A stretch of 64,000 nucleotides of DNA from Arthrobacter woluwensis. Lineage in GTDB: Bacteria > Actinomycetota > Actinomycetes > Actinomycetales > Micrococcaceae. Made by a program: the position numbers and the translations under genes. Below, piece by piece: positions 1 through 64,000 of the stretch (positions within the stretch are counted from its first letter, which is position 1; each line of letters starts with the position of its first letter). The notes beneath the pieces are model-generated. The model ran no database searches. It worked only from the letters and a program-made list of their open reading frames with translations, and had not been told where the DNA came from. The stretch spans positions 3,348,001-3,412,000 of the forward strand of contig NZ_JAUSXR010000001.1 of the NCBI RefSeq assembly GCF_030816155.1, given 5' to 3'.

Positions 1-465
1 CTCCCAGAGGGGTTCCTGATCCGCCAGCAGGGCGGTCATGAAGTCCCAGTCCAATACCTGCTCCCGCGTGAGCGGGACCCGGACGGCTGCGAGACCACCG
101 CGGTGCCCGAGGGCCTCCCGCACCGTGAGCCGGTCCTTGCCGCGCGCTCCGAATTCCGGCCAGTAGGTGGCGAGCGGCGCGTCGTAATCGACCAGTTCCT
201 GCTCCGCCAGCCGGGCCACGAGCACAGACGCCAGACCCTTGGTGCAGGAGAAGATGACCGCGGCGGTGCCCTCTTCCCAGGGTTCCGCCGTGCGGGCGTC
301 CTTCACGCCGCCCCAGAGGTCCACCACTTTCTCGCCGCCGCGGTAGACGGACAGGGCCGCGCCCATGTCCGGACGGCCGTCGAACCCTTCCGCGAACGCT
401 TGCCGGGTGCGCTCGAAACCGGGGGCGGTGGCGCCGTGGACGGCGGGGGTGGACGCTGTGCTCAT
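1..465 (-). CDS. Serine hydrolase, beta-lactamase/esterase family (N-terminal part, runs off the window)
   Basis: Reading leftward from an ATG at 465, 155 codons stay open to base 1, so the C-terminus lies outside the window. The protein begins MSTASTPAVHG and carries the SxxK motif of class C beta-lactamase-like serine hydrolases as S-C-T-K-G near residue 73, where the Ser would be the nucleophile and the Lys the general base. It is followed by LATYWPEFG and VREALGHRGGL, typical of the EstB-type esterase/penicillin-binding-protein-like group. No signal peptide is visible, so a cytoplasmic esterase or amidase is likely. The substrate cannot be told from sequence. It is divergent from the VOC gene with 83 bp between them. 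Confidence 0.85.
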   Translation of the reverse strand, partial: MSTASTPAVHGATAPGFERTRQAFAEGFDGRPDMGAALSVYRGGEKVVDLWGGVKDARTAEPWEEGTAAVIFSCTKGLASVLVARLAEQELVDYDAPLATYWPEFGARGKDRLTVREALGHRGGLAAVRVPLTREQVLDWDFMTALLADQEPLWE

Positions 466-548
466 GGGGATCCTTCCGGAGATGTCGGCACGTGATGTTC
501 AGACGGTACAGGGTCCCACCGACAGCCGGTCCGCGTACCCTTGATCAC

Positions 549-926
549 ATGCGAGTGAAGATGTGCAGTATCCATGTGACCGACCCCGCCGCGGCCCACG
601 CCGTCTACACCGAGAAGTTCGGTTTCGACACTCTGATGGCGATCCCCGAGGCCAATCTCTTCATCGTCCAGGACGCCTCCATCCCGGGCGGCCCGGGTCT
701 GCTGCTCGAGCCGAGCGACAACCCGATCGGCGAGGACTACCGCTCCCGCGTCTACGAAGCCGGGATGCCGGCGATCGTCTTCGGCGTCGACGACGTCGCC
801 GCCGAGGCCACCCGTCTCGCCGCCGCCGGACTGCGCGTGGTGGGCGAACCTGTCGTTGACCCGTCCGGGACCTACGTCGACGTGGACGACTCCTGCGGCA
901 ACCTCATCCGCCTGCACCAGGACTGA
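549..926 (+). CDS. VOC (glyoxalase/bleomycin-resistance) fold protein
   Basis: A 125-residue single-domain protein starting MRVKMCSIHVTDPAAAHAVY and ending CGNLIRLHQD, which is the usual beta-alpha-beta-beta-beta start and end of a VOC domain. The family includes glyoxalases, ring-cleaving dioxygenases and antibiotic-binding proteins, usually with one divalent metal per site. The metal ligands here look like the early His and the late Glu/Asp region but are not diagnostic. An upstream in-frame ATG at 492 exists, but its 19 extra residues do not look like VOC sequence, so ATG 549 is preferred. It is followed after one base by the LysR-domain gene, and the two are probably co-transcribed. Confidence 0.85.
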   Translation: MRVKMCSIHVTDPAAAHAVYTEKFGFDTLMAIPEANLFIVQDASIPGGPGLLLEPSDNPIGEDYRSRVYEAGMPAIVFGVDDVAAEATRLAAAGLRVVGEPVVDPSGTYVDVDDSCGNLIRLHQD

Positions 927-927
927 T

Positions 928-1713
928 GTGGATTCCCTGACCTTCCTGTACGTCCCTGGCGTCACGCCGGGGAAGTGGATCCGCCGCTGGGAAGAGCGGA
1001 TGCCGCAGATCGCGCTGGAGCGCCGCCTGGTGGAAGACGACGCCGTGGCCACCCTGGCCCTGCTGGACGCCGGCGAGGCGGACCTCGCCTTCGTCCGCGT
1101 CCACGCCGGGACCGCCGCCACGCTGCGTGAGGGCCGTTTCGCGATCCCGCTCTACGAGGAGCAGCAGGCCGTGGTGGCCGCCAAGGGCCACGAGATCGCG
1201 GCCTTCGAGGAGCTCGCACTGGAGGACCTGGAGGGTGAGACGCTTCTCGACAACTCCCTCGAGGGACTGCGGGCACTGGGCGGGCTGGAGATGGCGCTCG
1301 AGGTCGTGGCCAGCGGCGCGGGACTCCTGGTCCTGCCGCTGCCCGAGGTGCGGCATCTCAACAACCCGGACGTCGTGGCCCGTCCGCTGCACGACACCGC
1401 ACCGAGTGAGATCGTCCTCGTGTGGCGGCAGGACGCGGATTCGGACGAGATCCAGGAGTTCGTGGGGATCGTCCGCGGACGACGTGCGGATTCCGGCCGG
1501 CAGCCCTCGGTGAACCAGGAGCAGCAGGCGCAGGCGGCCAAGGCCCGGAAGACGCGCAGCGCCGTGGCAGGAGCTCACGGGGCGTCCAGGGGCAAGGGCG
1601 GCGCCCAGAAGGGGCGATCCGGCGGCAAACCGGCCCAGGGGAAGCCGGGGGGCGGCAAAGGGTCCGGTCGCGGGCGCGGCAAACCGCCGTCGTCGGGCCG
1701 TAAGGGCCGCTGA
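928..1713 (+). CDS. LysR-type effector-binding domain protein lacking the HTH, with a basic C-terminal tail
   Basis: A 261-residue product from GTG 928, with AGGA five bases upstream and one base after the VOC stop. Residues about 1-190 resemble the periplasmic-binding-like co-inducer domain of LysR regulators, beginning SLTFLYVPGVTPGKWIRRW and including LALLDAGEADLAFVR. The winged-helix DNA-binding domain that normally precedes it is absent, and the reading frame upstream overlaps the VOC gene. From about residue 195 the protein becomes a Lys/Arg/Gly/Ser low-complexity tail (repeated GGK, GRGRGK, SGRKGR), like the nucleic-acid-binding tails of actinobacterial nucleoid proteins. Function unknown. 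It may sense a ligand and bind nucleic acid through the tail. Confidence 0.85.
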   Translation: MDSLTFLYVPGVTPGKWIRRWEERMPQIALERRLVEDDAVATLALLDAGEADLAFVRVHAGTAATLREGRFAIPLYEEQQAVVAAKGHEIAAFEELALEDLEGETLLDNSLEGLRALGGLEMALEVVASGAGLLVLPLPEVRHLNNPDVVARPLHDTAPSEIVLVWRQDADSDEIQEFVGIVRGRRADSGRQPSVNQEQQAQAAKARKTRSAVAGAHGASRGKGGAQKGRSGGKPAQGKPGGGKGSGRGRGKPPSSGRKGR

Positions 1714-1722
1714 GCGCTAGCT

Positions 1723-1754
1723 TGCCTGCTCGTTAAACGCCGAGTTCGGGGGTT
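1723..1754. repeat. 32-bp direct repeat, left copy
   Basis: Identical over 32 bases to 3629-3660. It begins TGCCTGCTCGTTAAACGCC and ends in the GAGTTCGGGGGTT unit of the palindrome. The two copies bracket the beta-helix gene. Confidence 0.9.
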
Positions 1755-1816
1755 TCTTTCGAAACCGTGGTCCGCAGACCACGAACCCGGAAGGAACCCC
1801 CGAACTCGGCGTTTAA
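1733..1816. repeat. Four-unit palindromic intergenic element (GAGTTCGGGG type)
   Basis: Arms at 1733-1754 and 1795-1816 are exact reverse complements. The 10-bp units are GAGTTCGGGG at 1742, GAAACCGTGG at 1761, the inverse CCACGAACCC at 1779 and the inverse CCCCGAACTC at 1798. Spacing is 19/18/19, the same layout as the other elements of this kind in the window. It lies between convergent genes. There is no T-tract, so a simple terminator is not obvious. Confidence 0.85.
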
Positions 1817-1821
1817 GGTGG

Positions 1822-3540
1822 TTACTGCTGCGAGGCTTCGATGTTCCTGAGCCGGAACTTTCCGCCTGAGGGGAGGGCCGATAGGGACAGGGACAGGACC
1901 GCATAGGTCGCCCACGGTGGAGCCGGCTGTCGCATGAGCTGCGGAAACGAGGCGTACTGCCACGATCCGTTCGTGTAGGCGAGAGCTGTGTCCGCATATT
2001 TGGTCGGGTCGATGACCTTTTTCGAGGTTCCGTAGTGGATGCGGGCCTGCACGGTTCCGGCCTGAACGGCTTGCCATTCGAAGCTGATCCTGAAGCGGGC
2101 GTTCTGCCGAATGGGGAGGAACAGCTGCGCAAGGGATGACTCCTTGACTGTCTGCGCCAGCTCGAACGCTTTAGAATCCCCGTCATCCACCACAGTGATC
2201 GAGGCGTTCGAACTGGTGAACTTCCAGTCGTCGAGAATCAGACTCGCTGTGGGAACGGGGTCATAGAGGAGGCCTTTTCCTCGCTGAACGTGCGGCCAGA
2301 ACCGAGAACTCGCATCCATCGACGTGTCCTGCACGGTCAGGGTCCCGCCTCCTGCCCCGAGGTACCCGAGAGTTTCGTCGCTGCTGGCGAAAAATCCTCC
2401 GGAGATTCTCGCGCGTTGAGCTTTGGCGGGATCGTCGTGGAAGCGGATGAAGGGAGGACCATCGACCTCCCGACCTACGCCAGTGATTTCAGGACGTTTC
2501 TTCAGTCGGAAATTCGAGTCGACGATCGACAAGTTGGCGAAAGCACCTGTCAGGTCGAACCACGGTCGGGACCTGGCATCGGGTTGACCTACGGTGCTCG
2601 CTCGCGGGACATAACCTTCCAGATGGCAGGCATGAAGGACGGCGAACCCGCCGTCAACGATGCCGATCAAAGGATCCACCGCCGTGGCGCCACCCGACGG
2701 AGCGTACGGCAATTGTGCCTCCGTGCCGTATTGGTCGAAAGAGCAGGCGATGAAGTGCGCCCCGACTTCTTTGCCGATCACGAACGCCTCCACATTGCCG
2801 GTGATATCGCAGTCCTCGAAGACGATGCGTTCTCCGGTGTCTTTCGTGCCGGTGAGGCTCCTGAGTCCGAGTTGGTTGCGCTGAATGGATGAAGAGTGGA
2901 ATCCGATCATGTAGGAGCGATCGCCCAGCTCTACTGCACAACCGAATTGAATCCAGGCTGTGTTGCGGAAAGTCAGCTGACTGGTTTTCAAGCCTCCACT
3001 GACGCCATCCCCGTCGGGGTAGGCGATCAGGATTCCCAGCGATCCTTCTCCGTTACCCCGGCTGACGACGTGTGAGAACGATGTTGCGCGATGGCGCGCC
3101 AGATACATCGGATCACTCTGGTCGACACACACCGCTCGCCATAGTGGCTTTCCCGGCTCGGAGATCTCACTCTTGATCTCGCAGTGACCTTCGATCGAGA
3201 CCCGAACATCCCACTCGAGTGTGTCGTTGATCAGGAATGAGCCTCCGGGAGCCGTCACGATCGGATATGTCTTCGCGGACGTGCCATAGCTGCCATACCC
3301 GACCGCACTTTTCGCCGCGGCCAGACAGGCCTTCCATGCGTTGGTGTCATTCTGAGCCGTGTTTCCCGTGGGGGCGCCGTAATAGTCGAACACGTTGAAC
3401 ACCAGAGACTGAGTTGTTCCATCGGCTGCAGCCGGAGACGCGGAAGTCAGCGATGTGACACCGATCAATGCCGTCACGAGGCCGCCGGAAGTAAGAAGTG
3501 CTCGGCGGGAGCGTGAATGATGGTCCCCAGAGTTATTCAT
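1822..3540 (-). CDS. Tat-exported right-handed beta-helix (pectate-lyase-like fold) protein
   Basis: A 572-residue protein. The N-terminus has a twin-arginine signal (SRSRRALLTSGG, hydrophobic stretch, ASPAAADG cleavage region), so export in folded form is expected. After about residue 45 comes FNVFDYYGAPTGN..QNDTNAW, the opening of pectate-lyase-superfamily/phage-tailspike beta-helices. Many short strands follow (IVFEDCDITGN, ARISGGFF, TLTVQDTSMD), then a C-terminal beta-sandwich-like region from about residue 430. This fold usually binds or cuts polysaccharide, but no catalytic residues can be assigned. The gene is visibly less G+C-rich than its neighbours (a sampled line is about 58 percent) and sits alone between two copies of a 32-bp repeat, suggesting acquisition. 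Start at ATG 3540 is preceded by CAGGAA. Confidence 0.8.
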   Translation of the reverse strand: MNNSGDHHSRSRRALLTSGGLVTALIGVTSLTSASPAAADGTTQSLVFNVFDYYGAPTGNTAQNDTNAWKACLAAAKSAVGYGSYGTSAKTYPIVTAPGGSFLINDTLEWDVRVSIEGHCEIKSEISEPGKPLWRAVCVDQSDPMYLARHRATSFSHVVSRGNGEGSLGILIAYPDGDGVSGGLKTSQLTFRNTAWIQFGCAVELGDRSYMIGFHSSSIQRNQLGLRSLTGTKDTGERIVFEDCDITGNVEAFVIGKEVGAHFIACSFDQYGTEAQLPYAPSGGATAVDPLIGIVDGGFAVLHACHLEGYVPRASTVGQPDARSRPWFDLTGAFANLSIVDSNFRLKKRPEITGVGREVDGPPFIRFHDDPAKAQRARISGGFFASSDETLGYLGAGGGTLTVQDTSMDASSRFWPHVQRGKGLLYDPVPTASLILDDWKFTSSNASITVVDDGDSKAFELAQTVKESSLAQLFLPIRQNARFRISFEWQAVQAGTVQARIHYGTSKKVIDPTKYADTALAYTNGSWQYASFPQLMRQPAPPWATYAVLSLSLSALPSGGKFRLRNIEASQQ

Positions 3541-3628
3541 TTCCTGACCGTAATTAATGGATCAAGGGATGTCCATCAAAATTGCTCCTCTGAAATGGCC
3601 GAGAAATTCTGTGATGGTTTCACGCGCC

Positions 3629-3660
3629 TGCCTGCTCGTTAAACGCCGAGTTCGGGGGTT
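3629..3660. repeat. 32-bp direct repeat, right copy
   Basis: Perfect copy of 1723-1754. Only the left half of the palindrome is present here, as if an insertion or unequal recombination had separated the halves. It ends 17 bp from the stop of the leftward permease gene. Confidence 0.9.
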
Positions 3661-3677
3661 CGCGGTGGGGCGGTGCG

Positions 3678-5174
3678 TCAGACGGCCGCGGGCACCTGCT
3701 CCGGCTCGCTGTCCGTCGCGGTCTCGGCGGCCGGGGACTGCTCGCCGTCGCGCTTCTTGCGGCCCTTGCCGTAGCGGAAGTGGAAGAACACGTAGCACGC
3801 CACCGTGAACGGGACGCCGATGTAGAGGGCCGCGACCTGGGTGGGGTCGAAGGCGATGCCGACCATCGAGGCGAAGCAGGCCGTGAAGGCCAGGATCGGC
3901 ACGAGCGGGAAGAACGGCGCCCGGTACGGCAGGGTGCGCACATCGCCGCCGTTGCGGACGAAGGCCCGGCGGTGGAAGAAATGCGACGCCGCGATGGACA
4001 TCCACACGGCCACCGTGGCGAACGCGGCGATCGAGATGAGCACCAGGTACACCGTGGTCGGGGCGACGATGCTGCTGACCAGGGACGCCAGACCGCCCAC
4101 GAGGCTGACCAGGAGCGCAATCATCGGGATGCCCCGCTTGGTGAGCTTCGCGAACGCCTTGGGGGCGTGGCCCTCGTCGGCCAGGGAGAACAGCATGCGG
4201 GCGCAGGAGTACAGGCCGCTGTTGCCGGCGGAGAGCAGCGCGGTGATGACCACGAAGTTCATGATGTCCGCGGCGTACGGGATGCCGAGCTCGGAGAACA
4301 CCGTGACGAAGGGGCTCTCGTCGAGGCCGGCCTTGTCGTAGGGGATGGTGGCCGCGATGACGGTGATCGCGCCGATGAAGAAGATGACCAGACGGAGCAC
4401 CGTGGTGCGCATGGCGCGGGGCACGCTGCGGACGGGGTCGGCGGTCTCACCGGCGGCGACGCCGATCAGCTCGGAACCGGAGAACGCGAAGAGCACGGCG
4501 AGCACGGTGACCATCACGCCGGTGAAGCCGTTCGGGAACAGGCCGCCCGGGGTGTTGAAGTTCTCGAAGAGGTGCGGGTAGTGGCCCTGCGCGGCCGGGT
4601 GGAAGCCGAACAGCGCGGCGCCGCCCAGGATGATCAGGCCGACGACGGCGGCGACCTTGATCATGGCGAACCAGAACTCGCTCTCGCCGAACACGCGGGA
4701 GGAGATGGCGTTCATGGTGAACAGCACGGCGGCGAAGATCAGGCAGAAGATCCAGACCGGCACGCCCGGGAACCAGCGCTGCATCATGACGCCGGCCGCC
4801 GTGAACTCGGAGCCGATGGCCACGGCCCAGGTCAGCCAGTACAGCCAGGCGGTGGTGAAGCCCGTGGCGGGGCCCATGGTGCGGGCGGCGTAGATGTGGA
4901 AGGCGCCGGACACCGGGTACGCGATGGCCAGCTCGCTCAGACAGGCCATCACGAGATACACGACGACGGCGCCGATCAGGTAGGCGATCACGGCGCCGAG
5001 CGGGCCGGCCTGGGAGATCGTGTAGCCGGAGCTGACGAAGAGGCCGGAGCCGATCACTCCGCCGAGTCCGATCATCACCAGGTGCCGGGTGTCCATGGAC
5101 CGCCGGAGCCCTTGCTGAGGTGGTTCGGGCGTCGATTCCTTCACGCCGGATTCGTGGAGCGGGACAGCGCTCAT
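3678..5174 (-). CDS. Amino acid permease, APC superfamily (AAT type)
   Basis: A 498-residue integral membrane protein, the usual length for AAT-family amino acid/H+ symporters (LysP, AnsP and GabP relatives). The first helix contains the family hallmark GLGGVIGSGLFVSSG right after RSMDTRHLVMIG. Further helices include YLVMACLSELAIAYPVSGAFHIYAARTMGP and FAFSGSELIGVAAGETADP, both characteristic of AAT permeases. About twelve hydrophobic segments can be counted. The C-terminal tail is charged (YGKGRKKRDGEQ). The specific amino acid cannot be assigned. It appears monocistronic. Confidence 0.92.
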   Translation of the reverse strand: MSAVPLHESGVKESTPEPPQQGLRRSMDTRHLVMIGLGGVIGSGLFVSSGYTISQAGPLGAVIAYLIGAVVVYLVMACLSELAIAYPVSGAFHIYAARTMGPATGFTTAWLYWLTWAVAIGSEFTAAGVMMQRWFPGVPVWIFCLIFAAVLFTMNAISSRVFGESEFWFAMIKVAAVVGLIILGGAALFGFHPAAQGHYPHLFENFNTPGGLFPNGFTGVMVTVLAVLFAFSGSELIGVAAGETADPVRSVPRAMRTTVLRLVIFFIGAITVIAATIPYDKAGLDESPFVTVFSELGIPYAADIMNFVVITALLSAGNSGLYSCARMLFSLADEGHAPKAFAKLTKRGIPMIALLVSLVGGLASLVSSIVAPTTVYLVLISIAAFATVAVWMSIAASHFFHRRAFVRNGGDVRTLPYRAPFFPLVPILAFTACFASMVGIAFDPTQVAALYIGVPFTVACYVFFHFRYGKGRKKRDGEQSPAAETATDSEPEQVPAAV

Positions 5175-5505
5175 GGATCCTCCAGGGGGTGGTGCAGCGG
5201 TGAAACGGGCGCGGGGAAGCCGCCGGTCAGGACCGGATTCTGCAAGGTTTGCGGTTTCAGGGTAGGGGTTCAGCGTTCCCTGCGACCATGTTGGTGATCA
5301 AGCTAACACCGGGCGCCCGGAGGCCTGAGAGCTTCGCCACAGCGGTTAAGGATCCTCAAGGAAGGGCCGCGTGGAAGCGGTTTGAGCAACAGCAGAGCTG
5401 ATGCTCGCCGCTCAATGTTTCAAGCATTGCTGATGAATGGTGCTATGGTTCCCTGCCGTTCGAGGGGGAGGGTCCGTTGCGGTCCCGTGGCGCGGCAGGG
5501 CGCGG
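5175..5505. other. Gene-free interval between two leftward genes
   Basis: 331 bases with no convincing coding sequence. It should contain the promoter of the leftward permease, but I cannot pick a good -35/-10 pair. A short inverted repeat, CAATGTTTCAAGCATTG, lies at 5413-5429 (5-bp arms, 7-bp spacer) and could be an operator or chance. Confidence 0.5.
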
Positions 5506-6474
5506 TCAGTCCTGGAGCGGTTTCCGCGCCAGCCAGGCCGCCACGACCGCGCCGGAGATGTTGTGCCACACCGAGAACACGGCCGACGGCAGCGCCGCGA
5601 GCGGGCTGAAGTGCGCGTTCGCCAGGGTGGCCGCCAGCCCCGAGTTCTGCATGCCCACCTCGAACGCCAGGGCGCGCCGGGCCCGGCCGTCCAGGCGGCC
5701 GATCTTCCCCGCCAGGTACCCCAGGCCGAGCCCGAAGCCGTTGTGCAGCACCACGGCCAGGAAGACGATGCCGCCCGCCGCCACGAGCTTGGACGCGCTT
5801 CCGGCCACCACCACGGCGACGATCAGCGAGATGACCACGGCCGAGGCCCAGGGTAGGACCGGCAGCACCCGGGCCACGGCCTTCCGGAGGAAGAGCCGCG
5901 CGAGCAGCCCTGCGACCACCGGAAGCAGCACCGTCTTGAGGATGTCGAGGACCATGCCGCCGGCGTCGATGTGGAGGAAGGAGCCGGCCAGGAGGAGCGT
6001 CAGGGCCGGGGTGACGAGGGGTGCGATCAGAGTCGAGACCGAGGCGACCGCCACGGACAGCGCGACATCGCCCTTCGCCAGGAACGCCATGACGTTCGAC
6101 GCGGTGCCCGATGGCGCGCAGCCCACCAGGATGACGCCCACGGCCAGCTCGGGCGGCAGCTGCAGGAGGACGGCGATGGCCCACCCCGCGCCCGGCATGA
6201 TCACGTAATGCGCCACGATCCCGAGCAGCACCGCCCAGGGACGCCGGGCCACGGAGGCGAAATCCGGTGGCGTGAGCGTCATGCCCATGCAGAACATGAT
6301 GACGCCCAGCAGATACGGCACGGACGGGGTGAGGGGTTTGAAGACTCCGGGCGCCACGAAGCCCGCGACACCGGCCGCGAGGACCAGGAGCGGGAACACC
6401 GTCACCGCCAGGCGGGCCACCTTCGCTTCGGCGGCCAGGGCGGGATTCTCCAGTGAAGTGCTGTCCGTGGGCAT
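5506..6474 (-). CDS. Bile acid:sodium symporter family (BASS) transporter
   Basis: From ATG 6474 (MPTDSTSLENPALAAEAKVARLAVTV) the product has 322 residues, the normal BASS length, with about ten hydrophobic segments. Diagnostic stretches are FCMGMTLTPPDFASVARRP, AVGVILVGCAPSGTASNVMAFLAKGDVALSVAVAS (in the position of the conserved crossing region) and FEVGMQNSGLAATLANAHFSPLAALPSAVFSVWHNISGA. Bacterial members carry organic anions, pantothenate-type acids or other carboxylates with Na+. The substrate here is unknown. The reading frame stays open upstream to 6738, but that extension is not membrane-like, so the shorter start is preferred. It is divergent from the MoaF gene. Confidence 0.9.
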   Translation of the reverse strand: MPTDSTSLENPALAAEAKVARLAVTVFPLLVLAAGVAGFVAPGVFKPLTPSVPYLLGVIMFCMGMTLTPPDFASVARRPWAVLLGIVAHYVIMPGAGWAIAVLLQLPPELAVGVILVGCAPSGTASNVMAFLAKGDVALSVAVASVSTLIAPLVTPALTLLLAGSFLHIDAGGMVLDILKTVLLPVVAGLLARLFLRKAVARVLPVLPWASAVVISLIVAVVVAGSASKLVAAGGIVFLAVVLHNGFGLGLGYLAGKIGRLDGRARRALAFEVGMQNSGLAATLANAHFSPLAALPSAVFSVWHNISGAVVAAWLARKPLQD

Positions 6475-6728
6475 GCCCTCATGCTGGCACGACGGCGGGT
6501 GGGAGCCAAAGCGCGGCCCGGCGCCCGGCGTCGCCATCCCCAGCGCCCGGCGCCCACGGAGCCGGGTGCGACTTGCCCTCCGCGGTACGCCGGTTGACTC
6601 TCGGTGCCCGAACGAGGGGCCTGTTCTTGTTGGGGCCCGCCCCCGGATCAACCATGAAGTGACGTGGATAACACCCATGGCCGTGCGCGGGAGCACCTCG
6701 CGGACCGCCGAGGACCGGGAGGAACACT

Positions 6729-7526
6729 GTGACCACAACGACCGACACCGACTCCGACGACTGGCGGACCTACGACGAATTCGCCGCGGGCATCGACAGC
6801 TACCGGCTGCCGTCCGCGAACCTGACCGGCACCGTCCTGGACGTCACCCTCGACGACGGCACGAACCTGCTGCTGTCCTTCGGGGAGCACCAGGTCAGCT
6901 GGCGTGCCGAGGGCCGGATTCAGGAGAACGGCGCCACCGACCCCTACGACGCGGTCGCGGTCCGGGAGGACGTCTTCTTCGTCAATCTTCCGCTCGAAAG
7001 CCGGGAGCGGGAGTCGCTCACTCTCGTCTACTCGGCCTCAACCCACCGGGCCACCGCGGTGCGCTCGCGGATCGCTGCCGAGGCGGTCGACGGCACGCCG
7101 CAGGTGCAGCAGGACTTCTGGGCCGGCGTCGTCGTCGGCGGGGAGGCGACGGGCGAGGCGCCCGGCCCGAGCCGCGACCTGATCGGCAAGCGCAACATCT
7201 ACCGCTACAGCCCGGAACACCTCTACGAACACGTCTACATCTCAAGCCGGCGCTACGCCTGGCAGTGCCTTCAGGGCGTGCAGCGCGGCCACGGGGACAT
7301 GGACCTCTCCACCGTGTGGAAGTTCGACGACGGCCTGTACCTCTTCTGCTTCCGAGAGTTCCGGATCGCGGTGGCGAGCGTGTGGCTGCACGACCTCGGC
7401 TACCAGCTCCGGACCACGGGGATCTTCCTCGGGCTCAACGGGGCGGGCGAGTCCGAGCACTCGCGGGCCGGGGGCCACATCTATCCGCTGGGGTCGGTGT
7501 CCTATCCCGATGAACAGCCGGTCTGA
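6729..7526 (+). CDS. MoaF-family protein (lipocalin-like)
   Basis: A 265-residue protein from GTG 6729, with GGAGGAAC just upstream. Two related halves are visible, an N-terminal MoaF domain (ANLTGTVLDVTLDDGTNLLLSF) and a C-terminal one ending GGHIYPLGSVSYPDE. The family was named in the Klebsiella monoamine-induced moa operon, but its biochemical role is not established and many members sit in catabolic operons without molybdenum genes. Here it heads a run of codirectional genes for a HAAT-type ABC importer and an amidohydrolase. It therefore probably serves that pathway, for example by binding an intermediate. No signal peptide is present. Confidence 0.75.
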   Translation: MTTTTDTDSDDWRTYDEFAAGIDSYRLPSANLTGTVLDVTLDDGTNLLLSFGEHQVSWRAEGRIQENGATDPYDAVAVREDVFFVNLPLESRERESLTLVYSASTHRATAVRSRIAAEAVDGTPQVQQDFWAGVVVGGEATGEAPGPSRDLIGKRNIYRYSPEHLYEHVYISSRRYAWQCLQGVQRGHGDMDLSTVWKFDDGLYLFCFREFRIAVASVWLHDLGYQLRTTGIFLGLNGAGESEHSRAGGHIYPLGSVSYPDEQPV

Positions 7527-7647
7527 GCCGTCGTCGCGGCCCGGAGCCGCCCCCACCCGACCGTCCGGCCCTGGCCCGGACGTCACCACCCCGGGCGAGA
7601 GCCCACGGACCGCCGCGATGGCGCGGCGGACAAGCAGGAGGAACACC

Positions 7648-8814
7648 ATGAACAAATCAGCACTGGGCTCGCTTGCCGCCCTCGCCGCCGCGGCGCTCGT
7701 CCTCTCGGGGTGTTCCGGCGCGGACGGGGGAGGCGGTGGCGGCTCGATCGTCGTCGGCTCCGTCAACACCAAGTCCGGTGCGGCCACCTTCCCCGAATCC
7801 TCGCTGGCGGCGAAGGCCGTCTTCGACGCCTTCAATGACGCGGGCGGTCTGAACGGGAAGAAGATCGACTACAAGGCGCTCGATGACAAGGGCGACCCGG
7901 CCGGCGCCACCGCCGCGGCGCGGGAGCTCGTCGGGTCCGACGAGGCGGTCGCCCTGGTCGGCTCCGCCAGCCTGCTCGAATGCGATCTCAATGCCAAGTA
8001 CTACGAGCAGCAGGGCATCGTCTCGGTGCCGGGTATCGGCGTGGACACGGGCTGCTTCAACAACAAGAGCATCTCCCCGGCCAACGTCGGCCCGTACAAC
8101 GACATGACCCTCACCCTCACCTACGGTTCCGAGGTCAAGAAGCTGGACGACATCTGCATCCTGCTCGAGATCGCGGGATCCACGCGGCCCAGCTACCAGG
8201 CCGCCATCGACAAGTGGACAGCGGCCACCGGGAAGAAGCCCAAGTACGTCGACGACACCGTGCCGTATGGCGCCGCGGACTACACGCCGTACATCGTCAA
8301 GGCACGCCAGCAGGGCTGCAAGGCGCTCGCCATCAACGGCGTGGAGCCGGACGCGATCGCGCAGGTCAAGGCCGCGAACGCCCAGGGCTGGAACGACGTC
8401 ACCTGGCTGTTCCTGACCAGCACGTACAGCGAGAACTTCGCCAAGGCCGTGGACAACGCCGGGGCCGGGATCTACGTCCCCGCCGAGTTCTACCCCTTCA
8501 CGGAGCAGAGCGACATCACCAAGGAATGGCGCGATCTCATGACGAAGAACAACATCCCGCTGACCTCCTTCAGCCAGGGCGGTTTCCTCGCGGCGAAGCA
8601 CTTCATCGAGGCGCTCAAGACGATCAAGGGGGACGTCACGCGCGAGTCGGTGGCGAAGGCCCTCCGCGACGCCGCCCCGATGTCCAACCCGATGATCGGC
8701 GACCCGTACAAGTTCGGGCAGGTTCCGGCGGCCGGCTGGCCCATCGTGCTCAAGTCCGGCACGCATCGCTGGGAGAAGGCGGCCACCGACTGGCTGCGCC
8801 TTCCGAAGAGCTGA
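7648..8814 (+). CDS. ABC transporter substrate-binding lipoprotein, HAAT (branched-chain amino acid type)
   Basis: A 388-residue lipoprotein starting at ATG 7648 after CAGGAGGAACACC. The frame is open back to 7510, but that part overlaps the MoaF gene end and is not signal-like. The signal peptide ends in LVLSGCSGADG, and the lipobox Cys would be lipidated. The mature part begins SIVVGSVNTKSGAATFPE and contains FDAFNDAGGLNGKKIDYKALDDKGDP, typical of Peripla_BP_6/LivJ-like receptors. It is followed by the two permeases and two ATPase domains of the same system. HAAT receptors bind amino acids, amides, urea or aromatic compounds. The amidohydrolase downstream suggests an amide or cyclic ligand. 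Confidence 0.92.
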   Translation: MNKSALGSLAALAAAALVLSGCSGADGGGGGGSIVVGSVNTKSGAATFPESSLAAKAVFDAFNDAGGLNGKKIDYKALDDKGDPAGATAAARELVGSDEAVALVGSASLLECDLNAKYYEQQGIVSVPGIGVDTGCFNNKSISPANVGPYNDMTLTLTYGSEVKKLDDICILLEIAGSTRPSYQAAIDKWTAATGKKPKYVDDTVPYGAADYTPYIVKARQQGCKALAINGVEPDAIAQVKAANAQGWNDVTWLFLTSTYSENFAKAVDNAGAGIYVPAEFYPFTEQSDITKEWRDLMTKNNIPLTSFSQGGFLAAKHFIEALKTIKGDVTRESVAKALRDAAPMSNPMIGDPYKFGQVPAAGWPIVLKSGTHRWEKAATDWLRLPKS

Positions 8815-8823
8815 GGTCCCCGC

Positions 8824-9684
8824 ATGCTTGAAGGCGCACTTTCCGGCCTCGCCGCCGGAGGACTCTACGCGGTGCTGGGGGTCTGCCTGACCCTCATGTC
8901 CCGGCTGGTCCGGGTGGTGAACTTCGCCCAGACGGCCACCGGGATGTTCGGCGGATTCTGCGCGGTGTGGCTCGTCACCCGTGGCGGGCTGCCGGTGTGG
9001 CTGGGGTCGGTGATCGGGGTGCTGATCGGCGGTCTGCTGGCCGCGGCGATCGGCTGGATCGCCGCCACCTGGCTCTCCGAGGCGAGCACGACGAACCGGT
9101 CCGCCATGACGGTCGGCCCGCTCCTGCTCCTGGTCTCCCTGTCGTTCATCCTCTTCGGCAACAAGCCCCAGCCCTTCGCGCCCCTGGTGCCCGGGCCGGC
9201 GCTCGTGGTCGGCGGGGTCGCCATCAGCTGGGTGGCCGTGGTCATGGTCGTCATGGCGGTCGCCGTCGCTGCCGCGGTGCACTGGCTCCTCAAGCACACG
9301 AGCGTGGGGACGCGGCTGCGGGCGCTCAGCGAGCGGCCGACGACGGCGGAGCTCCTGGGCATCCGCTCCCGGCCCCTGTCGATCGCGGTCTGGTTCGTCA
9401 CCGGCGTCGTGAGCTCCTTCGCGATCATCCTGGTGGCGCCCTCCCAGGCGAACGACGCGACCAGCCTCGCGATGCTGATCGTGCCGGCCGCCGCGGCCGC
9501 TCTCCTGGGCGGTTTCCGGCGGCTGAGCCTCGCGGTGGTGGGCGGTCTGGTGCTGGGGATGCTCTCCGGCCTGGTCGCCCAGATCGACGGGGTGGCCTTC
9601 ATTCGCAACTTCCTGCCGTTCCTGCTCATCGTGATTCTGCTGCTGTGGACGCAGCGCAAGGAGGTGTGGGATGCGGCGCGCTGA
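8824..9684 (+). CDS. HAAT ABC transporter permease, LivH type
   Basis: A 286-residue membrane protein with about eight hydrophobic segments. It begins MLEGALSGLAAGGLYAVLGVCLTLMSRLVRVVNFAQTATGM, matching the LivH opening in which the channel helix is followed by VNFAQG. The loop GTRLRALSERPTTAELLGI matches the conserved EAA-like cytoplasmic motif contacting the ATPase. It starts nine bases after the receptor gene and overlaps the next gene by 14 bp, so translation is probably coupled. Partner of the LivM half of the following fusion protein. Confidence 0.92.
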   Translation: MLEGALSGLAAGGLYAVLGVCLTLMSRLVRVVNFAQTATGMFGGFCAVWLVTRGGLPVWLGSVIGVLIGGLLAAAIGWIAATWLSEASTTNRSAMTVGPLLLLVSLSFILFGNKPQPFAPLVPGPALVVGGVAISWVAVVMVVMAVAVAAAVHWLLKHTSVGTRLRALSERPTTAELLGIRSRPLSIAVWFVTGVVSSFAIILVAPSQANDATSLAMLIVPAAAAALLGGFRRLSLAVVGGLVLGMLSGLVAQIDGVAFIRNFLPFLLIVILLLWTQRKEVWDAAR

Positions 9685-11455
9685 AACGTTCTCCTCCCGG
9701 CCCTGGTTCCGCCTGGGCTGGCCCGTGCTGGTCGCCGCGGTGGCGATCGGCCTCGGCTCGCTGCTCAGCACCGCCCTGTCCGGGTACTTCGTGTTCCTGG
9801 GCGTCTCCGCGATCACCGCGGCGATCGCGATCCTCGGTCTGGGCGTGGTCACCGGCTCGGCCGGCATGATCGCGCTGTGCCAGATGACCTTCGCCGCGAT
9901 CGGCGCGTGGGTGGTCGCGGGACTGAACCTGATCAACGCGCCCGGCGGTTTCACCGTCTGGCTCCTGGCCGGAGGGCTCGCCGCGGGTGTGGCCGGTGTC
10001 CTGGTCGGGCTCCCGGCGCTGCGTCTGCGCGGTGTGAACCTCGCGGTCGTGACTCTGGGCTTCGCCGCGGCCGCGGACGTGACGCTGGTGCAGCTGCAGT
10101 TCCCGGGGTCCGCGGACGGCGTGGCCGTGGCGCGGCCCGAACTCTTCGCCACGGACCGGAAGTACTTCTTCTTCAGCGTGATCGTGCTGACCCTCTGCGC
10201 TCTCGGCGTTTTCTTCCTGCAGCGCAGCCGGATCGGTTCGAGCTGGAAGTCCGTGGCGTTCTCCGAGCGTGGCACGGCGTCCGCGGGCCAGAGCGTCCGC
10301 ACGGCGAAGCTGACGGCGTTCGCGGTGAGCGCGGCCCTCGGAGGCGTTTCGGGCGGGCTCCTGGCCGGTCAGGTGCAGCTGCCCTTCGCCTCGAGCTTCA
10401 CACCCCTGCTGTCCCTGGCCCTGTACATCCTGGCGGTCATGTCCGGAGCGCACCTCATCGACATGGCGATCTTCGGAGGGATCATGTGGGTGGCGGTCCC
10501 GGAGCTGCTCAAACGATGGGGCGTCCCGCAGGACTGGGGTTTCGTGATCTTCGGCCTGCTCGGCGTCCAGGCGCTGACCAGCGGTTCCACCCTCGGTGAC
10601 GCCATCCGCGGCGCCGTGCGGCGCCGTCGTCGGGCGGTACCGGAGCATGCCGTGCCACAGCTCGCCGCCGCCGGTCCTGAGGAGGAGGCGGCGCCCGCCG
10701 CGCCGGCCCCCGTGCTCCAGGACGACGGCGGACAGGATGCCCGCGAACCCGTCCTCGTGGTGGAAGGCCTGAGCGTGCGGTTCGGTGAGCTGAAGGCGCT
10801 GGACGGGGTGTCCTTCAGCCTGCCGGACAAGGGCATCATGGGGCTGATCGGGCCGAACGGCGCGGGCAAGTCGACCTTCGTGGACGCCCTCAGCGGCTTC
10901 CTGCCCCGGCACGGCGGCACGGTGCTCCTGGACGGCGCCGATCTGGCGGGACTGACGCCCACCGAACGGGCGCGGCGTGGCCTGCGGCGCAGCTACCAGC
11001 AGGACCGGGTGCCGCCCGAGCTCACGGTCGAAGCGTATCTGCGGTTCGTGGCCAGAACGCGGCTCAGCCGGGAGGACATCGACGGGACGCTCGCGTTCTT
11101 CGGCTGCCCGCCGGCCACGGAGCGGCTCTCCGGCGTCGACGTCGGCACGCGGCGTATCGTCGAAGTCGCGGCCGCGGTGCTCGCCCGGCCGCGGGTCCTG
11201 ATCCTGGACGAACCCGCCGCCGGCCTCTCCCACGAGGAGCACCTGGCCCTGGCTGAGCGCCTCAAGGCCATCCCGGAACGGTTCGGCGTGGCCCTCATCA
11301 TCATCGAGCACGACCTGGACCTGGTCCGTTCCGTCTGTCCTTGGCTCACGGTGCTGGACTTCGGCAAGGTCATCGCCTCCGGCCGGCAGGCCGAGGTCAT
11401 GGCGGACCCCGCCGTGCTCGCCGCTTATCTCGGCACGACGGAGATGATCGCATGA
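9671..11455 (+). CDS. Fused LivM permease and LivG ATPase of a HAAT ABC transporter
   Basis: One uninterrupted 594-residue protein. Residues about 15-315 form the LivM-type permease (GLGVVTGSAGMIALCQMTFAAIGAWV, then GLPALRLRGVNLAVVTLGFAAAADV). A Pro/Ala/Glu-rich linker spans about 320-350. From about 357 comes an ATP-binding domain (LVVEGLSVRFGELKALDGVSF) with Walker A GPNGAGKST near 395 and Walker B VLILDEPAAGLS. The signature loop is unusual: LSGVDVGTRRIVEVAAAVLA stands where LivG has LSxGxxRxxEIA. Such fusions occur in actinobacteria. Its stop overlaps the start of the LivF gene (ATGA). It forms the transport complex with the LivH and LivF proteins at the inner membrane. Confidence 0.9.
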   Translation: MRRAETFSSRPWFRLGWPVLVAAVAIGLGSLLSTALSGYFVFLGVSAITAAIAILGLGVVTGSAGMIALCQMTFAAIGAWVVAGLNLINAPGGFTVWLLAGGLAAGVAGVLVGLPALRLRGVNLAVVTLGFAAAADVTLVQLQFPGSADGVAVARPELFATDRKYFFFSVIVLTLCALGVFFLQRSRIGSSWKSVAFSERGTASAGQSVRTAKLTAFAVSAALGGVSGGLLAGQVQLPFASSFTPLLSLALYILAVMSGAHLIDMAIFGGIMWVAVPELLKRWGVPQDWGFVIFGLLGVQALTSGSTLGDAIRGAVRRRRRAVPEHAVPQLAAAGPEEEAAPAAPAPVLQDDGGQDAREPVLVVEGLSVRFGELKALDGVSFSLPDKGIMGLIGPNGAGKSTFVDALSGFLPRHGGTVLLDGADLAGLTPTERARRGLRRSYQQDRVPPELTVEAYLRFVARTRLSREDIDGTLAFFGCPPATERLSGVDVGTRRIVEVAAAVLARPRVLILDEPAAGLSHEEHLALAERLKAIPERFGVALIIIEHDLDLVRSVCPWLTVLDFGKVIASGRQAEVMADPAVLAAYLGTTEMIA

Positions 11456-12141
11456 CCACTCTCACCCTCGACGGCGTCGCGGTCAGCCGCGGCGCCGGCC
11501 CCGTGATCTCCGGGGTCAGTTTCACCGTGACAGCTGGCGAGGTTCTGGCCCTGGTGGGCCCGAACGGAGCCGGGAAGACGAGCCTGATCGAATCCATCTC
11601 CGGCGTGGTCGCGAACTCCGCCGGGTCCATCAGTCTCGGAGGCCGGCGGATCGACAAGCTCTCCCGGGTGCAACGGGCGCGCCAGGGGATCGTGCACATC
11701 GAGCAGGGCCGGGCGGTGTTCCCCTCGCTCACCGTGCGGGAGAACCTCTCCCTGACGGCCCGCACCCCGCAGGCCCTCGCGGAGGCGCTCGAGAACTTCC
11801 CCGAGCTGGAGAAACGGATCGACTCCCCGAGCGGTCTCCTCTCCGGTGGCGAGCAGCAGATGGTGGTGCTCGCGCGGGCCTTCGCAGCGAAGCCGTCCTT
11901 CCTGCTCATCGACGAGATGTCCCTCGGCCTTGCCCCCGTGGTGTTCACCCGGCTCTTCCCGATCGTGGCGAAGATCGCCGAGACCGGTGTCGGCGTGGTG
12001 CTCGTGGAACAGTTCACTGAGCTGGCCCTGGGGCTCGCGGAACAGGCCGTCGTCGTCGCGGGCGGGGCCGTCAGCTACAGCGGGCCCGCCGCCCGCCTCA
12101 AGAACGAACCGGAGGTGCTGCACCGTGCGTACCTCGGCTGA
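11452..12141 (+). CDS. HAAT ABC transporter ATP-binding protein, LivF type
   Basis: 229 residues from the ATG that overlaps the preceding stop. Walker A is GPNGAGKTS near residue 38, the signature LLSGGEQQMVVLARAF lies near 130, and Walker B is FLLIDEMSLGLAPVV, the standard LivF pattern in which Asp-Glu-Met-Ser replaces DEPS. H-loop/D-loop positions are in order and the C-terminus ends EVLHRAYLG, as in LivF. It is the second nucleotide-binding domain of the importer and complements the degenerate signature of the fused LivG domain. Confidence 0.93.
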   Translation: MTTLTLDGVAVSRGAGPVISGVSFTVTAGEVLALVGPNGAGKTSLIESISGVVANSAGSISLGGRRIDKLSRVQRARQGIVHIEQGRAVFPSLTVRENLSLTARTPQALAEALENFPELEKRIDSPSGLLSGGEQQMVVLARAFAAKPSFLLIDEMSLGLAPVVFTRLFPIVAKIAETGVGVVLVEQFTELALGLAEQAVVVAGGAVSYSGPAARLKNEPEVLHRAYLG

Positions 12142-12171
12142 CCCACCCCACCTCACCTCTGGAGGCTCCTC

Positions 12172-13800
12172 ATGACCGCAGATCTCGTCCTGCTCGGGAC
12201 CATCCGGACCGCGGACCGCTCCCGGCCGCTCGCCGGGGGGCTCGCCGTCCGGGACGGACGGATCGCCGCCGTCGGCACGCCCGAGGAAGTGCTGGCCGCC
12301 GCCGGACCCGGCGCGGAGGTGCGGGAGCTGGGGAGCTCAGTGGTCTACCCCGGTTTCGTCGATGTGCACAACCACCACGCGCTCGCGGGGCGCGCAGAAC
12401 TGTTCGAGCTGGTCCTGGAGCCCTCGCTCGGGCTCGAGGAGATCCTCGACCGAGTCCGCGAGAAGGCGGCCGGACTGCCTGAGGACGCGTGGATCGTCGG
12501 CGGCGTGATCGCCTCGACGCTGCTCACCTCGCTCGCGACCACCGCCACCCGGCGCCGCCTTGACGAGGCCGCCGGCGGCCGTCCCGTGATGCTCGCGGAG
12601 GACTCCCGGCACAACCGCTGGGCCAGCAGCCGCGCACTCGAACTCGCCGGGATCACCCCGGAGACCATCCCCGCGGAGGGCGAGACGCTGCTCGACCCGG
12701 TGGACGGCACCCCCAGCGGCGTGCTGCTGGAGGCCGCCGGGATCCCGGTGCAGGAGGCGTACGACGGCGCCGGCGGACTGAGCGCGGAACAGCACCGGGC
12801 GGCCTCCCGCCGCGGCGTCGAGCTGCTGAACTCGTACGGCGTCACCGCGTTCCAGGATGCCGGCGCCTCCCTGCAGATCCTCGAGGCCCTCGCGGACCTG
12901 GACCGTGCCGGGGAGCTCACCGCGTGGGCGGTGAGTTCCCTCCTGATCAACGACCCGATCTTCGGATTCGACCCGGTGGGGGTGGAGCTGATCGAGCGGG
13001 GTGAGGAGTTCCGCACCGGGCACCACCGTCCCGACTTCGTGAAGATCTTCCTGGACGGCGTCCCGCCGGCCCGTACGGCCTCGTTCCTGGAGCCCTACGT
13101 GCCGGATGCCGCCCATGGCGCGCACTTCCACGGTTCCACCACCATGACGGCGGATGAGCTGCACGGCTGGCTGCGCGACGTCGCGGGCCGGGGCCTCGGC
13201 GCGAAGATCCACTGCACGGGGGACGGCTCCGCCCGGCTCGTGCTGGACGCCGCCGAGCGGCTCCGCGCCGAGGGAATCGATCTGCCCCTGCAGATCGCCC
13301 ACGGCCAGTTCCTCGCCGCCTCCGACATGCCGCGCCTCGCGGCCCTGGGGGTTTCCGCGGACATCTCGCCGTTCCTGTGGTTCCCGGGGGTCATCCCGAT
13401 GGCCCTGTCGGAGGTCCTCGGGGAACGCGCCGAGCACTCCCAGCCCAACCGGACCCTGCTGGACACGGGCGCCCTCGTGGCGGGTGGCTCGGACTGGCCG
13501 GTCAGTGAGTCGCCCAACCCCTTGGAAGGCATCCAGGGCCTCGTGACCCGTGCCGATCCGCTCGGACGCGCCCCGGGAGTGCTGTGGCCGGAGCAGGCGA
13601 TCGGGCCGGAGGAGGCGCTCGAGGTGTTCACCGTCAACGCGGCCCGCGCGATGGGCCTGGGGGACGAGACGGGCTCGCTCGAAGCGGGGAAGTCCGCGGA
13701 TTTCGTCATCCTCGACGCGGACTTCGTGGTGGGTGACCCGGAACGGATCATCGACACGCAGGTCCAGGAGACCTGGTTCGCCGGGCGCCGCGTGTACTGA
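12172..13800 (+). CDS. Amidohydrolase family protein, YtcJ-like
   Basis: A 542-residue metallo-amidohydrolase. The metal-binding HxH motif is His66-Asn-His68 in PGFVDVHNHH. A later segment IHCTGDGSARLVLDAAE holds the second His, AHGQFLAASDMPRLAALGVSADISPFLWFP the next, and GGSDWPVSESPNPLEGIQ the conserved Asp. The C-terminal strand LEAGKSADFVILD is typical of the subfamily (YtcJ, DUF-like aryl-acyl or cyclic amide hydrolases). It is preceded by GGAGG, 30 bp after the transporter genes, and is probably the first cytoplasmic enzyme acting on the imported compound. The exact substrate is unknown. Confidence 0.9.
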   Translation: MTADLVLLGTIRTADRSRPLAGGLAVRDGRIAAVGTPEEVLAAAGPGAEVRELGSSVVYPGFVDVHNHHALAGRAELFELVLEPSLGLEEILDRVREKAAGLPEDAWIVGGVIASTLLTSLATTATRRRLDEAAGGRPVMLAEDSRHNRWASSRALELAGITPETIPAEGETLLDPVDGTPSGVLLEAAGIPVQEAYDGAGGLSAEQHRAASRRGVELLNSYGVTAFQDAGASLQILEALADLDRAGELTAWAVSSLLINDPIFGFDPVGVELIERGEEFRTGHHRPDFVKIFLDGVPPARTASFLEPYVPDAAHGAHFHGSTTMTADELHGWLRDVAGRGLGAKIHCTGDGSARLVLDAAERLRAEGIDLPLQIAHGQFLAASDMPRLAALGVSADISPFLWFPGVIPMALSEVLGERAEHSQPNRTLLDTGALVAGGSDWPVSESPNPLEGIQGLVTRADPLGRAPGVLWPEQAIGPEEALEVFTVNAARAMGLGDETGSLEAGKSADFVILDADFVVGDPERIIDTQVQETWFAGRRVY

Positions 13801-13883
13801 GACCAGGTGCACTGAGAAGGCCAGCGCACTTGAGGTGCCTTGTGCGCTGACCTTCAGGCGGCGCGCCGGCCGGGCCGGACGAG

Positions 13884-13918
13884 GGAAGGGCCGGGGATCG
13901 CGGATCCCCGGCCCTTCC
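13884..13918. terminator. Bidirectional hairpin terminator
   Basis: Arms GGAAGGGCCGGGGATC and its reverse complement with a 3-nt loop, placed exactly between the convergent amidohydrolase and GMC oxidoreductase genes. No long T-run follows, as is common in high-G+C actinobacteria. Confidence 0.75.
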
Positions 13919-13933
13919 TGTCGCGCTGTCGTC

Positions 13934-15427
13934 TCAGCCTTCCCGCTGCGCTTCCCGGAGCTCCTCCAGCAGCAGGGCCGCGCCGCGCTCGCCGATCATG
14001 ACGGCCGGCGCGTTGGTGTTCCCGGTGGTGATGGTCGGCATGACCGAGGCGTCGATGACCCGCAGGCCGCTCACGCCGCGCACCCGGAGCCGGGCGTCCA
14101 CCACGGCCTCGGCGTCCGACCCCATCCGGCACGTCCCCACCTGGTGGTGGTAGGTGACGGCGGTGCGGCGCACGTAGTCCTCCACCTCCTCATCGGCGAC
14201 TTCCGGGCCCGGATACAGCTCGACGGCGCCCCACTCGTTGGCGAGGGCCGCCTGCCGGCCGACCCTCCGCATCTGCCGGACCGAGGCTGCCAGGGACCGC
14301 ACATCCTCCGGGTCCTGCAAGGCGCCGAGATCGATGTCCAGCGGGTCATCGAGGTCCGCCCCCGTGAGGCGCAGGGTGCCCCGGCTGCGGGGGCGGACGA
14401 TGCCGGCCATGAGGGAGAACCCGTGCTCGGCCGTGGCAGGGAGCTCTTCCGAGAACATCGGCACGGAGAAGTGGATGGGCTGCGTGTCCGGCTCCGGCAG
14501 GTCCGGCAGGCTCCGCCAGAAGGCGTGGGTCTGGGTGACCGAGACGCCCGGCTGCGGTGGCTCGACGGCGCGGGCCGTCGTCGTGAAGATGACCGGCGAG
14601 AGCAGGTGGTCGTGGAGGTTGCGGCCAACGTGCGGGGAATCCACCGCGACGTCGATGCCCAGCGCGTCCAGTTCCTCCGCCGGACCGATGCCGGACCGGA
14701 GCAGGATGGCGGGGGACTCGAGGGCGCCGGCCGCGAGGACCACCGTGTCGGCGCGCAGTTCGTGCTCGCCGTCGGCGTCCCTGTACCTCACGCCCACCGC
14801 CCGCCCGTCCTCGAGGATGACCGAGTGGACGTGGGCTCCCGTGCGGATGTCGACGGCGTCGCGCACCGGCTTGAGGTATGCCATCCAGGTGTTGACCCGG
14901 CGGCCGTCCCGTGCGGTGATCTGCTCCTGCGACGCGCCGTCGAGGGGCCCGGCGTTGTAGTCCGGATTCCGGGGCACGCCCTCCTCGCCGTAGGCGGCGA
15001 CGATGCTCTCCTGGATGGGGGTGAGGGGGTAGTCGTCGGTGACGGGCAGCAGATCGTTCTCGATCGCCTCGTAGACCGGCCGGACCGCGTCCCATCCCCA
15101 GCCGGGGCAGCCCGCGGCTTCCCAGCCGTCGTAGTCGCTCGGCGCGCAGCGCACCCAGATCATGGCGTTCAGGGCGTGCGAACCGCCCAGCACCTTGCCC
15201 CGCGGGAGGTGCAGCCGGCGACCGGCCGCGTGCTCCTGCGGCACCGTGTGCCGGTCCCAGTCCTCGGGGCCGTGCCAGAGTTCCCCGGCGCGGGAAGGGT
15301 CGTGGATCGCCGGGTTGAGGTCCTCTCCGCCGGCCTCCAGCAGGGTGGTGACGACACCGGCGTCGTGCAGTCTGCGAGCGACGACGGCGCCTGCCGAGCC
15401 GCCGCCCACGACGATCGCGCTGCTCAT
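13934..15427 (-). CDS. GMC family FAD-dependent oxidoreductase (choline dehydrogenase-like)
   Basis: 497 residues from ATG 15427. The N-terminal Rossmann motif [19 protein letters not shown] and LLEAGG bind [23 protein letters not shown] is GMC signature 1, and [18 protein letters not shown] is signature 2. The catalytic region near the C-terminus is [27 protein letters not shown] followed by [24 protein letters not shown], with the expected His pair. It oxidises an alcohol or polyol using O2 or another acceptor. It is convergent with the amidohydrolase operon and may or may not belong to that pathway. Upstream frame extension to 15586 is not family-like. Confidence 0.92.
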
Positions 15428-15644
15428 CTCAGCCCCTCCCGCGAGGGGCCGGGGGCCCGGTGGGCACGGGTGGGTTGGGACTGGGACATCATCGGCCTCC
15501 TTGAGTCGCTTCCATGCCGCCACGCGGCGTGCTCCCATTCTGTTCCGGGGACGGAGGCGGCGGCTTTGACGGTCCGTGCACAGCACCGTGCGGGGCGCGA
15601 ACGATCCGGGAAGGACGGCGGCCAGGAGGCGGGCCGCGCGGGGC

Positions 15645-16757
15645 TCAGACCTCGGGGTGCACGGTCCGGTAGCGCTCGATCTGCTTGAGCCGTCGGCCCA
15701 GCGAATCGCGGCGCGGGTGCGGGGTGACGTCGGGAGCCTCGCCCGTCAGCTCGACGTGTTCCTGGCCGTACTTCCAGAGCAGGAGGTCGTCCAGGAGCCG
15801 GTCGGGACCTGGGGAGTAGCGGTGGTCCAGGGCGTCGCGGACGAGGCGGATCCGTTCGGCAGTCAGGAGCTCCGCCATCTCGATGGTGCGCGTCAGCCCG
15901 TGCGCGGCCAGCAGTTCCGCGGCCCAGCCCCAGTCGTCGTCGACCTTGCGGTCCACATGGGGGAGGAGGGTCTGCCAGACGCGCCGGACCTGGTCCGGGG
16001 TGAGCGGGATGGACCCGTTGCCGTCCTCGTCCCAGTAGCTCCGGACTTCCTGGTAGCTCTCCTGGAGGTCCGCGAAGGCGCCCTCCACGGTCTCCAGCAT
16101 GGCCGCCGTCGCGGTGAACTGACGGTCGAACTGCGGGGTCCAGGCGCGCGGGTCGTCCGCCTTGAAGCGGATGTCGTGCTCGATCTCGCTCCAGGCGTGC
16201 GCAAACACCGTGCGGATCTGGCATTCGAAGAAGTAGCTGCCGTTCGGCGGGATGTCCGGGTTGAAGAGCTTCTGGTATTCCCGGACCACCTCGTTCTGGA
16301 TGGTGCGCAGGATGAGGTGACGGCTGGAGTAGCCGTAGGTGCCGGACTCGATGGACCCGATGTCCTTCTCGCGGTCGCCGCGGCAGTCGAAGAGCTGTCG
16401 CTGCTTCTTGATGACGTTGGCGACCGTGGCGTTCTCCGCCGGGAGCTTGGTGATCACGCGGATGCCGACCATGTCGTTGAGGGTGCGGAAGGGGTCCGGG
16501 AACTTGAGCACCGGCTGGCCGCCCGGTTCCAGGGGCGCTTCCAGGCGGGAGATCTTCTCCTGGAACGATTCGACGGTCTTGGTGCGGCCTGTGACGAACA
16601 GCGGCGTCACCTCGGAGGCCTTCAGGATGCCGCGCAGGGTCAGCAGGACGTTCTGGGTGACGAGTTTCAGGGATGGGCGCACCTTGCGGTACAGCTCCAC
16701 GTGCTCGGCGACCAGCGCGCGCTGGTCATCGTCCAGACGATCCCAATTGCTTGCCAT
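15645..16757 (-). CDS. RelA/SpoT-domain (p)ppGpp synthetase-like protein
   Basis: A 370-residue protein with a nucleotidyltransferase fold of the RelA/SpoT type and no HD hydrolase domain before it. Seen motifs are TPLFVTGRTKTVESFQEKI, DMVGIRVITKLP, GTYGYSSRHLIL and the synthetase motif FFECQIRTVFAHAWSEIEHDIRFK, equivalent to the EIQIRT...W..IEH of alarmone synthetases. The C-terminal 150 residues are helical and lack TGS and ACT domains. It is larger than the 210-260 residues of typical small alarmone synthetases. Likely activity is pyrophosphate transfer from ATP to GDP/GTP. An alternative is a nucleotide-modifying toxin of the same fold. Monocistronic. Confidence 0.85.
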   Translation of the reverse strand: MASNWDRLDDDQRALVAEHVELYRKVRPSLKLVTQNVLLTLRGILKASEVTPLFVTGRTKTVESFQEKISRLEAPLEPGGQPVLKFPDPFRTLNDMVGIRVITKLPAENATVANVIKKQRQLFDCRGDREKDIGSIESGTYGYSSRHLILRTIQNEVVREYQKLFNPDIPPNGSYFFECQIRTVFAHAWSEIEHDIRFKADDPRAWTPQFDRQFTATAAMLETVEGAFADLQESYQEVRSYWDEDGNGSIPLTPDQVRRVWQTLLPHVDRKVDDDWGWAAELLAAHGLTRTIEMAELLTAERIRLVRDALDHRYSPGPDRLLDDLLLWKYGQEHVELTGEAPDVTPHPRRDSLGRRLKQIERYRTVHPEV

Positions 16758-16858
16758 GCCGCCAGCGTACTAGGCGCCGGGCGCCGCCCACGTCATGCAG
16801 CGGCCCGGGACGGCCGGGCACTTCCAGCGCATAGCACGTGTTAGTTACGATGAGGCCC

Positions 16859-17788
16859 ATGCTCACAGTCATTGGCGAAGCCCTCGTGGACGTGGTCCAC
16901 AGCAAGTCCGGAACCTCGGCGCATGTGGGCGGCAGCCCCCTCAACGTGGCCGTCGGCCTCGCACGCCTGGATCACCCGGTCCAGTTCCTCGGACGCTACG
17001 GGCAGGACGAGTTCGGTGACGCCATCGCCGTGCACCTGCGGGACTCCTCCGTCATGGTGCCGCTGCCGCCGGACGCGCTGCCGTCCAGCGTCGCCAAGGC
17101 CACCCTCGACGACGACGGCGCGGCCACCTACGAGTTCGACCTCGTCTGGGAGCTCCCCGGCCTCGCCGAACGGCTTCCGGTCGTCCTGCAGGGCAGCACC
17201 CTCCTTCACACGGGTTCCATCGCCACCGTCCTCGCGCCCGGCGCCGCGGACGTGCTGGCCGCCGTAGAGTTCGCCCATCCGAACGTGACCATCAGCTTCG
17301 ACCCCAACTGCCGGCCGAGCCTGACCACCGACGCGGACGCCGTCCGCGAGCAGGTGGAACGGTTCGTGCAGCTGGCAGATGTGGTCAAGGCGTCCGACGA
17401 GGACCTCGAGTGGCTCTACCCCGGTGTGGACGTCAAGGAGTCGGCCCGCCGCTGGCTGGGTCTGGGTGGTGAGAACGGCCCGGCTTTCGTCGTGGTGACG
17501 CGCGGCGCCGACGGCCCGTGGGGGGTCGCCGCGTCCGGCGAGACCGAGGTCCCGGCGCCGCGCGTCACCGTCGCCGACACGGTCGGGGCGGGTGACTCCT
17601 TCATGGCGGCCCTGCTGTCCGGGGTGGTGGATGCCGGGTACGACGGCGCGCTGAACCGTGAGCGCCTGCGCCGCGTGAGCGTCGAGGAACTGCGCTCCTT
17701 CCTGGCGTACGCGGCCCGCGCCGCGGCCATCACCGTGTCCCGCGCGGGCGCCAACCCTCCGGGCCGGGAGGAGCTCGCCGGGCGCTGA
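16859..17788 (+). CDS. PfkB-family carbohydrate kinase (fructokinase-like)
   Basis: 309 residues from ATG 16859 (MLTVIGEALVDVV). In-frame alternatives are ATG 16850 and GTG 16838. The N-terminal signature VGGSPLNVAVGLARL lies near residue 23, and the C-terminal PfkB signature DTVGAGDSFMAALLSG, holding the catalytic Asp and anion-hole Gly residues, near 240. VVVTRGADGPWGV is the typical preceding strand. Enzymes of this type phosphorylate fructose, 2-keto-3-deoxy sugars or nucleosides. The opening sequence is most like fructokinases. No sugar operon adjoins it. Confidence 0.88.
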   Translation: MLTVIGEALVDVVHSKSGTSAHVGGSPLNVAVGLARLDHPVQFLGRYGQDEFGDAIAVHLRDSSVMVPLPPDALPSSVAKATLDDDGAATYEFDLVWELPGLAERLPVVLQGSTLLHTGSIATVLAPGAADVLAAVEFAHPNVTISFDPNCRPSLTTDADAVREQVERFVQLADVVKASDEDLEWLYPGVDVKESARRWLGLGGENGPAFVVVTRGADGPWGVAASGETEVPAPRVTVADTVGAGDSFMAALLSGVVDAGYDGALNRERLRRVSVEELRSFLAYAARAAAITVSRAGANPPGREELAGR

Positions 17789-17878
17789 GTCCGTGAGCGT
17801 GAAGGGTCAGGCTTCCGGGTCTCCGACGGGCAGGCCTGTCGTAGGCTGGTGACCACACACTGACAAAGGAGCCGGACC

Positions 17879-18409
17879 ATGTCCTTCGATCCCTATGCAG
17901 CCCTTCCCGCCGTCGCGGCGTTCCAGGTGACCAGCACCGATGTGGAGAACGGGGCGGTGTTCGCGCAGCCCCAGGTGAGTGGGGTGTTCGGGGCCGGCGG
18001 CGAGGATGTCTCGCCGCAGCTCAGCTGGGAAGGCGCGCCCGCGGGAACCCGCAGCTACGCCGTCACCGTCTTCGATCCGGACGCTCCGACGGCCAGCGGT
18101 TTCTGGCACTGGGCCGTGCTGAACATCCCGGCTGAGGTCACGAGCCTCCCGTCCGGAGCGGGATCGCCGGACGGTGCGTTGCTGCCCGAGGGCGCCATTC
18201 AGCTGCGGAATGACGCAGGATTCGCGGGCTACGTCGGCGCGGCTCCGCCCCAGGGCCACGGACCGCACCGCTACTTCGTGGTGGTGCACGCGGTCGACGT
18301 ACCCGTCCTGGACGTGCCGCTGGACGCCTCCCCGGGCCTGCTCGGCTTCAACCTCTTCAGTCACTCGATCGGCCGCGCCACCCTCGTGGCCGGTTACGAA
18401 CGCCCGTGA
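17879..18409 (+). CDS. YbhB/YbcL family PEBP (Raf-kinase-inhibitor-like) protein
   Basis: A 176-residue phosphatidylethanolamine-binding-fold protein, started at ATG 17879 after AAAGGAG. The family pocket motifs are [23 protein letters not shown] (DPDAP) and [19 protein letters not shown] (GxHR). No signal peptide is present. Bacterial members are small cytoplasmic or periplasmic proteins of uncertain role. The stop overlaps a possible GTG start of the HAD phosphatase gene, and the next two genes also overlap, so the three form a small operon. Confidence 0.92.
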
Positions 18410-18411
18410 CC

Positions 18412-19278
18412 ATGCGGCTGGTGGCCAGCGACGTCGACGGCACCATCATGGGGCACGACGGCGTCATCAGCACGCGCACCCGGAACGCCTTCGCGGCGGC
18501 GCGGGAAGCGGGGGTCCAGGTGGTCTTCGTGACCGGCCGCCCGCCGCGCTGGCTGGGGCCACTGGCCGAACAGCTCGGTCATGACGGAACGGTCATCTGC
18601 TCCAACGGCGCGGTGGTCTGGGACATGGCCGGTGGCGAGCTCGTCAGCGCCGACGCCCTCCTGCGGGAGCAGGTGCTGCGGCTTCGCGGGATCATCCAGG
18701 AACTGCATCCCGAAGCGGGCTTCGCGGCCGAGTGCGTGACGGGTCTGCGGGTGGAGGAAGGCTTCCACCGGGCGCACGCCGGGTCCCGCCTGGCGGAGCT
18801 GGAGTTCGCGCCGCTGGAGGAGAGCCTCGGCGCGGAGGACCGGGTGGTGAAGTTCCTGGCCGTCTCGCCCGTGCTGAGCGCCGAGGAGTTCCACGCGCTC
18901 GTGGTCGAGGCCGTGGGGCCGCTGGCCCACGTGACCCACTCGGATCCGCGCTTCTGTCTCCTGGAGATCTCCGCGCCCGGCATCACGAAGGCCCACACCC
19001 TGGAACGCTATGCGGCGTCCCTCGGGATCGACGCCTCCGAGGTCGTCGCGTTCGGTGACATGCCCAATGATGTCCAGATGCTCGCCTGGGCCGGCGAGGG
19101 CTACGCCATGACCGGCGGCCACCCCGAGGCGCTCGCCTCCACGTCCTTCCGGGCGCCGTCCCTGGCGGACGACGGCGTGGCGCAGGTCATCGAGTCGAAG
19201 CTGGGTGGGATCCGAGTCCGGACGGCCGGCGCCTCGGGAGATATGCCGATCACGGCATTCATGGGAGGAGAAGCATGA
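18412..19278 (+). CDS. Cof-type HAD-IIB phosphatase
   Basis: 288 residues from ATG 18412. GTG 18406, which overlaps the previous stop, would add two residues. Motif I is VASDVDGTIM with both catalytic Asp residues, motif II VVFVTGRPP, motif III KAHTLERYAASLGI, and motif IV VVAFGDMPNDVQML, the GDxxND pattern of Cof/HAD-IIB enzymes. The C2B cap lies between. These enzymes dephosphorylate sugar phosphates, nucleotides or flavin and pyridoxal phosphates. Its stop overlaps the next start (ATGA). Confidence 0.92.
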   Translation: MRLVASDVDGTIMGHDGVISTRTRNAFAAAREAGVQVVFVTGRPPRWLGPLAEQLGHDGTVICSNGAVVWDMAGGELVSADALLREQVLRLRGIIQELHPEAGFAAECVTGLRVEEGFHRAHAGSRLAELEFAPLEESLGAEDRVVKFLAVSPVLSAEEFHALVVEAVGPLAHVTHSDPRFCLLEISAPGITKAHTLERYAASLGIDASEVVAFGDMPNDVQMLAWAGEGYAMTGGHPEALASTSFRAPSLADDGVAQVIESKLGGIRVRTAGASGDMPITAFMGGEA

Positions 19279-20069
19279 CCACCAAGGAATACTTCGCGAA
19301 TCCTCGCGGGGCGGGCAAACCCCTGGTCCTCGCGCACCGGGGCTACTGCCGTGGCGCGCTGGACGGGGTGCGGCTCGAGGGGCTGGAGAACACCCTCGAA
19401 TCCTTCCGCGCCGCCCAGGAGCTCGGCGTCGCGCATCTCGAGACGGATGTCCGCCTGACCGCCGACGGCGAAATCATCTGCTTCCATGACCCCATCCTGG
19501 ACCGGATCACGGACCGGACCGGCGCCGTCGAGCGTCTGAGCTGGGAGGAGATCCGCCAGGCCAAGGTCCGCGGCAGGGTGCCGGTGGCACGGTTGGCCGA
19601 TGTGGTGGACCTCCTGCCCCAGGCGCGGTTCAACATCGACGTGAAGGACGCCGCCGCGGCCCAGCCGCTCGCCGCGCTCATCGAGGAGAAGAACCTGCAG
19701 GACCGCGTCCTGGTGGCCTCCTTCTCCGACGGCAGCCGCAAGGCCGTCACGAGCCGCGTGGCCTGGCCTGTCGCCGGCTCTGCGGGGCAGGCGACGACGG
19801 CCGCGTTCGTGCTGGGCCGCTTCCTGCCGGAGAAGATCGCTGCGTCCCTGGTGGCCGACGTGGACGCCTTCCAGGTCCCGGAGAACTTCGGCAAGGTTCC
19901 CGTGGTCACCCAGGACTTCGTGGACCGTGCCCATGCGCTGGGCAAGCAGGTGCACGTCTGGACCGTGAACGAGGAGGCGGACATGCGCCGCCTCCTGGAC
20001 CTCGGCGTCGACGGGATCGTGACCGACCGCCCGGACCTCGCGCTGCGCCTGGTGGACGAACGCTTCTGA
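19275..20069 (+). CDS. Glycerophosphodiester phosphodiesterase
   Basis: 264 residues, overlapping the HAD gene by four bases. The GDPD catalytic pattern is present: LVLAHRGYCRGALDG..LENTLESFRAAQELGVAHLETDVRLTADGEIICFHDPILDRITD, giving the two His (in HRG and FHD) and the Glu/Asp pair of ELDV type, and a later KDA corresponding to the Lys region. The C-terminus holds VHVWTVNEEADMRRLLDLGVDGIVTDRPD, the typical end of the TIM barrel. It hydrolyses glycerophosphodiesters from lipid or teichoic acid turnover to glycerol-3-phosphate. No signal peptide. Confidence 0.94.
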   Translation: MTTKEYFANPRGAGKPLVLAHRGYCRGALDGVRLEGLENTLESFRAAQELGVAHLETDVRLTADGEIICFHDPILDRITDRTGAVERLSWEEIRQAKVRGRVPVARLADVVDLLPQARFNIDVKDAAAAQPLAALIEEKNLQDRVLVASFSDGSRKAVTSRVAWPVAGSAGQATTAAFVLGRFLPEKIAASLVADVDAFQVPENFGKVPVVTQDFVDRAHALGKQVHVWTVNEEADMRRLLDLGVDGIVTDRPDLALRLVDERF

Positions 20070-20092
20070 CGCATTGCCCCTTCGCCCCCACC

Positions 20093-20163
20093 ATCGACTG
20101 CTCCACAGATGTCGCGTCTGAGCCCTTTCGGGGCCTCGAATGACATCCTGTGGAGCAGTCGAT
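20093..20163. repeat. 71-bp palindromic intergenic element (ATCGACTGCTCC type), copy 1
   Basis: Left arm ATCGACTGCTCCACAGATGTC and right arm 20142-20163 are complementary with one bulged base. It lies between convergent genes. The element at 50939-51008 shares the outer 12 bases and much of the interior (ATGTCG, TTTCGGGG). Confidence 0.85.
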
Positions 20164-20196
20164 GAGGGGTGGGGTCACACTCCTGGGAGGGGTGGC

Positions 20197-21132
20197 TCAG
20201 GAGTAGACCGCGGCGCTGCCGTAGAGCTCCCGGGTGAAGGAGGAGATCACCGAGGAGTAGTTCCCGGCCCTGAGGTCGTAGGTGACGTACACCCCGTACC
20301 CGTCGGTCTTGGTGCGCTGGGCGAAGGACTTCATGGTGCTCGTGGACGTGTTGTTGAGGTCCACCGCCGCGGCGCCGAGCTTCGAGGGGCCCATGCCGTC
20401 GATGACCGGGGCGTCGTAGCTGCCGTAGTACGGGTTCCAGGCGTAATCCACCATGTCACCCACGCGGAGGCCGCCGTAGGACAGATGATCCGCGGCGGGG
20501 CCGATGTTGTAGAAGGTGATGAGCTTGCCCGGCAGGCGATTCCGGAGGGACTTCACCAGGTACACGAAGGACCAGTCGTTCGGCTGGGAGGTGCCGTTCT
20601 TGCCGTACTCGGCCCACTCGTCGTCGAAGTCGATGCCGTCCAGGCCGTAGCGCGTGACGGTGTCCGCGAGGCTCGCCGCGAACCGGTCCGCCGCGGCTTC
20701 GTCCGGGAAGTTGGCGAAGCCGGCGCCCTGGTGGTTGCCGAGCACGGACAGGATGACCTTGATGCCCTTCTGCTGGAGCGGCCGGATGGTGGTGGCCGCG
20801 TTGTCGAGCACCGCCTGGACCTGCGGGTTGCAGTAGAAGACGGCGTTGGTTCCGTCGTAGTTGATGTTGGCGGCGAAGATCACGGCCAGGTCGAAGGCAT
20901 TGGCTCCGGAGCCGGCCAGGGTGTAGCGGCCGACGTTGCTGATGCTGTTGCTGTTGACCTCGATGTAGGCCACGCTCTTGATCCGGCCCGCCGTGGTGGC
21001 TCCGGTGGCCGCGCCGGCCGCCGTCGCGCCGCCGAGCCCGGCGGCTCCGAGGAGCGCGGCCCCGCCCAGGCCGCGCAGCAGTGCGCGGCGGGGGAAGGGG
21101 GAGTGCTGGGGGGTGTTGCTGGGTGTCGTCAT
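20197..21132 (-). CDS. Secreted endo-beta-N-acetylglucosaminidase, GH18 (EndoH-like)
   Basis: 311 residues from ATG 21132, with a Tat signal (PFPRRALLRGLGGAALLGAAG) and cleavage near residue 45. The catalytic motif is Asp165-Gly-Ile-Asp168-Phe-Asp170-Asp-Glu172 followed by WAEYG, the DxxDxDxE pattern, closest in form to the EndoH DGVDFDDEYAEYG region. The protein is compact, as EndoH is, with no carbohydrate-binding module. Family members cut the chitobiose core of high-mannose or hybrid N-glycans, releasing an oligosaccharide with one GlcNAc. It is divergent from the GH92 gene, and the shared upstream region carries a site matching the one before the sugar importer. An in-frame TTG at 21138 is a less likely start. 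Confidence 0.88.
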   Translation of the reverse strand: MTTPSNTPQHSPFPRRALLRGLGGAALLGAAGLGGATAAGAATGATTAGRIKSVAYIEVNSNSISNVGRYTLAGSGANAFDLAVIFAANINYDGTNAVFYCNPQVQAVLDNAATTIRPLQQKGIKVILSVLGNHQGAGFANFPDEAAADRFAASLADTVTRYGLDGIDFDDEWAEYGKNGTSQPNDWSFVYLVKSLRNRLPGKLITFYNIGPAADHLSYGGLRVGDMVDYAWNPYYGSYDAPVIDGMGPSKLGAAAVDLNNTSTSTMKSFAQRTKTDGYGVYVTYDLRAGNYSSVISSFTRELYGSAAVYS

Positions 21133-21246
21133 GGACAAGTCCTTAGGTCGATCCGGTAGGAAGGGTGATCCGTGAGGGATGAAGGGTCTTGCATCACTGG
21201 TCCCGGTCGACGTCGGCCGGGAACCCCAGTGGGAGAAACTCTTGAT

Positions 21247-21266
21247 GACTAAACCGTTATAGTCAA
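21247..21266 (-). promoter_or_regulatory. Candidate LacI-family operator overlapping the -35 of the GH18 gene
   Basis: Read leftward, TTGACTATAACGGTTTAGTC. It matches 18 of 20 bases at 30824-30843 before the importer operon. The core TATAACGGTTTA is an imperfect palindrome with a central CG, as LacI-family operators have. TTGACT could be the -35 element. Confidence 0.7.
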
Positions 21267-21292
21267 GAGGTCGGCCCTACTAAACCCCGGGA

Positions 21293-21304
21293 TATAGCGG
21301 TTTA
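21293..21304 (+). promoter_or_regulatory. Second candidate LacI-family operator, GH92 side
   Basis: TATAGCGGTTTA, differing from the two other sites only at the fifth base of the 12-bp core. It lies 26 bp before the GH92 start. CTAAACC at 21280 pairs with GGTTTAG here. Confidence 0.55.
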
Positions 21305-21329
21305 GCCACGGCCTCGATAGCATCTGGGC

Positions 21330-24300
21330 ATGGTCTCCCCTTCGGCCCCCGCGGGCCCGGAACGCACATATAACTCCCTGCCCGGCGTCGGGCTCGAGTC
21401 GCCCGCTGCGCGCGCGCTCCACGGGCAGGAGCTGCCCGGATCCGGCCAGCCGCGCCGCAACCGGGAGGCTCCGGAGCAGGCGGGGTCGGAATCGGTCCCG
21501 CCCCGCGAAATCGACGCCGGATCGCTCGCCGGTCACGTCGTCCGGGAGGGTGACGAGCTCGTCTACGACTGGTTCCCGGAAGCCGGGCCCACCTTCGCCA
21601 CGCGCTGGACCGCCACGGCCTTCGCCCTGGATCTGGAATTCGACGACGGCGGCACCCTCTCTGCGGTCCTGGCCCCGGACAGCGCGGGAACCCCGATGCT
21701 GCCATGCGCTCAGGGGGCGTCCCTGCGCCACGCGGTGGACCAGTGGAACCGCCAGGTGGTGCCCCTCGACGCGTTCGCGGGCCGCCGCATCCGACGGGTC
21801 CTGTTCCGGCTCCTCGCGCCCGAGACCAGCACGGTCTGGCTGGACGGCCTGCGTCTCCGGACCCGTGACGAGCCGGGCGGTGAGATTCTGGACCGCGTCC
21901 TCACCACGCGCGGCAGCCATTCGAGTGACCGCTTCTCCCGCGGCAACACCGCGCCGCTGGTGGGCCTTCCGCACGGCGGCGTCTTCGGCCTGCCCATGAC
22001 GGACGCCTCCGCCGGGAACTGGCCCTACGCCTACCACGCCCACAATCTTCTGCCTGAGAACCGCCCGGCACTCCAGGCGTTCGCGACGTCCCACCTGCCG
22101 AGCCCGTGGATCGGCGACCGCGGCGTCTTCGAAATCATGCCGAGCCTCGACGCGGATCCCGACCCGGACCGCCGGGCGCGGGCCCTGACCTTCAGCCATG
22201 GCGCGGAGGAACCCCGGGCCCACGAATACCGGGTCACCTTCGACAACGGCCTGCGCGCCGCCATGACCGCCGGCGAGTTCGCGCTGGGCCTCCGCTTCGC
22301 CGCGGACACCCCCGTCCGCTCGCTCATCGTGGACCACCTCGGCAGCGCGCGGGACGTCGTGTTCCGCCAGGGGGAGGGCGCCTCCGTGCTGGAGCTGACC
22401 CTCGACGACGGCCCCGGCCGCCTCCCGCACCACGTCCACGTCCGCTTCCCGGCAGGTTCCTCGGCGTTCCTCACGGGGACCGCGGCGTCGGGTGTCGAGA
22501 AGGCGGTGGACGCCCACGGCGCCGGAGGCCGGCTGGGTGGGCACGTGCGGCTCGCGGGGGAGGGCGCCGTCGTCGAGGTCCTGGTGGGCATCTCGACCGT
22601 GAGTGCCGAGCAGGCGGCGGAGAATCTGCGCGCCGCCGGCGACTACGATGCGATGCTCGCCGCGGCGGAGGCCGCCTGGCGGGAGTCGCTGGGCGTTCTC
22701 ACGGTGGAGGGCGTCTCGGCGGAGCAGGAGCGCGCCCTGTTCTCGGACCTGTACCGCCTGTTCCTGTACCCGAACCGGCACGACGAGCAGACCGCCGACG
22801 GACGGCGGCTCTACCGGAGCCCCGTCGACGGTCAGGTGCGGCCCGGCGTCTTCGGCGCGAACAACGGCTTCTGGGATACCTATCGGACGTGCTGGCCGCT
22901 GCTCGGGCTGCTCTCGCCGGACCGGGCGGCACTTCTGGCGGACAGCTTCGTGCAGCACTTCCGGGACTCCGGGTGGACAAGCCGGTGGAGCGCGCCGGGC
23001 CCGGTGGACTCGATGACCGGGACCACGACGGACACCGTCTTCGCGGACCTCGTGGCCTCCGGCGTGACCGGCTGGGACGTGGCGGCCGCCTACGAATCCG
23101 CCCTGGTCAACGCCACGGTTCCCGCGCCCCGGCCGGAGGTCGGGCGGAAGGGGCTGAGCGACGGCCGGTTCCGCGGGTTCATCTCCACGGACGTCCACGA
23201 GGGCCTCTCCTGGACACTCGACAACGCCATCAACGACTGGGGCGCCGCCGTCCTCGCCGGGTGGCTCGCGGAGCAGGAGGAGGTCGGGCCGCGTCGCGAC
23301 CGGCTGCAGACGGAGGCCGAGTACTTCGCACGCCGCGCGCTGGGATACCGGAACGTGTTCCACCGCGAGCTCGGCTTCTTCCTCGGCAGGACGCCCGACG
23401 GCGCGTGGCGCGTCACCGCGGCCGCCTACGACCCCGATGTGTGGGGTTACGACTACACCGAGACGAACGGCTGGGGCACGGCGTTCACCGCACCGCACGA
23501 CGGGGCCGGTCTCGCGGCCCTGCACGGCGGTGAGGACGGGCTGAGCGTCGCGCTGGACGCCTTCTTCGCCCGTCCGGAGACGGCCGCGGAGGAGCTGTGC
23601 GGCTCTTATGGCTTCGTGATCCACGAGCAGACCGAGGCCCGCGACGTCCGGATGGGCATGCTGGGGCTGTCCAATCAGCCAGCGCATCACATCCCGTACA
23701 TGTACTGCTTCACCGGCCGGCACGACGCTGCGCACCGCGTCGTCACCGCCGCGCGGGACCGGCTCTTCAGCGGCTCCGAGATCGGCCAGGGCTTCCCGGG
23801 CGACGAGGACAACGGCGAGATGTCCGGCTGGCACCTCCTGGCGAGCCTGGGGCTGTACCCACTCGTGCCGGGATCCGGACGGCTCATCCTGACGCCACCG
23901 CTCGCGCCGAGGGCGGTGCTTCGACCGCTGGGCGGCGCGGAGCTGGTCATCACAGCGGAGGGCGCCGGGAAGCCGTACATCGAATCGGTCCGTTTCAACG
24001 GGCAGCCGTGGGAGCGGATCGACATCCCGCGGAGCCTGCTGGCGGGCGGGGGTCATCTCGAGTTCGTGCTCTCCGACGTGCCGCGCGGCTGGGCGGCGGA
24101 CTCCCGGCCGTGGTCACTGAGTGGCGAGGCGCCCCACGAGATCCTCGGCGCCGCGGTGCCCGGTCTGGTGCTGCCGGACCAGCCGTGGCGGGACCTCCTC
24201 GCCGTGGCCGAGGGAACCGTTACGGACGACCGTGGCGGCCGGCCGGTGGACCTTGCCGCCGGGGAGACGGTGTTCGTCCCACTCACGGCCGCAACCAAGC

Positions 24301-24545
24301 TGCCCGGGCTCTACACGGTGACCCTCGACCAGCCGCAGGAGGCCTCGTGGCGGCTGGAGGCCCTCGACGTCGCGGGCGAATGGCACCTCCTGGATCACCG
24401 CGAGGACGAGTTCTTCCAGCGGTCCGGGCAGCTTCGCCCCTTCCGCCCGCACGACGACGGCGCCGGCCGCGCCGCACTCTTCAACGCCGTGCGCTTCACG
24501 GCGCTGAGTCCGCTGCGGCTCGTGCAGCTGGAGGTGCTGGCGTAG
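21330..24545 (+). CDS. GH92 family alpha-mannosidase
   Basis: A 1071-residue protein without a signal peptide, so probably cytoplasmic, unlike many secreted Bacteroides GH92 enzymes. The N-terminal beta-sandwich (about 1-500) leads into an (alpha/alpha)6 domain with hallmark stretches GANNGFWDTYRTCWPLLGLLSPDRAA, GYDYTETNGWGTAFTAPHD, LSNQPAHHIPYMYCFTG and GQGFPGDEDNGEMSGWHLLASLGLYPLVPGSG. The acidic pair of the GDEDNGEMS region and the Glu of YTETN are expected catalytic and Ca2+-binding residues. GH92 enzymes are Ca2+-dependent exo-alpha-mannosidases (commonly alpha-1,2). A roughly 160-residue extra C-terminal part (after about residue 905) is discoidin-like. Divergent from the EndoH-like gene. 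Confidence 0.92.
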   Translation: MVSPSAPAGPERTYNSLPGVGLESPAARALHGQELPGSGQPRRNREAPEQAGSESVPPREIDAGSLAGHVVREGDELVYDWFPEAGPTFATRWTATAFALDLEFDDGGTLSAVLAPDSAGTPMLPCAQGASLRHAVDQWNRQVVPLDAFAGRRIRRVLFRLLAPETSTVWLDGLRLRTRDEPGGEILDRVLTTRGSHSSDRFSRGNTAPLVGLPHGGVFGLPMTDASAGNWPYAYHAHNLLPENRPALQAFATSHLPSPWIGDRGVFEIMPSLDADPDPDRRARALTFSHGAEEPRAHEYRVTFDNGLRAAMTAGEFALGLRFAADTPVRSLIVDHLGSARDVVFRQGEGASVLELTLDDGPGRLPHHVHVRFPAGSSAFLTGTAASGVEKAVDAHGAGGRLGGHVRLAGEGAVVEVLVGISTVSAEQAAENLRAAGDYDAMLAAAEAAWRESLGVLTVEGVSAEQERALFSDLYRLFLYPNRHDEQTADGRRLYRSPVDGQVRPGVFGANNGFWDTYRTCWPLLGLLSPDRAALLADSFVQHFRDSGWTSRWSAPGPVDSMTGTTTDTVFADLVASGVTGWDVAAAYESALVNATVPAPRPEVGRKGLSDGRFRGFISTDVHEGLSWTLDNAINDWGAAVLAGWLAEQEEVGPRRDRLQTEAEYFARRALGYRNVFHRELGFFLGRTPDGAWRVTAAAYDPDVWGYDYTETNGWGTAFTAPHDGAGLAALHGGEDGLSVALDAFFARPETAAEELCGSYGFVIHEQTEARDVRMGMLGLSNQPAHHIPYMYCFTGRHDAAHRVVTAARDRLFSGSEIGQGFPGDEDNGEMSGWHLLASLGLYPLVPGSGRLILTPPLAPRAVLRPLGGAELVITAEGAGKPYIESVRFNGQPWERIDIPRSLLAGGGHLEFVLSDVPRGWAADSRPWSLSGEAPHEILGAAVPGLVLPDQPWRDLLAVAEGTVTDDRGGRPVDLAAGETVFVPLTAATKLPGLYTVTLDQPQEASWRLEALDVAGEWHLLDHREDEFFQRSGQLRPFRPHDDGAGRAALFNAVRFTALSPLRLVQLEVLA

Positions 24546-24570
24546 GGGGTCTAGGCACGGAGAACCCGCC

Positions 24571-24637
24571 GAATCCGCTGCCCAGGGCGTGAGTCCGCTA
24601 CAGGATGTAGCGGACTCACGCCTCCGACAGCGGACTC
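24571..24637. repeat. Four-unit palindromic element (GAGTCCGCTA type)
   Basis: Units GAATCCGCTG at 24571, GAGTCCGCTA at 24591, inverse TAGCGGACTC at 24608 and inverse CAGCGGACTC at 24628. Spacing 20/17/20, loop CAGGATG. It lies between convergent genes and reaches into the last codon of the Lrp gene. Confidence 0.88.
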
Positions 24638-25178
24638 AGCGGAGGCCCGGCCCGCCAGGGCGTTCCGGGCGTCCTGTCGAGCCCGTGGGTCCCGCGAGTT
24701 CCGGAACCGTGGAAGTCCCCGGGTGCTGCTCGAAGATGATCTGGGTCTCCGTCCGGCCGAGGTCCGGATCGGACCCGAGATGGAGCTTGATGAAGTCGCG
24801 GAGGGCCGGCACGCTCTCACAGGCGATGTGGAGCACGAAATCGTGGTCTCCGCCGATCAAATAGATGCGCTGAACTCCGGGAATTGATCGGAGGCGGTTT
24901 GCGACGACGGGCAGGCGGTTGCGGACCGTGCTGTGCACACTGACGAAGATCATCGCCTCGACGCTGGTTCCGACCGCCTCCGGGTCGATGTCCGCGTGGT
25001 AGCCGCGGATGACCCCCGCCTCTTCGAGAGCCCGCACACGGCCGTGGCACGTGGACCGCGGAAGTCCCACCCGGGCGGAGAGCTCCTTGTTGGACAGTCG
25101 CCCGTCTCGGCTGAGTTCGGTGAGGATCCTGCGGTCCGCCGCGGAGAGCTGAATTCGGTTCACGGAACCGCCTTTCAT
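24636..25178 (-). CDS. Lrp/AsnC family transcriptional regulator
   Basis: 180 residues. The N-terminal helix-turn-helix is LSAADRRILTELSRDGRLSNKELSARVGLPRSTCHGRVRALEEAGVIRGY, the classic Lrp pattern. The C-terminal RAM/AsnC effector domain covers about residues 70-150 (MIFVSVHSTVRNRL..IPGVQRIYLIGGDHDFVLHI). The last 25 residues are a Gly/Pro-rich tail overlapping the palindromic element, so the true end may have drifted. It is divergent from kynureninase with 167 bp between the starts, and by gene position it is the likely amino-acid-responsive regulator of that gene. Confidence 0.92.
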   Translation of the reverse strand: MKGGSVNRIQLSAADRRILTELSRDGRLSNKELSARVGLPRSTCHGRVRALEEAGVIRGYHADIDPEAVGTSVEAMIFVSVHSTVRNRLPVVANRLRSIPGVQRIYLIGGDHDFVLHIACESVPALRDFIKLHLGSDPDLGRTETQIIFEQHPGTSTVPELAGPTGSTGRPERPGGPGLR

Positions 25179-25345
25179 CAGAGCAGGGATTCGACGGTGA
25201 AACGCCCCATGGAAGCAAATCTGAATTCTGTCCGGAATTCTAGAAGTGATCCCGGAGGATTGCGAGACTTGATGCGTACAGGACGAATCTGCGACTCACG
25301 GCACAGGTGGTTCGCACCAGGATTCTCACCAGGAATGGAGTGGCA

Positions 25346-26617
25346 GTGGGGCATGCATGGATCGGCGGGATCACCCGGGACGACTGTGAGCGGGCGGACC
25401 GCGCGGACCCTCTGGCGTCCTTCCGCGACGAGTTCGACCTGCCCGAAAGGTTGATCTATCTCGACGGCAACTCGCTGGGCGTCCTGCCCCGGGGTGCCGC
25501 CGAACGCTGTTCCGCCGTGCTGAGGGACGAATGGGGCACCGATCTCATCGGCAGCTGGAACAAGAACCACTGGTTCGGGCTTCCTTCCCGGATCGGGGAG
25601 AAGATCGGACTTCTGATCGGCGGCGGGGACGGCGGCTGCGTCGCCACGGACACCACCTCGGTGAACCTCTACAAGGTGCTCGGCGCGGCGCTGAGGCTGC
25701 AAGCGGAGGACGCTCCCGGGCGGCGGGTCATCGTCTCCGAGCGGGAGAACTTCCCCACGGACCTCTACATCGTCTCGGGCCTCATCGACGTCCTGGACAA
25801 GGGCTACGAGCTGCGGCTGATCGACGGGCCGGAAGACCTGGACGGTGCGCTGGGAGCCGACGTCGCCGTCGTGCTCCTCACGCAAGTCAACTACCGGAGC
25901 GGCGCGCTCTGGGACATGCGGGCGACGACGGCGCGCATCCACGACGCGGGCGCGCTCGCGGTCTGGAATCTGTGCCATTCGGTGGGCGCCGTCCCGCTCT
26001 CCGTGGCGGAGTCCGGTGCCGACTTCGCGGTCGGCTGCACCTACAAGTACCTCAACGGAGGGCCCGGTTCTCCCGCGTTCCTCTGGGTCGCCGCGCGTCA
26101 CCTGGCCCGGGCCGAGTCGCCGTTGACGGGCTGGTGGGGGCATGCCGAGCCGTTCAGTATGGCTCCGGAGTACGCACCGGCCGCCGGCATCGACCGATTC
26201 CTGGTGGGCACCCAGCCGATCCTGTCCCTGGCGACCATGGAGGTCGGCGTCGACCTGGCGCTCCGGGTCGACCAGGAGGAACTGCGCCGGAAGTCGCTGG
26301 CGCTCACGTCGCTCTTCATCGACCTGGTGGAACAGCGGCTTCCGGGGCATCCGCTGACCCTCATCACCCCACGGGAGGAGGAGCGGCGCGGAAGCCACGT
26401 CTCGTTCCGGCACCCCGAAGGCTACGCCGTCATGAAGGCCCTGATCTCCCTGGGGGTGGTGGGGGACTACCGCGAGCCCGAGGTGCTGCGCTTCGGGATC
26501 ACCCCGCTGTACCTGCGCCACGTAGACATCTGGGACGCGGTGGAGGTCTTGCGCCGGGTCCTGGACGAGGAACTGTGGAGGTCTGCGGAGTTCCAGCTGA
26601 AGGACGCGGTGACCTGA
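25346..26617 (+). CDS. kynU: Kynureninase
   Basis: 423 residues from GTG 25346, with GGAG five bases upstream. In-frame GTGs at 25340 and 25307 are possible. It is a fold-type I PLP enzyme with the kynureninase pattern: RLIYLDGNSLGVLPRG near the start, GNSLG being the family mark, NLCHSVGAVPLSV, and ADFAVGCTYKYLNGGPGSPAFLWV holding the PLP lysine (YKYLNGGPG). It then has GWWGHAEPFSM and RFLVGTQPILSLA. It cleaves kynurenine or 3-hydroxykynurenine to (3-hydroxy)anthranilate and alanine. No tryptophan dioxygenase or formamidase gene is adjacent, so kynurenine must come from elsewhere on the chromosome or from outside. Confidence 0.94.
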   Translation: MGHAWIGGITRDDCERADRADPLASFRDEFDLPERLIYLDGNSLGVLPRGAAERCSAVLRDEWGTDLIGSWNKNHWFGLPSRIGEKIGLLIGGGDGGCVATDTTSVNLYKVLGAALRLQAEDAPGRRVIVSERENFPTDLYIVSGLIDVLDKGYELRLIDGPEDLDGALGADVAVVLLTQVNYRSGALWDMRATTARIHDAGALAVWNLCHSVGAVPLSVAESGADFAVGCTYKYLNGGPGSPAFLWVAARHLARAESPLTGWWGHAEPFSMAPEYAPAAGIDRFLVGTQPILSLATMEVGVDLALRVDQEELRRKSLALTSLFIDLVEQRLPGHPLTLITPREEERRGSHVSFRHPEGYAVMKALISLGVVGDYREPEVLRFGITPLYLRHVDIWDAVEVLRRVLDEELWRSAEFQLKDAVT

Positions 26618-26654
26618 GGGCCCGGCCCCCGGGACCAGTCGCCCGCCGCAGGCC

Positions 26655-27878
26655 CTAGCCGTACACCGTGAGGTTCGGGTATTCGCTGTCGTCCGGCTCG
26701 GAGGGGAGCTGATATCCCAGGCGATTGCGCAGTCCCGGAGCCTTGGCCTCGAGGACCGCCCGCACCCACACCAGCACGCCGCCGAGGGCAGCCCACAGCA
26801 CCGCCAGGATCGCCGTCCCGGTCAGCTCACCGCCGCCCAGCACCCAGCCTCCGGCCAGCACCGCCCCGACGGTCCAGAGACGCAGCGCGGCGTCACCGGC
26901 GTCGAGCACTTGGGCGGTGGCCGTGCGGGCGATCCGCCGCTGCCGCGGATTCGCGCTCTCCGGTGCCGCGGTGCGGATCGCCCCGAACGCCCGGGCCAGG
27001 TCGACGCCGCTCGTGACGGCACTCAGCACCAATCCCACGGCGACGATCAGCCCGCCTGCCAGGGCGATCCCGCCGATCACCTGCTCGACAGGCTCCTCAA
27101 AACTGATCTTGTCCGCGTACAGCCCGGGCTGGTGCAGGTACACGCCCGCGAACACGAGCACCGCCCCGATCACCGTCAGCGAGCCACCCGCCTGCTGGAA
27201 CCAGTCGTGCGCGGTCCAGGCCCGGCGCGCCCGCCGGCGCTGTTCTTTCGTGGTGATGCGGACCGCAGGTCCGCGATCTCCCAGGGCACTCTTCGGCAGA
27301 GACGGCGCCATCTCCCGAGCCCAGCGCCGGTTCCGCGCCACGAGCACGAAGCACGCCACGGTGCACAGCGCGACGACGGCGAGCAGCACCCCGGACGCGA
27401 CCGCCCAGCCGGTGAAGGCGTCGCGGTGGTCCGGGTCGTCGAGGCGTTCGGCCTCACCCGCTGCGAGGACGAGGCACGGGATCAGTCCCAGCACGGCTAC
27501 GGAGCCCAGCCCGACGGCGCTCCACACGGCGGGGAGGTACGGATCCGAGACCTGTCCCCGGACCGACAGGGCACCCGGGAAGCCGGAGTCCCTCGGGCCC
27601 AGCCCGGCATAGAAGCGGCCCTTGGCCAGGCGTTCCGGGACCAGTGCGACCCCGTACAGGAGGATGAGCGCCGCGATCCCGATCGAGCTCACGGCCACGA
27701 CGCCCAGGGCTCGCGAATCCATCCCCGAACCCCGCACGGTCAGGCTCGCGACGAGCATTGCGAGAAGCAGGAGGCCCAGCGCCACCGCGCACCCTGCGAT
27801 GCCCGCGCGCAGCACGGCGAGCACGGCGTCCGCCGCGACGAGAGCGCGCGTCGGCAGCGCCTCCTGGTGCCTGGACAT
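26655..27878 (-). CDS. Multi-pass membrane protein of unknown function
   Basis: 407 residues from ATG 27878, preceded by GGGAGG. The frame is open to 27941, but the extension is not membrane-like. Six to eight hydrophobic segments are visible: two early (LRAGIAGCAVALGLLLLAML, VVAVSSIGIAALILLYGV), two near 110-180, then a basic cytoplasmic loop (KEQRRRARRAWTAHDWFQQ) and four more. The C-terminal tail ends LGYQLPSEPDDSEYPNLTVYG. I do not recognise a family. It is convergent with kynureninase and looks monocistronic. Confidence 0.8.
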   Translation of the reverse strand: MSRHQEALPTRALVAADAVLAVLRAGIAGCAVALGLLLLAMLVASLTVRGSGMDSRALGVVAVSSIGIAALILLYGVALVPERLAKGRFYAGLGPRDSGFPGALSVRGQVSDPYLPAVWSAVGLGSVAVLGLIPCLVLAAGEAERLDDPDHRDAFTGWAVASGVLLAVVALCTVACFVLVARNRRWAREMAPSLPKSALGDRGPAVRITTKEQRRRARRAWTAHDWFQQAGGSLTVIGAVLVFAGVYLHQPGLYADKISFEEPVEQVIGGIALAGGLIVAVGLVLSAVTSGVDLARAFGAIRTAAPESANPRQRRIARTATAQVLDAGDAALRLWTVGAVLAGGWVLGGGELTGTAILAVLWAALGGVLVWVRAVLEAKAPGLRNRLGYQLPSEPDDSEYPNLTVYG

Positions 27879-28317
27879 CGTGCCTCCCGGAGCGTGAGTG
27901 AGGTGGACCGTGCCGGCCCGCACGACGCGGCACACCCCCAAACTACCGCGTCGTCTCTCCGGCCTGGGGCCCTTCCAAGACCTGTCGGGATTCGTCGGGG
28001 GTGGTCTGGCTCGCTGAGTCCGCTATGGATGGTGTGAGTCCGCTACACGATGTAGCGGACTCACACCATCCATAGCGGACTCAGCAGGGGGGTGAGGGCG
28101 GCCCCGGTGCCACTTCGACCCCGCCGGGGTGCCCGCCGCCGTCGTGGTCCACACCCTGGACAGCCTCACCGCACCATGTTTGACTGCAGTCAACCCGGGG
28201 AAAACCCGTCACGGACGGCGAGGCATTCCGGACCGGGGCGGGCCCTGCACGCGGCTCCGCTCGACGGCGATGATCGGAAAGGCGGCGGAACCGCATGGCT
28301 GGGGGAGTCGCACGCCG
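27879..28317. other. Intergenic region between divergent genes, with palindromes
   Basis: 439 bases without a convincing gene. It holds the four-unit element at 28016-28082 and a perfect 14-bp palindrome TTGACTGCAGTCAA at 28180-28193 that could be an operator for the flippase gene. A reading frame open from 28129 joins the flippase but lacks membrane or signal character before 28318. Confidence 0.6.
28016..28082. repeat. Four-unit palindromic element (GAGTCCGCTA type), perfect copy
   Basis: GAGTCCGCTA at 28016 and 28036, its inverse at 28053 and 28073. Spacing 20/17/20 and loop CACGATG. The 30-bp arms are fully complementary, giving a 67-bp perfect hairpin. It lies between divergent genes, so it cannot be a terminator for either. 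Confidence 0.92.
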
Positions 28318-29640
28318 ATGAACTCCCTGTTCCGAACCTCCAGCGCCGTCCTTGTCCGGGCCTTTCCCTTGATCCTGTCGGGTCTGGTTCCCCAGCTGAC
28401 GAGCCTGGTGGTGCTCACGATCAGCCGCATGTCCGGCACTCCGTCGGCCACCGCACTGCTGGGGCTCACGTCGTCCCTCACGGGGCTCGCCTTCGTGGCG
28501 ACCGTAGGGGTCTCCATCTGCACCGTGCGGGATCTGGTGCGAGCTCGGAAGCAGTCCACGACGGCGGCATCCGGCGATCCTGAGGCGGCCCGTGTGGCTC
28601 AGTCGAGTGCTGTGCAGGCCAATTGGCGCATCGCCAATTCGTTCGCGGTGTTCAGCCTCCTGCTGTCAGCGGTCTTCATCCTCATCTACTCCCGCAGCAT
28701 CCCGGAGGAGCATGCCTGGATCGTCTGGAGCTACTTTTTCTCACAGTCACTGTCCCTGCTGGTCACCCCCTACTTCGCGGTGATGAACGGCGCCTACCAG
28801 TTCGTGGATCGGAGCCGCGAGAACCTCTTCTCCTCCGCGGCCGTGGGGCTGAGTTCGGTCGGTGCTGCAGCGCTCTGTTTCCAGTTCTCCGGATCACCGT
28901 CCACGGCATTGATGGCGTTCGGGCTGTCCCAGTCCGTCATCAGCGTGGCCGTCCTCCTGATCCGGCTGACGCGACTGTCCCGGAAATTCGGAGTCGTTCC
29001 CTGGGACCTGCGCTTCGACTTCTCCGCCGGACGGATCGTCGAACGCCTGGCCGGTGCGATCGACGGCGCCGTGTTCATGACGGTCTTCCTCCTGGTCCAG
29101 ATGATCGCGACGTCGATCTCGGTGCAGACGGGCGCCGAGATCGCGCTCGCGGTCGGCGTCGCCCGCATGGTGGTGGTTCCCCTGAAGCAGGTGGGACTGA
29201 CGTACGGGCGGATGCGGATCTCGGGGCTCGTCCCGGCAGACGACGGGAAGGCCGCCTCCCTCGGCGTGCTCGCCATCTCGACATGGGCCATCGTGGTCCC
29301 GATCTGCTTGGTGATCGTCGCCGTCGGCCTGCTGGGCCGGCCCGTCGCGGGGAGCTGGACCCTGTCACTCCTGATCGTGGCGCAGTTTCTCGTGGAACCC
29401 TTCGCGGGCGTCCTCTACGGCGCACTGAAGATGACGGCCGGTCCGAAAGCCGGGCTGGTGGGACTCTTCGTCTCGTACGGTCTCGTCGCCTCAGCTGGGT
29501 TGGTCCTCCTGCAGCAGACGGCCGGCGACGCGGTGCAGTTCTGGGCGCTGCTCCTGGCGGTCCGGGTGCTGTTCGCGCTGCTGACCACTCGCGCGTGGGT
29601 GCGCTTCCGCCCCGCCGTGGAGCCCGTGACGGTCCGCTGA
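28318..29640 (+). CDS. Polysaccharide flippase-like membrane protein (MOP superfamily)
   Basis: 440 residues from ATG 28318, with GGGGGAG ten bases upstream. About twelve hydrophobic segments appear in two halves (LILSGLVPQLTSLVVLTISRM; FAVFSLLLSAVFILIYS; VFMTVFLLVQMIATSISVQ; ISTWAIVVPICLVIVAVGLLG), and the motif FAVMNGAYQFVDRSRENLFSSAAVG sits mid-protein. The pattern fits lipid-linked oligosaccharide flippases or MATE-type transporters. I cannot distinguish these. No glycosyltransferase genes are near. Its stop codon overlaps the first unit of a palindromic element. Confidence 0.7.
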   Translation: MNSLFRTSSAVLVRAFPLILSGLVPQLTSLVVLTISRMSGTPSATALLGLTSSLTGLAFVATVGVSICTVRDLVRARKQSTTAASGDPEAARVAQSSAVQANWRIANSFAVFSLLLSAVFILIYSRSIPEEHAWIVWSYFFSQSLSLLVTPYFAVMNGAYQFVDRSRENLFSSAAVGLSSVGAAALCFQFSGSPSTALMAFGLSQSVISVAVLLIRLTRLSRKFGVVPWDLRFDFSAGRIVERLAGAIDGAVFMTVFLLVQMIATSISVQTGAEIALAVGVARMVVVPLKQVGLTYGRMRISGLVPADDGKAASLGVLAISTWAIVVPICLVIVAVGLLGRPVAGSWTLSLLIVAQFLVEPFAGVLYGALKMTAGPKAGLVGLFVSYGLVASAGLVLLQQTAGDAVQFWALLLAVRVLFALLTTRAWVRFRPAVEPVTVR

Positions 29641-29736
29641 ACTCGCTAGGGACGGTTCGAGCTCGCTACCCGCGACAGCGAAGTCGGCCCCTGCGTAGCG
29701 AGTTCAGCCGGGTTCCGCGCCCTCGATAGCGAGTTC
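29639..29736. repeat. Five-unit palindromic element (GAACTCGCTA type)
   Basis: GAACTCGCTA at 29639, GAGCTCGCTA at 29659, inverse-type CAGCGAAGTC at 29676, TAGCGAGTTC at 29696 and a further TAGCGAGTTC at 29727. The first four again show 20/17/20 spacing. It lies between the convergent flippase and LacI genes. Confidence 0.8.
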
Positions 29737-29758
29737 AGCGCCGCACCCCCGACCCGCC

Positions 29759-30796
29759 CTACGACGACGCCGGCGCGGGCCCCGAGCTTTCGCGGATGCT
29801 CAGGCGCGGCTGAGCTCCCTCGATGCTGGGCACCGGGGTCTCGGCGGCGATGTGCTCCAGCAGCGTCTTGACGGCGAGGGTCCCGAAGGCCACGGTGTCG
29901 CGGGTCAGCGACGTGATGGGCGGATTGCCGAGCTGCACCAACAGTGAATCCTCGAAGGAGACGATCGAGAGTTCGTCCGGCACTCGGAGCCCGAGCCCCT
30001 GGGCGGCACGGAGGCTGGCCATCGCCATGACGTCCGTGTCGTACATGACGGCGGTGGGCCGCGCGGACCGTGCCAGCAGCTCCCGGGTGACCCGGGCGGC
30101 GTCGTCGGCCTCATAACCGCTGATCACGCTCTGGGAGGCGTCGAGTCCCAGCGCCTCGGCGCTCGCGGAGAACTCCTGGCGCCGGAGCTGGGTGTGCTCC
30201 AGCTCCTCGGGCCCGGCCACGTAGGCGATCCGGCGGTGACCCAGTCCGTGCAGGTACCGGACCAGGGTGTCCGTTGCGGCGCGGTCGTCGGCCCAGACCG
30301 CCGGGATGGCCGCCGTCTGGGAAGGGTGTCCCGCGACCTGGACCGCGGGCAGCCCGAGGTGTTCCAGGACCTCGAGCCGGGGGTCGTCCACGCGGGGATC
30401 CACCATGATCACGCCGTCCACGATCCGGGACTGCCACCACTCCCGGTAAGCCTCCAGCTCCTCCTCGACGCTGCCCACCACCATCATGTGGAGGGCGGTG
30501 TGGCTGCCGGTGAGGCCGAGCTGCATCCCGGACAGCAATTGCGGGAAGAACGTCTCCGTTCCCAGGATCCGGGCCGAGCGGTTCAGCACGAAGCCGATGG
30601 CGCCGGCCTGGGACTGGCCGAGCGCGCGGGCGGCTCGGTTGGGTTTCCAGTTCAGCTCGTCCGCGATGGCCTGGACGCGCATGCGGGTCTCCTCGCTGAC
30701 GCCGGGCCGCCCGTTGAGGGCGAAGGAGACGGCGCCTTTCGAGACGCCCGCACGCGCGGCGATTTCGCTGATCGTGGCGCGCTTCGGGTGGTTCAT
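29759..30796 (-). CDS. LacI family transcriptional regulator of the glycan importer
   Basis: 345 residues from ATG 30796 (ATG 30808 would add four). The N-terminal LacI HTH is ATISEIAARAGVSKGAVSFALNGRPGVSEETRMRVQAIADELNWKPNRAARAL, including the hinge helix that inserts at a central CG. The periplasmic-binding-like effector domain follows (RIAYVAGPEELEHTQLR, SIVSFEDSLLVQLGNPPITSL). It is transcribed away from the binding-protein gene, and the intergenic region holds an operator-like TATATCGGTTTA. A matching site lies before the EndoH-like gene, so this protein probably represses both glycan gene groups until an oligosaccharide inducer binds. Confidence 0.93.
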   Translation of the reverse strand: MNHPKRATISEIAARAGVSKGAVSFALNGRPGVSEETRMRVQAIADELNWKPNRAARALGQSQAGAIGFVLNRSARILGTETFFPQLLSGMQLGLTGSHTALHMMVVGSVEEELEAYREWWQSRIVDGVIMVDPRVDDPRLEVLEHLGLPAVQVAGHPSQTAAIPAVWADDRAATDTLVRYLHGLGHRRIAYVAGPEELEHTQLRRQEFSASAEALGLDASQSVISGYEADDAARVTRELLARSARPTAVMYDTDVMAMASLRAAQGLGLRVPDELSIVSFEDSLLVQLGNPPITSLTRDTVAFGTLAVKTLLEHIAAETPVPSIEGAQPRLSIRESSGPAPASS

Positions 30797-30823
30797 AGCA
30801 AGGATCATACGCCGTCGAGGGGT

Positions 30824-30843
30824 CTTGACTATATCGGTTTAGT
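30824..30843 (+). promoter_or_regulatory. Candidate LacI-family operator and -35 of the importer operon
   Basis: TTGACTATATCGGTTTAGTT. TTGACT is a near-consensus -35, and TATATCGGTTTA at 30830-30841 is an imperfect palindrome with central CG. 18 of 20 bases are shared with 21247-21266. It lies 93 bp before the binding-protein start and 28 bp from the regulator start. Confidence 0.75.
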
Positions 30844-30935
30844 TTGGAAGTCTGGCTTCACTTCAGTGACGGGGAGACGTGCGACACAGTGGACGCGCCA
30901 GGGACCCCCCAGCCTTGCTACAAAGGAGTCGCACG

Positions 30936-32219
30936 ATGCACCAGAAGAAGACCACGAAGAAACTCATGGCGGGAGCCGCCCTCCTGCTCTCCGCCGCCCT
31001 CGGCATGACGGCCTGTTCGGGCGGAAGCCAGGGCTCCGACCAGCAGAGCGATGCCATCGAAGGCGAGATCACGCTCCAGACCTGGTCCCTGACCCCCAAG
31101 TTCAGCGACTACCTGAACAAGGTGATCGCGGACTTCGAGAAGGCCAACCCGAAGGCCAAGGTCAAGCTCCTCGATCAGCCCGGTGACGGCTACTCGGAGA
31201 AGGTCCTCAGCCAGGCCGCCTCCAACTCCCTCCCGGACGTCGTGAACCTCCCGAACGACTTCGCCTACCCGCTGGCCCAGCAGGGCGTGCTGCAGGACCT
31301 CTCCCAGGGTGACGACCTCTCCAAGAACTACGTCCAGGGCGCGCTCGACGCGTACAAGTTCCCGGGCATCGACGGCACCTACGCCTACCCCTGGTACCTC
31401 CAGACCGATGTGAACTACTGGAACACGGACCAGCTCTCCCAGTGCGGACTGGACCCGGCCAAGCTGCCCTCCAGCCGCGACGAGCTGTTCACCCAGGCCA
31501 AGACCATGCACGACAAGTGCCCGGACAAGTTCCTCATCAGCACCTTGCCCGGCCTGAACGCCCTCACGGCCACCGGCCAGAAGGTCATCAACGACGACGG
31601 CACCCAGTTCACCTTCGCCACGGACGACTCCGCCAAGGTGATCGACAAGTACCGCGACGCCTACAAGGCCGGCTACATGCCGCCGTCGATCCTCAACAAC
31701 AACTACCAGGGCAACGCCAAGCTGTTCACCCAGCAGAAGGTCGCCTGGACCACGGCCGGCTCCTCCGGCGCACTCGACTTCGTGCGGGACAACCCCAGCC
31801 TGAAGGGCAAGTTCACCGAGAACAAGGCGCTCGACACCCCGCCGCTCTACCCGCAGGGTCTCTCCGTCTCCGCCAAGAGCAAGCACCTGGCCACCGCCAA
31901 GGCGTTCGCCAAGTTCATGACCAACGCGGAGAACCAGAACGCGTTCGCCAAGCTCACCAACACCTTCCCGTCCTCCACCGGCTCCTCCGAGGACCCGTTC
32001 TACTCCAAGGACGACGGCACCGAGGCCGGCAAGGCCCGTGTTCTGGCGTTCAACAGCCTCAAGGAAGGCAAGGTCCTGAACCCGGTGCAGTGGAACTCCG
32101 CCATGGACGACTACTTCAAGCAGCAGGTGGCCCTCGCCGTGAAGGGCGACATCTCCGGCAAGGAAGCCCTGCAGAAGGCTCAGGACAAGGCGAATCAGCT
32201 GCTCAAGCAGCAGAAGTGA
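30936..32219 (+). CDS. Carbohydrate ABC transporter substrate-binding lipoprotein (CUT1 type)
   Basis: 427 residues from ATG 30936 after AAAGGAG. The signal peptide is KKLMAGAALLLSAALGMTACSGG with a lipobox Cys. The mature part begins EITLQTWSLTPKFSDYLNKVIADFEKANPKAKVKLLDQPG, the standard extracellular sugar-receptor opening, and includes the aromatic-rich GTYAYPWYLQTDVNYWN near the sugar site. It is followed by two permeases and the glycosidases, so N-glycan-derived oligosaccharide is the likely ligand. Codon use is strongly biased to C-ending codons, as in highly expressed genes. Confidence 0.94.
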   Translation: MHQKKTTKKLMAGAALLLSAALGMTACSGGSQGSDQQSDAIEGEITLQTWSLTPKFSDYLNKVIADFEKANPKAKVKLLDQPGDGYSEKVLSQAASNSLPDVVNLPNDFAYPLAQQGVLQDLSQGDDLSKNYVQGALDAYKFPGIDGTYAYPWYLQTDVNYWNTDQLSQCGLDPAKLPSSRDELFTQAKTMHDKCPDKFLISTLPGLNALTATGQKVINDDGTQFTFATDDSAKVIDKYRDAYKAGYMPPSILNNNYQGNAKLFTQQKVAWTTAGSSGALDFVRDNPSLKGKFTENKALDTPPLYPQGLSVSAKSKHLATAKAFAKFMTNAENQNAFAKLTNTFPSSTGSSEDPFYSKDDGTEAGKARVLAFNSLKEGKVLNPVQWNSAMDDYFKQQVALAVKGDISGKEALQKAQDKANQLLKQQK

Positions 32220-32232
32220 GCCGTTCCTGAGC

Positions 32233-32262
32233 GGGTGGGCCGCCGGTCCCGGCGGCCCACCC
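32233..32262 (+). other. Intercistronic hairpin after the binding-protein gene
   Basis: GGGTGGGCCGCCGG and its exact complement, nearly abutting, in the 69-bp gap before the permease. It is likely to stabilise the receptor message or attenuate read-through, so that receptor is made in excess over permease. No T-run follows. Confidence 0.6.
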
Positions 32263-32288
32263 CGTTCGTCAGCTGAAAGGAGACGTCC

Positions 32289-33230
32289 ATGGCGTCGACC
32301 ACCATCCCGCGCCCGGTGAAAATCCCGGCGAAACCCCCGGTGGGCACCCGGGTCCGCACCAGCAAGTGGTTCACCCCGTGGATCCTCGTGGCGCCGGCGC
32401 TGCTCTGGCTCCTGGTGTTCAACGTCTGGCCGTCCCTGAACACCATCCGCATGGCGTTCACCAACGCCAAACCGCTGGGCGGCAAGGAACGCTACGTCGG
32501 CGTCCAGAACTTCCAGCAGATCCTCGAAGACGACCAGGTCATGAACGCGCTGCTCAACAGCGTGGTCTACATGGTCATCTGCGTGCCGCTGCTGACCCTG
32601 CTCCCGCTCCTGCTCGCGATCCTCGTGCAGAAGCCGCTCAAGGGCATCGCCTTCTTCCGCACGGCGTTCTACACGCCGGTGATCGCCTCCGCCGTCGTGG
32701 TCGGTCTCATGTGGAGCTGGCTGCTCGACTCGCGCGGCGCCGTCAACAACCTGGCGCAGGCGCTGCACGTGGTCACCGAGCCGATCCCGTTCCTCACCGA
32801 CCGCTGGCTCGTCATCATCTCCGCCATCAGCCTGACCGTCTGGAAAGGCCTCGGGTACTACATGATCGTGTACCTGGCGGCCCTCGGGAACGTCGGCAAG
32901 GAACTGCACGAAGCCGCCGCGATCGACGGAGCGGGCGCGGTCCGCCGCTTCTGGAGCGTCACCGTCCCGGGCGTCCGGGGAGCCATGGGCCTGGTCGCCG
33001 TGCTGGTGGCCATCAGCGCGCTGCGGGTGTTCTCCGAAGTCTTCATCCTCACGGGCGGCAAGGGCGGACCCGGCGGCGAAGACCTCACCATGGTCATGCT
33101 CATCCAGCAGTACGCCCGCGGCTTCACCGGCAACCTCGGCTACGCCTCGGCCCTGAGCATCCTGCTCTTCCTGCTGACGCTGATCCCCATGCTGGTCCTG
33201 GCCCGCCTGAACTCCAAGGGGGACAAATGA
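32289..33230 (+). CDS. Carbohydrate ABC transporter permease, MalF/UgpA type
   Basis: 313 residues with six or seven membrane segments, starting with a basic N-terminal tail before WFTPWILVAPALLWLLVFNVWPSLNTIRMAFT. The EAA loop contacting the ATPase is ELHEAAAIDGAGAVRRFWSVTVPGV, close to consensus. It ends PMLVLARLNSKGDK. The stop overlaps the next permease start (ATGA), so the pair is translationally coupled. It forms the membrane channel with the following protein. Confidence 0.94.
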   Translation: MASTTIPRPVKIPAKPPVGTRVRTSKWFTPWILVAPALLWLLVFNVWPSLNTIRMAFTNAKPLGGKERYVGVQNFQQILEDDQVMNALLNSVVYMVICVPLLTLLPLLLAILVQKPLKGIAFFRTAFYTPVIASAVVVGLMWSWLLDSRGAVNNLAQALHVVTEPIPFLTDRWLVIISAISLTVWKGLGYYMIVYLAALGNVGKELHEAAAIDGAGAVRRFWSVTVPGVRGAMGLVAVLVAISALRVFSEVFILTGGKGGPGGEDLTMVMLIQQYARGFTGNLGYASALSILLFLLTLIPMLVLARLNSKGDK

Positions 33231-34144
33231 GCGCCACTGAACTGCGGCCCTCCGCACCGGACGACGCCCTGGAAGGCGCGACGCCGCCGGCCCGCCGCCG
33301 TCGTTCCCGCACCTTCGGCGAGCCCTCCGCCGCCGAGAAGTTCTGGCGCTACGCGGCGCTGATCTTCGTCCTGTTCGTCACGGTCGGACCCTTCCTGTGG
33401 CAGATGTCCACGTCTTTGCGCAGCAGCACCGAGGACATCTACACGGAGAACCTCAGCCTCCTCCCGCAGCAGCCCACGCTCGGCAACTACGTCCGGGTGT
33501 TCCAGGCGATCGACGTGTGGCGGTACATCGGCAACTCGCTCTTCGTGGCCGCGGTGGCCGTGGTGGGCAACGTGGTCTTCTCCACGGCCGCCGGGTACGC
33601 GCTGGCCCGGCTGTCCTTCCGCTTCAAGAAGTGGGTCCTGGGCCTGTTCATGATCACGCTCATCCTGCCGGCCGAAGCCACGATCATCTCCCAGTACGTG
33701 ACCGTGCGGGACCTGGGCCTCGCGGACACTCTGCTCGGTGTGGCGCTGCCCGGCATGGTCAGCGTGCTGAACGTGCTCCTCATGTTCAACGCCTTCCGCC
33801 AGCTCCCCACGGAGATCGAGGAGGCGGCCGTGGTGGACGGCGCCAACGCCTGGCAGCGGCTCATCCGGGTGGCGCTGCCGTCCGTCTACGGCACCATCGC
33901 CGTGGTGGCGATCTTCTCCTTCATCGGCGCCTGGGATGATTTCCTCTGGCCGCTGATCGTTCTCACCACCCCCGAGAACTTCACGCTCACCATCGGACTG
34001 CAGTACCTCTCCGGCACCTTCACCAATGACATGCGGCTCATCGCGGCCGGCACCATGATCGCCTTCATCCCCATCGCCGTGGTCTTCGGCGTCCTGCAGA
34101 GATTCTTCTTCAAGGGCGTCGAAGAGGGCGGCGTCAAGGGCTGA
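33227..34144 (+). CDS. Carbohydrate ABC transporter permease, MalG/UgpE type
   Basis: 305 residues from the ATG overlapping the previous stop. About six membrane segments are present, with the EAA motif QLPTEIEEAAVVDGANAWQRLIRVALPSV and the typical MalG end FIGAWDDFLWPLIVL..FFFKGVEEGGVKG. No ATP-binding subunit gene is in the operon, as in many actinobacterial CUT1 systems that share one MsiK-type ATPase encoded elsewhere. It is followed after 34 bases by the GH5 gene. Confidence 0.94.
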   Translation: MSATELRPSAPDDALEGATPPARRRRSRTFGEPSAAEKFWRYAALIFVLFVTVGPFLWQMSTSLRSSTEDIYTENLSLLPQQPTLGNYVRVFQAIDVWRYIGNSLFVAAVAVVGNVVFSTAAGYALARLSFRFKKWVLGLFMITLILPAEATIISQYVTVRDLGLADTLLGVALPGMVSVLNVLLMFNAFRQLPTEIEEAAVVDGANAWQRLIRVALPSVYGTIAVVAIFSFIGAWDDFLWPLIVLTTPENFTLTIGLQYLSGTFTNDMRLIAAGTMIAFIPIAVVFGVLQRFFFKGVEEGGVKG

Positions 34145-34178
34145 GACCATTCATCAACGATTTCAGGAGGACAATTCC

Positions 34179-35463
34179 GTGCGATTCGGGGTCAACTACA
34201 CACCGGCGTCGGGGTGGTTCCACTCCTGGCAGCATCTCCGGGAGGAGGACGTGCGCCGGGACCTGGGGCAGATCGCCACGCTCGGCGTGGACCACATCCG
34301 CATCTTCCCGCTCTGGCCCGTGGTGCAGCCGAACAGGAGCCTGATCAGCCAGACCGCGCTGGATGACGTGATGACGGTGGTGGACGTCGCCGCGGAGTTC
34401 GGCCTGGACGTGAACCTGGACGTGCTCCAGGGGCACCTCTCGAGTTACGACTTCCTCCCCGCCTGGATCTCCACCTGGCACCGGGCGGAACCTGTTCACG
34501 GACCCGGACGTGGTGCGGGCCGAGGCGGATCTGGCGGCCGAGTTCGCCCGTCGCCTCGAGGGACGCCCCAACATCATGGGCATCACCCTGGGCAACGAGC
34601 TCAACCAGTTCGCCCCGCCCATCCACCCGGACGCCCATCCCGTGACCCCGGAGCAGGCGTCGGCCTGGCTGGAGACCCTCGTGGCGGGCGCCCGCTCGCA
34701 CGGGAACCCCTTCGTCACGAACGCCATGTACGACGCGTCCTGGTACGACGACCGTCAGCCTTTCGAGCCCCGCCACGCCGTGGAGTTCGGCGACGCCACC
34801 GTCGTGCACTCGTGGGTCTTCAACGGCGCCGCGCAGACCTTCGGACCCCTCCACGACGGTTCCGTCCGCCACGCCGAATACCTCCTGCGGCTCGCCGCCG
34901 CGTGGCACCAGGACGCGACCCGCCCGGTGTGGCTCCAGGAGGTCGGCGCCCCGACCACGGTGATCCCGCGGGAGTCCGCCCCGGACTTCCTCGAGGCCAC
35001 CATCCGCCACGCGGCCGCCGTGCCCGGCCTGATGGGGGTGACCTGGTGGTGCTCGCATGACGTCTCCCGGGCGCTCGCCGACTTCCCGGAGGTCGAGTAC
35101 GACCTGGGTCTCTTCACCCACGACGGCGCGCTGAAGCCCACGGGGGAGCGCTTCGCCGCGCTCGTGGCCGAGTTCCGGGCGGCCGGGGCGGGCGCGGCCG
35201 GCAGCACCGGCGCCGTGCCCGCCGTCGAGCCCTCCGCCGTCGCGCTCGTCCTCGACGACACCGCCGAGGGCTACCGCGCGAGCTGCGCACCCGGAGGGGC
35301 GTTCCACCGTGCGTGGCTGGACGCCGCCGCGGCCACCGGACAGGGCCCGCAGGTCCTCCTGGCCTCCCGCGGTCAGGACCCGGCCGTGCTCGCCGCCCGC
35401 GGCATCACCGCGGTCCTGGAGAGCGGCGCATCCGCTCCCGGGGCAATTACCGCAAATCGCTAG
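34179..35463 (+). pseudogene. GH5-type glycosidase, possibly a GH5_18-like beta-mannosidase; frame broken by one extra base
   Basis: The protein starts MRFGVNYTPASGWFHSWQH and is open to about 34485, then continues in the +1 frame (NLFTDPDVVRAEADLAAEFARR) to 35463. Removing one G from the GGG at 34483-34485 restores a single 427-residue protein reading WHRRNLFTD across the join. The TIM-barrel pattern fits family GH5: acid/base Glu in MGITLGNELNQF and nucleophile Glu in VWLQEVGAP. The N-terminus and length suggest subfamily 18, whose bifidobacterial members cut Man-beta-1,4-GlcNAc, the product expected after EndoH action and alpha-mannosidase trimming. The subfamily is inferred. The break is either a recent mutation or a sequence error. 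Confidence 0.75.
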
Positions 35464-35555
35464 CGAAACCCCGGAAACCGCTGCTAGTCTCGCCCTTTGC
35501 GAGCCGTTGACCTACCAAGCCACCTGACACCAGACGTGAGGACACGAGCACATCC

Positions 35556-38500
35556 ATGCATGACGACATCAACCTGACCACCGGACGGGTCAAGCGGGTT
35601 CTGGCCGAGCGGCTGTATCCCGCCGTCTACGAGGAGAGCGTGGCGCTGGACGTCGCCTGGCACGAACTGCCGGGCGAGCCGATCGCCCCCGCCGAGGGCC
35701 TGGCCCTCGAGTACTCGCCGTACCAGGTGGGAACCCCGTGGGGCGCCGCCTGGGGCACCACCTGGTTCCGTCTGCAGGGCCGGATCCCCGAGGGGTGGGC
35801 CGGACGCCGCGTCGAGATGGTGGTGGACCTCGGCTTCGATGTGAACATGACGGGATTCCAGTGCGAAGGCCTGGTCTACGCGCCCGAGGGCGAGCCGCTG
35901 AAGTCGCTCAACCCGCGCAACCAGTGGGTCCTGGTGGCTGACGAAGCGCAGGGCGGGGAGACCGTGGAGCTCTTCATCGAGGCCGCGTCCAACCCGGTGC
36001 TCCTGGATTACCACCCCTTCCTTCCCACGCAGGAGGGCGACATCCGCACCTCCTCGCCGAAGAAGCTCTACACCACGCGCCGCATGGACCTGGCCGTGTT
36101 CAACCGCGAGGTCCACGAACTGTGCCTGGACCTGGAGGTCCTGTTCGAGCTCCAGGCCGAGCTGCCGGAGTCCTCGCCGCGCCGGATGCGCATCCTCCAG
36201 GGTCTGGACGACGCCCTGGACCGCGTCGACCTCCAGCGCATCGCCGAGACCGTGGGGGAGGCCCGCGAGGTCCTCGCGCCGCTGCTCGAGCGTCCCGCCG
36301 AGGCCAGCGCCCACCACGTCTCCGCCATCGGCCACGCGCACATCGACTCCGCCTGGCTATGGCCTCTGCGCGAGACCATTCGCAAGGTGGCCCGCACCAG
36401 CTCCTCCATGACCGAGCTGATCGGGCAGGACCCGGACTTCCGGTACGGCATGTCCAGCGCGCAGCAGTACAAGTGGCTCAAGGTCCACCGGCCCGAGGTG
36501 TACGCCAAGGTCAAGGCCGCCGTCGCCGAGGGCCGTTTCGTGCCGCTGGGCGGCATGTGGGTCGAGTCGGACACGGTCATGCCCAGCGGCGAGGCCCTGT
36601 CCCGCCAGTTCCTGTACGGCCAGTCGTTCTTCCGGGACGAGTTCGGCGCGGCCTGCCGCGGAGTGTGGCTGCCGGACAGCTTCGGCTATTCGCCGGCCCT
36701 GCCGCAGCTCATGCGCCGCGCCGGTTTCGAGTGGTTCTTCACCCAGAAGATCTCCTGGAACCAGGTCAACAAGTTCCCGCACCACACGTTCAACTGGGAA
36801 GGCATCGACGGCTCCCGGGTCTTCAGCCACTTCCCGCCCATGGACACCTACAACGCGCAGCTCTCCGGCGAGGAGATGGCCCGCGCCAGCCGCCAGTTCC
36901 GCGAGGCCCGCGTCGCCTCCGGGTCGATCGCGCCGGTCGGCTGGGGCGACGGCGGTGGCGGCACCACCCGCGAGATGACCGGCAAAGCCCGGCGTCTCGC
37001 GGACCTGGAAGGCAGCGCCACGGTCCGCTGGGAGAACCCGGACGACTACTTCGAGCGCGCCCGCGCCGAGATGCCGAAGCCCCCGGTCTGGGTCGGTGAG
37101 CTGTACCTGGAACTCCACCGGGCCACCCTCACGAGCCAGCACAAGACCAAGCAGGGCAACCGCCGCGTGGAGCACCTGCTGGTGGAGGCCGAGCTGTGGA
37201 GCGCCACGGCCGCGGCCCGCACCGGCTACGCGTACCCCTATGACGAACTGAACGCACTGTGGGAGGACCTCCTGCTGCACCAGTTCCACGACATCCTGCC
37301 CGGCACCTCCATCGCCTGGGTGCACCGCGAGGCCGTCGAGACCTACCGCCGCCTCACGGAGGAGGCCGAGGCCCTGATCGGCCGCGCCCTGGACGCCCTG
37401 GCCGGCGACGGCGACGTGCAGCTCACGTTCAACGCGGCGCCGTTCGGCCGCTCCGGCGTGCCCGCGCTGGGCGCCTCCGAGGCTGCCCCGCGCGGCGCCG
37501 AGCCGGTGACCGTGAGCGAGGAGGCGCGCGGCGTCGTGCTCCGCAATGGACTGGTGGAGGTCGTCATCAGCCGTGAAGGCCACGTCGTCTCCGCGGTGGA
37601 CCTGGCCAGCGGGCGCGACGCGATCCCCGCGGGCGCCGAGGCGAACGTGCTCCAGCTGCACCAGGACTTCCCGAACATGTGGGACGCCTGGGACGTGGAC
37701 CGGTACTACCGCAACCGCGTGACCGAGCTGCGTTCACTGACGTCGTTCTCCGTGGAGGGCGACGGGGACGAGGCGCGGGTCGTGATCGAGCGCGAGTTCT
37801 CCGGGTCCCGGGTCCGTCAGGTGCTGCGCCTGGCCGCGGATGCGCGCACGCTGCGGATCGATCAGGAGACCGACTGGCACGAGGCCGAGAAGTTCCTCAA
37901 GGTGTCCTTCCCGCTGGACGTCCGCGCGGAGCACACGGCCGCGGAGACGCAGTTCGGCTTCAACAAGCGCGTCACGCACACCAACACGAGCTGGGAGGCG
38001 GCGAAGTTCGAGACGTCCATGCACCGCTTCGTGCTGGCGGAGGAGCCCGGCTTCGGCGCGGCCCTGGTGACGGAGTCCAGTTACGGCTTCGACATGACCC
38101 GCGACGCTGACGACGACGCCGGCGTGACCACCACCCTGCGCCTCTCCCTCCTCCGGGCTCCGCGGTTCCCCGACCCGGAGACGGACCAGGGCGTGCACCA
38201 GCACTCCTACGGCCTCGTGATCGGGGCCGACGCCCTGGTGGCGACCCGTGAGGGCATCCACCTGAACAGCCCGGTCCGTTCGCGGTCCGGCGCCGCTCCG
38301 GTCGAGTCCCTCGTGCGGGTCGACGGCGATGGCGTGCTCGTCTCCTCGGTGAAGCTCGCCCACGACCGCTCCGGCGACCTGGTGGTCCGCGTCTACGAGC
38401 CGCAGGGCCACCGCGCGAACGCCGTGCTGCACGTCGACCCGGCGTTCGGCGCCGGCCGCGAGGTCAGCCTGATCGAGGACGAGCTCCCCGGACGCCCCGG

Positions 38501-38622
38501 CCCTGGAGGCGGCCGGCGCCGGCTCCGGTGGCGAGGGCGCGACGGCGGAGGCCGGCGTCGCGCTGTCCCTGTCGCCGTTCTCGGTGCGCACGTTCCGGTT
38601 CAGCCCGGCGCAGGTGGGCTAG
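35556..38622 (+). pseudogene. GH38 alpha-mannosidase; C-terminal frame broken by one extra base
   Basis: From ATG 35556 the frame is a clear GH38 enzyme: VSAIGHAHIDSAWLWPLRETIRK (metal-binding His-x-Asp), GVWLPDSFGYSPALPQLMRRAGFEWFFTQK (nucleophile Asp in LPDSFGY) and LLLHQFHDILPGTSI. It also has the C-terminal beta domains of class II mannosidases. At 38490-38491 one extra G moves translation out of frame. The alternative frame then gives ALEAAGAGSGG and SLSPFSVRTFRFSPAQVG with stop 38620-38622, a natural GH38 ending. The corrected length is 1021 residues. Uncorrected, the frame runs on through palindromic repeats to 39323. The break affects only the last 45 residues, so activity may survive. 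No signal peptide, so cytoplasmic removal of alpha-mannose. Confidence 0.85.
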
Positions 38623-38647
38623 GCGGGTTAGGCAGGTCTCCTCGCCC

Positions 38648-38712
38648 GAGTTCGTGGGTTTCGGGTGAGTTCGTGGACCATCTCCACGAACTCGCCTCGA
38701 AACCACGAACTC
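38648..38712. repeat. Four-unit palindromic element (GAGTTCGTGG type)
   Basis: GAGTTCGTGG at 38648 and 38667, inverse CCACGAACTC at 38684 and 38703. Spacing 19/17/19, loop ACCATCT. First of four elements in this interval. Confidence 0.88.
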
Positions 38713-38787
38713 GGCAGGGGGCGGGGGCTGGTACAGAGCAGGGGCCGGTGCGGGCTGCCTGGCTCCGTGAGACCGTGGGTTTCCGTC

Positions 38788-38853
38788 GAGTTCGGGGGTT
38801 CGTTCCGGCGTCGTGGGTTGCGGGGGGTGTTCTCGGCACGGACCCCCGAACTC
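38788..38853. repeat. Palindromic element with eroded core (GAGTTCGGGG type)
   Basis: Outer units GAGTTCGGGG at 38788 and inverse CCCCGAACTC at 38844, the same outer units and 56-bp spacing as the element at 1742-1807. The inner pair has diverged. Confidence 0.75.
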
Positions 38854-38933
38854 GGCAGGGGTGGCCCCGAGTGGACCCGCCCCACACCCACCTGGCTTCG
38901 TCGCTCGGGCTTGTCTGGCCAGCCGTTATTCGT

Positions 38934-38998
38934 GAAACCGTGGGTTTCCGTCGAAACAGTGCATTAACCACACTGTTTCGACGGAAACTCGCGGTTTC
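38934..38998. repeat. Four-unit palindromic element (GAAACCGTGG/GAAACAGTGC type)
   Basis: GAAACCGTGG at 38934, GAAACAGTGC at 38953, inverse ACACTGTTTC at 38970 and TCGCGGTTTC at 38989. Spacing 19/17/19. It mixes the inner unit seen at 1761 with the unit of the element at 44540. Confidence 0.82.
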
Positions 38999-39079
38999 GG
39001 CGTTTCCGGGGCCCTCGCGGACGGGTGGGAAGCGGGTCGGGAGCGCGATCCGGAGTGGCTTTGGCGGTGCTCGTCCGTC

Positions 39080-39144
39080 GAGTTCGTGGGTTTCGGGTGA
39101 ATTCGTGGATTATTTCCACGAACTCGCCTCGAAACCACGAACTC
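39080..39144. repeat. Four-unit palindromic element (GAGTTCGTGG type), second copy
   Basis: GAGTTCGTGG at 39080, GAATTCGTGG at 39099, inverse CCACGAACTC at 39116 and 39135. Spacing 19/17/19, loop ATTATTT. Nearly the same sequence as 38648-38712. Confidence 0.88.
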
Positions 39145-39274
39145 GGCAGGGGTGGCCCCGAGTGGACCCGCCCCACCCTCGCCTCGGCCCCGGTGCACCA
39201 ACGCGTTTTCCGGGCCGATCGCCACTCCACACCCGCCCGTTTCTGCTGGACCCACACCCACCTACGCCCCCGGA

Positions 39275-39308
39275 TTGTTCAACAAAGCCTTGCCGGATTG
39301 TTGAACAA
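39275..39308 (+). promoter_or_regulatory. Paired GntR/FCD-type operator before the 5-oxoproline operon
   Basis: Two 11-bp palindromes, TTGTTCAACAA at 39275-39285 and TTGTTGAACAA at 39298-39308, with centres 23 bp apart (about two helical turns). Each sits in a longer direct repeat beginning CCGGATTGTT. Both fit the TNGTNNNACNA pattern of FadR/GntR-type regulators. The likely ligand is the GntR protein encoded at 44658-45338. Confidence 0.7.
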
Positions 39309-39392
39309 AGTTTTATGATGTGAGTCACGTGGTCCCGTGATGGGCGCCACGGACAGCTCCTGGACCGGTCGGTCCCCGTGGAATGGACTCGC

Positions 39393-40106
39393 ATGCTCGT
39401 ACTCATCGGGGTGCTGCTGGTGATCATCGGATTCGCCGTTCGCCTCAACCCCCTCATCGTCGTCACCGTCGCCGGGATCGTCACCGCGCTCCTGGGCGGT
39501 ATGAACCCCCTGCAGATCCTGGAGGCCTTCGGTTCCGGCTTCGCCAGCAGCCGCTCCGTCACGGTCTTCGCGGCCGTGCTGCCGGTCATCGGCATCATCG
39601 AATACTTCGGGCTCCAGGAGCAGGCCAAGAACCTGATCTCCAAACTCGCCCGCCTCACCGCCGGCCGCGTCCTCCTGGCGTACCTGGCCATCCGCCAGGT
39701 GACCGCCGCCGTCGGGCTGACTAGCATCGGCGGGCACGCGCAGGCCGTGCGTCCGCTCGTGTACCCCATGGCCGAGGGCGCCGCGATGCGCCGCTACGGC
39801 ACGGTCCCGGAGAAGCTCAAGGAACGCATCAAGGGCCACTCCGCCGCGGCGGACAACGTCGGCGTCTTCTTCGGTGAGGACGTCTTCGTGGCCGTCGGGT
39901 CGATCCTGCTGATCACCACCTTCGTGGACACCACGTACCACCTTCAGCTCGAACCGCTCGAACTCGCGCTCTGGGCCATCCCGACCGCGATCGCCGCCTT
40001 CCTCATCCACGGCTTCCGGCTCCTCCGCCTGGACCGTCAGCTGGACCGCGAATACGCCCGTCTCACCGGGAAGACCGTCACCGTCGAGGCCGGGAGCGCC
40101 GCATGA
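39393..40106 (+). CDS. 5-oxoproline transporter subunit, DUF969 family
   Basis: 237 residues from ATG 39393 (MLVLIGVLLVIIGFAVRLNPLIVVTVAGIVTALLGG, the standard DUF969 opening). GTG 39378 would add five residues. About six membrane segments are present, with conserved FVAVGSILLI and the polar VGLTSIGGHAQAVRPLVYPMAEGAA loop. DUF969 and DUF979 proteins form a two-part permease found with 5-oxoprolinase genes, and this is the usual order. It overlaps the DUF979 gene by four bases. The paired GntR-type sites upstream suggest repression without inducer. Confidence 0.9.
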   Translation: MLVLIGVLLVIIGFAVRLNPLIVVTVAGIVTALLGGMNPLQILEAFGSGFASSRSVTVFAAVLPVIGIIEYFGLQEQAKNLISKLARLTAGRVLLAYLAIRQVTAAVGLTSIGGHAQAVRPLVYPMAEGAAMRRYGTVPEKLKERIKGHSAAADNVGVFFGEDVFVAVGSILLITTFVDTTYHLQLEPLELALWAIPTAIAAFLIHGFRLLRLDRQLDREYARLTGKTVTVEAGSAA

Positions 40107-41071
40107 TCAACGTCGAAGCCGTCTACTGGTTCATCGGGGCCCTCTTCATCGCCTGGGCCTCCCTCATCGCGCGGGACACCGGCCACCGGCACCGCATCGG
40201 CAGCTCGCTGTTCTGGGGCATCCTCGGGCTCTGCTTCTTCTACGGCACCTGGGTCCAGGCCGGGAAAGCGCCCGCGTGGATCCTGGGCGTGGCGGTGCTG
40301 GTGCTCGTCGGACTCGCCTCCAGCGGGCAGCTCTCCGACGGCAAGGCGAAGTCCTCCACCCCGGCTGAGCGCGTCGCCTACGCCGCCCGTTTCGGGAACA
40401 AGCTCTTCATCCCGGCGCTCCTCCTTCCGGTGGTCACCGTGGCCCTCGTACTCGCGGCCCCGGTCCTCGTCATCGGGGGCACTCCGATCCTGGACCCCAA
40501 GAACACCACCCTGGTGGCACTGACCATCGGCGCGATCGTGGCCGCAGCCGCCGCCGTCGTGATCCTGAAGCCCCGCAACAAGCTCGCGCCGCTGCTGGAG
40601 AGCCGCCGCATCCTCGAGTCGATCGGCTGGGCGGCACTGCTGCCCCAGATGCTCTCGACCCTGGGGATCCTGTTCACCAAGGCGGGCGTCGGGACGGCGG
40701 TGGGGACCCTCACGGCGTCCATCCTGCCCGAGGGATCCCTGCTGGCCGCCGTCGCGGTCTACTGCGTGGGGATGTTCCTCTTCACTGTGCTCATGGGCAA
40801 CGGCTTCGCGGCCTTCCCCATCATGACGGCGGCCATCGGCTGGCCCGTCCTGATCCAGCAGTTCCACGGCAACCCGGCGATCGTCTTCGCGATCGGCATG
40901 CTCGCGGGCTTCTGCGGCACGCTCTGCACCCCCATGGCCGCGAACTTCAACCTGGTCCCGGCCGCGCTCCTCGAGATGAAGAACCGCTACGGTGTGATCA
41001 CGGCGCAGATCGGCACCGCTCTGCCGTTGCTGGTGGTCAACATCGGCCTCATGTACTTCCTGGCGTTCTAG
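40103..41071 (+). CDS. 5-oxoproline transporter subunit, DUF979 family
   Basis: 322 residues beginning MINVEAVYWFIGALFIAWASLIARD, with about nine membrane segments and the conserved VMGNGFAAFPIMTAAIGWPVL and GFCGTLCTPMAANFNLVPAALLEMKNRYGVI stretches of DUF979. It overlaps the DUF969 gene (ATGA). Together they are expected to import pyroglutamate or a related amide for the cytoplasmic Pxp enzymes encoded downstream. Confidence 0.92.
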   Translation: MINVEAVYWFIGALFIAWASLIARDTGHRHRIGSSLFWGILGLCFFYGTWVQAGKAPAWILGVAVLVLVGLASSGQLSDGKAKSSTPAERVAYAARFGNKLFIPALLLPVVTVALVLAAPVLVIGGTPILDPKNTTLVALTIGAIVAAAAAVVILKPRNKLAPLLESRRILESIGWAALLPQMLSTLGILFTKAGVGTAVGTLTASILPEGSLLAAVAVYCVGMFLFTVLMGNGFAAFPIMTAAIGWPVLIQQFHGNPAIVFAIGMLAGFCGTLCTPMAANFNLVPAALLEMKNRYGVITAQIGTALPLLVVNIGLMYFLAF

Positions 41072-41083
41072 AAAGGCACCCTC

Positions 41084-42193
41084 ATGACCGACACCTTCTT
41101 CCCGGGCGCCGCCCAGCACTGCGCCGACGTCGTCCTGGACAATCTGGGCCGCCCGTACCCCTACGCCTCGCACCACGTGGAGCGTTCCGAGACCGATCTG
41201 CACACGCCGGCCGAGCTCCACCCGGCGTTCCACACCTCCTTCGACTGGCACTCCTGCGTGCACATGCACTGGCTGGGCGTCAGCGTGCTCGACGCCGCGC
41301 TGCGGGGCGAGGGTGTGCTCGACGCCGGCACGGCCGACGCCCTCCGCGCCGCCCTGGGCGCCAACCTCACCGCCGCGAAGCTCGCCGTCGAGGCGGACTA
41401 CCTCCGAGCCAACCCCAGCTGGGAACGCCCGTACGGCTGGGCCTGGCTCGTGCGCCTGGCCGCGGCCTGCCACGCCTCCCAGGATCCGGAGATCGCCGCC
41501 TGGGGCCGCGACCTGGACGGCTGCGTAGACGTGGTGGCGGAGCTGGTCCAGGCGTGGACCGCGACCGTCGAGCACCCGGTGCGGCACGGCCTGCACACCA
41601 ACTCGGCCTTCGGGCTGTCCTACCTCCTGACCGCGTTCCGGGATCTCGGCCGCGACGACGCCGCGGCGGCTTGCGAACGGGCCGCCGTCCGCTGGTTCGG
41701 CGAGGACCTGGCCTGGGCCACCGAGTGGGAGCTGAGCGGGCAGGACTTCCTCTCCGCAGGGCTCAGCGAGGCCGATCTTCTCCAGCGCGTGCTCCCCGCC
41801 GACGAGTTCGCCGCCTGGCTGGAGGGGTTCCTGCCCGGGCTGACCGCGGAGTCGCGCATGCTCGCGACCGTGGGCGTGGCCGATGAGAGCGACGGCTACA
41901 TGGTCCACCTGCACGGTCTGAACCTCACGCGGGCGGGTCAGCTCGCACGCGTGGTCGCGGCGCTGGACGCCGTGTCTGACGCCCGGTCCAGCACCGGGTC
42001 CGACGCCGGGCCCGAGGCCCGGCCCGGCACGCCGCCGGCCCTGCGCGCGGTGCTGGACGCCGCCGTCGAGCCGCTGTTTGAGGCCGGGATGCACGGCCTG
42101 CGGAGCGGCGACTTCATGTCCACGCACTGGCTCGCGAGCTTCGCGTGGGACGCCCGGGAGTCCATCGGCCGCCTGCGGAGCGTGACCGCGTGA
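41084..42193 (+). CDS. DUF2891 family protein
   Basis: 369 residues, soluble, starting [39 protein letters not shown]. Family-like stretches are [72 protein letters not shown] and [12 protein letters not shown] near the end. The helical-barrel look with conserved His, Trp and Glu resembles (alpha/alpha)-barrel enzymes, but no activity is established. Its position between the 5-oxoproline transporter and oxoprolinase subunits, with GTGA overlap to pxpA, suggests a step in pyroglutamate or gamma-glutamyl metabolism. A 20-residue Ala/Gly/Ser/Pro-rich insertion lies near residue 305. Confidence 0.85.
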
Positions 42194-42946
42194 GCGTGAT
42201 CGACCTCAACAGCGACGTGGGGGAGTCCTTCGGGAACTGGACCTTCGGGGACGACGCCGCCATCCTGGCCAACGTCTCCAGCGCCAACGTCGCGTGTGGT
42301 TTCCACGCCGGGGACCCGGTGGGCATCCGCGCCACCGTGCGCGCGGCCGTGCGGACCGGGACGACCGTCGGGGCCCACCCCGGCTACCGCGACCTGGCGG
42401 GCTTCGGGCGCCGCTTCATCGACATGGACGCCGGGGAGCTCCGCGACGACGTGATCTACCAGATCGGCGCGCTCCAGGCCCTCGCCGCGGGCCGAGGGCG
42501 CCGCTGTCCGGTACGTGAAACCGCACGGCGCTCTCTACAACACGATCGTGCGCCACGAGGGCCAGGCGCGGGCCGTGGTCGACGCGGTCCTCGCCGTCGA
42601 CCCGGCTCTTCCCCTGCTGGTGCTGCCCGGTTCCGCGGTCGAGCGGATCGCCGCCGAGGCCGGGCTCCGCACCGTGGCCGAGGCGTTCGCCGACCGCGCC
42701 TACCGGCCCGACGGAACTCTCGTCCCCCGCAGCGACCCGGGCGCCGTGCTGCACGACATCGACCGGATCCTGGACCACGTGTTCCGCCTGGTGGACGGCA
42801 CGGTCCGGGCCGTCGACGGGACCGTGCTGCCCGTGGCCGCCGGGAGCATCTGCGTCCACGGCGACACCCCCGGGGCGGTCGCCATGGCCGAGCGCATCCA
42901 CCGGGAACTCACGGCGCGCGGCGTCGTGATCCAGAGCTTCGCCTGA
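42190..42946 (+). pseudogene. pxpA: 5-oxoprolinase subunit A (LamB/YcsF family); frame broken by one extra base
   Basis: From GTG 42190 the sequence is [21 protein letters not shown], then [19 protein letters not shown] and [16 protein letters not shown], the diagnostic LamB/YcsF motifs. At the GGG 42489-42491 the frame changes. The next frame gives [19 protein letters not shown] and continues to stop 42946 with the expected [19 protein letters not shown]. Removing one G yields 251 residues, normal PxpA length. The subunit acts with PxpB and PxpC in ATP-dependent opening of 5-oxoproline to glutamate. If real, the break would abolish the enzyme. A sequence error is equally possible. Confidence 0.88.
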
Positions 42947-42947
42947 G

Positions 42948-44501
42948 ATGGGCCGACTGCTGGGCGTGCGCCGCGTGGGGGTCCGCGCGGTGCTCGCCGA
43001 ACTCGACGGCCTGGACGCCGTGCTGGCGCTCCAGGCGGGCCTGCTCGCCGACCCGCCGCCCGGCGTCGTGGACGTCGTTGCCGCCGCCCGCACCGTGCTC
43101 GTGACCGTGGGTCTCCCGCAGTCCCTGGCCGGGGTGGTGGAACGGCTGCGGACGGCTGACCTGGCCGCCGGGGCGCGCTCCGCCGGGCGTGAGGTGAGGA
43201 TCGAGACCGTGTACGACGGCGAAGACCTCGCCGAGGTCGCCCGCCTCACCGGCCGCAGCGTCGAGGCCGTCGTGGCCGGGCACGCGGACGCCGTCTGGAC
43301 CGCCGCGTTCGGCGGATTCGCCCCGGGGTTCGCCTACCTCAGCGCGCCTGGCGCACCCGAGGTCCCGCGCCGCACATCCCCGCGCACCCGCGTGCCGGCC
43401 GGTTCCGTGGCGCTCGCCGGTGGGTACTCGGCCGTCTACCCCAACGACTCGCCCGGCGGCTGGCAGCTCATCGGCCGCACCGGCGCGCTCCTGTGGGACG
43501 CCGCCCGCGACGAACCCGCGCTCATCAAGGCCGGCGACACGGTCCGCTTCGTCCCGGTCCGCGACGTCGTGCAGGCCCTGCCCGCCCGGCCCGCCACCGA
43601 GACCGGCGAACCCGTCCTCGAGGTCCGCAACCCCGGCCTCCAGACCACGGTGCAGGACCTTGGACGACCCGGCCACGCGGCGTCGGGGGTCAGCGATTCC
43701 GGCGCCATGGACCGCGGCGCCCTCAAGCGGGCCAACCGCATGGTCGGCAACCCTGCCGGCGCGCCGGGCCTCGAGGCCTTGCCCGGAGGACTCACGCTGC
43801 GGGCCCTGCGGGACACGATCCTCGCCGTCACGGGTGCCGACGTCCCGCTCCTGATCACCGACGACGACGGCGCCCAATGGGACGTCCCGCTCGACTCCCC
43901 GCTCACGCTCCTGGCCGGTGAGACGCTGCGGCTGGGTGCCCCCGACGCCGGTCTGCGCAACTATGTGGCGGTACGAGGAGGCGTGCGGGGCGGCACCGTG
44001 CTGGGCAGCGCCGCCACGGATGTCCTGTCCGGGCTGGGTCCCGCCCCGCTCACGGCGGGGAGTCGTCTAGGCCTGCTCGATCCGCGACTGCCTGGCGCCG
44101 TGGGGGAACCGGAGACGGCACCCCCGCTGCCGTCCGCGGAGGAGGTCACGGTGCTCCGGGTGGTCCCCGGTCCCCGCGACGACTGGTTCACTGACGAGTC
44201 CCTCGAGGCGTTCCACACGGGGGAATGGACCGTGACGGCCGAGTCGAATCGCGTGGGGATCCGGTTCTCCGGCGAGCCCCTGGTGCGCAGGACCGAGGGT
44301 GAGCTCCAGAGCGAGGGCACGGTGCGGGGCGCCATCCAGGTTCCCGCGTCCGGGCTGCCCCTGGTCTTCATGGCAGACCATCCCGTGACCGGCGGGTACC
44401 CCGTGATCGGCGTGGTCCTCGACGCGGACCAGGACCGGCTGGCCCAGCTCCCGCCCGGGGCGAGGGTGCGCTTCGAGCCGGTGGCCCCGGCGTCGCTGTA
44501 G
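42948..44501 (+). CDS. 5-oxoprolinase subunits B and C fused (KipI-KipA type)
   Basis: A 517-residue fusion. Residues about 1-205 are PxpB/KipI (cyclophilin-like AHS1 domain: [56 protein letters not shown]). Residues about 225-517 are PxpC/KipA (AHS2 domain: [75 protein letters not shown]). The separate genes of many bacteria are joined here, as in other actinobacteria. It starts one base after the pxpA stop. The complex hydrolyses 5-oxoproline to glutamate with ATP. Confidence 0.93.
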
Positions 44502-44539
44502 GGAGGGAGCGTGGACCATCCGTGGGCCGAGCACAGGCT

Positions 44540-44604
44540 GAAACAGTGAGTTCGCGACGAAACAGTGATCAGAACACGCTGTTTCATCGCGAACTCACTG
44601 TTTC
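44540..44604. repeat. Four-unit palindromic element (GAAACAGTGA type)
   Basis: GAAACAGTGA at 44540 and 44559, inverse ACGCTGTTTC at 44576 and TCACTGTTTC at 44595. Spacing 19/17/19, loop TCAGAAC. It lies between two codirectional genes. Confidence 0.88.
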
Positions 44605-44657
44605 AGCGCTGTGACGGCGATTCCGGCCTGTTCCGCCCGTCGGCATACAGTGGGCCT

Positions 44658-45338
44658 GTGAGTTCTGATGCTGTCCTGGCGGGGTTGCGCCGCGAAGCGC
44701 GTGCCGCCCACGCGCACACCGCCCAGTGGGTGGCGGCCACGCTGCGGCAGCGCATCGCCGACGGCGAGCTGACCCCCGGCACCAAGCTTCCCGAGGAGGC
44801 ACTGCGGGAGGCCCTGGGCGTCTCGCGGAACACACTCCGCGAGGCCTTCGCCACCCTGCACGCCGAACGCGTGGTGCAGCGGATCCCGAACCGCGGCGTC
44901 TTCGTGGCCCATCCGACGGCCGAGGATGTCCGCGAGATCTACCGGGTCCGGAAGCTCGTGGAGCCGGCCGCCCTGCTGTGGGCCCCGCGGATCGACGTCG
45001 AGGAGCTCGCGGGGATCGTCAGCCGGGGCCGGGCCGCCGTCACGGAGGGCGACATCGCCGGGATGGCCGGGGCGAACCAGGATTTCCACCGGGCCGTCCT
45101 CGCGGCCGCCGGGAGCATCCGGCTCGACGCGCTCATGGAACAGGTGCTCGCGGAGATGCGTCTGGTGTTCGCGGCGATGGGCCGGGACCCCCGCTTCCAT
45201 GCGCCGTATGTCGAGGGCAACGAGAGGATCGTCGAGCTCCTGGCGGCCGGGCAGCGTGCCGAGGCCGCCGAGTACCTCCGGGAATATCTCGACCGGGCCG
45301 AGCAGCAGCTCGTGGACGCGGTCGAGGGGCGGGCTTAG
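44658..45338 (+). CDS. GntR family regulator, FCD domain, probably of the 5-oxoproline operon
   Basis: 226 residues from GTG 44658. The N-terminal winged helix is TAQWVAATLRQRIADGELTPGTKLPEEALREALGVSRNTLREAFATLHAERVVQRIPNRGVFV, a GntR/FadR pattern. The FCD effector domain follows (IYRVRKLVEPAALLW, NQDFHRAVLAAAGSIRLDALMEQVL, EGNERIVELLAAGQRAEAAEYLREYLDRAEQQL). The Asp and His residues of the FCD metal site are plausible. Its place at the 3' end of the operon and the TTGTTSAACAA sites before the first gene make it the likely regulator. Confidence 0.9.
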   Translation: MSSDAVLAGLRREARAAHAHTAQWVAATLRQRIADGELTPGTKLPEEALREALGVSRNTLREAFATLHAERVVQRIPNRGVFVAHPTAEDVREIYRVRKLVEPAALLWAPRIDVEELAGIVSRGRAAVTEGDIAGMAGANQDFHRAVLAAAGSIRLDALMEQVLAEMRLVFAAMGRDPRFHAPYVEGNERIVELLAAGQRAEAAEYLREYLDRAEQQLVDAVEGRA

Positions 45339-45388
45339 GCGGGTTCCGCGGCGGGTGCCGTCGCGGGTCAGCCCCGTCCCGCCCGCGT

Positions 45389-45455
45389 CAGTCCGCTAGG
45401 AGGGACGTGAATCCGCTACATCTCGTAGCGGATTCACGCCGCAGTCAGCGGACTC
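45389..45455. repeat. Four-unit palindromic element (GAGTCCGCTA type), third copy
   Basis: CAGTCCGCTA at 45389, GAATCCGCTA at 45409, inverse TAGCGGATTC at 45426 and CAGCGGACTC at 45446. Spacing 20/17/20, loop CATCTCG. It lies between convergent genes. Confidence 0.88.
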
Positions 45456-45505
45456 GGCGAAGCAGGCGGAGGGCTTCAGGGTGAGCAGTGAGCCCTGCCC
45501 CGTCA

Positions 45506-45886
45506 TCAGCCCCGGTTCTCCTTCGGGTAGAAGCGTCCGCGGCGTGTCAGGACCCAGAACATCGACACTCCGCTCAGCACCGCCAGGCCGATCCCCAGCA
45601 GCAGCGAGTACGGGGAATCGCGGGACACCACGGCCGCCACCACGAGGAGCAGGGCGAGGAGCCCGAAACTGGCGGAGTTGAAGGCGAGCTTGCCCTCGAG
45701 AGCCGGCTTGATCTGCCCGTAGACCGCCGCCTGGATCACTACGAACACCACGTACGCCCCGGCGCTCACCAGATGCCACGGCGCGGGAGCGGCGGCGTAC
45801 AGCCCCAGCCCCACGCCGAACGCGATGGACAGGCCCATCCAGTAGGACCGGGCCTTCGCCAGGGCCGGAGGTGTGGTGCGGGGCAT
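45506..45886 (-). CDS. Small four-helix membrane protein of unknown function
   Basis: 126 residues. Four hydrophobic segments (SYWMGLSIAFGVGLGLYAA; HLVSAGAYVVFVVIQAAVY; ASFGLLALLLVVAAVV; SLLLGIGLAVLSGVSMFWVL) are separated by short polar turns, with a basic end TRRGRFYPKENRG. No domain is recognised. Convergent with the GntR gene and 117 bp from the metallophosphatase gene, it may end the leftward operon. Confidence 0.75.
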   Translation of the reverse strand: MPRTTPPALAKARSYWMGLSIAFGVGLGLYAAAPAPWHLVSAGAYVVFVVIQAAVYGQIKPALEGKLAFNSASFGLLALLLVVAAVVSRDSPYSLLLGIGLAVLSGVSMFWVLTRRGRFYPKENRG

Positions 45887-46003
45887 GTCGTTCGGGCTCC
45901 TTCGGGGCGGTTCATGCCGCCGGACGGCACGGTCGTGGGGGTGGTCCGGGGACGAGGCCGCGGGCCAGGGCGGATGGGCAGGTCGCAGGGTCAGGTCACA
46001 TCG

Positions 46004-46816
46004 TCAGGGCAGGTGCAGGACGATGCAGGGACCGCCGTCGTAGAGCCCTCCGTCAATGTCTACCACAAGGCCGTCGGCGTACACGTCCGGACCCTGGGTG
46101 AGGGGTGCGGGATGCCCGTGGACGTCCGCGATGATGCTGTGGCCGTGCACCAGGCGGGACCCTCCGAACTCCCGGAGGAAGCCGCGTGCCACGGACGGCC
46201 GGTCGCGGAACGCGTGCCGGGTGGTCAGCCGCGCCCAGACCTCCCAGACGTCGAGGGGGTCGTCGCTCTCGAGGCGGCTCCGCAGGGTGTCGTTGACCGC
46301 GGTGGTGTCCGATCCCCAGTGCAGGTACTCCGTCGTGTCCGCGTGGACCAGGAGGTGCGACCCCGTCAGAGCCATGCCCGGGAGCGACGCGAGCCAGGCG
46401 AAGTCCTCGTCGCTGAGTTCGCGCTGGTCCTGTTCGCGTCCGCCGTTGCGCTGCCACGAGTCGTGGAAGGACCTCGGCCCATTGGGAGTCTCGAGGCGCA
46501 GCGCGCCGAAGCGCCGCTTGCCCAGCGCCAGGACCTCGTGGTTCCCCAGCAGCGCGTGGACGGCGCCGCCGTCGTCGGCCGCCTGATGCTGGAGACGGCG
46601 CACCAGGTGCACCACGCCGGAGCCGTCCGGCCCGCGGTCCATGAAGTCGCCGAGGAGCCAGAGGGTGCGCTGCCCGCCGCACCAGGATCCCATGCGGTCC
46701 AGGAGACCTTGTCGCCGCAGGGCGTTGGACAACGGCTCCAGCGCGCCGTGGACATCACCGATGACGACGTCGGGCGCCTGCCCGCCGTCGTCGAGGGTGA
46801 GTCCCGGCCTGGTCAT
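46004..46816 (-). CDS. Metallophosphoesterase (calcineurin-like)
   Basis: 270 residues from ATG 46816. The metal and phosphate motifs are all present: VIGDVHGALEPL (GDxHG), LWLLGDFMDRGPDGSGVV (GDxxDRG), LLGNHEVLALG (GNHE), and late LVHAD and VHGHSIIADVHGHP. The order matches PPP-type protein or nucleotide phosphatases such as the ApaH/PrpA group. The substrate is not determined. It overlaps the uracil permease gene end by four bases, so the two leftward genes are co-transcribed. Confidence 0.9.
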   Translation of the reverse strand: MTRPGLTLDDGGQAPDVVIGDVHGALEPLSNALRRQGLLDRMGSWCGGQRTLWLLGDFMDRGPDGSGVVHLVRRLQHQAADDGGAVHALLGNHEVLALGKRRFGALRLETPNGPRSFHDSWQRNGGREQDQRELSDEDFAWLASLPGMALTGSHLLVHADTTEYLHWGSDTTAVNDTLRSRLESDDPLDVWEVWARLTTRHAFRDRPSVARGFLREFGGSRLVHGHSIIADVHGHPAPLTQGPDVYADGLVVDIDGGLYDGGPCIVLHLP

Positions 46817-48096
46817 TCGGTCTCCGGCTCCGCCACGGTGCCGCGCGCCTTCGCGATGGCCTTCATGCCGTGATACATCACGAGGGCCGCCGCGGACCCG
46901 AGCGCGATGCCCGTGAAGCTGAGCTCTCCGAGGTTCCACGTGTAGTCCGCGATGCCCACGATCAGCGCGACCGCTGCCGTGCTCAGGTTGATCGGGTTGG
47001 AGAAGTTCACCTTGTTCTGCACCCAGATCTTCACGCCCAGGATGCCGATCATGCCGTACAGCATGGTGGCCGCGCCGCCCAGCACACCGGCCGGGACGGT
47101 CGCGATGAGGGCCCCGAACTTGGGGGAGAAGCTGAGGACGATCGCGAAGACGCCGGCCACCCAGTACGCGGCCGTGGAGTACACCTTGGTGGCGGCCATG
47201 ACGCCGATGTTCTCCGCGTACGTGGTGGTGCCGGAGCCGCCGCCCGCGCCGGCCAGGATGGTCGCGGCGCCGTCGGCCATGAGGGCGCGCCCGGCGTAGG
47301 CGTCGAGGTTCTCGCCGGTCATGGTGGCCACGCTCTTCACGTGTCCGACGTTCTCGGCCACGAGCACCAGGACCACGGGGACGAACAGCCCGATCACACC
47401 GACATTGAAGCTCGGCGCCTGGAAGTGCGGCAGCCCGATCCAGGCGGCGGCGTCCATCTGGCTGTAATCCACCTCGCCGCGCCACATGGCCACCAGGTAG
47501 CCGAGGACCACGCCGATCAGGATGTTCAAGCGGCCCAGGATGCCCCTGAAGAGCACACCCACCAGGATGATGGCGAGCAGCGTGACCAGGGCCGTGATGG
47601 GCGCCTTGACGAAGTTCGCCTTGGCCGCGGGGGCAAGGTTCAGGCCGATGAGGGCCACGATCGCGCCCGTGACCATCGGCGGCATGAGCCTGTTGATCCA
47701 CTCGGAACCGAACGCCTGCACGACGAGGCCCACCAGGAACAGCGCCGCGCCGGCCATGATGACGCCGCCGAGAGCCCCGGCCACGCCGTACTGCTGCTGC
47801 GAGGCCATGATGGGTGCGATGAACGCGAAGCTCGATCCCAGGTAGCTGGGCACCCGGCCCCGCGTGACCACGAGGAACAGCAGGGTGCCGATGCCCGAGA
47901 AGAAGAGGGTGGTGGCCGGCGGCATGCCCGTCAGGATGGGCACGAGGAACGTGGAGCCGAACATGGCCACCACGTGCTGGGTGCCGATGCCGATGGTGCG
48001 GGGCCAGCTGAGCCGTTCGTTGGGGGAGACCACTTCGCCGGGCCGGACGGTCTTGCCGTCGCCGTGGAGGGTCCAGGAGGTTCCGAGCAGGCTCAC
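46813..48096 (-). CDS. Uracil/xanthine permease family protein (NCS2), likely uracil
   Basis: 427 residues from GTG 48096. The NAT/NCS2 pattern is seen as AMFGSTFLVPILTG in the first helix, GRVPSYLGSSFAFIAPI, and the signature LAGAGGGSGTTTYAENIGVMAATKVYST, whose TTYAEN-IG form is that of UraA-like uracil carriers rather than xanthine/urate carriers. PMVTGAIVALIGLNLAPAA supports this. About fourteen membrane segments are expected. It is divergent from a RutE-like reductase gene, so both may serve pyrimidine use. Confidence 0.9.
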   Translation of the reverse strand: MSLLGTSWTLHGDGKTVRPGEVVSPNERLSWPRTIGIGTQHVVAMFGSTFLVPILTGMPPATTLFFSGIGTLLFLVVTRGRVPSYLGSSFAFIAPIMASQQQYGVAGALGGVIMAGAALFLVGLVVQAFGSEWINRLMPPMVTGAIVALIGLNLAPAAKANFVKAPITALVTLLAIILVGVLFRGILGRLNILIGVVLGYLVAMWRGEVDYSQMDAAAWIGLPHFQAPSFNVGVIGLFVPVVLVLVAENVGHVKSVATMTGENLDAYAGRALMADGAATILAGAGGGSGTTTYAENIGVMAATKVYSTAAYWVAGVFAIVLSFSPKFGALIATVPAGVLGGAATMLYGMIGILGVKIWVQNKVNFSNPINLSTAAVALIVGIADYTWNLGELSFTGIALGSAAALVMYHGMKAIAKARGTVAEPETE

Positions 48097-48268
48097 GCGA
48101 GGCCTTTCCAGAGGTGTGGGGGTGTATCCAGAGCCACTTTACTGGGTGGACGGGTGGACCGAGCAGGCCGATATGTGTCCCATCTCACACTCCGTCGGGG
48201 AAGAACGGTCGAATGCTTGAAGTTGAAACCATTCGGAACCCCCCCGGAACTCCCCGAAGGAACATGAC

Positions 48269-48874
48269 ATGAGCATCGCCCACGAAGAAGCCGTCCTCGA
48301 CGCGGCCTCCGTCAACGCCCTTTTCCACGAAGCCCGCACGGCCAACGCCTTCCAGGGCGAGGTCACCGAGCAGCAGCTCCAGGCGATCTGGGAGCTGACC
48401 AAGTTCGGCCCCTCCGCCTTCAACGCCCAGCCGCTGCGCGTGACCTTCGTGCAGTCGCCGGAGAAGCGCGCCGAGCTCGTCGACGCCATGATGGCCGGCA
48501 ACCAGCCGAAGACCGCCGCGGCCCCCGCCGTCGCCGTCCTGTCCTACGACACCGAGTGGCACGCCAAGTGGGACGAGTTCTCCCCGGGCTGGGACGCCCC
48601 CAAGGCCATGTTCTCGGACAACGCTGAGCTGAGCGGAACGTTCGCCAACAACAACGCCCACCTCCAGGCCGGCTACTTCATCCTGGCCGTTCGCGCCCTC
48701 GGCCTCTCCGCAGGCCCGATGACCGGCGCCGACTTCTCCGCCATCGACGCCGCCTTCTTCCCGGAGGGCGACCAGAAGAGCTTCCTCGTGGTCAACATCG
48801 GCCAGGCCGGCGAGGGCGCCTGGGGCGCCCCGAAGCCGAAGTTCGGTTTCGACGAGGCCGTCACCGTCCTCTGA
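48269..48874 (+). CDS. RutE-like malonic semialdehyde reductase / nitroreductase family
   Basis: 201 residues beginning MSIAHEEAVLDAASVNALFHEARTANAFQGEVTEQQLQAIWELTKFGPSAFNAQPLRVTFV, the FMN-binding nitroreductase opening in the RutE form. GYFILAVRALGLSAGPMTGADFSAIDAAFF follows. The family reduces malonic semialdehyde to 3-hydroxypropionate in uracil catabolism or acts on nitro compounds. The divergent uracil permease supports the pyrimidine role, but no other rut gene is nearby. A strong hairpin terminator follows. Codon bias suggests good expression. Confidence 0.88.
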   Translation: MSIAHEEAVLDAASVNALFHEARTANAFQGEVTEQQLQAIWELTKFGPSAFNAQPLRVTFVQSPEKRAELVDAMMAGNQPKTAAAPAVAVLSYDTEWHAKWDEFSPGWDAPKAMFSDNAELSGTFANNNAHLQAGYFILAVRALGLSAGPMTGADFSAIDAAFFPEGDQKSFLVVNIGQAGEGAWGAPKPKFGFDEAVTVL

Positions 48875-48890
48875 TCCGTCCGGATGCCCG

Positions 48891-48924
48891 AAGGCCCCGG
48901 CTCCCCTGTGGGAGCCGGGGCCTT
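48891..48924 (+). terminator. Hairpin terminator after the RutE-like gene
   Basis: AAGGCCCCGGCTCCC and its exact complement around a CTGT loop, 17 bases after the stop codon. Confidence 0.85.
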
Positions 48925-48973
48925 CGTCGTTCCTGGGCGGCCGGGTCGAGGGTGACCGTGCCGTCAGACCCAC

Positions 48974-49021
48974 GGATTTGTAGTCCACCCCCTGAAATTT
49001 CGGTGGGTGAACAACGAATCC
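48974..49021. repeat. Imperfect inverted repeat between convergent genes
   Basis: GGATTTGTAGTCCACCC pairs with GGGTGAACAACGAATCC with three mismatches in 17 bases, around a 14-base spacer. It lacks the four-unit layout of the other elements. It may be a terminator for the leftward-ending genes or a remnant of a mobile-element end. Confidence 0.5.
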
Positions 49022-49082
49022 GGGGGCGGGAGCGCCCAGTGCGCGTTGCGCCTGACTCACTTGCCGCACGACGACGCCGGGC

Positions 49083-50411
49083 TCAGCCCTCCGCGCCGAC
49101 GGCCTTCTGCGTGGGGGACGGTTCCCCGCTGCCGCGCTCGCGGGCGTTCTGCTCCCTCAGCTCGCGGTGTTCCGCCCAGACGTGCCGGAGCTGCTTCCTC
49201 ACGGTCCCCTCGCCCCAGCGGCTGACCAGGAGGAGTCCCGCGAGCCCCGCGAGGAGCGCGACCGCCCCGCCGCCGAACACCGCCCAGCGGGGACCGAACT
49301 CGTTGGCGATCCACCCCACGAGCGGCCCGCCGATCGGCGTTCCGCCCTGGATGACGGTCATGTACAGTGCCAGGACGCGGCCCCGGTAGGCGGGCTCGGT
49401 CCGCATTTGCAGCAAGGTGTTCGCGCTGTTCAGGAACGTCAGGGCGCAGAGTCCCACGAGCACCAGCATGATCGCGTAGAGCGTGTACCCGGGCATGAAG
49501 GCGGCCACGCAGGTCGTGACACCCAGCCCGATCGCACCCATCACGAGGTACCGCAGCCGCGGAGCCGCGCGCCGGGCCGCGAGCAGCGCCCCGGCGAGGG
49601 TGCCGACCGCCATGACGGAGCCCAGCAGGCCGTAGGCGTCGGGGCCGGCGTCGAACACTGAAGCGGCCATGACCGCATTGGTGAGCTGGAAGTTCAGGGT
49701 GAAGGTCCCCACCAGGCCCGCGAGGATCATGACCAGCAGGGCCCGTGGCCGGGCGAGGACGTACTTCACGCCGTCCTTGAGCTGCCCGCGGCTGCGGGGC
49801 ACGGGGTCGGTGCGGTAGAGGGTCGCCGTGTTCATGCGCAGGATCCCGATCAGCACCGCCGCGAAGCTCGCCGCGTTGAGCAGGAAGACCCAGCCGGTGC
49901 CGATCAGGCCGATCAGGAGTCCCGCTATGCCGGGGCCCGCCAGGCGCGCCAGGTTGAAGGACGCGCTGTTGAGCGCGACGGCGTTGGCCACGCTGTCCCG
50001 GCCGACGATCTCGGAGACGAAGGCCTGGCGCGGCGGGGCGTCGAAGGCGCTCGCGACACCCAGGGCGAGGGCGATGACGTAGATGTGCCAGAGCTGGGCG
50101 GTGCCGGTGAGGACGAGGACGGCCTGCAGCAGGGCCAGCAGTCCCATGGCGGACTGGGTCGTCAGGAGGATCTTGCGCTTGTCCAGGCGGTCGCCGAGCA
50201 GTCCCGCGTAGGGGCCGAGGAGAAGGATCGGGAGGAACTGGAGGCCGGTGGTGAGGCCGACCGCGGCGCCGTCGTGGTCCGTGAGCTGCGTCAGGACCAG
50301 CCAGTCCTGCGCCACCCTCTGCATCCAGGTGCCGATGTTGGACACCAGCGCTCCTGCCGCCCAGAGGCGGTAGTTGGGGTTCTTCAGTGACTGGAACATG
50401 CGGCTGCTCAT
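49083..50411 (-). CDS. MFS exporter (MFS_3/EntS-like)
   Basis: 442 residues with about twelve membrane segments, starting MSSRMFQSLKNPNYRLWAAGALVSNIGTWMQRVAQDWLVLTQLT, a pattern shared by EntS-type and macrolide-type MFS efflux proteins. The conserved loop GPYAGLLGDRLDKRKILL is the A-type motif, and FDAPPRQAFVSEIVGRDSVANAVALNS is the typical motif between helices 4 and 5. The C-terminal tail is charged. It overlaps the MarR gene stop by four bases, so the pair forms a regulator-exporter operon for small-molecule efflux. Confidence 0.92.
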   Translation of the reverse strand: MSSRMFQSLKNPNYRLWAAGALVSNIGTWMQRVAQDWLVLTQLTDHDGAAVGLTTGLQFLPILLLGPYAGLLGDRLDKRKILLTTQSAMGLLALLQAVLVLTGTAQLWHIYVIALALGVASAFDAPPRQAFVSEIVGRDSVANAVALNSASFNLARLAGPGIAGLLIGLIGTGWVFLLNAASFAAVLIGILRMNTATLYRTDPVPRSRGQLKDGVKYVLARPRALLVMILAGLVGTFTLNFQLTNAVMAASVFDAGPDAYGLLGSVMAVGTLAGALLAARRAAPRLRYLVMGAIGLGVTTCVAAFMPGYTLYAIMLVLVGLCALTFLNSANTLLQMRTEPAYRGRVLALYMTVIQGGTPIGGPLVGWIANEFGPRWAVFGGGAVALLAGLAGLLLVSRWGEGTVRKQLRHVWAEHRELREQNARERGSGEPSPTQKAVGAEG

Positions 50412-50866
50412 GCGGTGGCTGGATTCCTCCTGGGGTCGGTGCGGGTCATGTCCAGGAGTAGGAGCGCGGCGTCGTGCAGGGTCTCCCGCTCGCGCTCGCC
50501 GAGGCCCTCGAGCCGTTCGGCGAGCCAGGCGGAGCGGAGCCTGCGGGACTCCTCGAGGATCGCGTTCCCCTCGCTGGTCAGGGAGATGAGCACCTGCCGT
50601 CCGTCCTCGGGCCGGGCCTCGCGGCGGATGAGGCCTTTGTCCGCGAGGGCGTTCACCGTGCGGGTCATGCTGGGCGCCTGGACATGTTCGGCTTCGGCCA
50701 GCTGGCCCATGGTCTGCGGTCCGTGCTTGTGCAGCAGGGCCAGGACGGTGTTCTGACCAGGGGTGACGGCGTCACTGCTGGCCTGGGAGCGCAGCACCCG
50801 CGACGTGCGCATGAGCGCGACGCGCAGTTCGGAGGCCAGGTCCTGAAGGTCGGGTGGGGTGTTCAT
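50408..50866 (-). CDS. MarR family transcriptional regulator
   Basis: 152 residues. The winged helix of the MarR fold is TPGQNTVLALLHKHGPQTMGQLAEAEHVQAPSMTRTVNALADKGLIRREARPEDGRQVLISLTSEGNAIL, with the DxR wing (PEDGRQVL). Flanking helices give dimerisation. It is followed, overlapping, by the MFS exporter gene it probably controls. Two tandem TTAGC-type palindromes immediately upstream of its start are likely its own operator, giving autoregulation of both genes. Confidence 0.93.
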   Translation of the reverse strand: MNTPPDLQDLASELRVALMRTSRVLRSQASSDAVTPGQNTVLALLHKHGPQTMGQLAEAEHVQAPSMTRTVNALADKGLIRREARPEDGRQVLISLTSEGNAILEESRRLRSAWLAERLEGLGERERETLHDAALLLLDMTRTDPRRNPATA

Positions 50867-50872
50867 CGTTAT

Positions 50873-50898
50873 TTAGCATAGCTAATTAGCGAAGTTAA
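50873..50898 (-). promoter_or_regulatory. Tandem MarR-type operator
   Basis: TTAGCATAGCTAA (50873-50885) abuts TTAGCGAAGTTAA (50886-50898). Each is an inverted repeat of TTAGC/TTAAC type, A+T-rich in a G+C-rich setting, only six bases from the MarR start codon. Confidence 0.7.
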
Positions 50899-50938
50899 GT
50901 ACATGAGGAGTGGCCGGTCTCACGGTCACGCCCTCCCT

Positions 50939-51008
50939 ATCGACTGCTCCATACGATGTCGTTCTGGGCCGGATTTCGGGGATTTCGGCATCCTATGGAG
51001 CAGTCGAT
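50939..51008. repeat. 70-bp palindromic intergenic element (ATCGACTGCTCC type), copy 2
   Basis: Left arm ATCGACTGCTCCATACGATG and right arm 50989-51008 match in 19 of 20 paired positions. It shares outer arms and interior words with 20093-20163, 31 kb away. Confidence 0.88.
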
Positions 51009-51042
51009 GAGGGGGCGCGACGACGGCGGCGGGCCGGGCGCC

Positions 51043-51087
51043 GCGTTAGCCACCGCCGCGTTAAACACCATTGCGTTAAACACCGCC
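51043..51087. repeat. Three tandem 15-bp repeats
   Basis: GCGTTAGCCACCGCC, GCGTTAAACACCATT and GCGTTAAACACCGCC in direct succession. Short and partly diverged, they look like replication slippage. Confidence 0.7.
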
Positions 51088-51112
51088 GCCCCGGACGGTT
51101 CCGGGGCGGCGG
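51083..51112 (-). terminator. Hairpin downstream of phosphoglucomutase
   Basis: CCGCCGCCCCGGA and its exact complement around a CGGT loop, about 70 bases past the leftward stop codon. Confidence 0.7.
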
Positions 51113-51179
51113 CAGGGGTGCGGGTGCTCCTCTTCGGTGCGAGTGCGCCTGGCGGGTGCGAGCCTGGGGAGTCGGTGGG

Positions 51180-52832
<1,653 letters not shown>

Positions 52833-52958
52833 GGGGCCAGCATGCCAGAGAAGCCCCCGGTCTTCTATGCCTTGGCCAGGGTTACGCCGCTGTGACGCGG
52901 AGCAGCCCCGGGACGGCCGCGGTACCGGCAGGTAACCTGGAGAAGGAGGTCAGCAATC

Positions 52959-53741
52959 GTGAGGGGGATCATGAGCGATCACACGCCCGAGCAGGGCGAA
53001 CAGGAGTCCCGCGGCGCATCGGGTCGGGGTGCATCAGGGCAAGGCGCGCCGCAGTACCGTGCGCCTGGAGAGCCGACGACGGCGCCGCGGCCCGGTCCGC
53101 CGTTCGCCACACCCCCAGCGCAGCCTGGACAGCACGGCCAGTGGGCGGGGCCAGGCGCCTCGCAGCCCCCTCAGGCTCTGCCGCCCGGCGCTCTTCCCGG
53201 CCCGGTTCCCGGGCAGGCGCCCCGGCCGTCGTCGGGCCGTATGGTCCCACCCGTGCCCCCGGCGCCGCAGGGAGGTTTCGCCGCTGCGAGCTATCCCGGA
53301 GCGCCGCAGGCCGCTCCTCCGCAGTACCCAGCGGCCCCCGTTCAGGGGCCGGGGCAGTTCCCGCAGCAGCCGTACCCGGCCGCGCCCGGCAACCGGCCCG
53401 TCCAGCCGTACGGGCAGCAGCCTTACGCGCAGACGCCTCCGCAGCCTTACGGACAGCAGCCCTACGGACAGCCGTACTACTCCGGCCTGGCCCCGTCCCA
53501 GCCGAAGGGGATGAGCATCGCGGCGCTGGTGCTCGGCATCGTCGGGGTGATCTCCGGAGGGTGGTTCATCATTCCGCAGATCCTCGCCGTGGTCTTCGGC
53601 CACATCGGTCTGAAGAAGGAGCCCTCGGTCAAGGGCATGGCCATCACCGGCCTGGTCCTGGGTTATCTCATGGTCGCGATCTCGCTCGCCTACGGGCTGG
53701 TGCTGCTCTTCGCCTTCTCCTCCTCATCGAGCTGGGACTAG
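52959..53741 (+). CDS. Proline/glutamine-rich membrane protein with DUF4190 domain
   Basis: 260 residues. The start is set by a strong AAGGAGGT at 52943-52950, eight bases before GTG 52959, which favours it over ATG 52971. Residues about 1-185 are low complexity, rich in Pro, Gln, Gly and Ala with YGQQPYGQ-type repeats, and probably disordered in the cytoplasm. The C-terminus carries a DUF4190 two-helix unit (GMSIAALVLGIVGVISGGWFIIPQILAVVFGHIGLKKEP, then GMAITGLVLGYLMVAISLAYGLVLLFAF). Such proteins are common in actinobacteria with unknown role, possibly septal or scaffold. The repeat composition is typical rather than a sign of decay. Confidence 0.88.
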   Translation: MRGIMSDHTPEQGEQESRGASGRGASGQGAPQYRAPGEPTTAPRPGPPFATPPAQPGQHGQWAGPGASQPPQALPPGALPGPVPGQAPRPSSGRMVPPVPPAPQGGFAAASYPGAPQAAPPQYPAAPVQGPGQFPQQPYPAAPGNRPVQPYGQQPYAQTPPQPYGQQPYGQPYYSGLAPSQPKGMSIAALVLGIVGVISGGWFIIPQILAVVFGHIGLKKEPSVKGMAITGLVLGYLMVAISLAYGLVLLFAFSSSSSWD

Positions 53742-53807
53742 CTCCTCCGGCTGGGACCAGTCGTTTCCGGGCCGCCCAGCGTCCCTGGATGGTTCGCAAA
53801 AACAGGT

Positions 53808-53837
53808 TGTAGACAAGCTGTATACAGGTGGTCTACA
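53808..53837 (+). promoter_or_regulatory. Nested palindromic operator before the GntR gene
   Basis: TGTAGAC at 53808-53814 pairs with GTCTACA at 53831-53837. Between them lies the perfect palindrome CTGTATACAG (53818-53827). TGTATACA-type cores are known for FCD-domain GntR regulators. It is 54 bp before the gene start, fitting autoregulation. Confidence 0.65.
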
Positions 53838-53890
53838 GTGTGAGTATCACCACAACCGGTGATATCGCCCCGATCCTCTAGGCTGCCAAC

Positions 53891-54550
53891 ATGTCGATCT
53901 ATCACAAGCCCGCTCCGACGGCGCCTGAAGTCGCCTACCAATGGCTGCGTCAGGAGATCTCCACCCTGCCCTGGGACCAGGAGATCTTCCTGAGCGAAGG
54001 ATCCATCGCCGAGGCCTCCGGAGTCTCCCGCACCCCGGTGCGGGAAGCGCTCCTCCGGCTCGAGGCGTCGGGCCTGATCAAGCGCGTCGCTCACAAGGGG
54101 GCGTTCGTCCCCGCCCTGACCGGGCGGGACATCGATGACATGGTGGAAGTCCGCCGCGTGATCGGGGACTGGGCGGTCCGCAAGGTCGCCCAGGGCGCCG
54201 TCCCCGCAGCGGAACTCCACGAGATCCTGGACCGGCAGGAAGCCGCAGTCCAGGACCCCGTCGCCTTCATCGAATGCGACATCCAGTTCCACCAGAGGAT
54301 CGTCTCCGCCGCGGGCAACCCGATCCTCGCGGGGGTCTACGAGGCCCAGCGTTTCAAGCAGCTCCGGATGGGCCTCAAGGCCGTCCTGGACAGCGAAGGA
54401 CGCAGCCGCCGCGTGGTGGAGGAGCATCGCGCGATCGTTCAGGCCCTGCTGAGCGGTGACCCGGACCAGGCGGCCGCCGCCTCCCGGGCCCACCTGGAGT
54501 CCACTCTTTCGGCACTCAACGTGCCCCACGTCCCCGGCCTGCCCTCCTGA
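53891..54550 (+). CDS. GntR family regulator (FCD type) of the flavin monooxygenase operon
   Basis: 219 residues. The winged helix is APEVAYQWLRQEISTLPWDQEIFLSEGSIAEASGVSRTPVREALLRLEASGLIKRVAHKGAFVPAL, with the invariant SRTPVREAL of GntR proteins. The FCD domain follows (VEVRRVIGDWAVRKVA, FIECDIQFHQRIVSAAGNPIL, VVEEHRAIVQALLSGDPDQAAAASRAHLESTL), with the Asp/His metal-binding residues in place. It is the first gene of a rightward run of catabolic genes (30 bp before the next) and has a nested palindrome upstream. Confidence 0.93.
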   Translation: MSIYHKPAPTAPEVAYQWLRQEISTLPWDQEIFLSEGSIAEASGVSRTPVREALLRLEASGLIKRVAHKGAFVPALTGRDIDDMVEVRRVIGDWAVRKVAQGAVPAAELHEILDRQEAAVQDPVAFIECDIQFHQRIVSAAGNPILAGVYEAQRFKQLRMGLKAVLDSEGRSRRVVEEHRAIVQALLSGDPDQAAAASRAHLESTLSALNVPHVPGLPS

Positions 54551-54580
54551 GCAGACCGGTGCAGAAACCCAGGAGCGTCA

Positions 54581-55375
54581 ATGGAGATCTCACTGATCCA
54601 GCTGTCCAGTCCGGACGCTGAAAGCCAGGCGGACCGCATCGACCGTGCGGAAAGCCTGATCCGCGCCCAGGAGGGGGCGGACCTGGTGGTCCTCCCCGAA
54701 CTCTGGAGCGCCGGGTACTTCCACTTCGGCCAGTACCCGGACCTCGCCGAGACCCTGGACGGCCCCACGGCCACCATGTGTGCGGCGGTGGCGCGGGATC
54801 TGAAGACCCATGTGCACCTGGGCAGCATTGTCGAACGGATCTCCGCGGACCGGCTCCGCAACACCTCGGTGCTGCTGGGTCCGGACGGGAGCATCGTCCA
54901 CCAGTACTCGAAGATCCACGTCTTCGGGTACCAGTCCCTGGAGGCCGAACTCCTCACCCCCGGGACCAGCCTGCCAGTGGCCCGGACACCCTTCGGGACC
55001 ATGGCCGGCATCACCTGTTATGACCTCCGCTTCCCCGGCATCTGGTCCGAACTGAGCACTCGCGGTGCGGGGATCGTGGTGGTCCCCGCCGCCTGGCCCG
55101 CCGCGCGCCGGGAGCACTGGAGGCTCCTCACTTCGGCCCGCGCGGTCGAACACCAGATGTTCGTCCTCGCCTGCAACGCCACTGGTGTGCAGGAAGGCGT
55201 GGAACTCGGGGGCACGAGCCGCGTGGTGGACCCCACGGGCCGGCTGCTCGCCGAGGCCGGCGCCGAGGAGGACGTCCTCCGCGCCACGATCGACCCCGCT
55301 CAGATCGAGGCCGTCCGCCGCGAGTTCCCGGTCATCACCGACCGCCTGGACGACTACGCCGGGCTGAGCCACTGA
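54581..55375 (+). CDS. Carbon-nitrogen hydrolase (nitrilase superfamily amidase)
   Basis: 264 residues. The catalytic triad is complete: Glu40 in LVVLPELWSAGYF, Lys111 in QYSKIHVFGYQ and Cys146 in GITCYDLRFPG. The remaining alpha-beta-beta-alpha fold words are present (ARAVEHQMFVLACNATG, GGTSRVVDPTGRLLAEAG). CYDLRFP-type members hydrolyse amides such as omega-amides, N-carbamoyl compounds or deaminated glutathione. Sitting between the GntR regulator and the monooxygenase genes, it most likely removes ammonia from a pathway amide. Confidence 0.93.
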   Translation: MEISLIQLSSPDAESQADRIDRAESLIRAQEGADLVVLPELWSAGYFHFGQYPDLAETLDGPTATMCAAVARDLKTHVHLGSIVERISADRLRNTSVLLGPDGSIVHQYSKIHVFGYQSLEAELLTPGTSLPVARTPFGTMAGITCYDLRFPGIWSELSTRGAGIVVVPAAWPAARREHWRLLTSARAVEHQMFVLACNATGVQEGVELGGTSRVVDPTGRLLAEAGAEEDVLRATIDPAQIEAVRREFPVITDRLDDYAGLSH

Positions 55376-55530
55376 CCCGATCCAGCCACTGAGCCGACCC
55401 GCTCACTGAGCCGAGCCGCCCGCGACCCAGCGGGCGACGCCCCACACCCGCCCGCCTCACGCGGCAGGCTTTCACGGACCACGCCCCGTCGTCCGCTCCC
55501 ACACCCGATCCCAGATCGAACGGAACCCTC

Positions 55531-56205
55531 ATGACCCCTGCCCTCAGCTTTGCCGTGTCCGGAACCGGCGAGCGGATCGAGCTCACCGAGTTCACCGCCG
55601 TCGTCGCCGGGTACACGGGCCGCGACGCCGCGGCCGTCCAGCACCACATCGACGAGCTCGCCGCGATCGGCGTCGCCCCGCCGCCGGAGGTGCCCATGTT
55701 CTACCCCGTGGAGGCGGAGACCGTCAGCACGGCCCCCGCGTTCCGGGTGGCCGGGGCGCAGACGTCCGGCGAGATCGAACCCCTCTACATCCGCCATGCG
55801 GGCCGGTACTACCTGGGCATCGCGTCGGACCACACGGACCGCCTCCTGGAGACCGAGGACATCGGGGAGTCCAAGCGGGCCTGCCCCAAGCCGGTGGCCG
55901 GGACGGTCATCCCCGTCGAGGACCTCGCGTCCCTCTCCCTGGACGAGTGCACCGCCCGCAGCCGAGTGGACGGCGAGCTCTACCAGGAGGGGACTCTGAG
56001 CAACCTCCGCACGCCGGCCGACGTCGTCGGCCTCTTCCTGGAGCGCCGCGACCCCGGCGACGGCGACTTCATCTGCCTGGGCGGGACCCTCCCGCTGCTG
56101 GGCGGCACCTTCGTCTACGGCGCCGACTGGGAACTCGAGCTGAGCTTCCCCGACGGCGCCACCATCAGCCACCGCTACACCATCTCCCAAGGAGCACAGT
56201 CATGA
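55531..56205 (+). CDS. DUF2848 family protein (FAH-like fold)
   Basis: 224 residues. Recognisable DUF2848 stretches are HHIDELAAIGVAPPPEVPMFYPVEAETVSTAPAFRVAG near residue 40 and GGTFVYGADWELELSFPDGATISHRYTI at the end, with EPLYIRHAGRYYLGIASDHTDRLLETEDIGESKRACPKPVA between. The family resembles the fumarylacetoacetate hydrolase fold, which would suggest hydrolysis or decarboxylation of a ring-opened product, but no activity is established. The stop overlaps the monooxygenase start (ATGA), so the two are tightly coupled. Confidence 0.85.
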   Translation: MTPALSFAVSGTGERIELTEFTAVVAGYTGRDAAAVQHHIDELAAIGVAPPPEVPMFYPVEAETVSTAPAFRVAGAQTSGEIEPLYIRHAGRYYLGIASDHTDRLLETEDIGESKRACPKPVAGTVIPVEDLASLSLDECTARSRVDGELYQEGTLSNLRTPADVVGLFLERRDPGDGDFICLGGTLPLLGGTFVYGADWELELSFPDGATISHRYTISQGAQS

Positions 56206-57698
56206 GGACCGGAGCCGAGTACATCAATTCCCTCAACGACGGCCGGACCGTCCTGATCGACGGTCAGGTGGCGGGGAACGTCGCCGAGCACCCCGCGTTC
56301 AGCAAGGTGGTGGAGACGGTCGCCGAACTGTTCGACATCGCCGCCGACCCCGCCAACGGCATGCAGTACGACTGCCCCGAGATCGGTGGGCCGGCGAACC
56401 TCGTGTTCGGCATCCCGCGCTCGCCGGAGGACCTGAAACGACGCCGATCCGCCGTCGAGCGCTGGGCCAAGCACACCCACGGCTGGGTGGGCCGCAGCCC
56501 CGACCACGTCGGCACCTTCTTCGCCGCCTTCGCCGCGCACCCCGAGGTGTTCGCCTCCGAAGAGCGCGACTACGCCGGGAACCTCACCCGCTACTACGAA
56601 CGCATCCTGCGCGAGAACCTCTACGTCTCCTACGCGATCATCCCGCCGCAGTATTCGCGGGCGACGACGGCGTCCGGCTGGGAGGGCGACTTCATCCAGG
56701 TGGGCGTCGTGGGGGAGACCGAGGAGGGCCTGATCGTCCGCGGCTCGCAGATGCTCGCCACCGGCGGGGCGATCAGCGACGAAGTGTTCGTCACCTGCAT
56801 CAAGCCCCTGGGCCCGGACGATGTGGACTTCGCCGTCTCCTTCGCCTTGCCGGCCGCCACGGAGGGCCTGAAGTTCCTCTGCCGCCGCCCGTACGCCACC
56901 GCGGCCACGAGCGAGTTCGACTACCCGCTCACCAGCCGCTACGACGAGCCGGACGCCCTGGTCATCTTCGACGACGTCCTCGTGCCCTGGGACCGCGTCT
57001 TCATCAACCGCAACGTGGAGACCCTGCGCCGCCAGTTCTTCGACACCGGCGCCCACGCCCTGGGCAACTGGCAGGCTCAGACCCGCCTGACGGTCAAGCT
57101 CCAGTTCATCGCCGCAGTGGCCCGCAAGATCGCCGCCGTCAACGGCACCGACCGCATCCCCGGGGTGCAGGAGCGCCTGGGTGAGCTGGCCGCCGTCGTG
57201 TCCTCCGTGGAGTCCGCGCTCCTGGCCGCCGAGTACAGCGCCGAGCCGGACGCGAACGGCATGATGGTCCCCGGCCGCCGCGCCCTGTACGGCATCATGG
57301 GCCTGCAGTCCGAGACGTACCCGCGCGTCATCCAGATCCTGCGCGATCTGGCCGGCGGCGGTGTGCTCCAGCTGCCCTCCGGCGTCGCGGACATGAAGAG
57401 CGATGTCACGGCCGCCGACGTCGAGAAGTACGTGGCGTCCCCGAACGTCAGCAGCGAGGAGCGCATCAAGCTCTTCCGCCTGGCCTGGGACATCATCGGC
57501 ACCGAGTTCGCCGGCCGCCACCAGCAGTACGAGCTGTTCTATGCGGGGGCTCCCTTCGTGGTGAAGGGCGTCTACACCTACCGCAACTTCGGATACGAGA
57601 AGCACGTGGCCGAGCTGGACGAGTTCCTGGCCGGTTACACCGTGGACGGCCGCGTGCCGTCCGGTCAGGCGCTCGTGGGCGCCGGAGAGGAGGCCTGA
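56202..57698 (+). CDS. Flavin-dependent monooxygenase oxygenase component, HpaB/PvcC family
   Basis: 498 residues from ATG 56202, normal length for the 4-hydroxyphenylacetate 3-hydroxylase large component. The opening MRTGAEYINSLNDGRTVLIDGQVAGNVAEHPAFSK is the family start. YVSYAIIPPQYSRATTASGWEGDFIQVGVVGETEEGLIVRGSQMLATGGAISDEVFV and LVIFDDVLVPWDRVFINRNV are acyl-CoA-dehydrogenase-like flavin-site regions. It uses reduced FAD supplied by a partner reductase to hydroxylate a phenol or a heteroaromatic ring with O2. Relatives act on 4-hydroxyphenylacetate, chlorophenols and pyrrole-2-carboxylate. The DUF2848, cupin and amidase neighbours argue against plain 4-hydroxyphenylacetate. Confidence 0.93.
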   Translation: MRTGAEYINSLNDGRTVLIDGQVAGNVAEHPAFSKVVETVAELFDIAADPANGMQYDCPEIGGPANLVFGIPRSPEDLKRRRSAVERWAKHTHGWVGRSPDHVGTFFAAFAAHPEVFASEERDYAGNLTRYYERILRENLYVSYAIIPPQYSRATTASGWEGDFIQVGVVGETEEGLIVRGSQMLATGGAISDEVFVTCIKPLGPDDVDFAVSFALPAATEGLKFLCRRPYATAATSEFDYPLTSRYDEPDALVIFDDVLVPWDRVFINRNVETLRRQFFDTGAHALGNWQAQTRLTVKLQFIAAVARKIAAVNGTDRIPGVQERLGELAAVVSSVESALLAAEYSAEPDANGMMVPGRRALYGIMGLQSETYPRVIQILRDLAGGGVLQLPSGVADMKSDVTAADVEKYVASPNVSSEERIKLFRLAWDIIGTEFAGRHQQYELFYAGAPFVVKGVYTYRNFGYEKHVAELDEFLAGYTVDGRVPSGQALVGAGEEA

Positions 57699-57701
57699 GC
57701 C

Positions 57702-58058
57702 ATGGCCAAGCCGGAATTCGAGTTCGGCCCGGTGGACCGGGTGGAGTTCACCGACTGCAACCCCCACATCGAGGGCCTGTCTGAGGCGATCCTCGCCCGG
57801 GATGACCGCAGCGACGCCGTGACGCGCATCCTGAAGTTCGAACCGGGCACCGACACCTCGCCCAATGGCGCCCTGCGGCACGACTTCTGGGAAGAGGTCT
57901 TCATCTTCGAGGGCTCCATGCGGGATCTGCGCCTGAACCAGGTGTTCAAGGCCGGGGACTGGGCCACGCGCCCGCCGGGCATGGAACACGGACCGTGGAT
58001 CTCCGAGGAGGGCGCCCGGATGTTCGAGGTGCGCTACTACCCGCGGGACGAGGCCTGA
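57702..58058 (+). CDS. Single-domain cupin protein
   Basis: 118 residues. The double-stranded beta-helix pattern is FEPGTDTSPNGALRHDFWEEVFIFEGSMRDLRLNQVFKAGDWATRPPGMEHGPWISEEGARMFEVRYYP. Cupin motif 1 is reduced to a single His (ALRHDFWEEVFIFEG), and motif 2 gives PPGMEHGPW. Metal could be held by His, Glu and His, but the HxH pair is missing. It starts three bases after the monooxygenase stop and two bases before the reductase gene. It may be a dioxygenase, an isomerase or a binding protein for a pathway intermediate. Confidence 0.88.
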   Translation: MAKPEFEFGPVDRVEFTDCNPHIEGLSEAILARDDRSDAVTRILKFEPGTDTSPNGALRHDFWEEVFIFEGSMRDLRLNQVFKAGDWATRPPGMEHGPWISEEGARMFEVRYYPRDEA

Positions 58059-58059
58059 G

Positions 58060-58581
58060 ATGGCGGCCCCGGCTTTCGCCACCCCCGACGCCTCCGGAAT
58101 GCGGCGCACCCTGGGCCGCTTCCTCACCGGGGTGGCCGTGGTGACCGCGGAGCACGACGGCGAGAAGGTGGGCATGACCATCAGCTCGCTCACGTCGATC
58201 AGCCTGGAGCCGCCCATCCTGATGATCTCGCTCAACTTCGACACCCGCACCGGTGACGCCCTCCTGGCGAGCGGCCGGTTCGGTGTCTCGATCCTGGGCG
58301 CGAAGCAGGAAGGGGTGGCCCGGCAGTTCGCGGTCCGGGGCGGGAAGCGCTTCGAGGACGGCGTCTTCGACCTCACCCCCGCGGGCCTGCCCGTGGTGGC
58401 GGGGGCGCTGTCCCAGGCCGAGTGCGAGGTGGTGCAGAGCCACGTCGTGGGGGACCATCAGGTCTTTTTCGGCGAGGTGAAGTCCGCCCGGTACCGCGAC
58501 GGCGAGCCCCTGGCCTTCTACTCGGGCAAGTTCGGCGACTTCCGCGACTTCAACCACGACGCCGTGCCGTGGTTCTACTGA
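58060..58581 (+). CDS. Flavin reductase component (HpaC-like)
   Basis: 173 residues. The flavin-reductase-like split-barrel motifs are present: GMRRTLGRFLTGVAVVTAEHDGEKVGMTISSLTSISLEPPILMISLNFDTRTGDALLASGRFGVSILG and, late, VGDHQVFFGEVKSARYRDGEPLAFYSGKFGDFRDF, with the conserved GDH of HpaC-type reductases. It reduces free FAD or FMN with NAD(P)H and supplies it to the HpaB-type oxygenase two genes upstream. A hairpin terminator 98 bp downstream closes the operon. Confidence 0.93.
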   Translation: MAAPAFATPDASGMRRTLGRFLTGVAVVTAEHDGEKVGMTISSLTSISLEPPILMISLNFDTRTGDALLASGRFGVSILGAKQEGVARQFAVRGGKRFEDGVFDLTPAGLPVVAGALSQAECEVVQSHVVGDHQVFFGEVKSARYRDGEPLAFYSGKFGDFRDFNHDAVPWFY

Positions 58582-58679
58582 GCCGCTGAAGCCTCCCGGC
58601 TGGCCGGCTGGCCGGGTCGGCCGCCGACCCGCCGGCCAGCCGCCCGGCTGCGCAGCTGAACCGCCCCCGCAAGCGCCCC

Positions 58680-58714
58680 GGAAGGGCCCGCGACCCCTGG
58701 TCCCGGGCCCTTCC
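58680..58714 (+). terminator. Hairpin terminator after the monooxygenase operon
   Basis: GGAAGGGCCCGCG pairs with CCCGGGCCCTTCC around a short loop, between the flavin reductase and permease genes. Confidence 0.75.
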
Positions 58715-58778
58715 GTCGTGCCCTGAAACGGCCTCCGGAACCCCGGTGAAAAACGTTCGATATTCATCCGCGAAACCT

Positions 58779-58816
58779 CTTGACGGCCGATGTGGCGAGC
58801 CTCACATTTAAGTGTA
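58779..58816 (+). promoter_or_regulatory. Possible promoter of the APC permease, leaderless transcript
   Basis: TTGACG at 58779-58784 and CATTTA at 58805-58810 (20-bp gap, longer than ideal) would place initiation at or near the A of ATG 58816. No ribosome-binding site precedes that ATG, which fits a leaderless message. Confidence 0.4.
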
Positions 58817-60285
58817 TGGCTTTCACTAAATCCGCTGCGGACCCCCAGCCGCACGCGTCCGGTCCCTCCCCGGCCGGCCTCAAGAAGAACTCCCTCGGCA
58901 CGCGTGACATCGTCTTCATGCTGGTCTCCGCCGCCGCGCCGCTCACCATCGTGGTGGGCGTCTCCCCGCTCGCCCTCGCCGTCGGTGGCCCGGGCGCCCC
59001 CGTCATCTACATCGCCGCGGCGCTGGGGCTCTCCCTCTTCGCCGTCGGCTTCATGGCCCTGACCCGGCACATCCTGTCCTACAGCGGGTTCTACGGCTAC
59101 ATCGCCAAGACCCTGGGCCGCGTGACCGGTCTCGGCGCCGGATTCACCGCCTGGCTCAGCTACAACGGCATCCAGATCGGCCTCTACGGGCTCCTCGGCA
59201 TCCAGGCGAATCTGGCCGTCAAGCAGTTCACCGGGGTCGACCTGCCCTGGTGGGTCTACGCCCTCGTCTCGATCGCCGCGGTGCACTACCTGGGCTGGCG
59301 CGGCATCGACGTCGGCGCCAAGGTCGTGGGCGTGCTGCTCACCCTGGAGACCGTGATCGTGGTGATCCTCGCCGTCGCCGTCCTGGCCCACGGCGGGGCG
59401 AACGGCATCAGCCTGGACTCCTTCACGCCGGACGCGATCTTCACCCCGGGCATGGCCGCCGTGCTGAGCATGGGCTTCTCCGCCTTCATGGGCTTCGAGT
59501 CCGGTGCGCTGTACCGGGAGGAGGCCCGCAACCCCGACCGCACCGTCCCGCGGGCCACGTACATCTCCATCGCGTTCATCGGCGCCTTCTACGCCTTCGC
59601 GGTGTGGATCCTGGTCCAGGCCGGCGGCTTCGGCGCGATCCAGGCCTTCGCGGGCCAGCACCTCGACACGGGTGACACCGCCTACGTCCTGGCGGGGACC
59701 TTCGCGGGCGACTGGCTCGTGAACCTCATGAGCGTGCTGATCGTGACGAGCATCTTCGCCTCGCAGCTGGCCTTCCACAACACCATCAACCGGTACACGC
59801 TCTCCCTCGGCCGCGAAGGGATCTTCCCCGCCCGCATGGCCCGGGTCAGCCGCCACCTCACCCCCGGCAACGCGGGCGTCCTTCAGACCGTCCTGAGTGC
59901 GATCTGCGTGATCGTCGGCGCAGTGCTCGCGCTCGATCCCTTCACCCAGTTCGTGGTGTGGCTGAACTCCCCGGGCATCATCGGGATCCTGGCGCTGCAA
60001 GCGCTCATGGGCGTCGGCGTCGTGATGTTCTTCGTCCGGAACCGCGGCCTGAACACCCGCTGGTACGTCATCCCCTCCACGGTGCTGGCCACCGCGGTCA
60101 TGGTCGTGGTGATCTGGCTCAGCGTGACCAACATCCAGTACCTCACGGGCATCCCGGCGGGCGACCCCGTCAACACCACCCTGCTCGTGATCGCCCCGGT
60201 GACGTTCGTGCTGGGCCTTGCCGTAGCGTGGTGGCTGAAGAAGAACAGGCCAGAAGTCTTCGGACGGATCGGACATTCCGAATGA
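58816..60285 (+). CDS. APC family permease
   Basis: 489 residues from ATG 58816. The frame is open to 58780 without signal character. About twelve membrane segments begin after LKKNSLGTRDIVFMLVSAAAPLTIVVG. Conserved words are SPLALAVGGPGAPVIYIAAALGLSLFAVGF, GFSAFMGFESGALYREEARNPDRTVPRATYISI (the APC GxEs..EE..NP motif) and FASQLAFHNTINRYTLSLGREGIFP. It imports amino acids, amines or related compounds. It lies downstream of the monooxygenase operon and overlaps a TetR gene, so it may bring in that pathway's nitrogen-containing substrate. Confidence 0.92.
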   Translation: MAFTKSAADPQPHASGPSPAGLKKNSLGTRDIVFMLVSAAAPLTIVVGVSPLALAVGGPGAPVIYIAAALGLSLFAVGFMALTRHILSYSGFYGYIAKTLGRVTGLGAGFTAWLSYNGIQIGLYGLLGIQANLAVKQFTGVDLPWWVYALVSIAAVHYLGWRGIDVGAKVVGVLLTLETVIVVILAVAVLAHGGANGISLDSFTPDAIFTPGMAAVLSMGFSAFMGFESGALYREEARNPDRTVPRATYISIAFIGAFYAFAVWILVQAGGFGAIQAFAGQHLDTGDTAYVLAGTFAGDWLVNLMSVLIVTSIFASQLAFHNTINRYTLSLGREGIFPARMARVSRHLTPGNAGVLQTVLSAICVIVGAVLALDPFTQFVVWLNSPGIIGILALQALMGVGVVMFFVRNRGLNTRWYVIPSTVLATAVMVVVIWLSVTNIQYLTGIPAGDPVNTTLLVIAPVTFVLGLAVAWWLKKNRPEVFGRIGHSE

Positions 60286-60953
60286 ACCCACCGCAGGCAG
60301 CGGAACCAGAGGGCGGCCGGGTCCACCGGCTCGGCCGCCCCAGCGTGCCACGGCTCACCGTGGACAAGATCGGGCAGGAGGCCCTCGCGCTCCTCGAGGA
60401 GGAGGGCATCCTCTCCCTGCCCCGATTGGCGGAGCGCCTGGGCGTCCGCCAATCGGCGTTTTACAAGCACGTCTCCAGCCGCGCGGACATCATCGAACTG
60501 GCGCGGGGGGTCCTGGCCGAGCGGACCGTCTTCGGGAAGCTCTCCCGGCGGCTCGACGTCCTGGTGGTGGAGCTCTTCGAGTCGCTCCTGAAGACCTATC
60601 AGGGCGTCCCCGCGCTCCTGCCCCTCATCCTGGTGCAGCCCGTGACCAACCCCGAGGTGCTGGGGATCTACGAACGGATCGCCACGGCCCTCCGCGAGGC
60701 GGGGGTCCCGGACCGGCTGGTCCTGCCGACCATCGAGGCCATCGACAGCGCCGCGATCGGCGCCGCCCTGGACACGCAGGCCATGGAGGACGCGTGGCAG
60801 GTGCCCGCCCATCGCCGGGCGGACTTCCCGAGTCTCGTGCGGGCACAGGAGGCCGCCGCTCAGGACCGCAGCGACCGCTTCGGCTTCCTCGCGCGGACCC
60901 TCGCGGCAGGGCTCAGCGTCACGGCCGCCCCGGACGACGACGGCGGGTCCTGA
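60282..60953 (+). CDS. TetR family transcriptional regulator
   Basis: 223 residues from the ATG overlapping the permease stop. The N-terminal DNA-binding region is LTVDKIGQEALALLEEEGILSLPRLAERLGVRQSAFYKHVSSRADIIELARGVLAER, with the helix-turn-helix LAERLGVRQSAFYKHVSSR typical of TetR proteins. The C-terminal half (FESLLKTYQGVPALLPLILVQPVTNPEVLGIYERIATALREAGVP) resembles the TetR_C/MAB-type ligand domain. It is translationally coupled to the permease and probably regulates it. Confidence 0.9.
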   Translation: MNPPQAAEPEGGRVHRLGRPSVPRLTVDKIGQEALALLEEEGILSLPRLAERLGVRQSAFYKHVSSRADIIELARGVLAERTVFGKLSRRLDVLVVELFESLLKTYQGVPALLPLILVQPVTNPEVLGIYERIATALREAGVPDRLVLPTIEAIDSAAIGAALDTQAMEDAWQVPAHRRADFPSLVRAQEAAAQDRSDRFGFLARTLAAGLSVTAAPDDDGGS

Positions 60954-61081
60954 ACCACAGCCTCCCTCGCCCCGCCGCCTGCTCGCCGCGGCCGTGGGCG
61001 GGGCCGCCGTCGTCGTCGCGGCGCAGCGTCCCGCCGGAGCGGACGCCCGCCAGCACACCGTGCGCTCAGCGCATCGGATCC

Positions 61082-63783
61082 TCAGTACACCGGGTGCAGG
61101 GCCTCCGGGCGGAAGACGAGGTACCCGAGCTCCTTGTCGTAGCCGTGGATCTCGCGGGTGTCCAGCACGTCCATGTAGTCCAGGATGTCCGCGGAGAAGC
61201 ACTGGCCCGGCACGAGCACCGGGAAGCCGGGCGGGTACGGCGTGACGAAACTCGCCGAGACCACATCGCCCATCGCCAGCCGGTCGCGGATCTCCGCGGA
61301 GGAGAGGTGCTCCGTGGTGCCCTTGCGGTAGCTGAGGTAGTAGGCGGAGCGCATGTCGCCTGAGGCGCCGTCGGCGGTGAGGAAGGCGGGGGCGAAACGG
61401 CTGAAATCCGGGAGCGGGATCGACGGGATGCTGTCCGGTCCGGGTGGCAGGGCGCGGGTCTTCACGCGGGAAAGGGCCCGCTTGCGGTCCAGGTCCTCGG
61501 CGATCTTGACCAGGACCTCGATCAGGTACGCGACGGAGCTGCGGGTGGTGCCGATGGTGGTCATGATCAGGACGTTGGAGCGGCTGGTCTTGTTGACCTG
61601 GATGCGGTGGCCGTCCATGAGGTAGTCGTGCTTGAAGGTGTCACCGTCCACGCCCGTGGCCGTGATGTCCAGGGTGATGCGGCACGGGTCCACCACGAAC
61701 TCGTCCTCGGCCCACGCCTGATCCCAGGAGGCGAGGCCGTCCTTGGCCGGGTTCGGACTGGTCGAGACGCGGTAGGCGTCCGGGACGAGGTCCGAGGTGT
61801 AAAGGACCCGGAAGTACTTCCGCAGAAGGGCGTGCCGGCCCACGGTCCGCCGGATGCTCATAGCGAGGTCGGCCTGGCGCTGCACCAGGGCATAGCCCTC
61901 CAGCTCCACCTGGCGTCGGCCGATGTCCAGGGACGCCAGGATCTGGTAGTTGGGGGAGGTGGAGGTGTGCGTCATGAACGCCTCCAGGAAGGACTCCTCG
62001 TTCAGTTCGGCGAAGTCCTGGTCGAAGACGTGGATCATGGAGCCCTGGCGGAGCGAGGTCAGGGTCTTGTGCGTCGACTGCGTGGCGTACACGCGGAGGC
62101 GGGTCGACGTCGGGTCGGCGAGCAGGCGGGTGCGCACCAGAGTCTCCGTGTCGGCTCCTGCCAGCAGCGCCTTCTGCTCTTCGAAGCGGCGGCCGTAGTC
62201 CGCCGTCGTGAAGTCCTGTTCGAGGACCGCGGCGGCATGCATGGCCGTCCGCTGGCGGTACACGGGGTGGAATCCGGCGAAGGCGAACCAGGCCTCGTCC
62301 CAGAGGAACACGAGATCCGGTTTGATCGCGAGGCATTCCTCCATGACGCGGCGGGGGTCGTAGACGATGCCATCGAAGGTGCAGTTGGTCAGGGTGATCA
62401 TCTTCACCCGGTCCAGCTGCCCGGCGTCGCGGATGGCCAGCAGCCGCCGCTTGATGCTTTCGAGGGGCACCGCGCCGTAGAGGGAGTGCTCGTCCAGGGG
62501 GTAGGCGTCGAGGTAGCTGACCGAGGCGCCCGCCAGGACCAGGGCGTAGTGATGGGACTTGTGGCAGTTCCGGTCGACCAGGACGATATCGCCGGGGCCG
62601 ACGATCGACTGGTGCACGATCTTGTTGGCCGTGGAGGTGCCGTTGGTGGCGAAGTAGCTGCGGTGGCTGCCGAAGGCGCGGGCCGCGAGTTCCTGGGCCT
62701 CCTTGATGGCGCCGTGGGGATCCAGCAGCGAATCCAGGCCGCCCGACGTCGCGGACGTCTCGGCCAGGAGGAGGTTCATGCCGTAGAAATCGGCCATGTC
62801 CTCGATCCAGGGCGAAGCCAGCACGGAGCCGCCGCGCGAGACGGGCAGGGCGTGGAACACCCCTCCGGGGCGGCGGCTGTACTCCTGGATGGCGTCGAAG
62901 AACGGCGTCTCGAAGCGTTCCGTGATGCCGCCGAGGATGGACAGGTGCAGGTCCATGGCGTCGGTCCGGGAGAAGACCCGGCGGAAGCGCGGCCGTTGAC
63001 TGATCCGGCGAGGGATTCCAGGGCGACGCCGGCCATGAGGAAGACGTCCAGTTCCGGGCGGATCTCCGCCACGGCGTCCGCGAGGTGGATGATCCGTCGG
63101 ATGGATCGCGTCTCCTGAAGGCGGCTCCCGGCGCGCCGCTCGACGAAGCGGCGGAGCGAGCTGCTGAGGCGCTGCTGGGAGTGGGCGGAGATGCGCGGCG
63201 TCAGGATGACGGCCTGGATGCCGGGGTTGATCACGAGGGCGACCAGGGCGTCCACGAAGCTCGGCACCACATTGACGTGATAGGTGAACTTGTCCAGGCC
63301 ACGGCGCTGGTCCCGCAGTTCCTTGGTGAAGCGCTCCAGTTCCTCGGACGGGCCGGAGTCCACCACGAGCACCTCGATGTGCGGGGCGGGGCGGGAGGGG
63401 GTGGGCCCGTCGGGGTCGGGGGAGAGGCCTTCGCCCGGGGCGCCGTCCTCGCTGACATGGAAGCCGGTCCGCAGCATGTCATTGACGCTTTCCACGCGGC
63501 TCATGGCTTCGGAGTAGCGCCCCAGGCTGATCAGTTCGGAGATGTCCTTGACGGCCTGCAGGCCCGGGAGCGCCCAGTAGGGCTCGAGCGATTCGAGGAG
63601 CTGAAGGATGCCGGTGAAGGACGCGGAGCTGCCCGTTTCGAGCTGCCCCATGCGGCGCTGCTGCAGGATTCCGGAGAGGGCGTACCCGAGGTACTCCCAG
63701 GTGTCCTTCCGGGTGCGCCATGCGCTTTCGGGGGTGCCGATCTCGGCGCCCCACCGTCCCCCGGCTGTTGGTGCGAACGTCAT
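61082..63783 (-). pseudogene. Orn/Lys/Arg decarboxylase (PLP, fold type I); frame broken by one missing base
   Basis: The N-terminal part is read from ATG 63783 (MTFAPTAGGRWGAEIGTPES) to about 63005 (LDVFLMAGVALESLAG). The remainder is in the next frame, RRISQRPRFRRVFSRTDAMDLHLSILGGITERFETPFFDAIQ, to the stop at 61082. Restoring one base near 63005 gives 900 residues, normal for large decarboxylases with an N-terminal wing domain. The PLP lysine lies in YATQSTHKTLTSLRQGSMIHV and the cofactor-binding Asp in LVFLWDEAWFAF. It would make cadaverine, putrescine or agmatine. No antiporter gene is adjacent. Each half lacks domains needed alone, so the break matters if real. Confidence 0.85.
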
Positions 63784-63903
63784 TACTGTCCCTCGGCCTC
63801 ACATCGAGAAATCCGGGACTGCCCCATTGCAGTCCGGCCGGCCCTGACGGCCTTGCGCATGACCTTACCCGCGCTTCTGGCAGCTCAGAAGGCTTCCGGG
63901 AAC

Positions 63904-63922
63904 ATTACGGTATACACGTAAT
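63904..63922. promoter_or_regulatory. Inverted repeat upstream of the decarboxylase gene
   Basis: ATTACG at 63904-63909 and CGTAAT at 63917-63922, in an A+T-rich patch with GTATAC words, 121 bp upstream of the leftward start. It is a possible regulator site. The rest of 63784-64000 holds no supported gene. Confidence 0.4.
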
Positions 63923-64000
63923 ATACAACTCCTGTTCGAGGGGCCCGGCGCCCGCGGAACCGCTGGAATGCGCCGGAGGCCCGGACACCTGACGGTGTCC

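Follow-up and report, generated by a model that had tools for sequence, protein, structure and literature searches.

The window analysed here, a 64-kb stretch of the 3.51-Mb genome of Arthrobacter woluwensis (G000), carries ten palindromic elements (Table 1). Their core geometry consists of four units in the order + + - -, spaced 19-20 bp apart within an element of 65-67 bp. Nine of them had been listed as intergenic elements in an earlier note on this DNA, and all nine were recovered where it had placed them. With 30-bp arms and loops of 3-11 nt, the top eight hairpins of the window are eight of these nine elements (24-30 of 30 pairs); the ninth, 29639, has 23 of 30 pairs, as does one intragenic stretch. 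Two first-order Markov shuffles of the window yielded one and zero hairpins with at least 22 pairs. The copy at 28016, previously credited with 30-bp arms, is indeed a perfect palindrome, and its arms reach 35 nt when extended. Element ends mostly read GCYGA...TCRGC, both in the window copies and in alignment A2. Variable unit sequences around a fixed geometry were borne out, with unit types that differ by genome, and units also vary within one element. The earlier description needs correcting here: outer and inner units are not always alike (they differ in 1742 and in G028), and the spacers pair too, less well than the outer units. Arm mismatches reach 18-38% in the spacers, compared with 2-7% in most outer-unit columns.

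Table 1. Palindromic elements and an extra unit in the 64-kb window
Feature	Position	Strand	Remarks
Element, outer units S5 (GAGTTCGGGG), inner S3-like	1742..1807	.	Inner part inverted, G001 vs G003; element of different type at G002 orthologous site
Element, S1 (GAGTCCGCTA)	24571..24637	.	Element end is the stop codon of minus-strand gene 24636-25178
Element, S1, perfect palindrome	28016..28082	.	Between divergent genes; no element at G003 orthologous site
Element, S2 (GAACTCGCTA)	29639..29705	.	Left-edge TGA terminates plus-strand gene 28129-29640
Extra S2 unit (TAGCGAGTTC) outside core	29727..29736	-	31 bp past last core unit, same orientation
Element, S4 (GAGTTCGTGG), array member 1/4	38648..38712	.	
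Tenth element, S5, degenerate; missing from the earlier list	38788..38853	.	
Element, S3 (GAAACCGTG/GAAACAGTG), array member 3/4	38934..38998	.	
Element, S4, array member 4/4	39080..39144	.	One element here in G003 and G002; four in G001
Element, S3	44540..44604	.	Type unchanged at orthologous site in G001, G003 and G002
Element, S1	45389..45455	.	S2-like element at G002 orthologous site

Other features of the window adjoin or resemble the elements. The open reading frame of a GH38 mannosidase (35556-39323) extends across the element array; since the codon periodicity of substitutions is lost after ~38400, the gene probably stops short of 38648, in a different frame. On the minus strand, a 572-aa open reading frame (1822-3540) without matches in Pfam, NCBIfam or PADLOC belongs to a ~1.9-kb stretch that is found only in G000 and is missing from G001, G003 and G002. 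This stretch is bounded by element 1742 and by a repeat of that element's left flank and first unit (~3633-3670). A second long-hairpin family (ATCGACTGCTCCA...), present at 20087-20169 and 50932-51015 and in further copies elsewhere in G000, is possibly one more flavour of the same kind.

A covariance model (R1) built from the nine window elements gave 116 strand matches in G000 at E ≤ 10, corresponding to at least 60 distinct places down to an E value of ~0.01. This count of 60 leaves out strand duplicates and three matches above ~E 0.01, and it rests on the scoring of 150 out of 1,168 initial candidates. Recurrence at about 60 places amounts to a genome-wide excess over chance, and spacing does not vary freely between copies, both as the earlier note had anticipated. 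By their outer units, the G000 elements divide into types S1 (GAGTCCGCTA, 14 elements), S2 (GAACTCGCTA, 10), S3 (GAAACAGTG, 13), S4 (GAGTTCGTGG, 17) and S5 (GAGTTCGGGG, 6). Unit spacing in 16 other genomes of the order is 19 bp in 58 of 62 elements; three of the remaining four were called as 21, due to an overlapping GATAG match, and one as 18. Extra units in the orientation of the adjacent arm also occur outside the core, and 16 of the 24 listed within 60 bp sit at 19-20 or 29-31 bp, with orthologs and array copies each entering the count separately (the remainder lie at 12-59 bp). Those in other genomes form runs at 19 bp, with copies at 21-22 and 30-32 bp, and one G000 copy (L051, 3826-3926) is ~20 bp longer and contains extra units. 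Distances of about 20 and 30 bp fit proteins arranged on one face of the helix and are not needed by a hairpin as such. Unit spacing thus lends support to one alternative in the earlier note, that a protein may read the half-sites. Tandem runs of units with a 19-bp period give palindromes of at least five units in L217 (G100) and L152 (Arthrobacter sp. MYb23).

The elements are unevenly placed along the chromosome. The region 1.2-2.45 Mb of G000, a third of the chromosome, holds 3 of the 60 (binomial p = 3.6e-8, with bounds picked post hoc); by eye, among the matches listed, G001 and G003 look similar and G028 does not. GC content at the G000 contig ends (L043, L044) is ~61%, compared with 66-71% in the other loci read, and we read these ends as foreign or misjoined DNA.

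Beyond G000, R1 found many copies in three congeneric species and in one other genus, and few elsewhere; in distant copies the geometry is unchanged and the units are different. A second model (R2), built from 41 copies in nine genomes, matched 67 of 297 genomes of the order, representing 32 of 95 genera and ten families, some of these genomes with a single match; up to 16 candidates were scored per genome, so its copy numbers are lower bounds. In a phylum-wide sample it matched 3 of 296 genomes: that of the window, one more of the order, and one outside it. Genomes with elements include Cellulomonas sp. BIN39 and Arthrobacter sp. MYb23. G180 contains 59 occurrences of GAGNTMG-N12-GAGNTMG and 2 of the reversed pattern, and 52 of the 59 form 26 opposed pairs; the corresponding counts in G238 are 38 and 4. 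Over nine unit positions, agreement is 6.8 between outer and inner units of one element, 6.6 between different elements of one genome, and 4.8 between genomes. The elements belong to a large superfamily of rapidly changing repeats that occurs in an actinobacterial order, most likely Actinomycetales/Micrococcales.

Comparison of orthologous sites reveals both constraint and turnover. Across 42 same-type orthologous pairs (those pairable one-to-one among 55 same-type rows, with a few added by hand), there are 0 indels in 2,772 bp of element, compared with 69 in 4,528 bp of flank, and substitutions are ~3 times rarer in elements than in flanks. The absence of indels is partly ascertainment, because elements broken by an indel could escape the model. 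Unit type changes in place: it differs from that of G000 at 4 of 37 mapped elements in G001, 3 of 21 in G003 and 5 of 9 in G002. Four sites carry S4 in G000 and S3 in G001 (and in G003 where examined); their aligned flank parts are 87-96% identical, with the bases next to the element often diverged. In the contiguous block around the window, where the aligned parts of G002 and G000 are 76-85% identical, five G000 sites have collinear flanks in G002; every one of them is occupied by an element there, three times of another type. Co-occupancy is biased, since the G000 loci were chosen for carrying elements and the G002 loci outside the block are best-scoring matches; the less biased figures are those of the block itself, with all five sites occupied and five of the six G002 elements lying at such sites. 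These alignments indicate that the element sites are older than their contents.

Among the 23 S3 copies of G002, loops are similar (mostly around GTTTAAAC) and two copies match on average at 60.7 of 65 bases, while three same-type G000 orthologs share 50, 53 and 59. Since loops and spacers are alike, and not units alone, this points to copying, and the G002 S3 copies show concerted evolution, homogenised within one species. Elements or their inner parts have also been flipped in place between close relatives, the reverse orientation fitting better at 8 of 40 pairs and by at least 5 bases at 5 of 40. The earlier note had suggested a search for empty sites between strains, and presence/absence differences were indeed found among close relatives. 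G003 lacks element 28016, and the scar there is compatible with a deletion between CTC repeats. Short direct repeats border two empty alleles in all (CTC at 28016 and 8 bp at 3446886), a configuration that fits insertion and deletion alike. For target-site duplication around the 60 G000 elements, no length or offset exceeded the maximum of shuffled flanks.

We considered whether the elements act in RNA, as bidirectional transcription terminators or as hairpins protecting 3' ends, a reading that we regard as very unlikely. It would be consistent with their gene context, as determined with a home-made gene caller: of 54 classified elements, 23 lie between convergent and 7 between divergent genes, compared with 37 and 57 of 208 control gaps of at least 100 bp in the same loci. 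Six elements inside a called gene were excluded from this test, four of them being the array inside an over-long open reading frame, and at least one element, 24571, was called codirectional despite codon periodicity that shows convergent genes. The earlier statement that both orientations occur stands; it holds unevenly, with convergent gaps enriched and divergent ones depleted. Elements are also often near stop codons, and pairing of the arms is kept through two-sided changes, as seen in the outer pairs and in a count of 30 double changes compared with 10 in shuffles, the latter excess being partly due to inversions. However, a hairpin needs neither direct repeats at 19-20 bp within each arm nor spaced extra units. 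At codirectional sites, G-T mismatches on the sense strand show no clear excess over A-C (32 vs 26, p = 0.5; 51 vs 32, p = 0.048, when the array and two further embedded copies are added). The 20-nt flanks of the nine listed window copies contain no T-tract, as reported previously, and one site has, by eye, its own terminator-like hairpin just upstream. Rfam returned no match above the gathering score in the window, and an Rfam RNA family was rejected on this ground.

A protein partner emerged from pairs of elements ~1.0-1.25 kb apart, which recur in several genomes. We compared the open frames between 11 element pairs, 0.6-1.25 kb apart, and found that four intervals (in G000, G028, G176 and G123) contain homologous genes (blastp E values down to 1.9e-51), while the rest hold different genes. 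A family profile of 13 sequences (A4) identified more copies between elements in G000, G001, G002, G003 and G027, and one next to an element in G226. In its N-terminal part the protein matches AbiEi models weakly, and an AbiEi structure as well; the C-terminal part is a nuclease of the Vsr/I-Bth0305I catalytic fold. AbiEi is a protein that binds inverted repeats; I-Bth0305I is a homing endonuclease of phage origin. Relatives of the nuclease family were found in 253 of the 297 sampled genomes by A4 profile search, as well as in Oerskovia and Litorihabitans; within the window, no copy was detected.

We examined 49 best-scoring genes of this family, comprising the best locus of each of 30 genomes and 19 others down to the same rank. 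R2 elements lie within ~250 bp of the gene at 18 of the first 30 loci, on both sides in 12; the sole R2 match farther away is the second copy of an array in one locus. A sequence-free detector (30-bp arms, at least 21 pairs) found hairpins 13 times more densely at the ends of the nuclease genes (74 in 30.4 kb) than in the rest of the loci (29 in 159.6 kb), which is largely coding, so that gene ends elsewhere make the better control. The gene-end hairpins contain a direct repeat at offset 19 in 54 of 74 cases and at offset 20 in 14, with 1-5 cases at other offsets; among the other hairpins the counts are 10 and 2 of 29. When the repeat is required, 25 of the 49 nuclease genes have palindromes on both sides and 15 on one side, 40 in all. 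Controls gave 6 of 320 (both sides) and 69 of 320 (one side) for called genes in G000 loci that had been picked for their elements, and 1 and 11 of 50 for genes of the window, with Fisher p values for both-sided flanking of 7e-20 and 6e-9, respectively. Three of the profile seeds came from element pairs, and a fourth is probably the G291 gene; without all four, at least 21 of 45 genes are still flanked on both sides. The nuclease loci also supplied new units (GAAGTAGAACG, GAGTGGGTGCG, GTTTCGACG and CGAGAGAGTCT), most of which keep the 19-20 bp frame. Between the left and right copies of a gene, the median agreement is 24 of 28 bases, a figure obtained without a control.

Other candidates for a partner fell away. 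The earlier note had pointed to a RAYT-like transposase with matching ends, and none was found: Y1_Tnp (PF01797) was absent from 13 and then 20 further genomes (0 of 33, 29 of them with elements), while 5 of 14 control genomes were positive, and a RAYT/Y1 transposase was rejected as partner. The associate is instead the AbiEi-like protein with its Vsr-fold nuclease domain. DUF559 (PF04480) was first set aside and later revived through the family's own profile. Integron-like cassettes were dropped, as the neighbours look like ordinary chromosomal genes. Insertion sequences with half-elements at their ends were also rejected, no two-unit pair being seen to frame a transposase in the unannotated neighbourhoods of G180 and G238.

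Unit type and protein type go together at several loci. Within the genus of the window, the S2 nuclease gene lies between S2 elements in G000 (where one is the longer copy), G001 and G003; the S3 gene lies between S3 elements in G001, G002 and G003; and the S5 gene lies between S5 elements in G001 and G003. The G000 copy of the S3 gene is broken across two frames, and of the two elements beside it one is now of type S4; in G000 the S5 gene is missing together with both elements at their place, where the flanks are 92-95% identical. No S1 or S4 nuclease was found among the loci examined, which covered three of the seven G000 profile matches. A unit could be read at 45 of 56 loci, and over these its similarity correlates with N-terminal identity (rho = 0.24, a value reached by 0 of 500 permutations), compared with a rho of 0.09 for the C-terminal, nuclease part (41 of 500 as high). 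Unit type tracks the N-terminal part and does not clearly track the nuclease part.

Two further G000 loci deserve mention. A distant nuclease paralog (L336:6101-7294, G000 ~3420100-3421293), 8-9 kb beyond the window, lies beside a CCCACGG...CCGTGGG hairpin, and its relatives in the matching region of G002 and G003 adjoin hairpins of other sequence; on this basis, other hairpin families may be further flavours. At G000 3193834-3197286 (L040:7995-11447), a Wadjet JetC gene (PADLOC E value 0) lies between elements at 3193752 and 3197379.

A different role for the protein would be that of an AbiEi-like autoregulator, for which the palindromes at its own gene are operators and the dispersed copies are decoy, regulatory or architectural sites, the nuclease having another job such as phage defence. 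The AbiEi-like fold, the fixed spacing with conserved units, and the spaced extra units all agree with such a role. We nevertheless consider it unlikely, as palindromes occur on both sides of the gene, and hence downstream too, in 25 of 49 loci, few dispersed elements lie between divergent genes (7 of 54), and the G002 copies are alike in loops and spacers, which argues for copying.

Alternatively, the elements could be ordinary non-autonomous mobile repeats served by a transposase yet to be recognised, with nuclease genes as frequent passengers between two copies. Dispersed copies, arrays and presence/absence differences among close relatives would all be expected of such repeats, and other genes do lie between element pairs: a LacI-like regulator in G180 (by eye), an aldo/keto reductase in G027, and globin, TPR and GntR genes in G000. 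Yet it is a single protein family that recurs between pairs across several genera, and unit type tracks the N-terminal part of this same nuclease; together with the lack of a genome-wide signal of target-site duplication, these observations make passengers a quite improbable explanation. When 528 called genes near elements were compared all against all, three clusters were present in at least three genomes, one of aldo/keto reductases and two larger ones resembling common transporter and reductase families. The nuclease was not among them, probably because the gene caller passed over it.

We judge it probable that the elements form a dispersed, mostly gene-free palindrome superfamily that is paired with proteins combining an AbiEi-like part and a Vsr-fold nuclease, in an arrangement like that of REPINs and RAYTs, with replacement driven by the nuclease. 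We propose that the N-terminal part would recognise units lying on one face of the DNA at a distance of two or three helical turns, and that the nuclease would cut in or close to elements or insertion points. If another copy then served as template for repair, elements could spread or be overwritten through gene conversion, leaving no target-site duplication. A unit type would in this view be a small selfish population that has an enzyme of its own and is tolerated chiefly at the ends of genes. Such a cycle of binding, cutting and overwriting would explain the constraint on units and spacing and the lack of a target-site duplication signal, as well as in-place replacement, inversion, homogenisation, and enzyme genes framed by their own elements.

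More tentatively, this may be a new selfish system, in which proteins of the homing-endonuclease type spread short phased palindromes, rather than an intron, through cutting and repair-templated overwriting, in which flavours compete within one genome, and in which the N-terminal part and the units diversify jointly. If true, it would provide a natural library of DNA-recognition domains with readable targets. The nuclease family is common, and through its pairing with palindromes its targets become readable in genome sequence; recognition becomes testable, as the protein often adjoins its presumed site and many flavours exist. The pairing also suggests that dispersed palindromic repeats arose in bacteria by a second route with no relation to RAYTs.

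Full-text searches of open-licence PMC articles turned up no paper recognisable as a description of the elements or of their pairing, and nothing on an AbiEi-like/nuclease fusion with repeats. The elements do share features with several known systems. Like MITEs and insertion sequences, they are short inverted-repeat elements, and a gene can be flanked by similar ends; unlike them, they show no genome-wide signal of target-site duplication, and each of the ends is a palindrome in its own right. In its N-terminal fold the protein resembles AbiEi antitoxins of type IV toxin-antitoxin systems, from which it differs in its fused nuclease domain. Free-standing homing endonucleases of the I-Bth0305I type share the Vsr-like catalytic fold of its C-terminal domain, whereas the N-terminal part described here is AbiEi-like, each genome carries many dispersed palindromes, and no intron was seen in the loci read here. 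Of homing itself we see indirect signs only, namely replacement and the presence or absence of whole units.

The closest comparison is with REP/REPIN-RAYT systems, with features as described for REPINs (PMC3116915) and for the genomic context of REPs (PMC3733652). The elements described here differ in having four units, ends without the GTAG/CGTC tag, and no Y1/HUH enzyme in 33 genomes, 29 of which bear elements; the enzyme instead has a Vsr-like nuclease fold. Of the earlier suggestion of a REP/MITE-like mobile hairpin, the link to REP/RAYT fails, and the diverging subfamilies that spread and replace each other remain. Shared by both systems are dispersed intergenic palindromes, genome-specific sequence types, arrays, conserved ends and spacer length, and an enzyme gene near or between the repeats. 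As with RAYTs, the enzyme gene is flanked by copies of the palindrome, in 25 of 49 loci, with an enzyme of another class; the system would thus work like REPINs and RAYTs, with an enzyme of the homing-endonuclease type.
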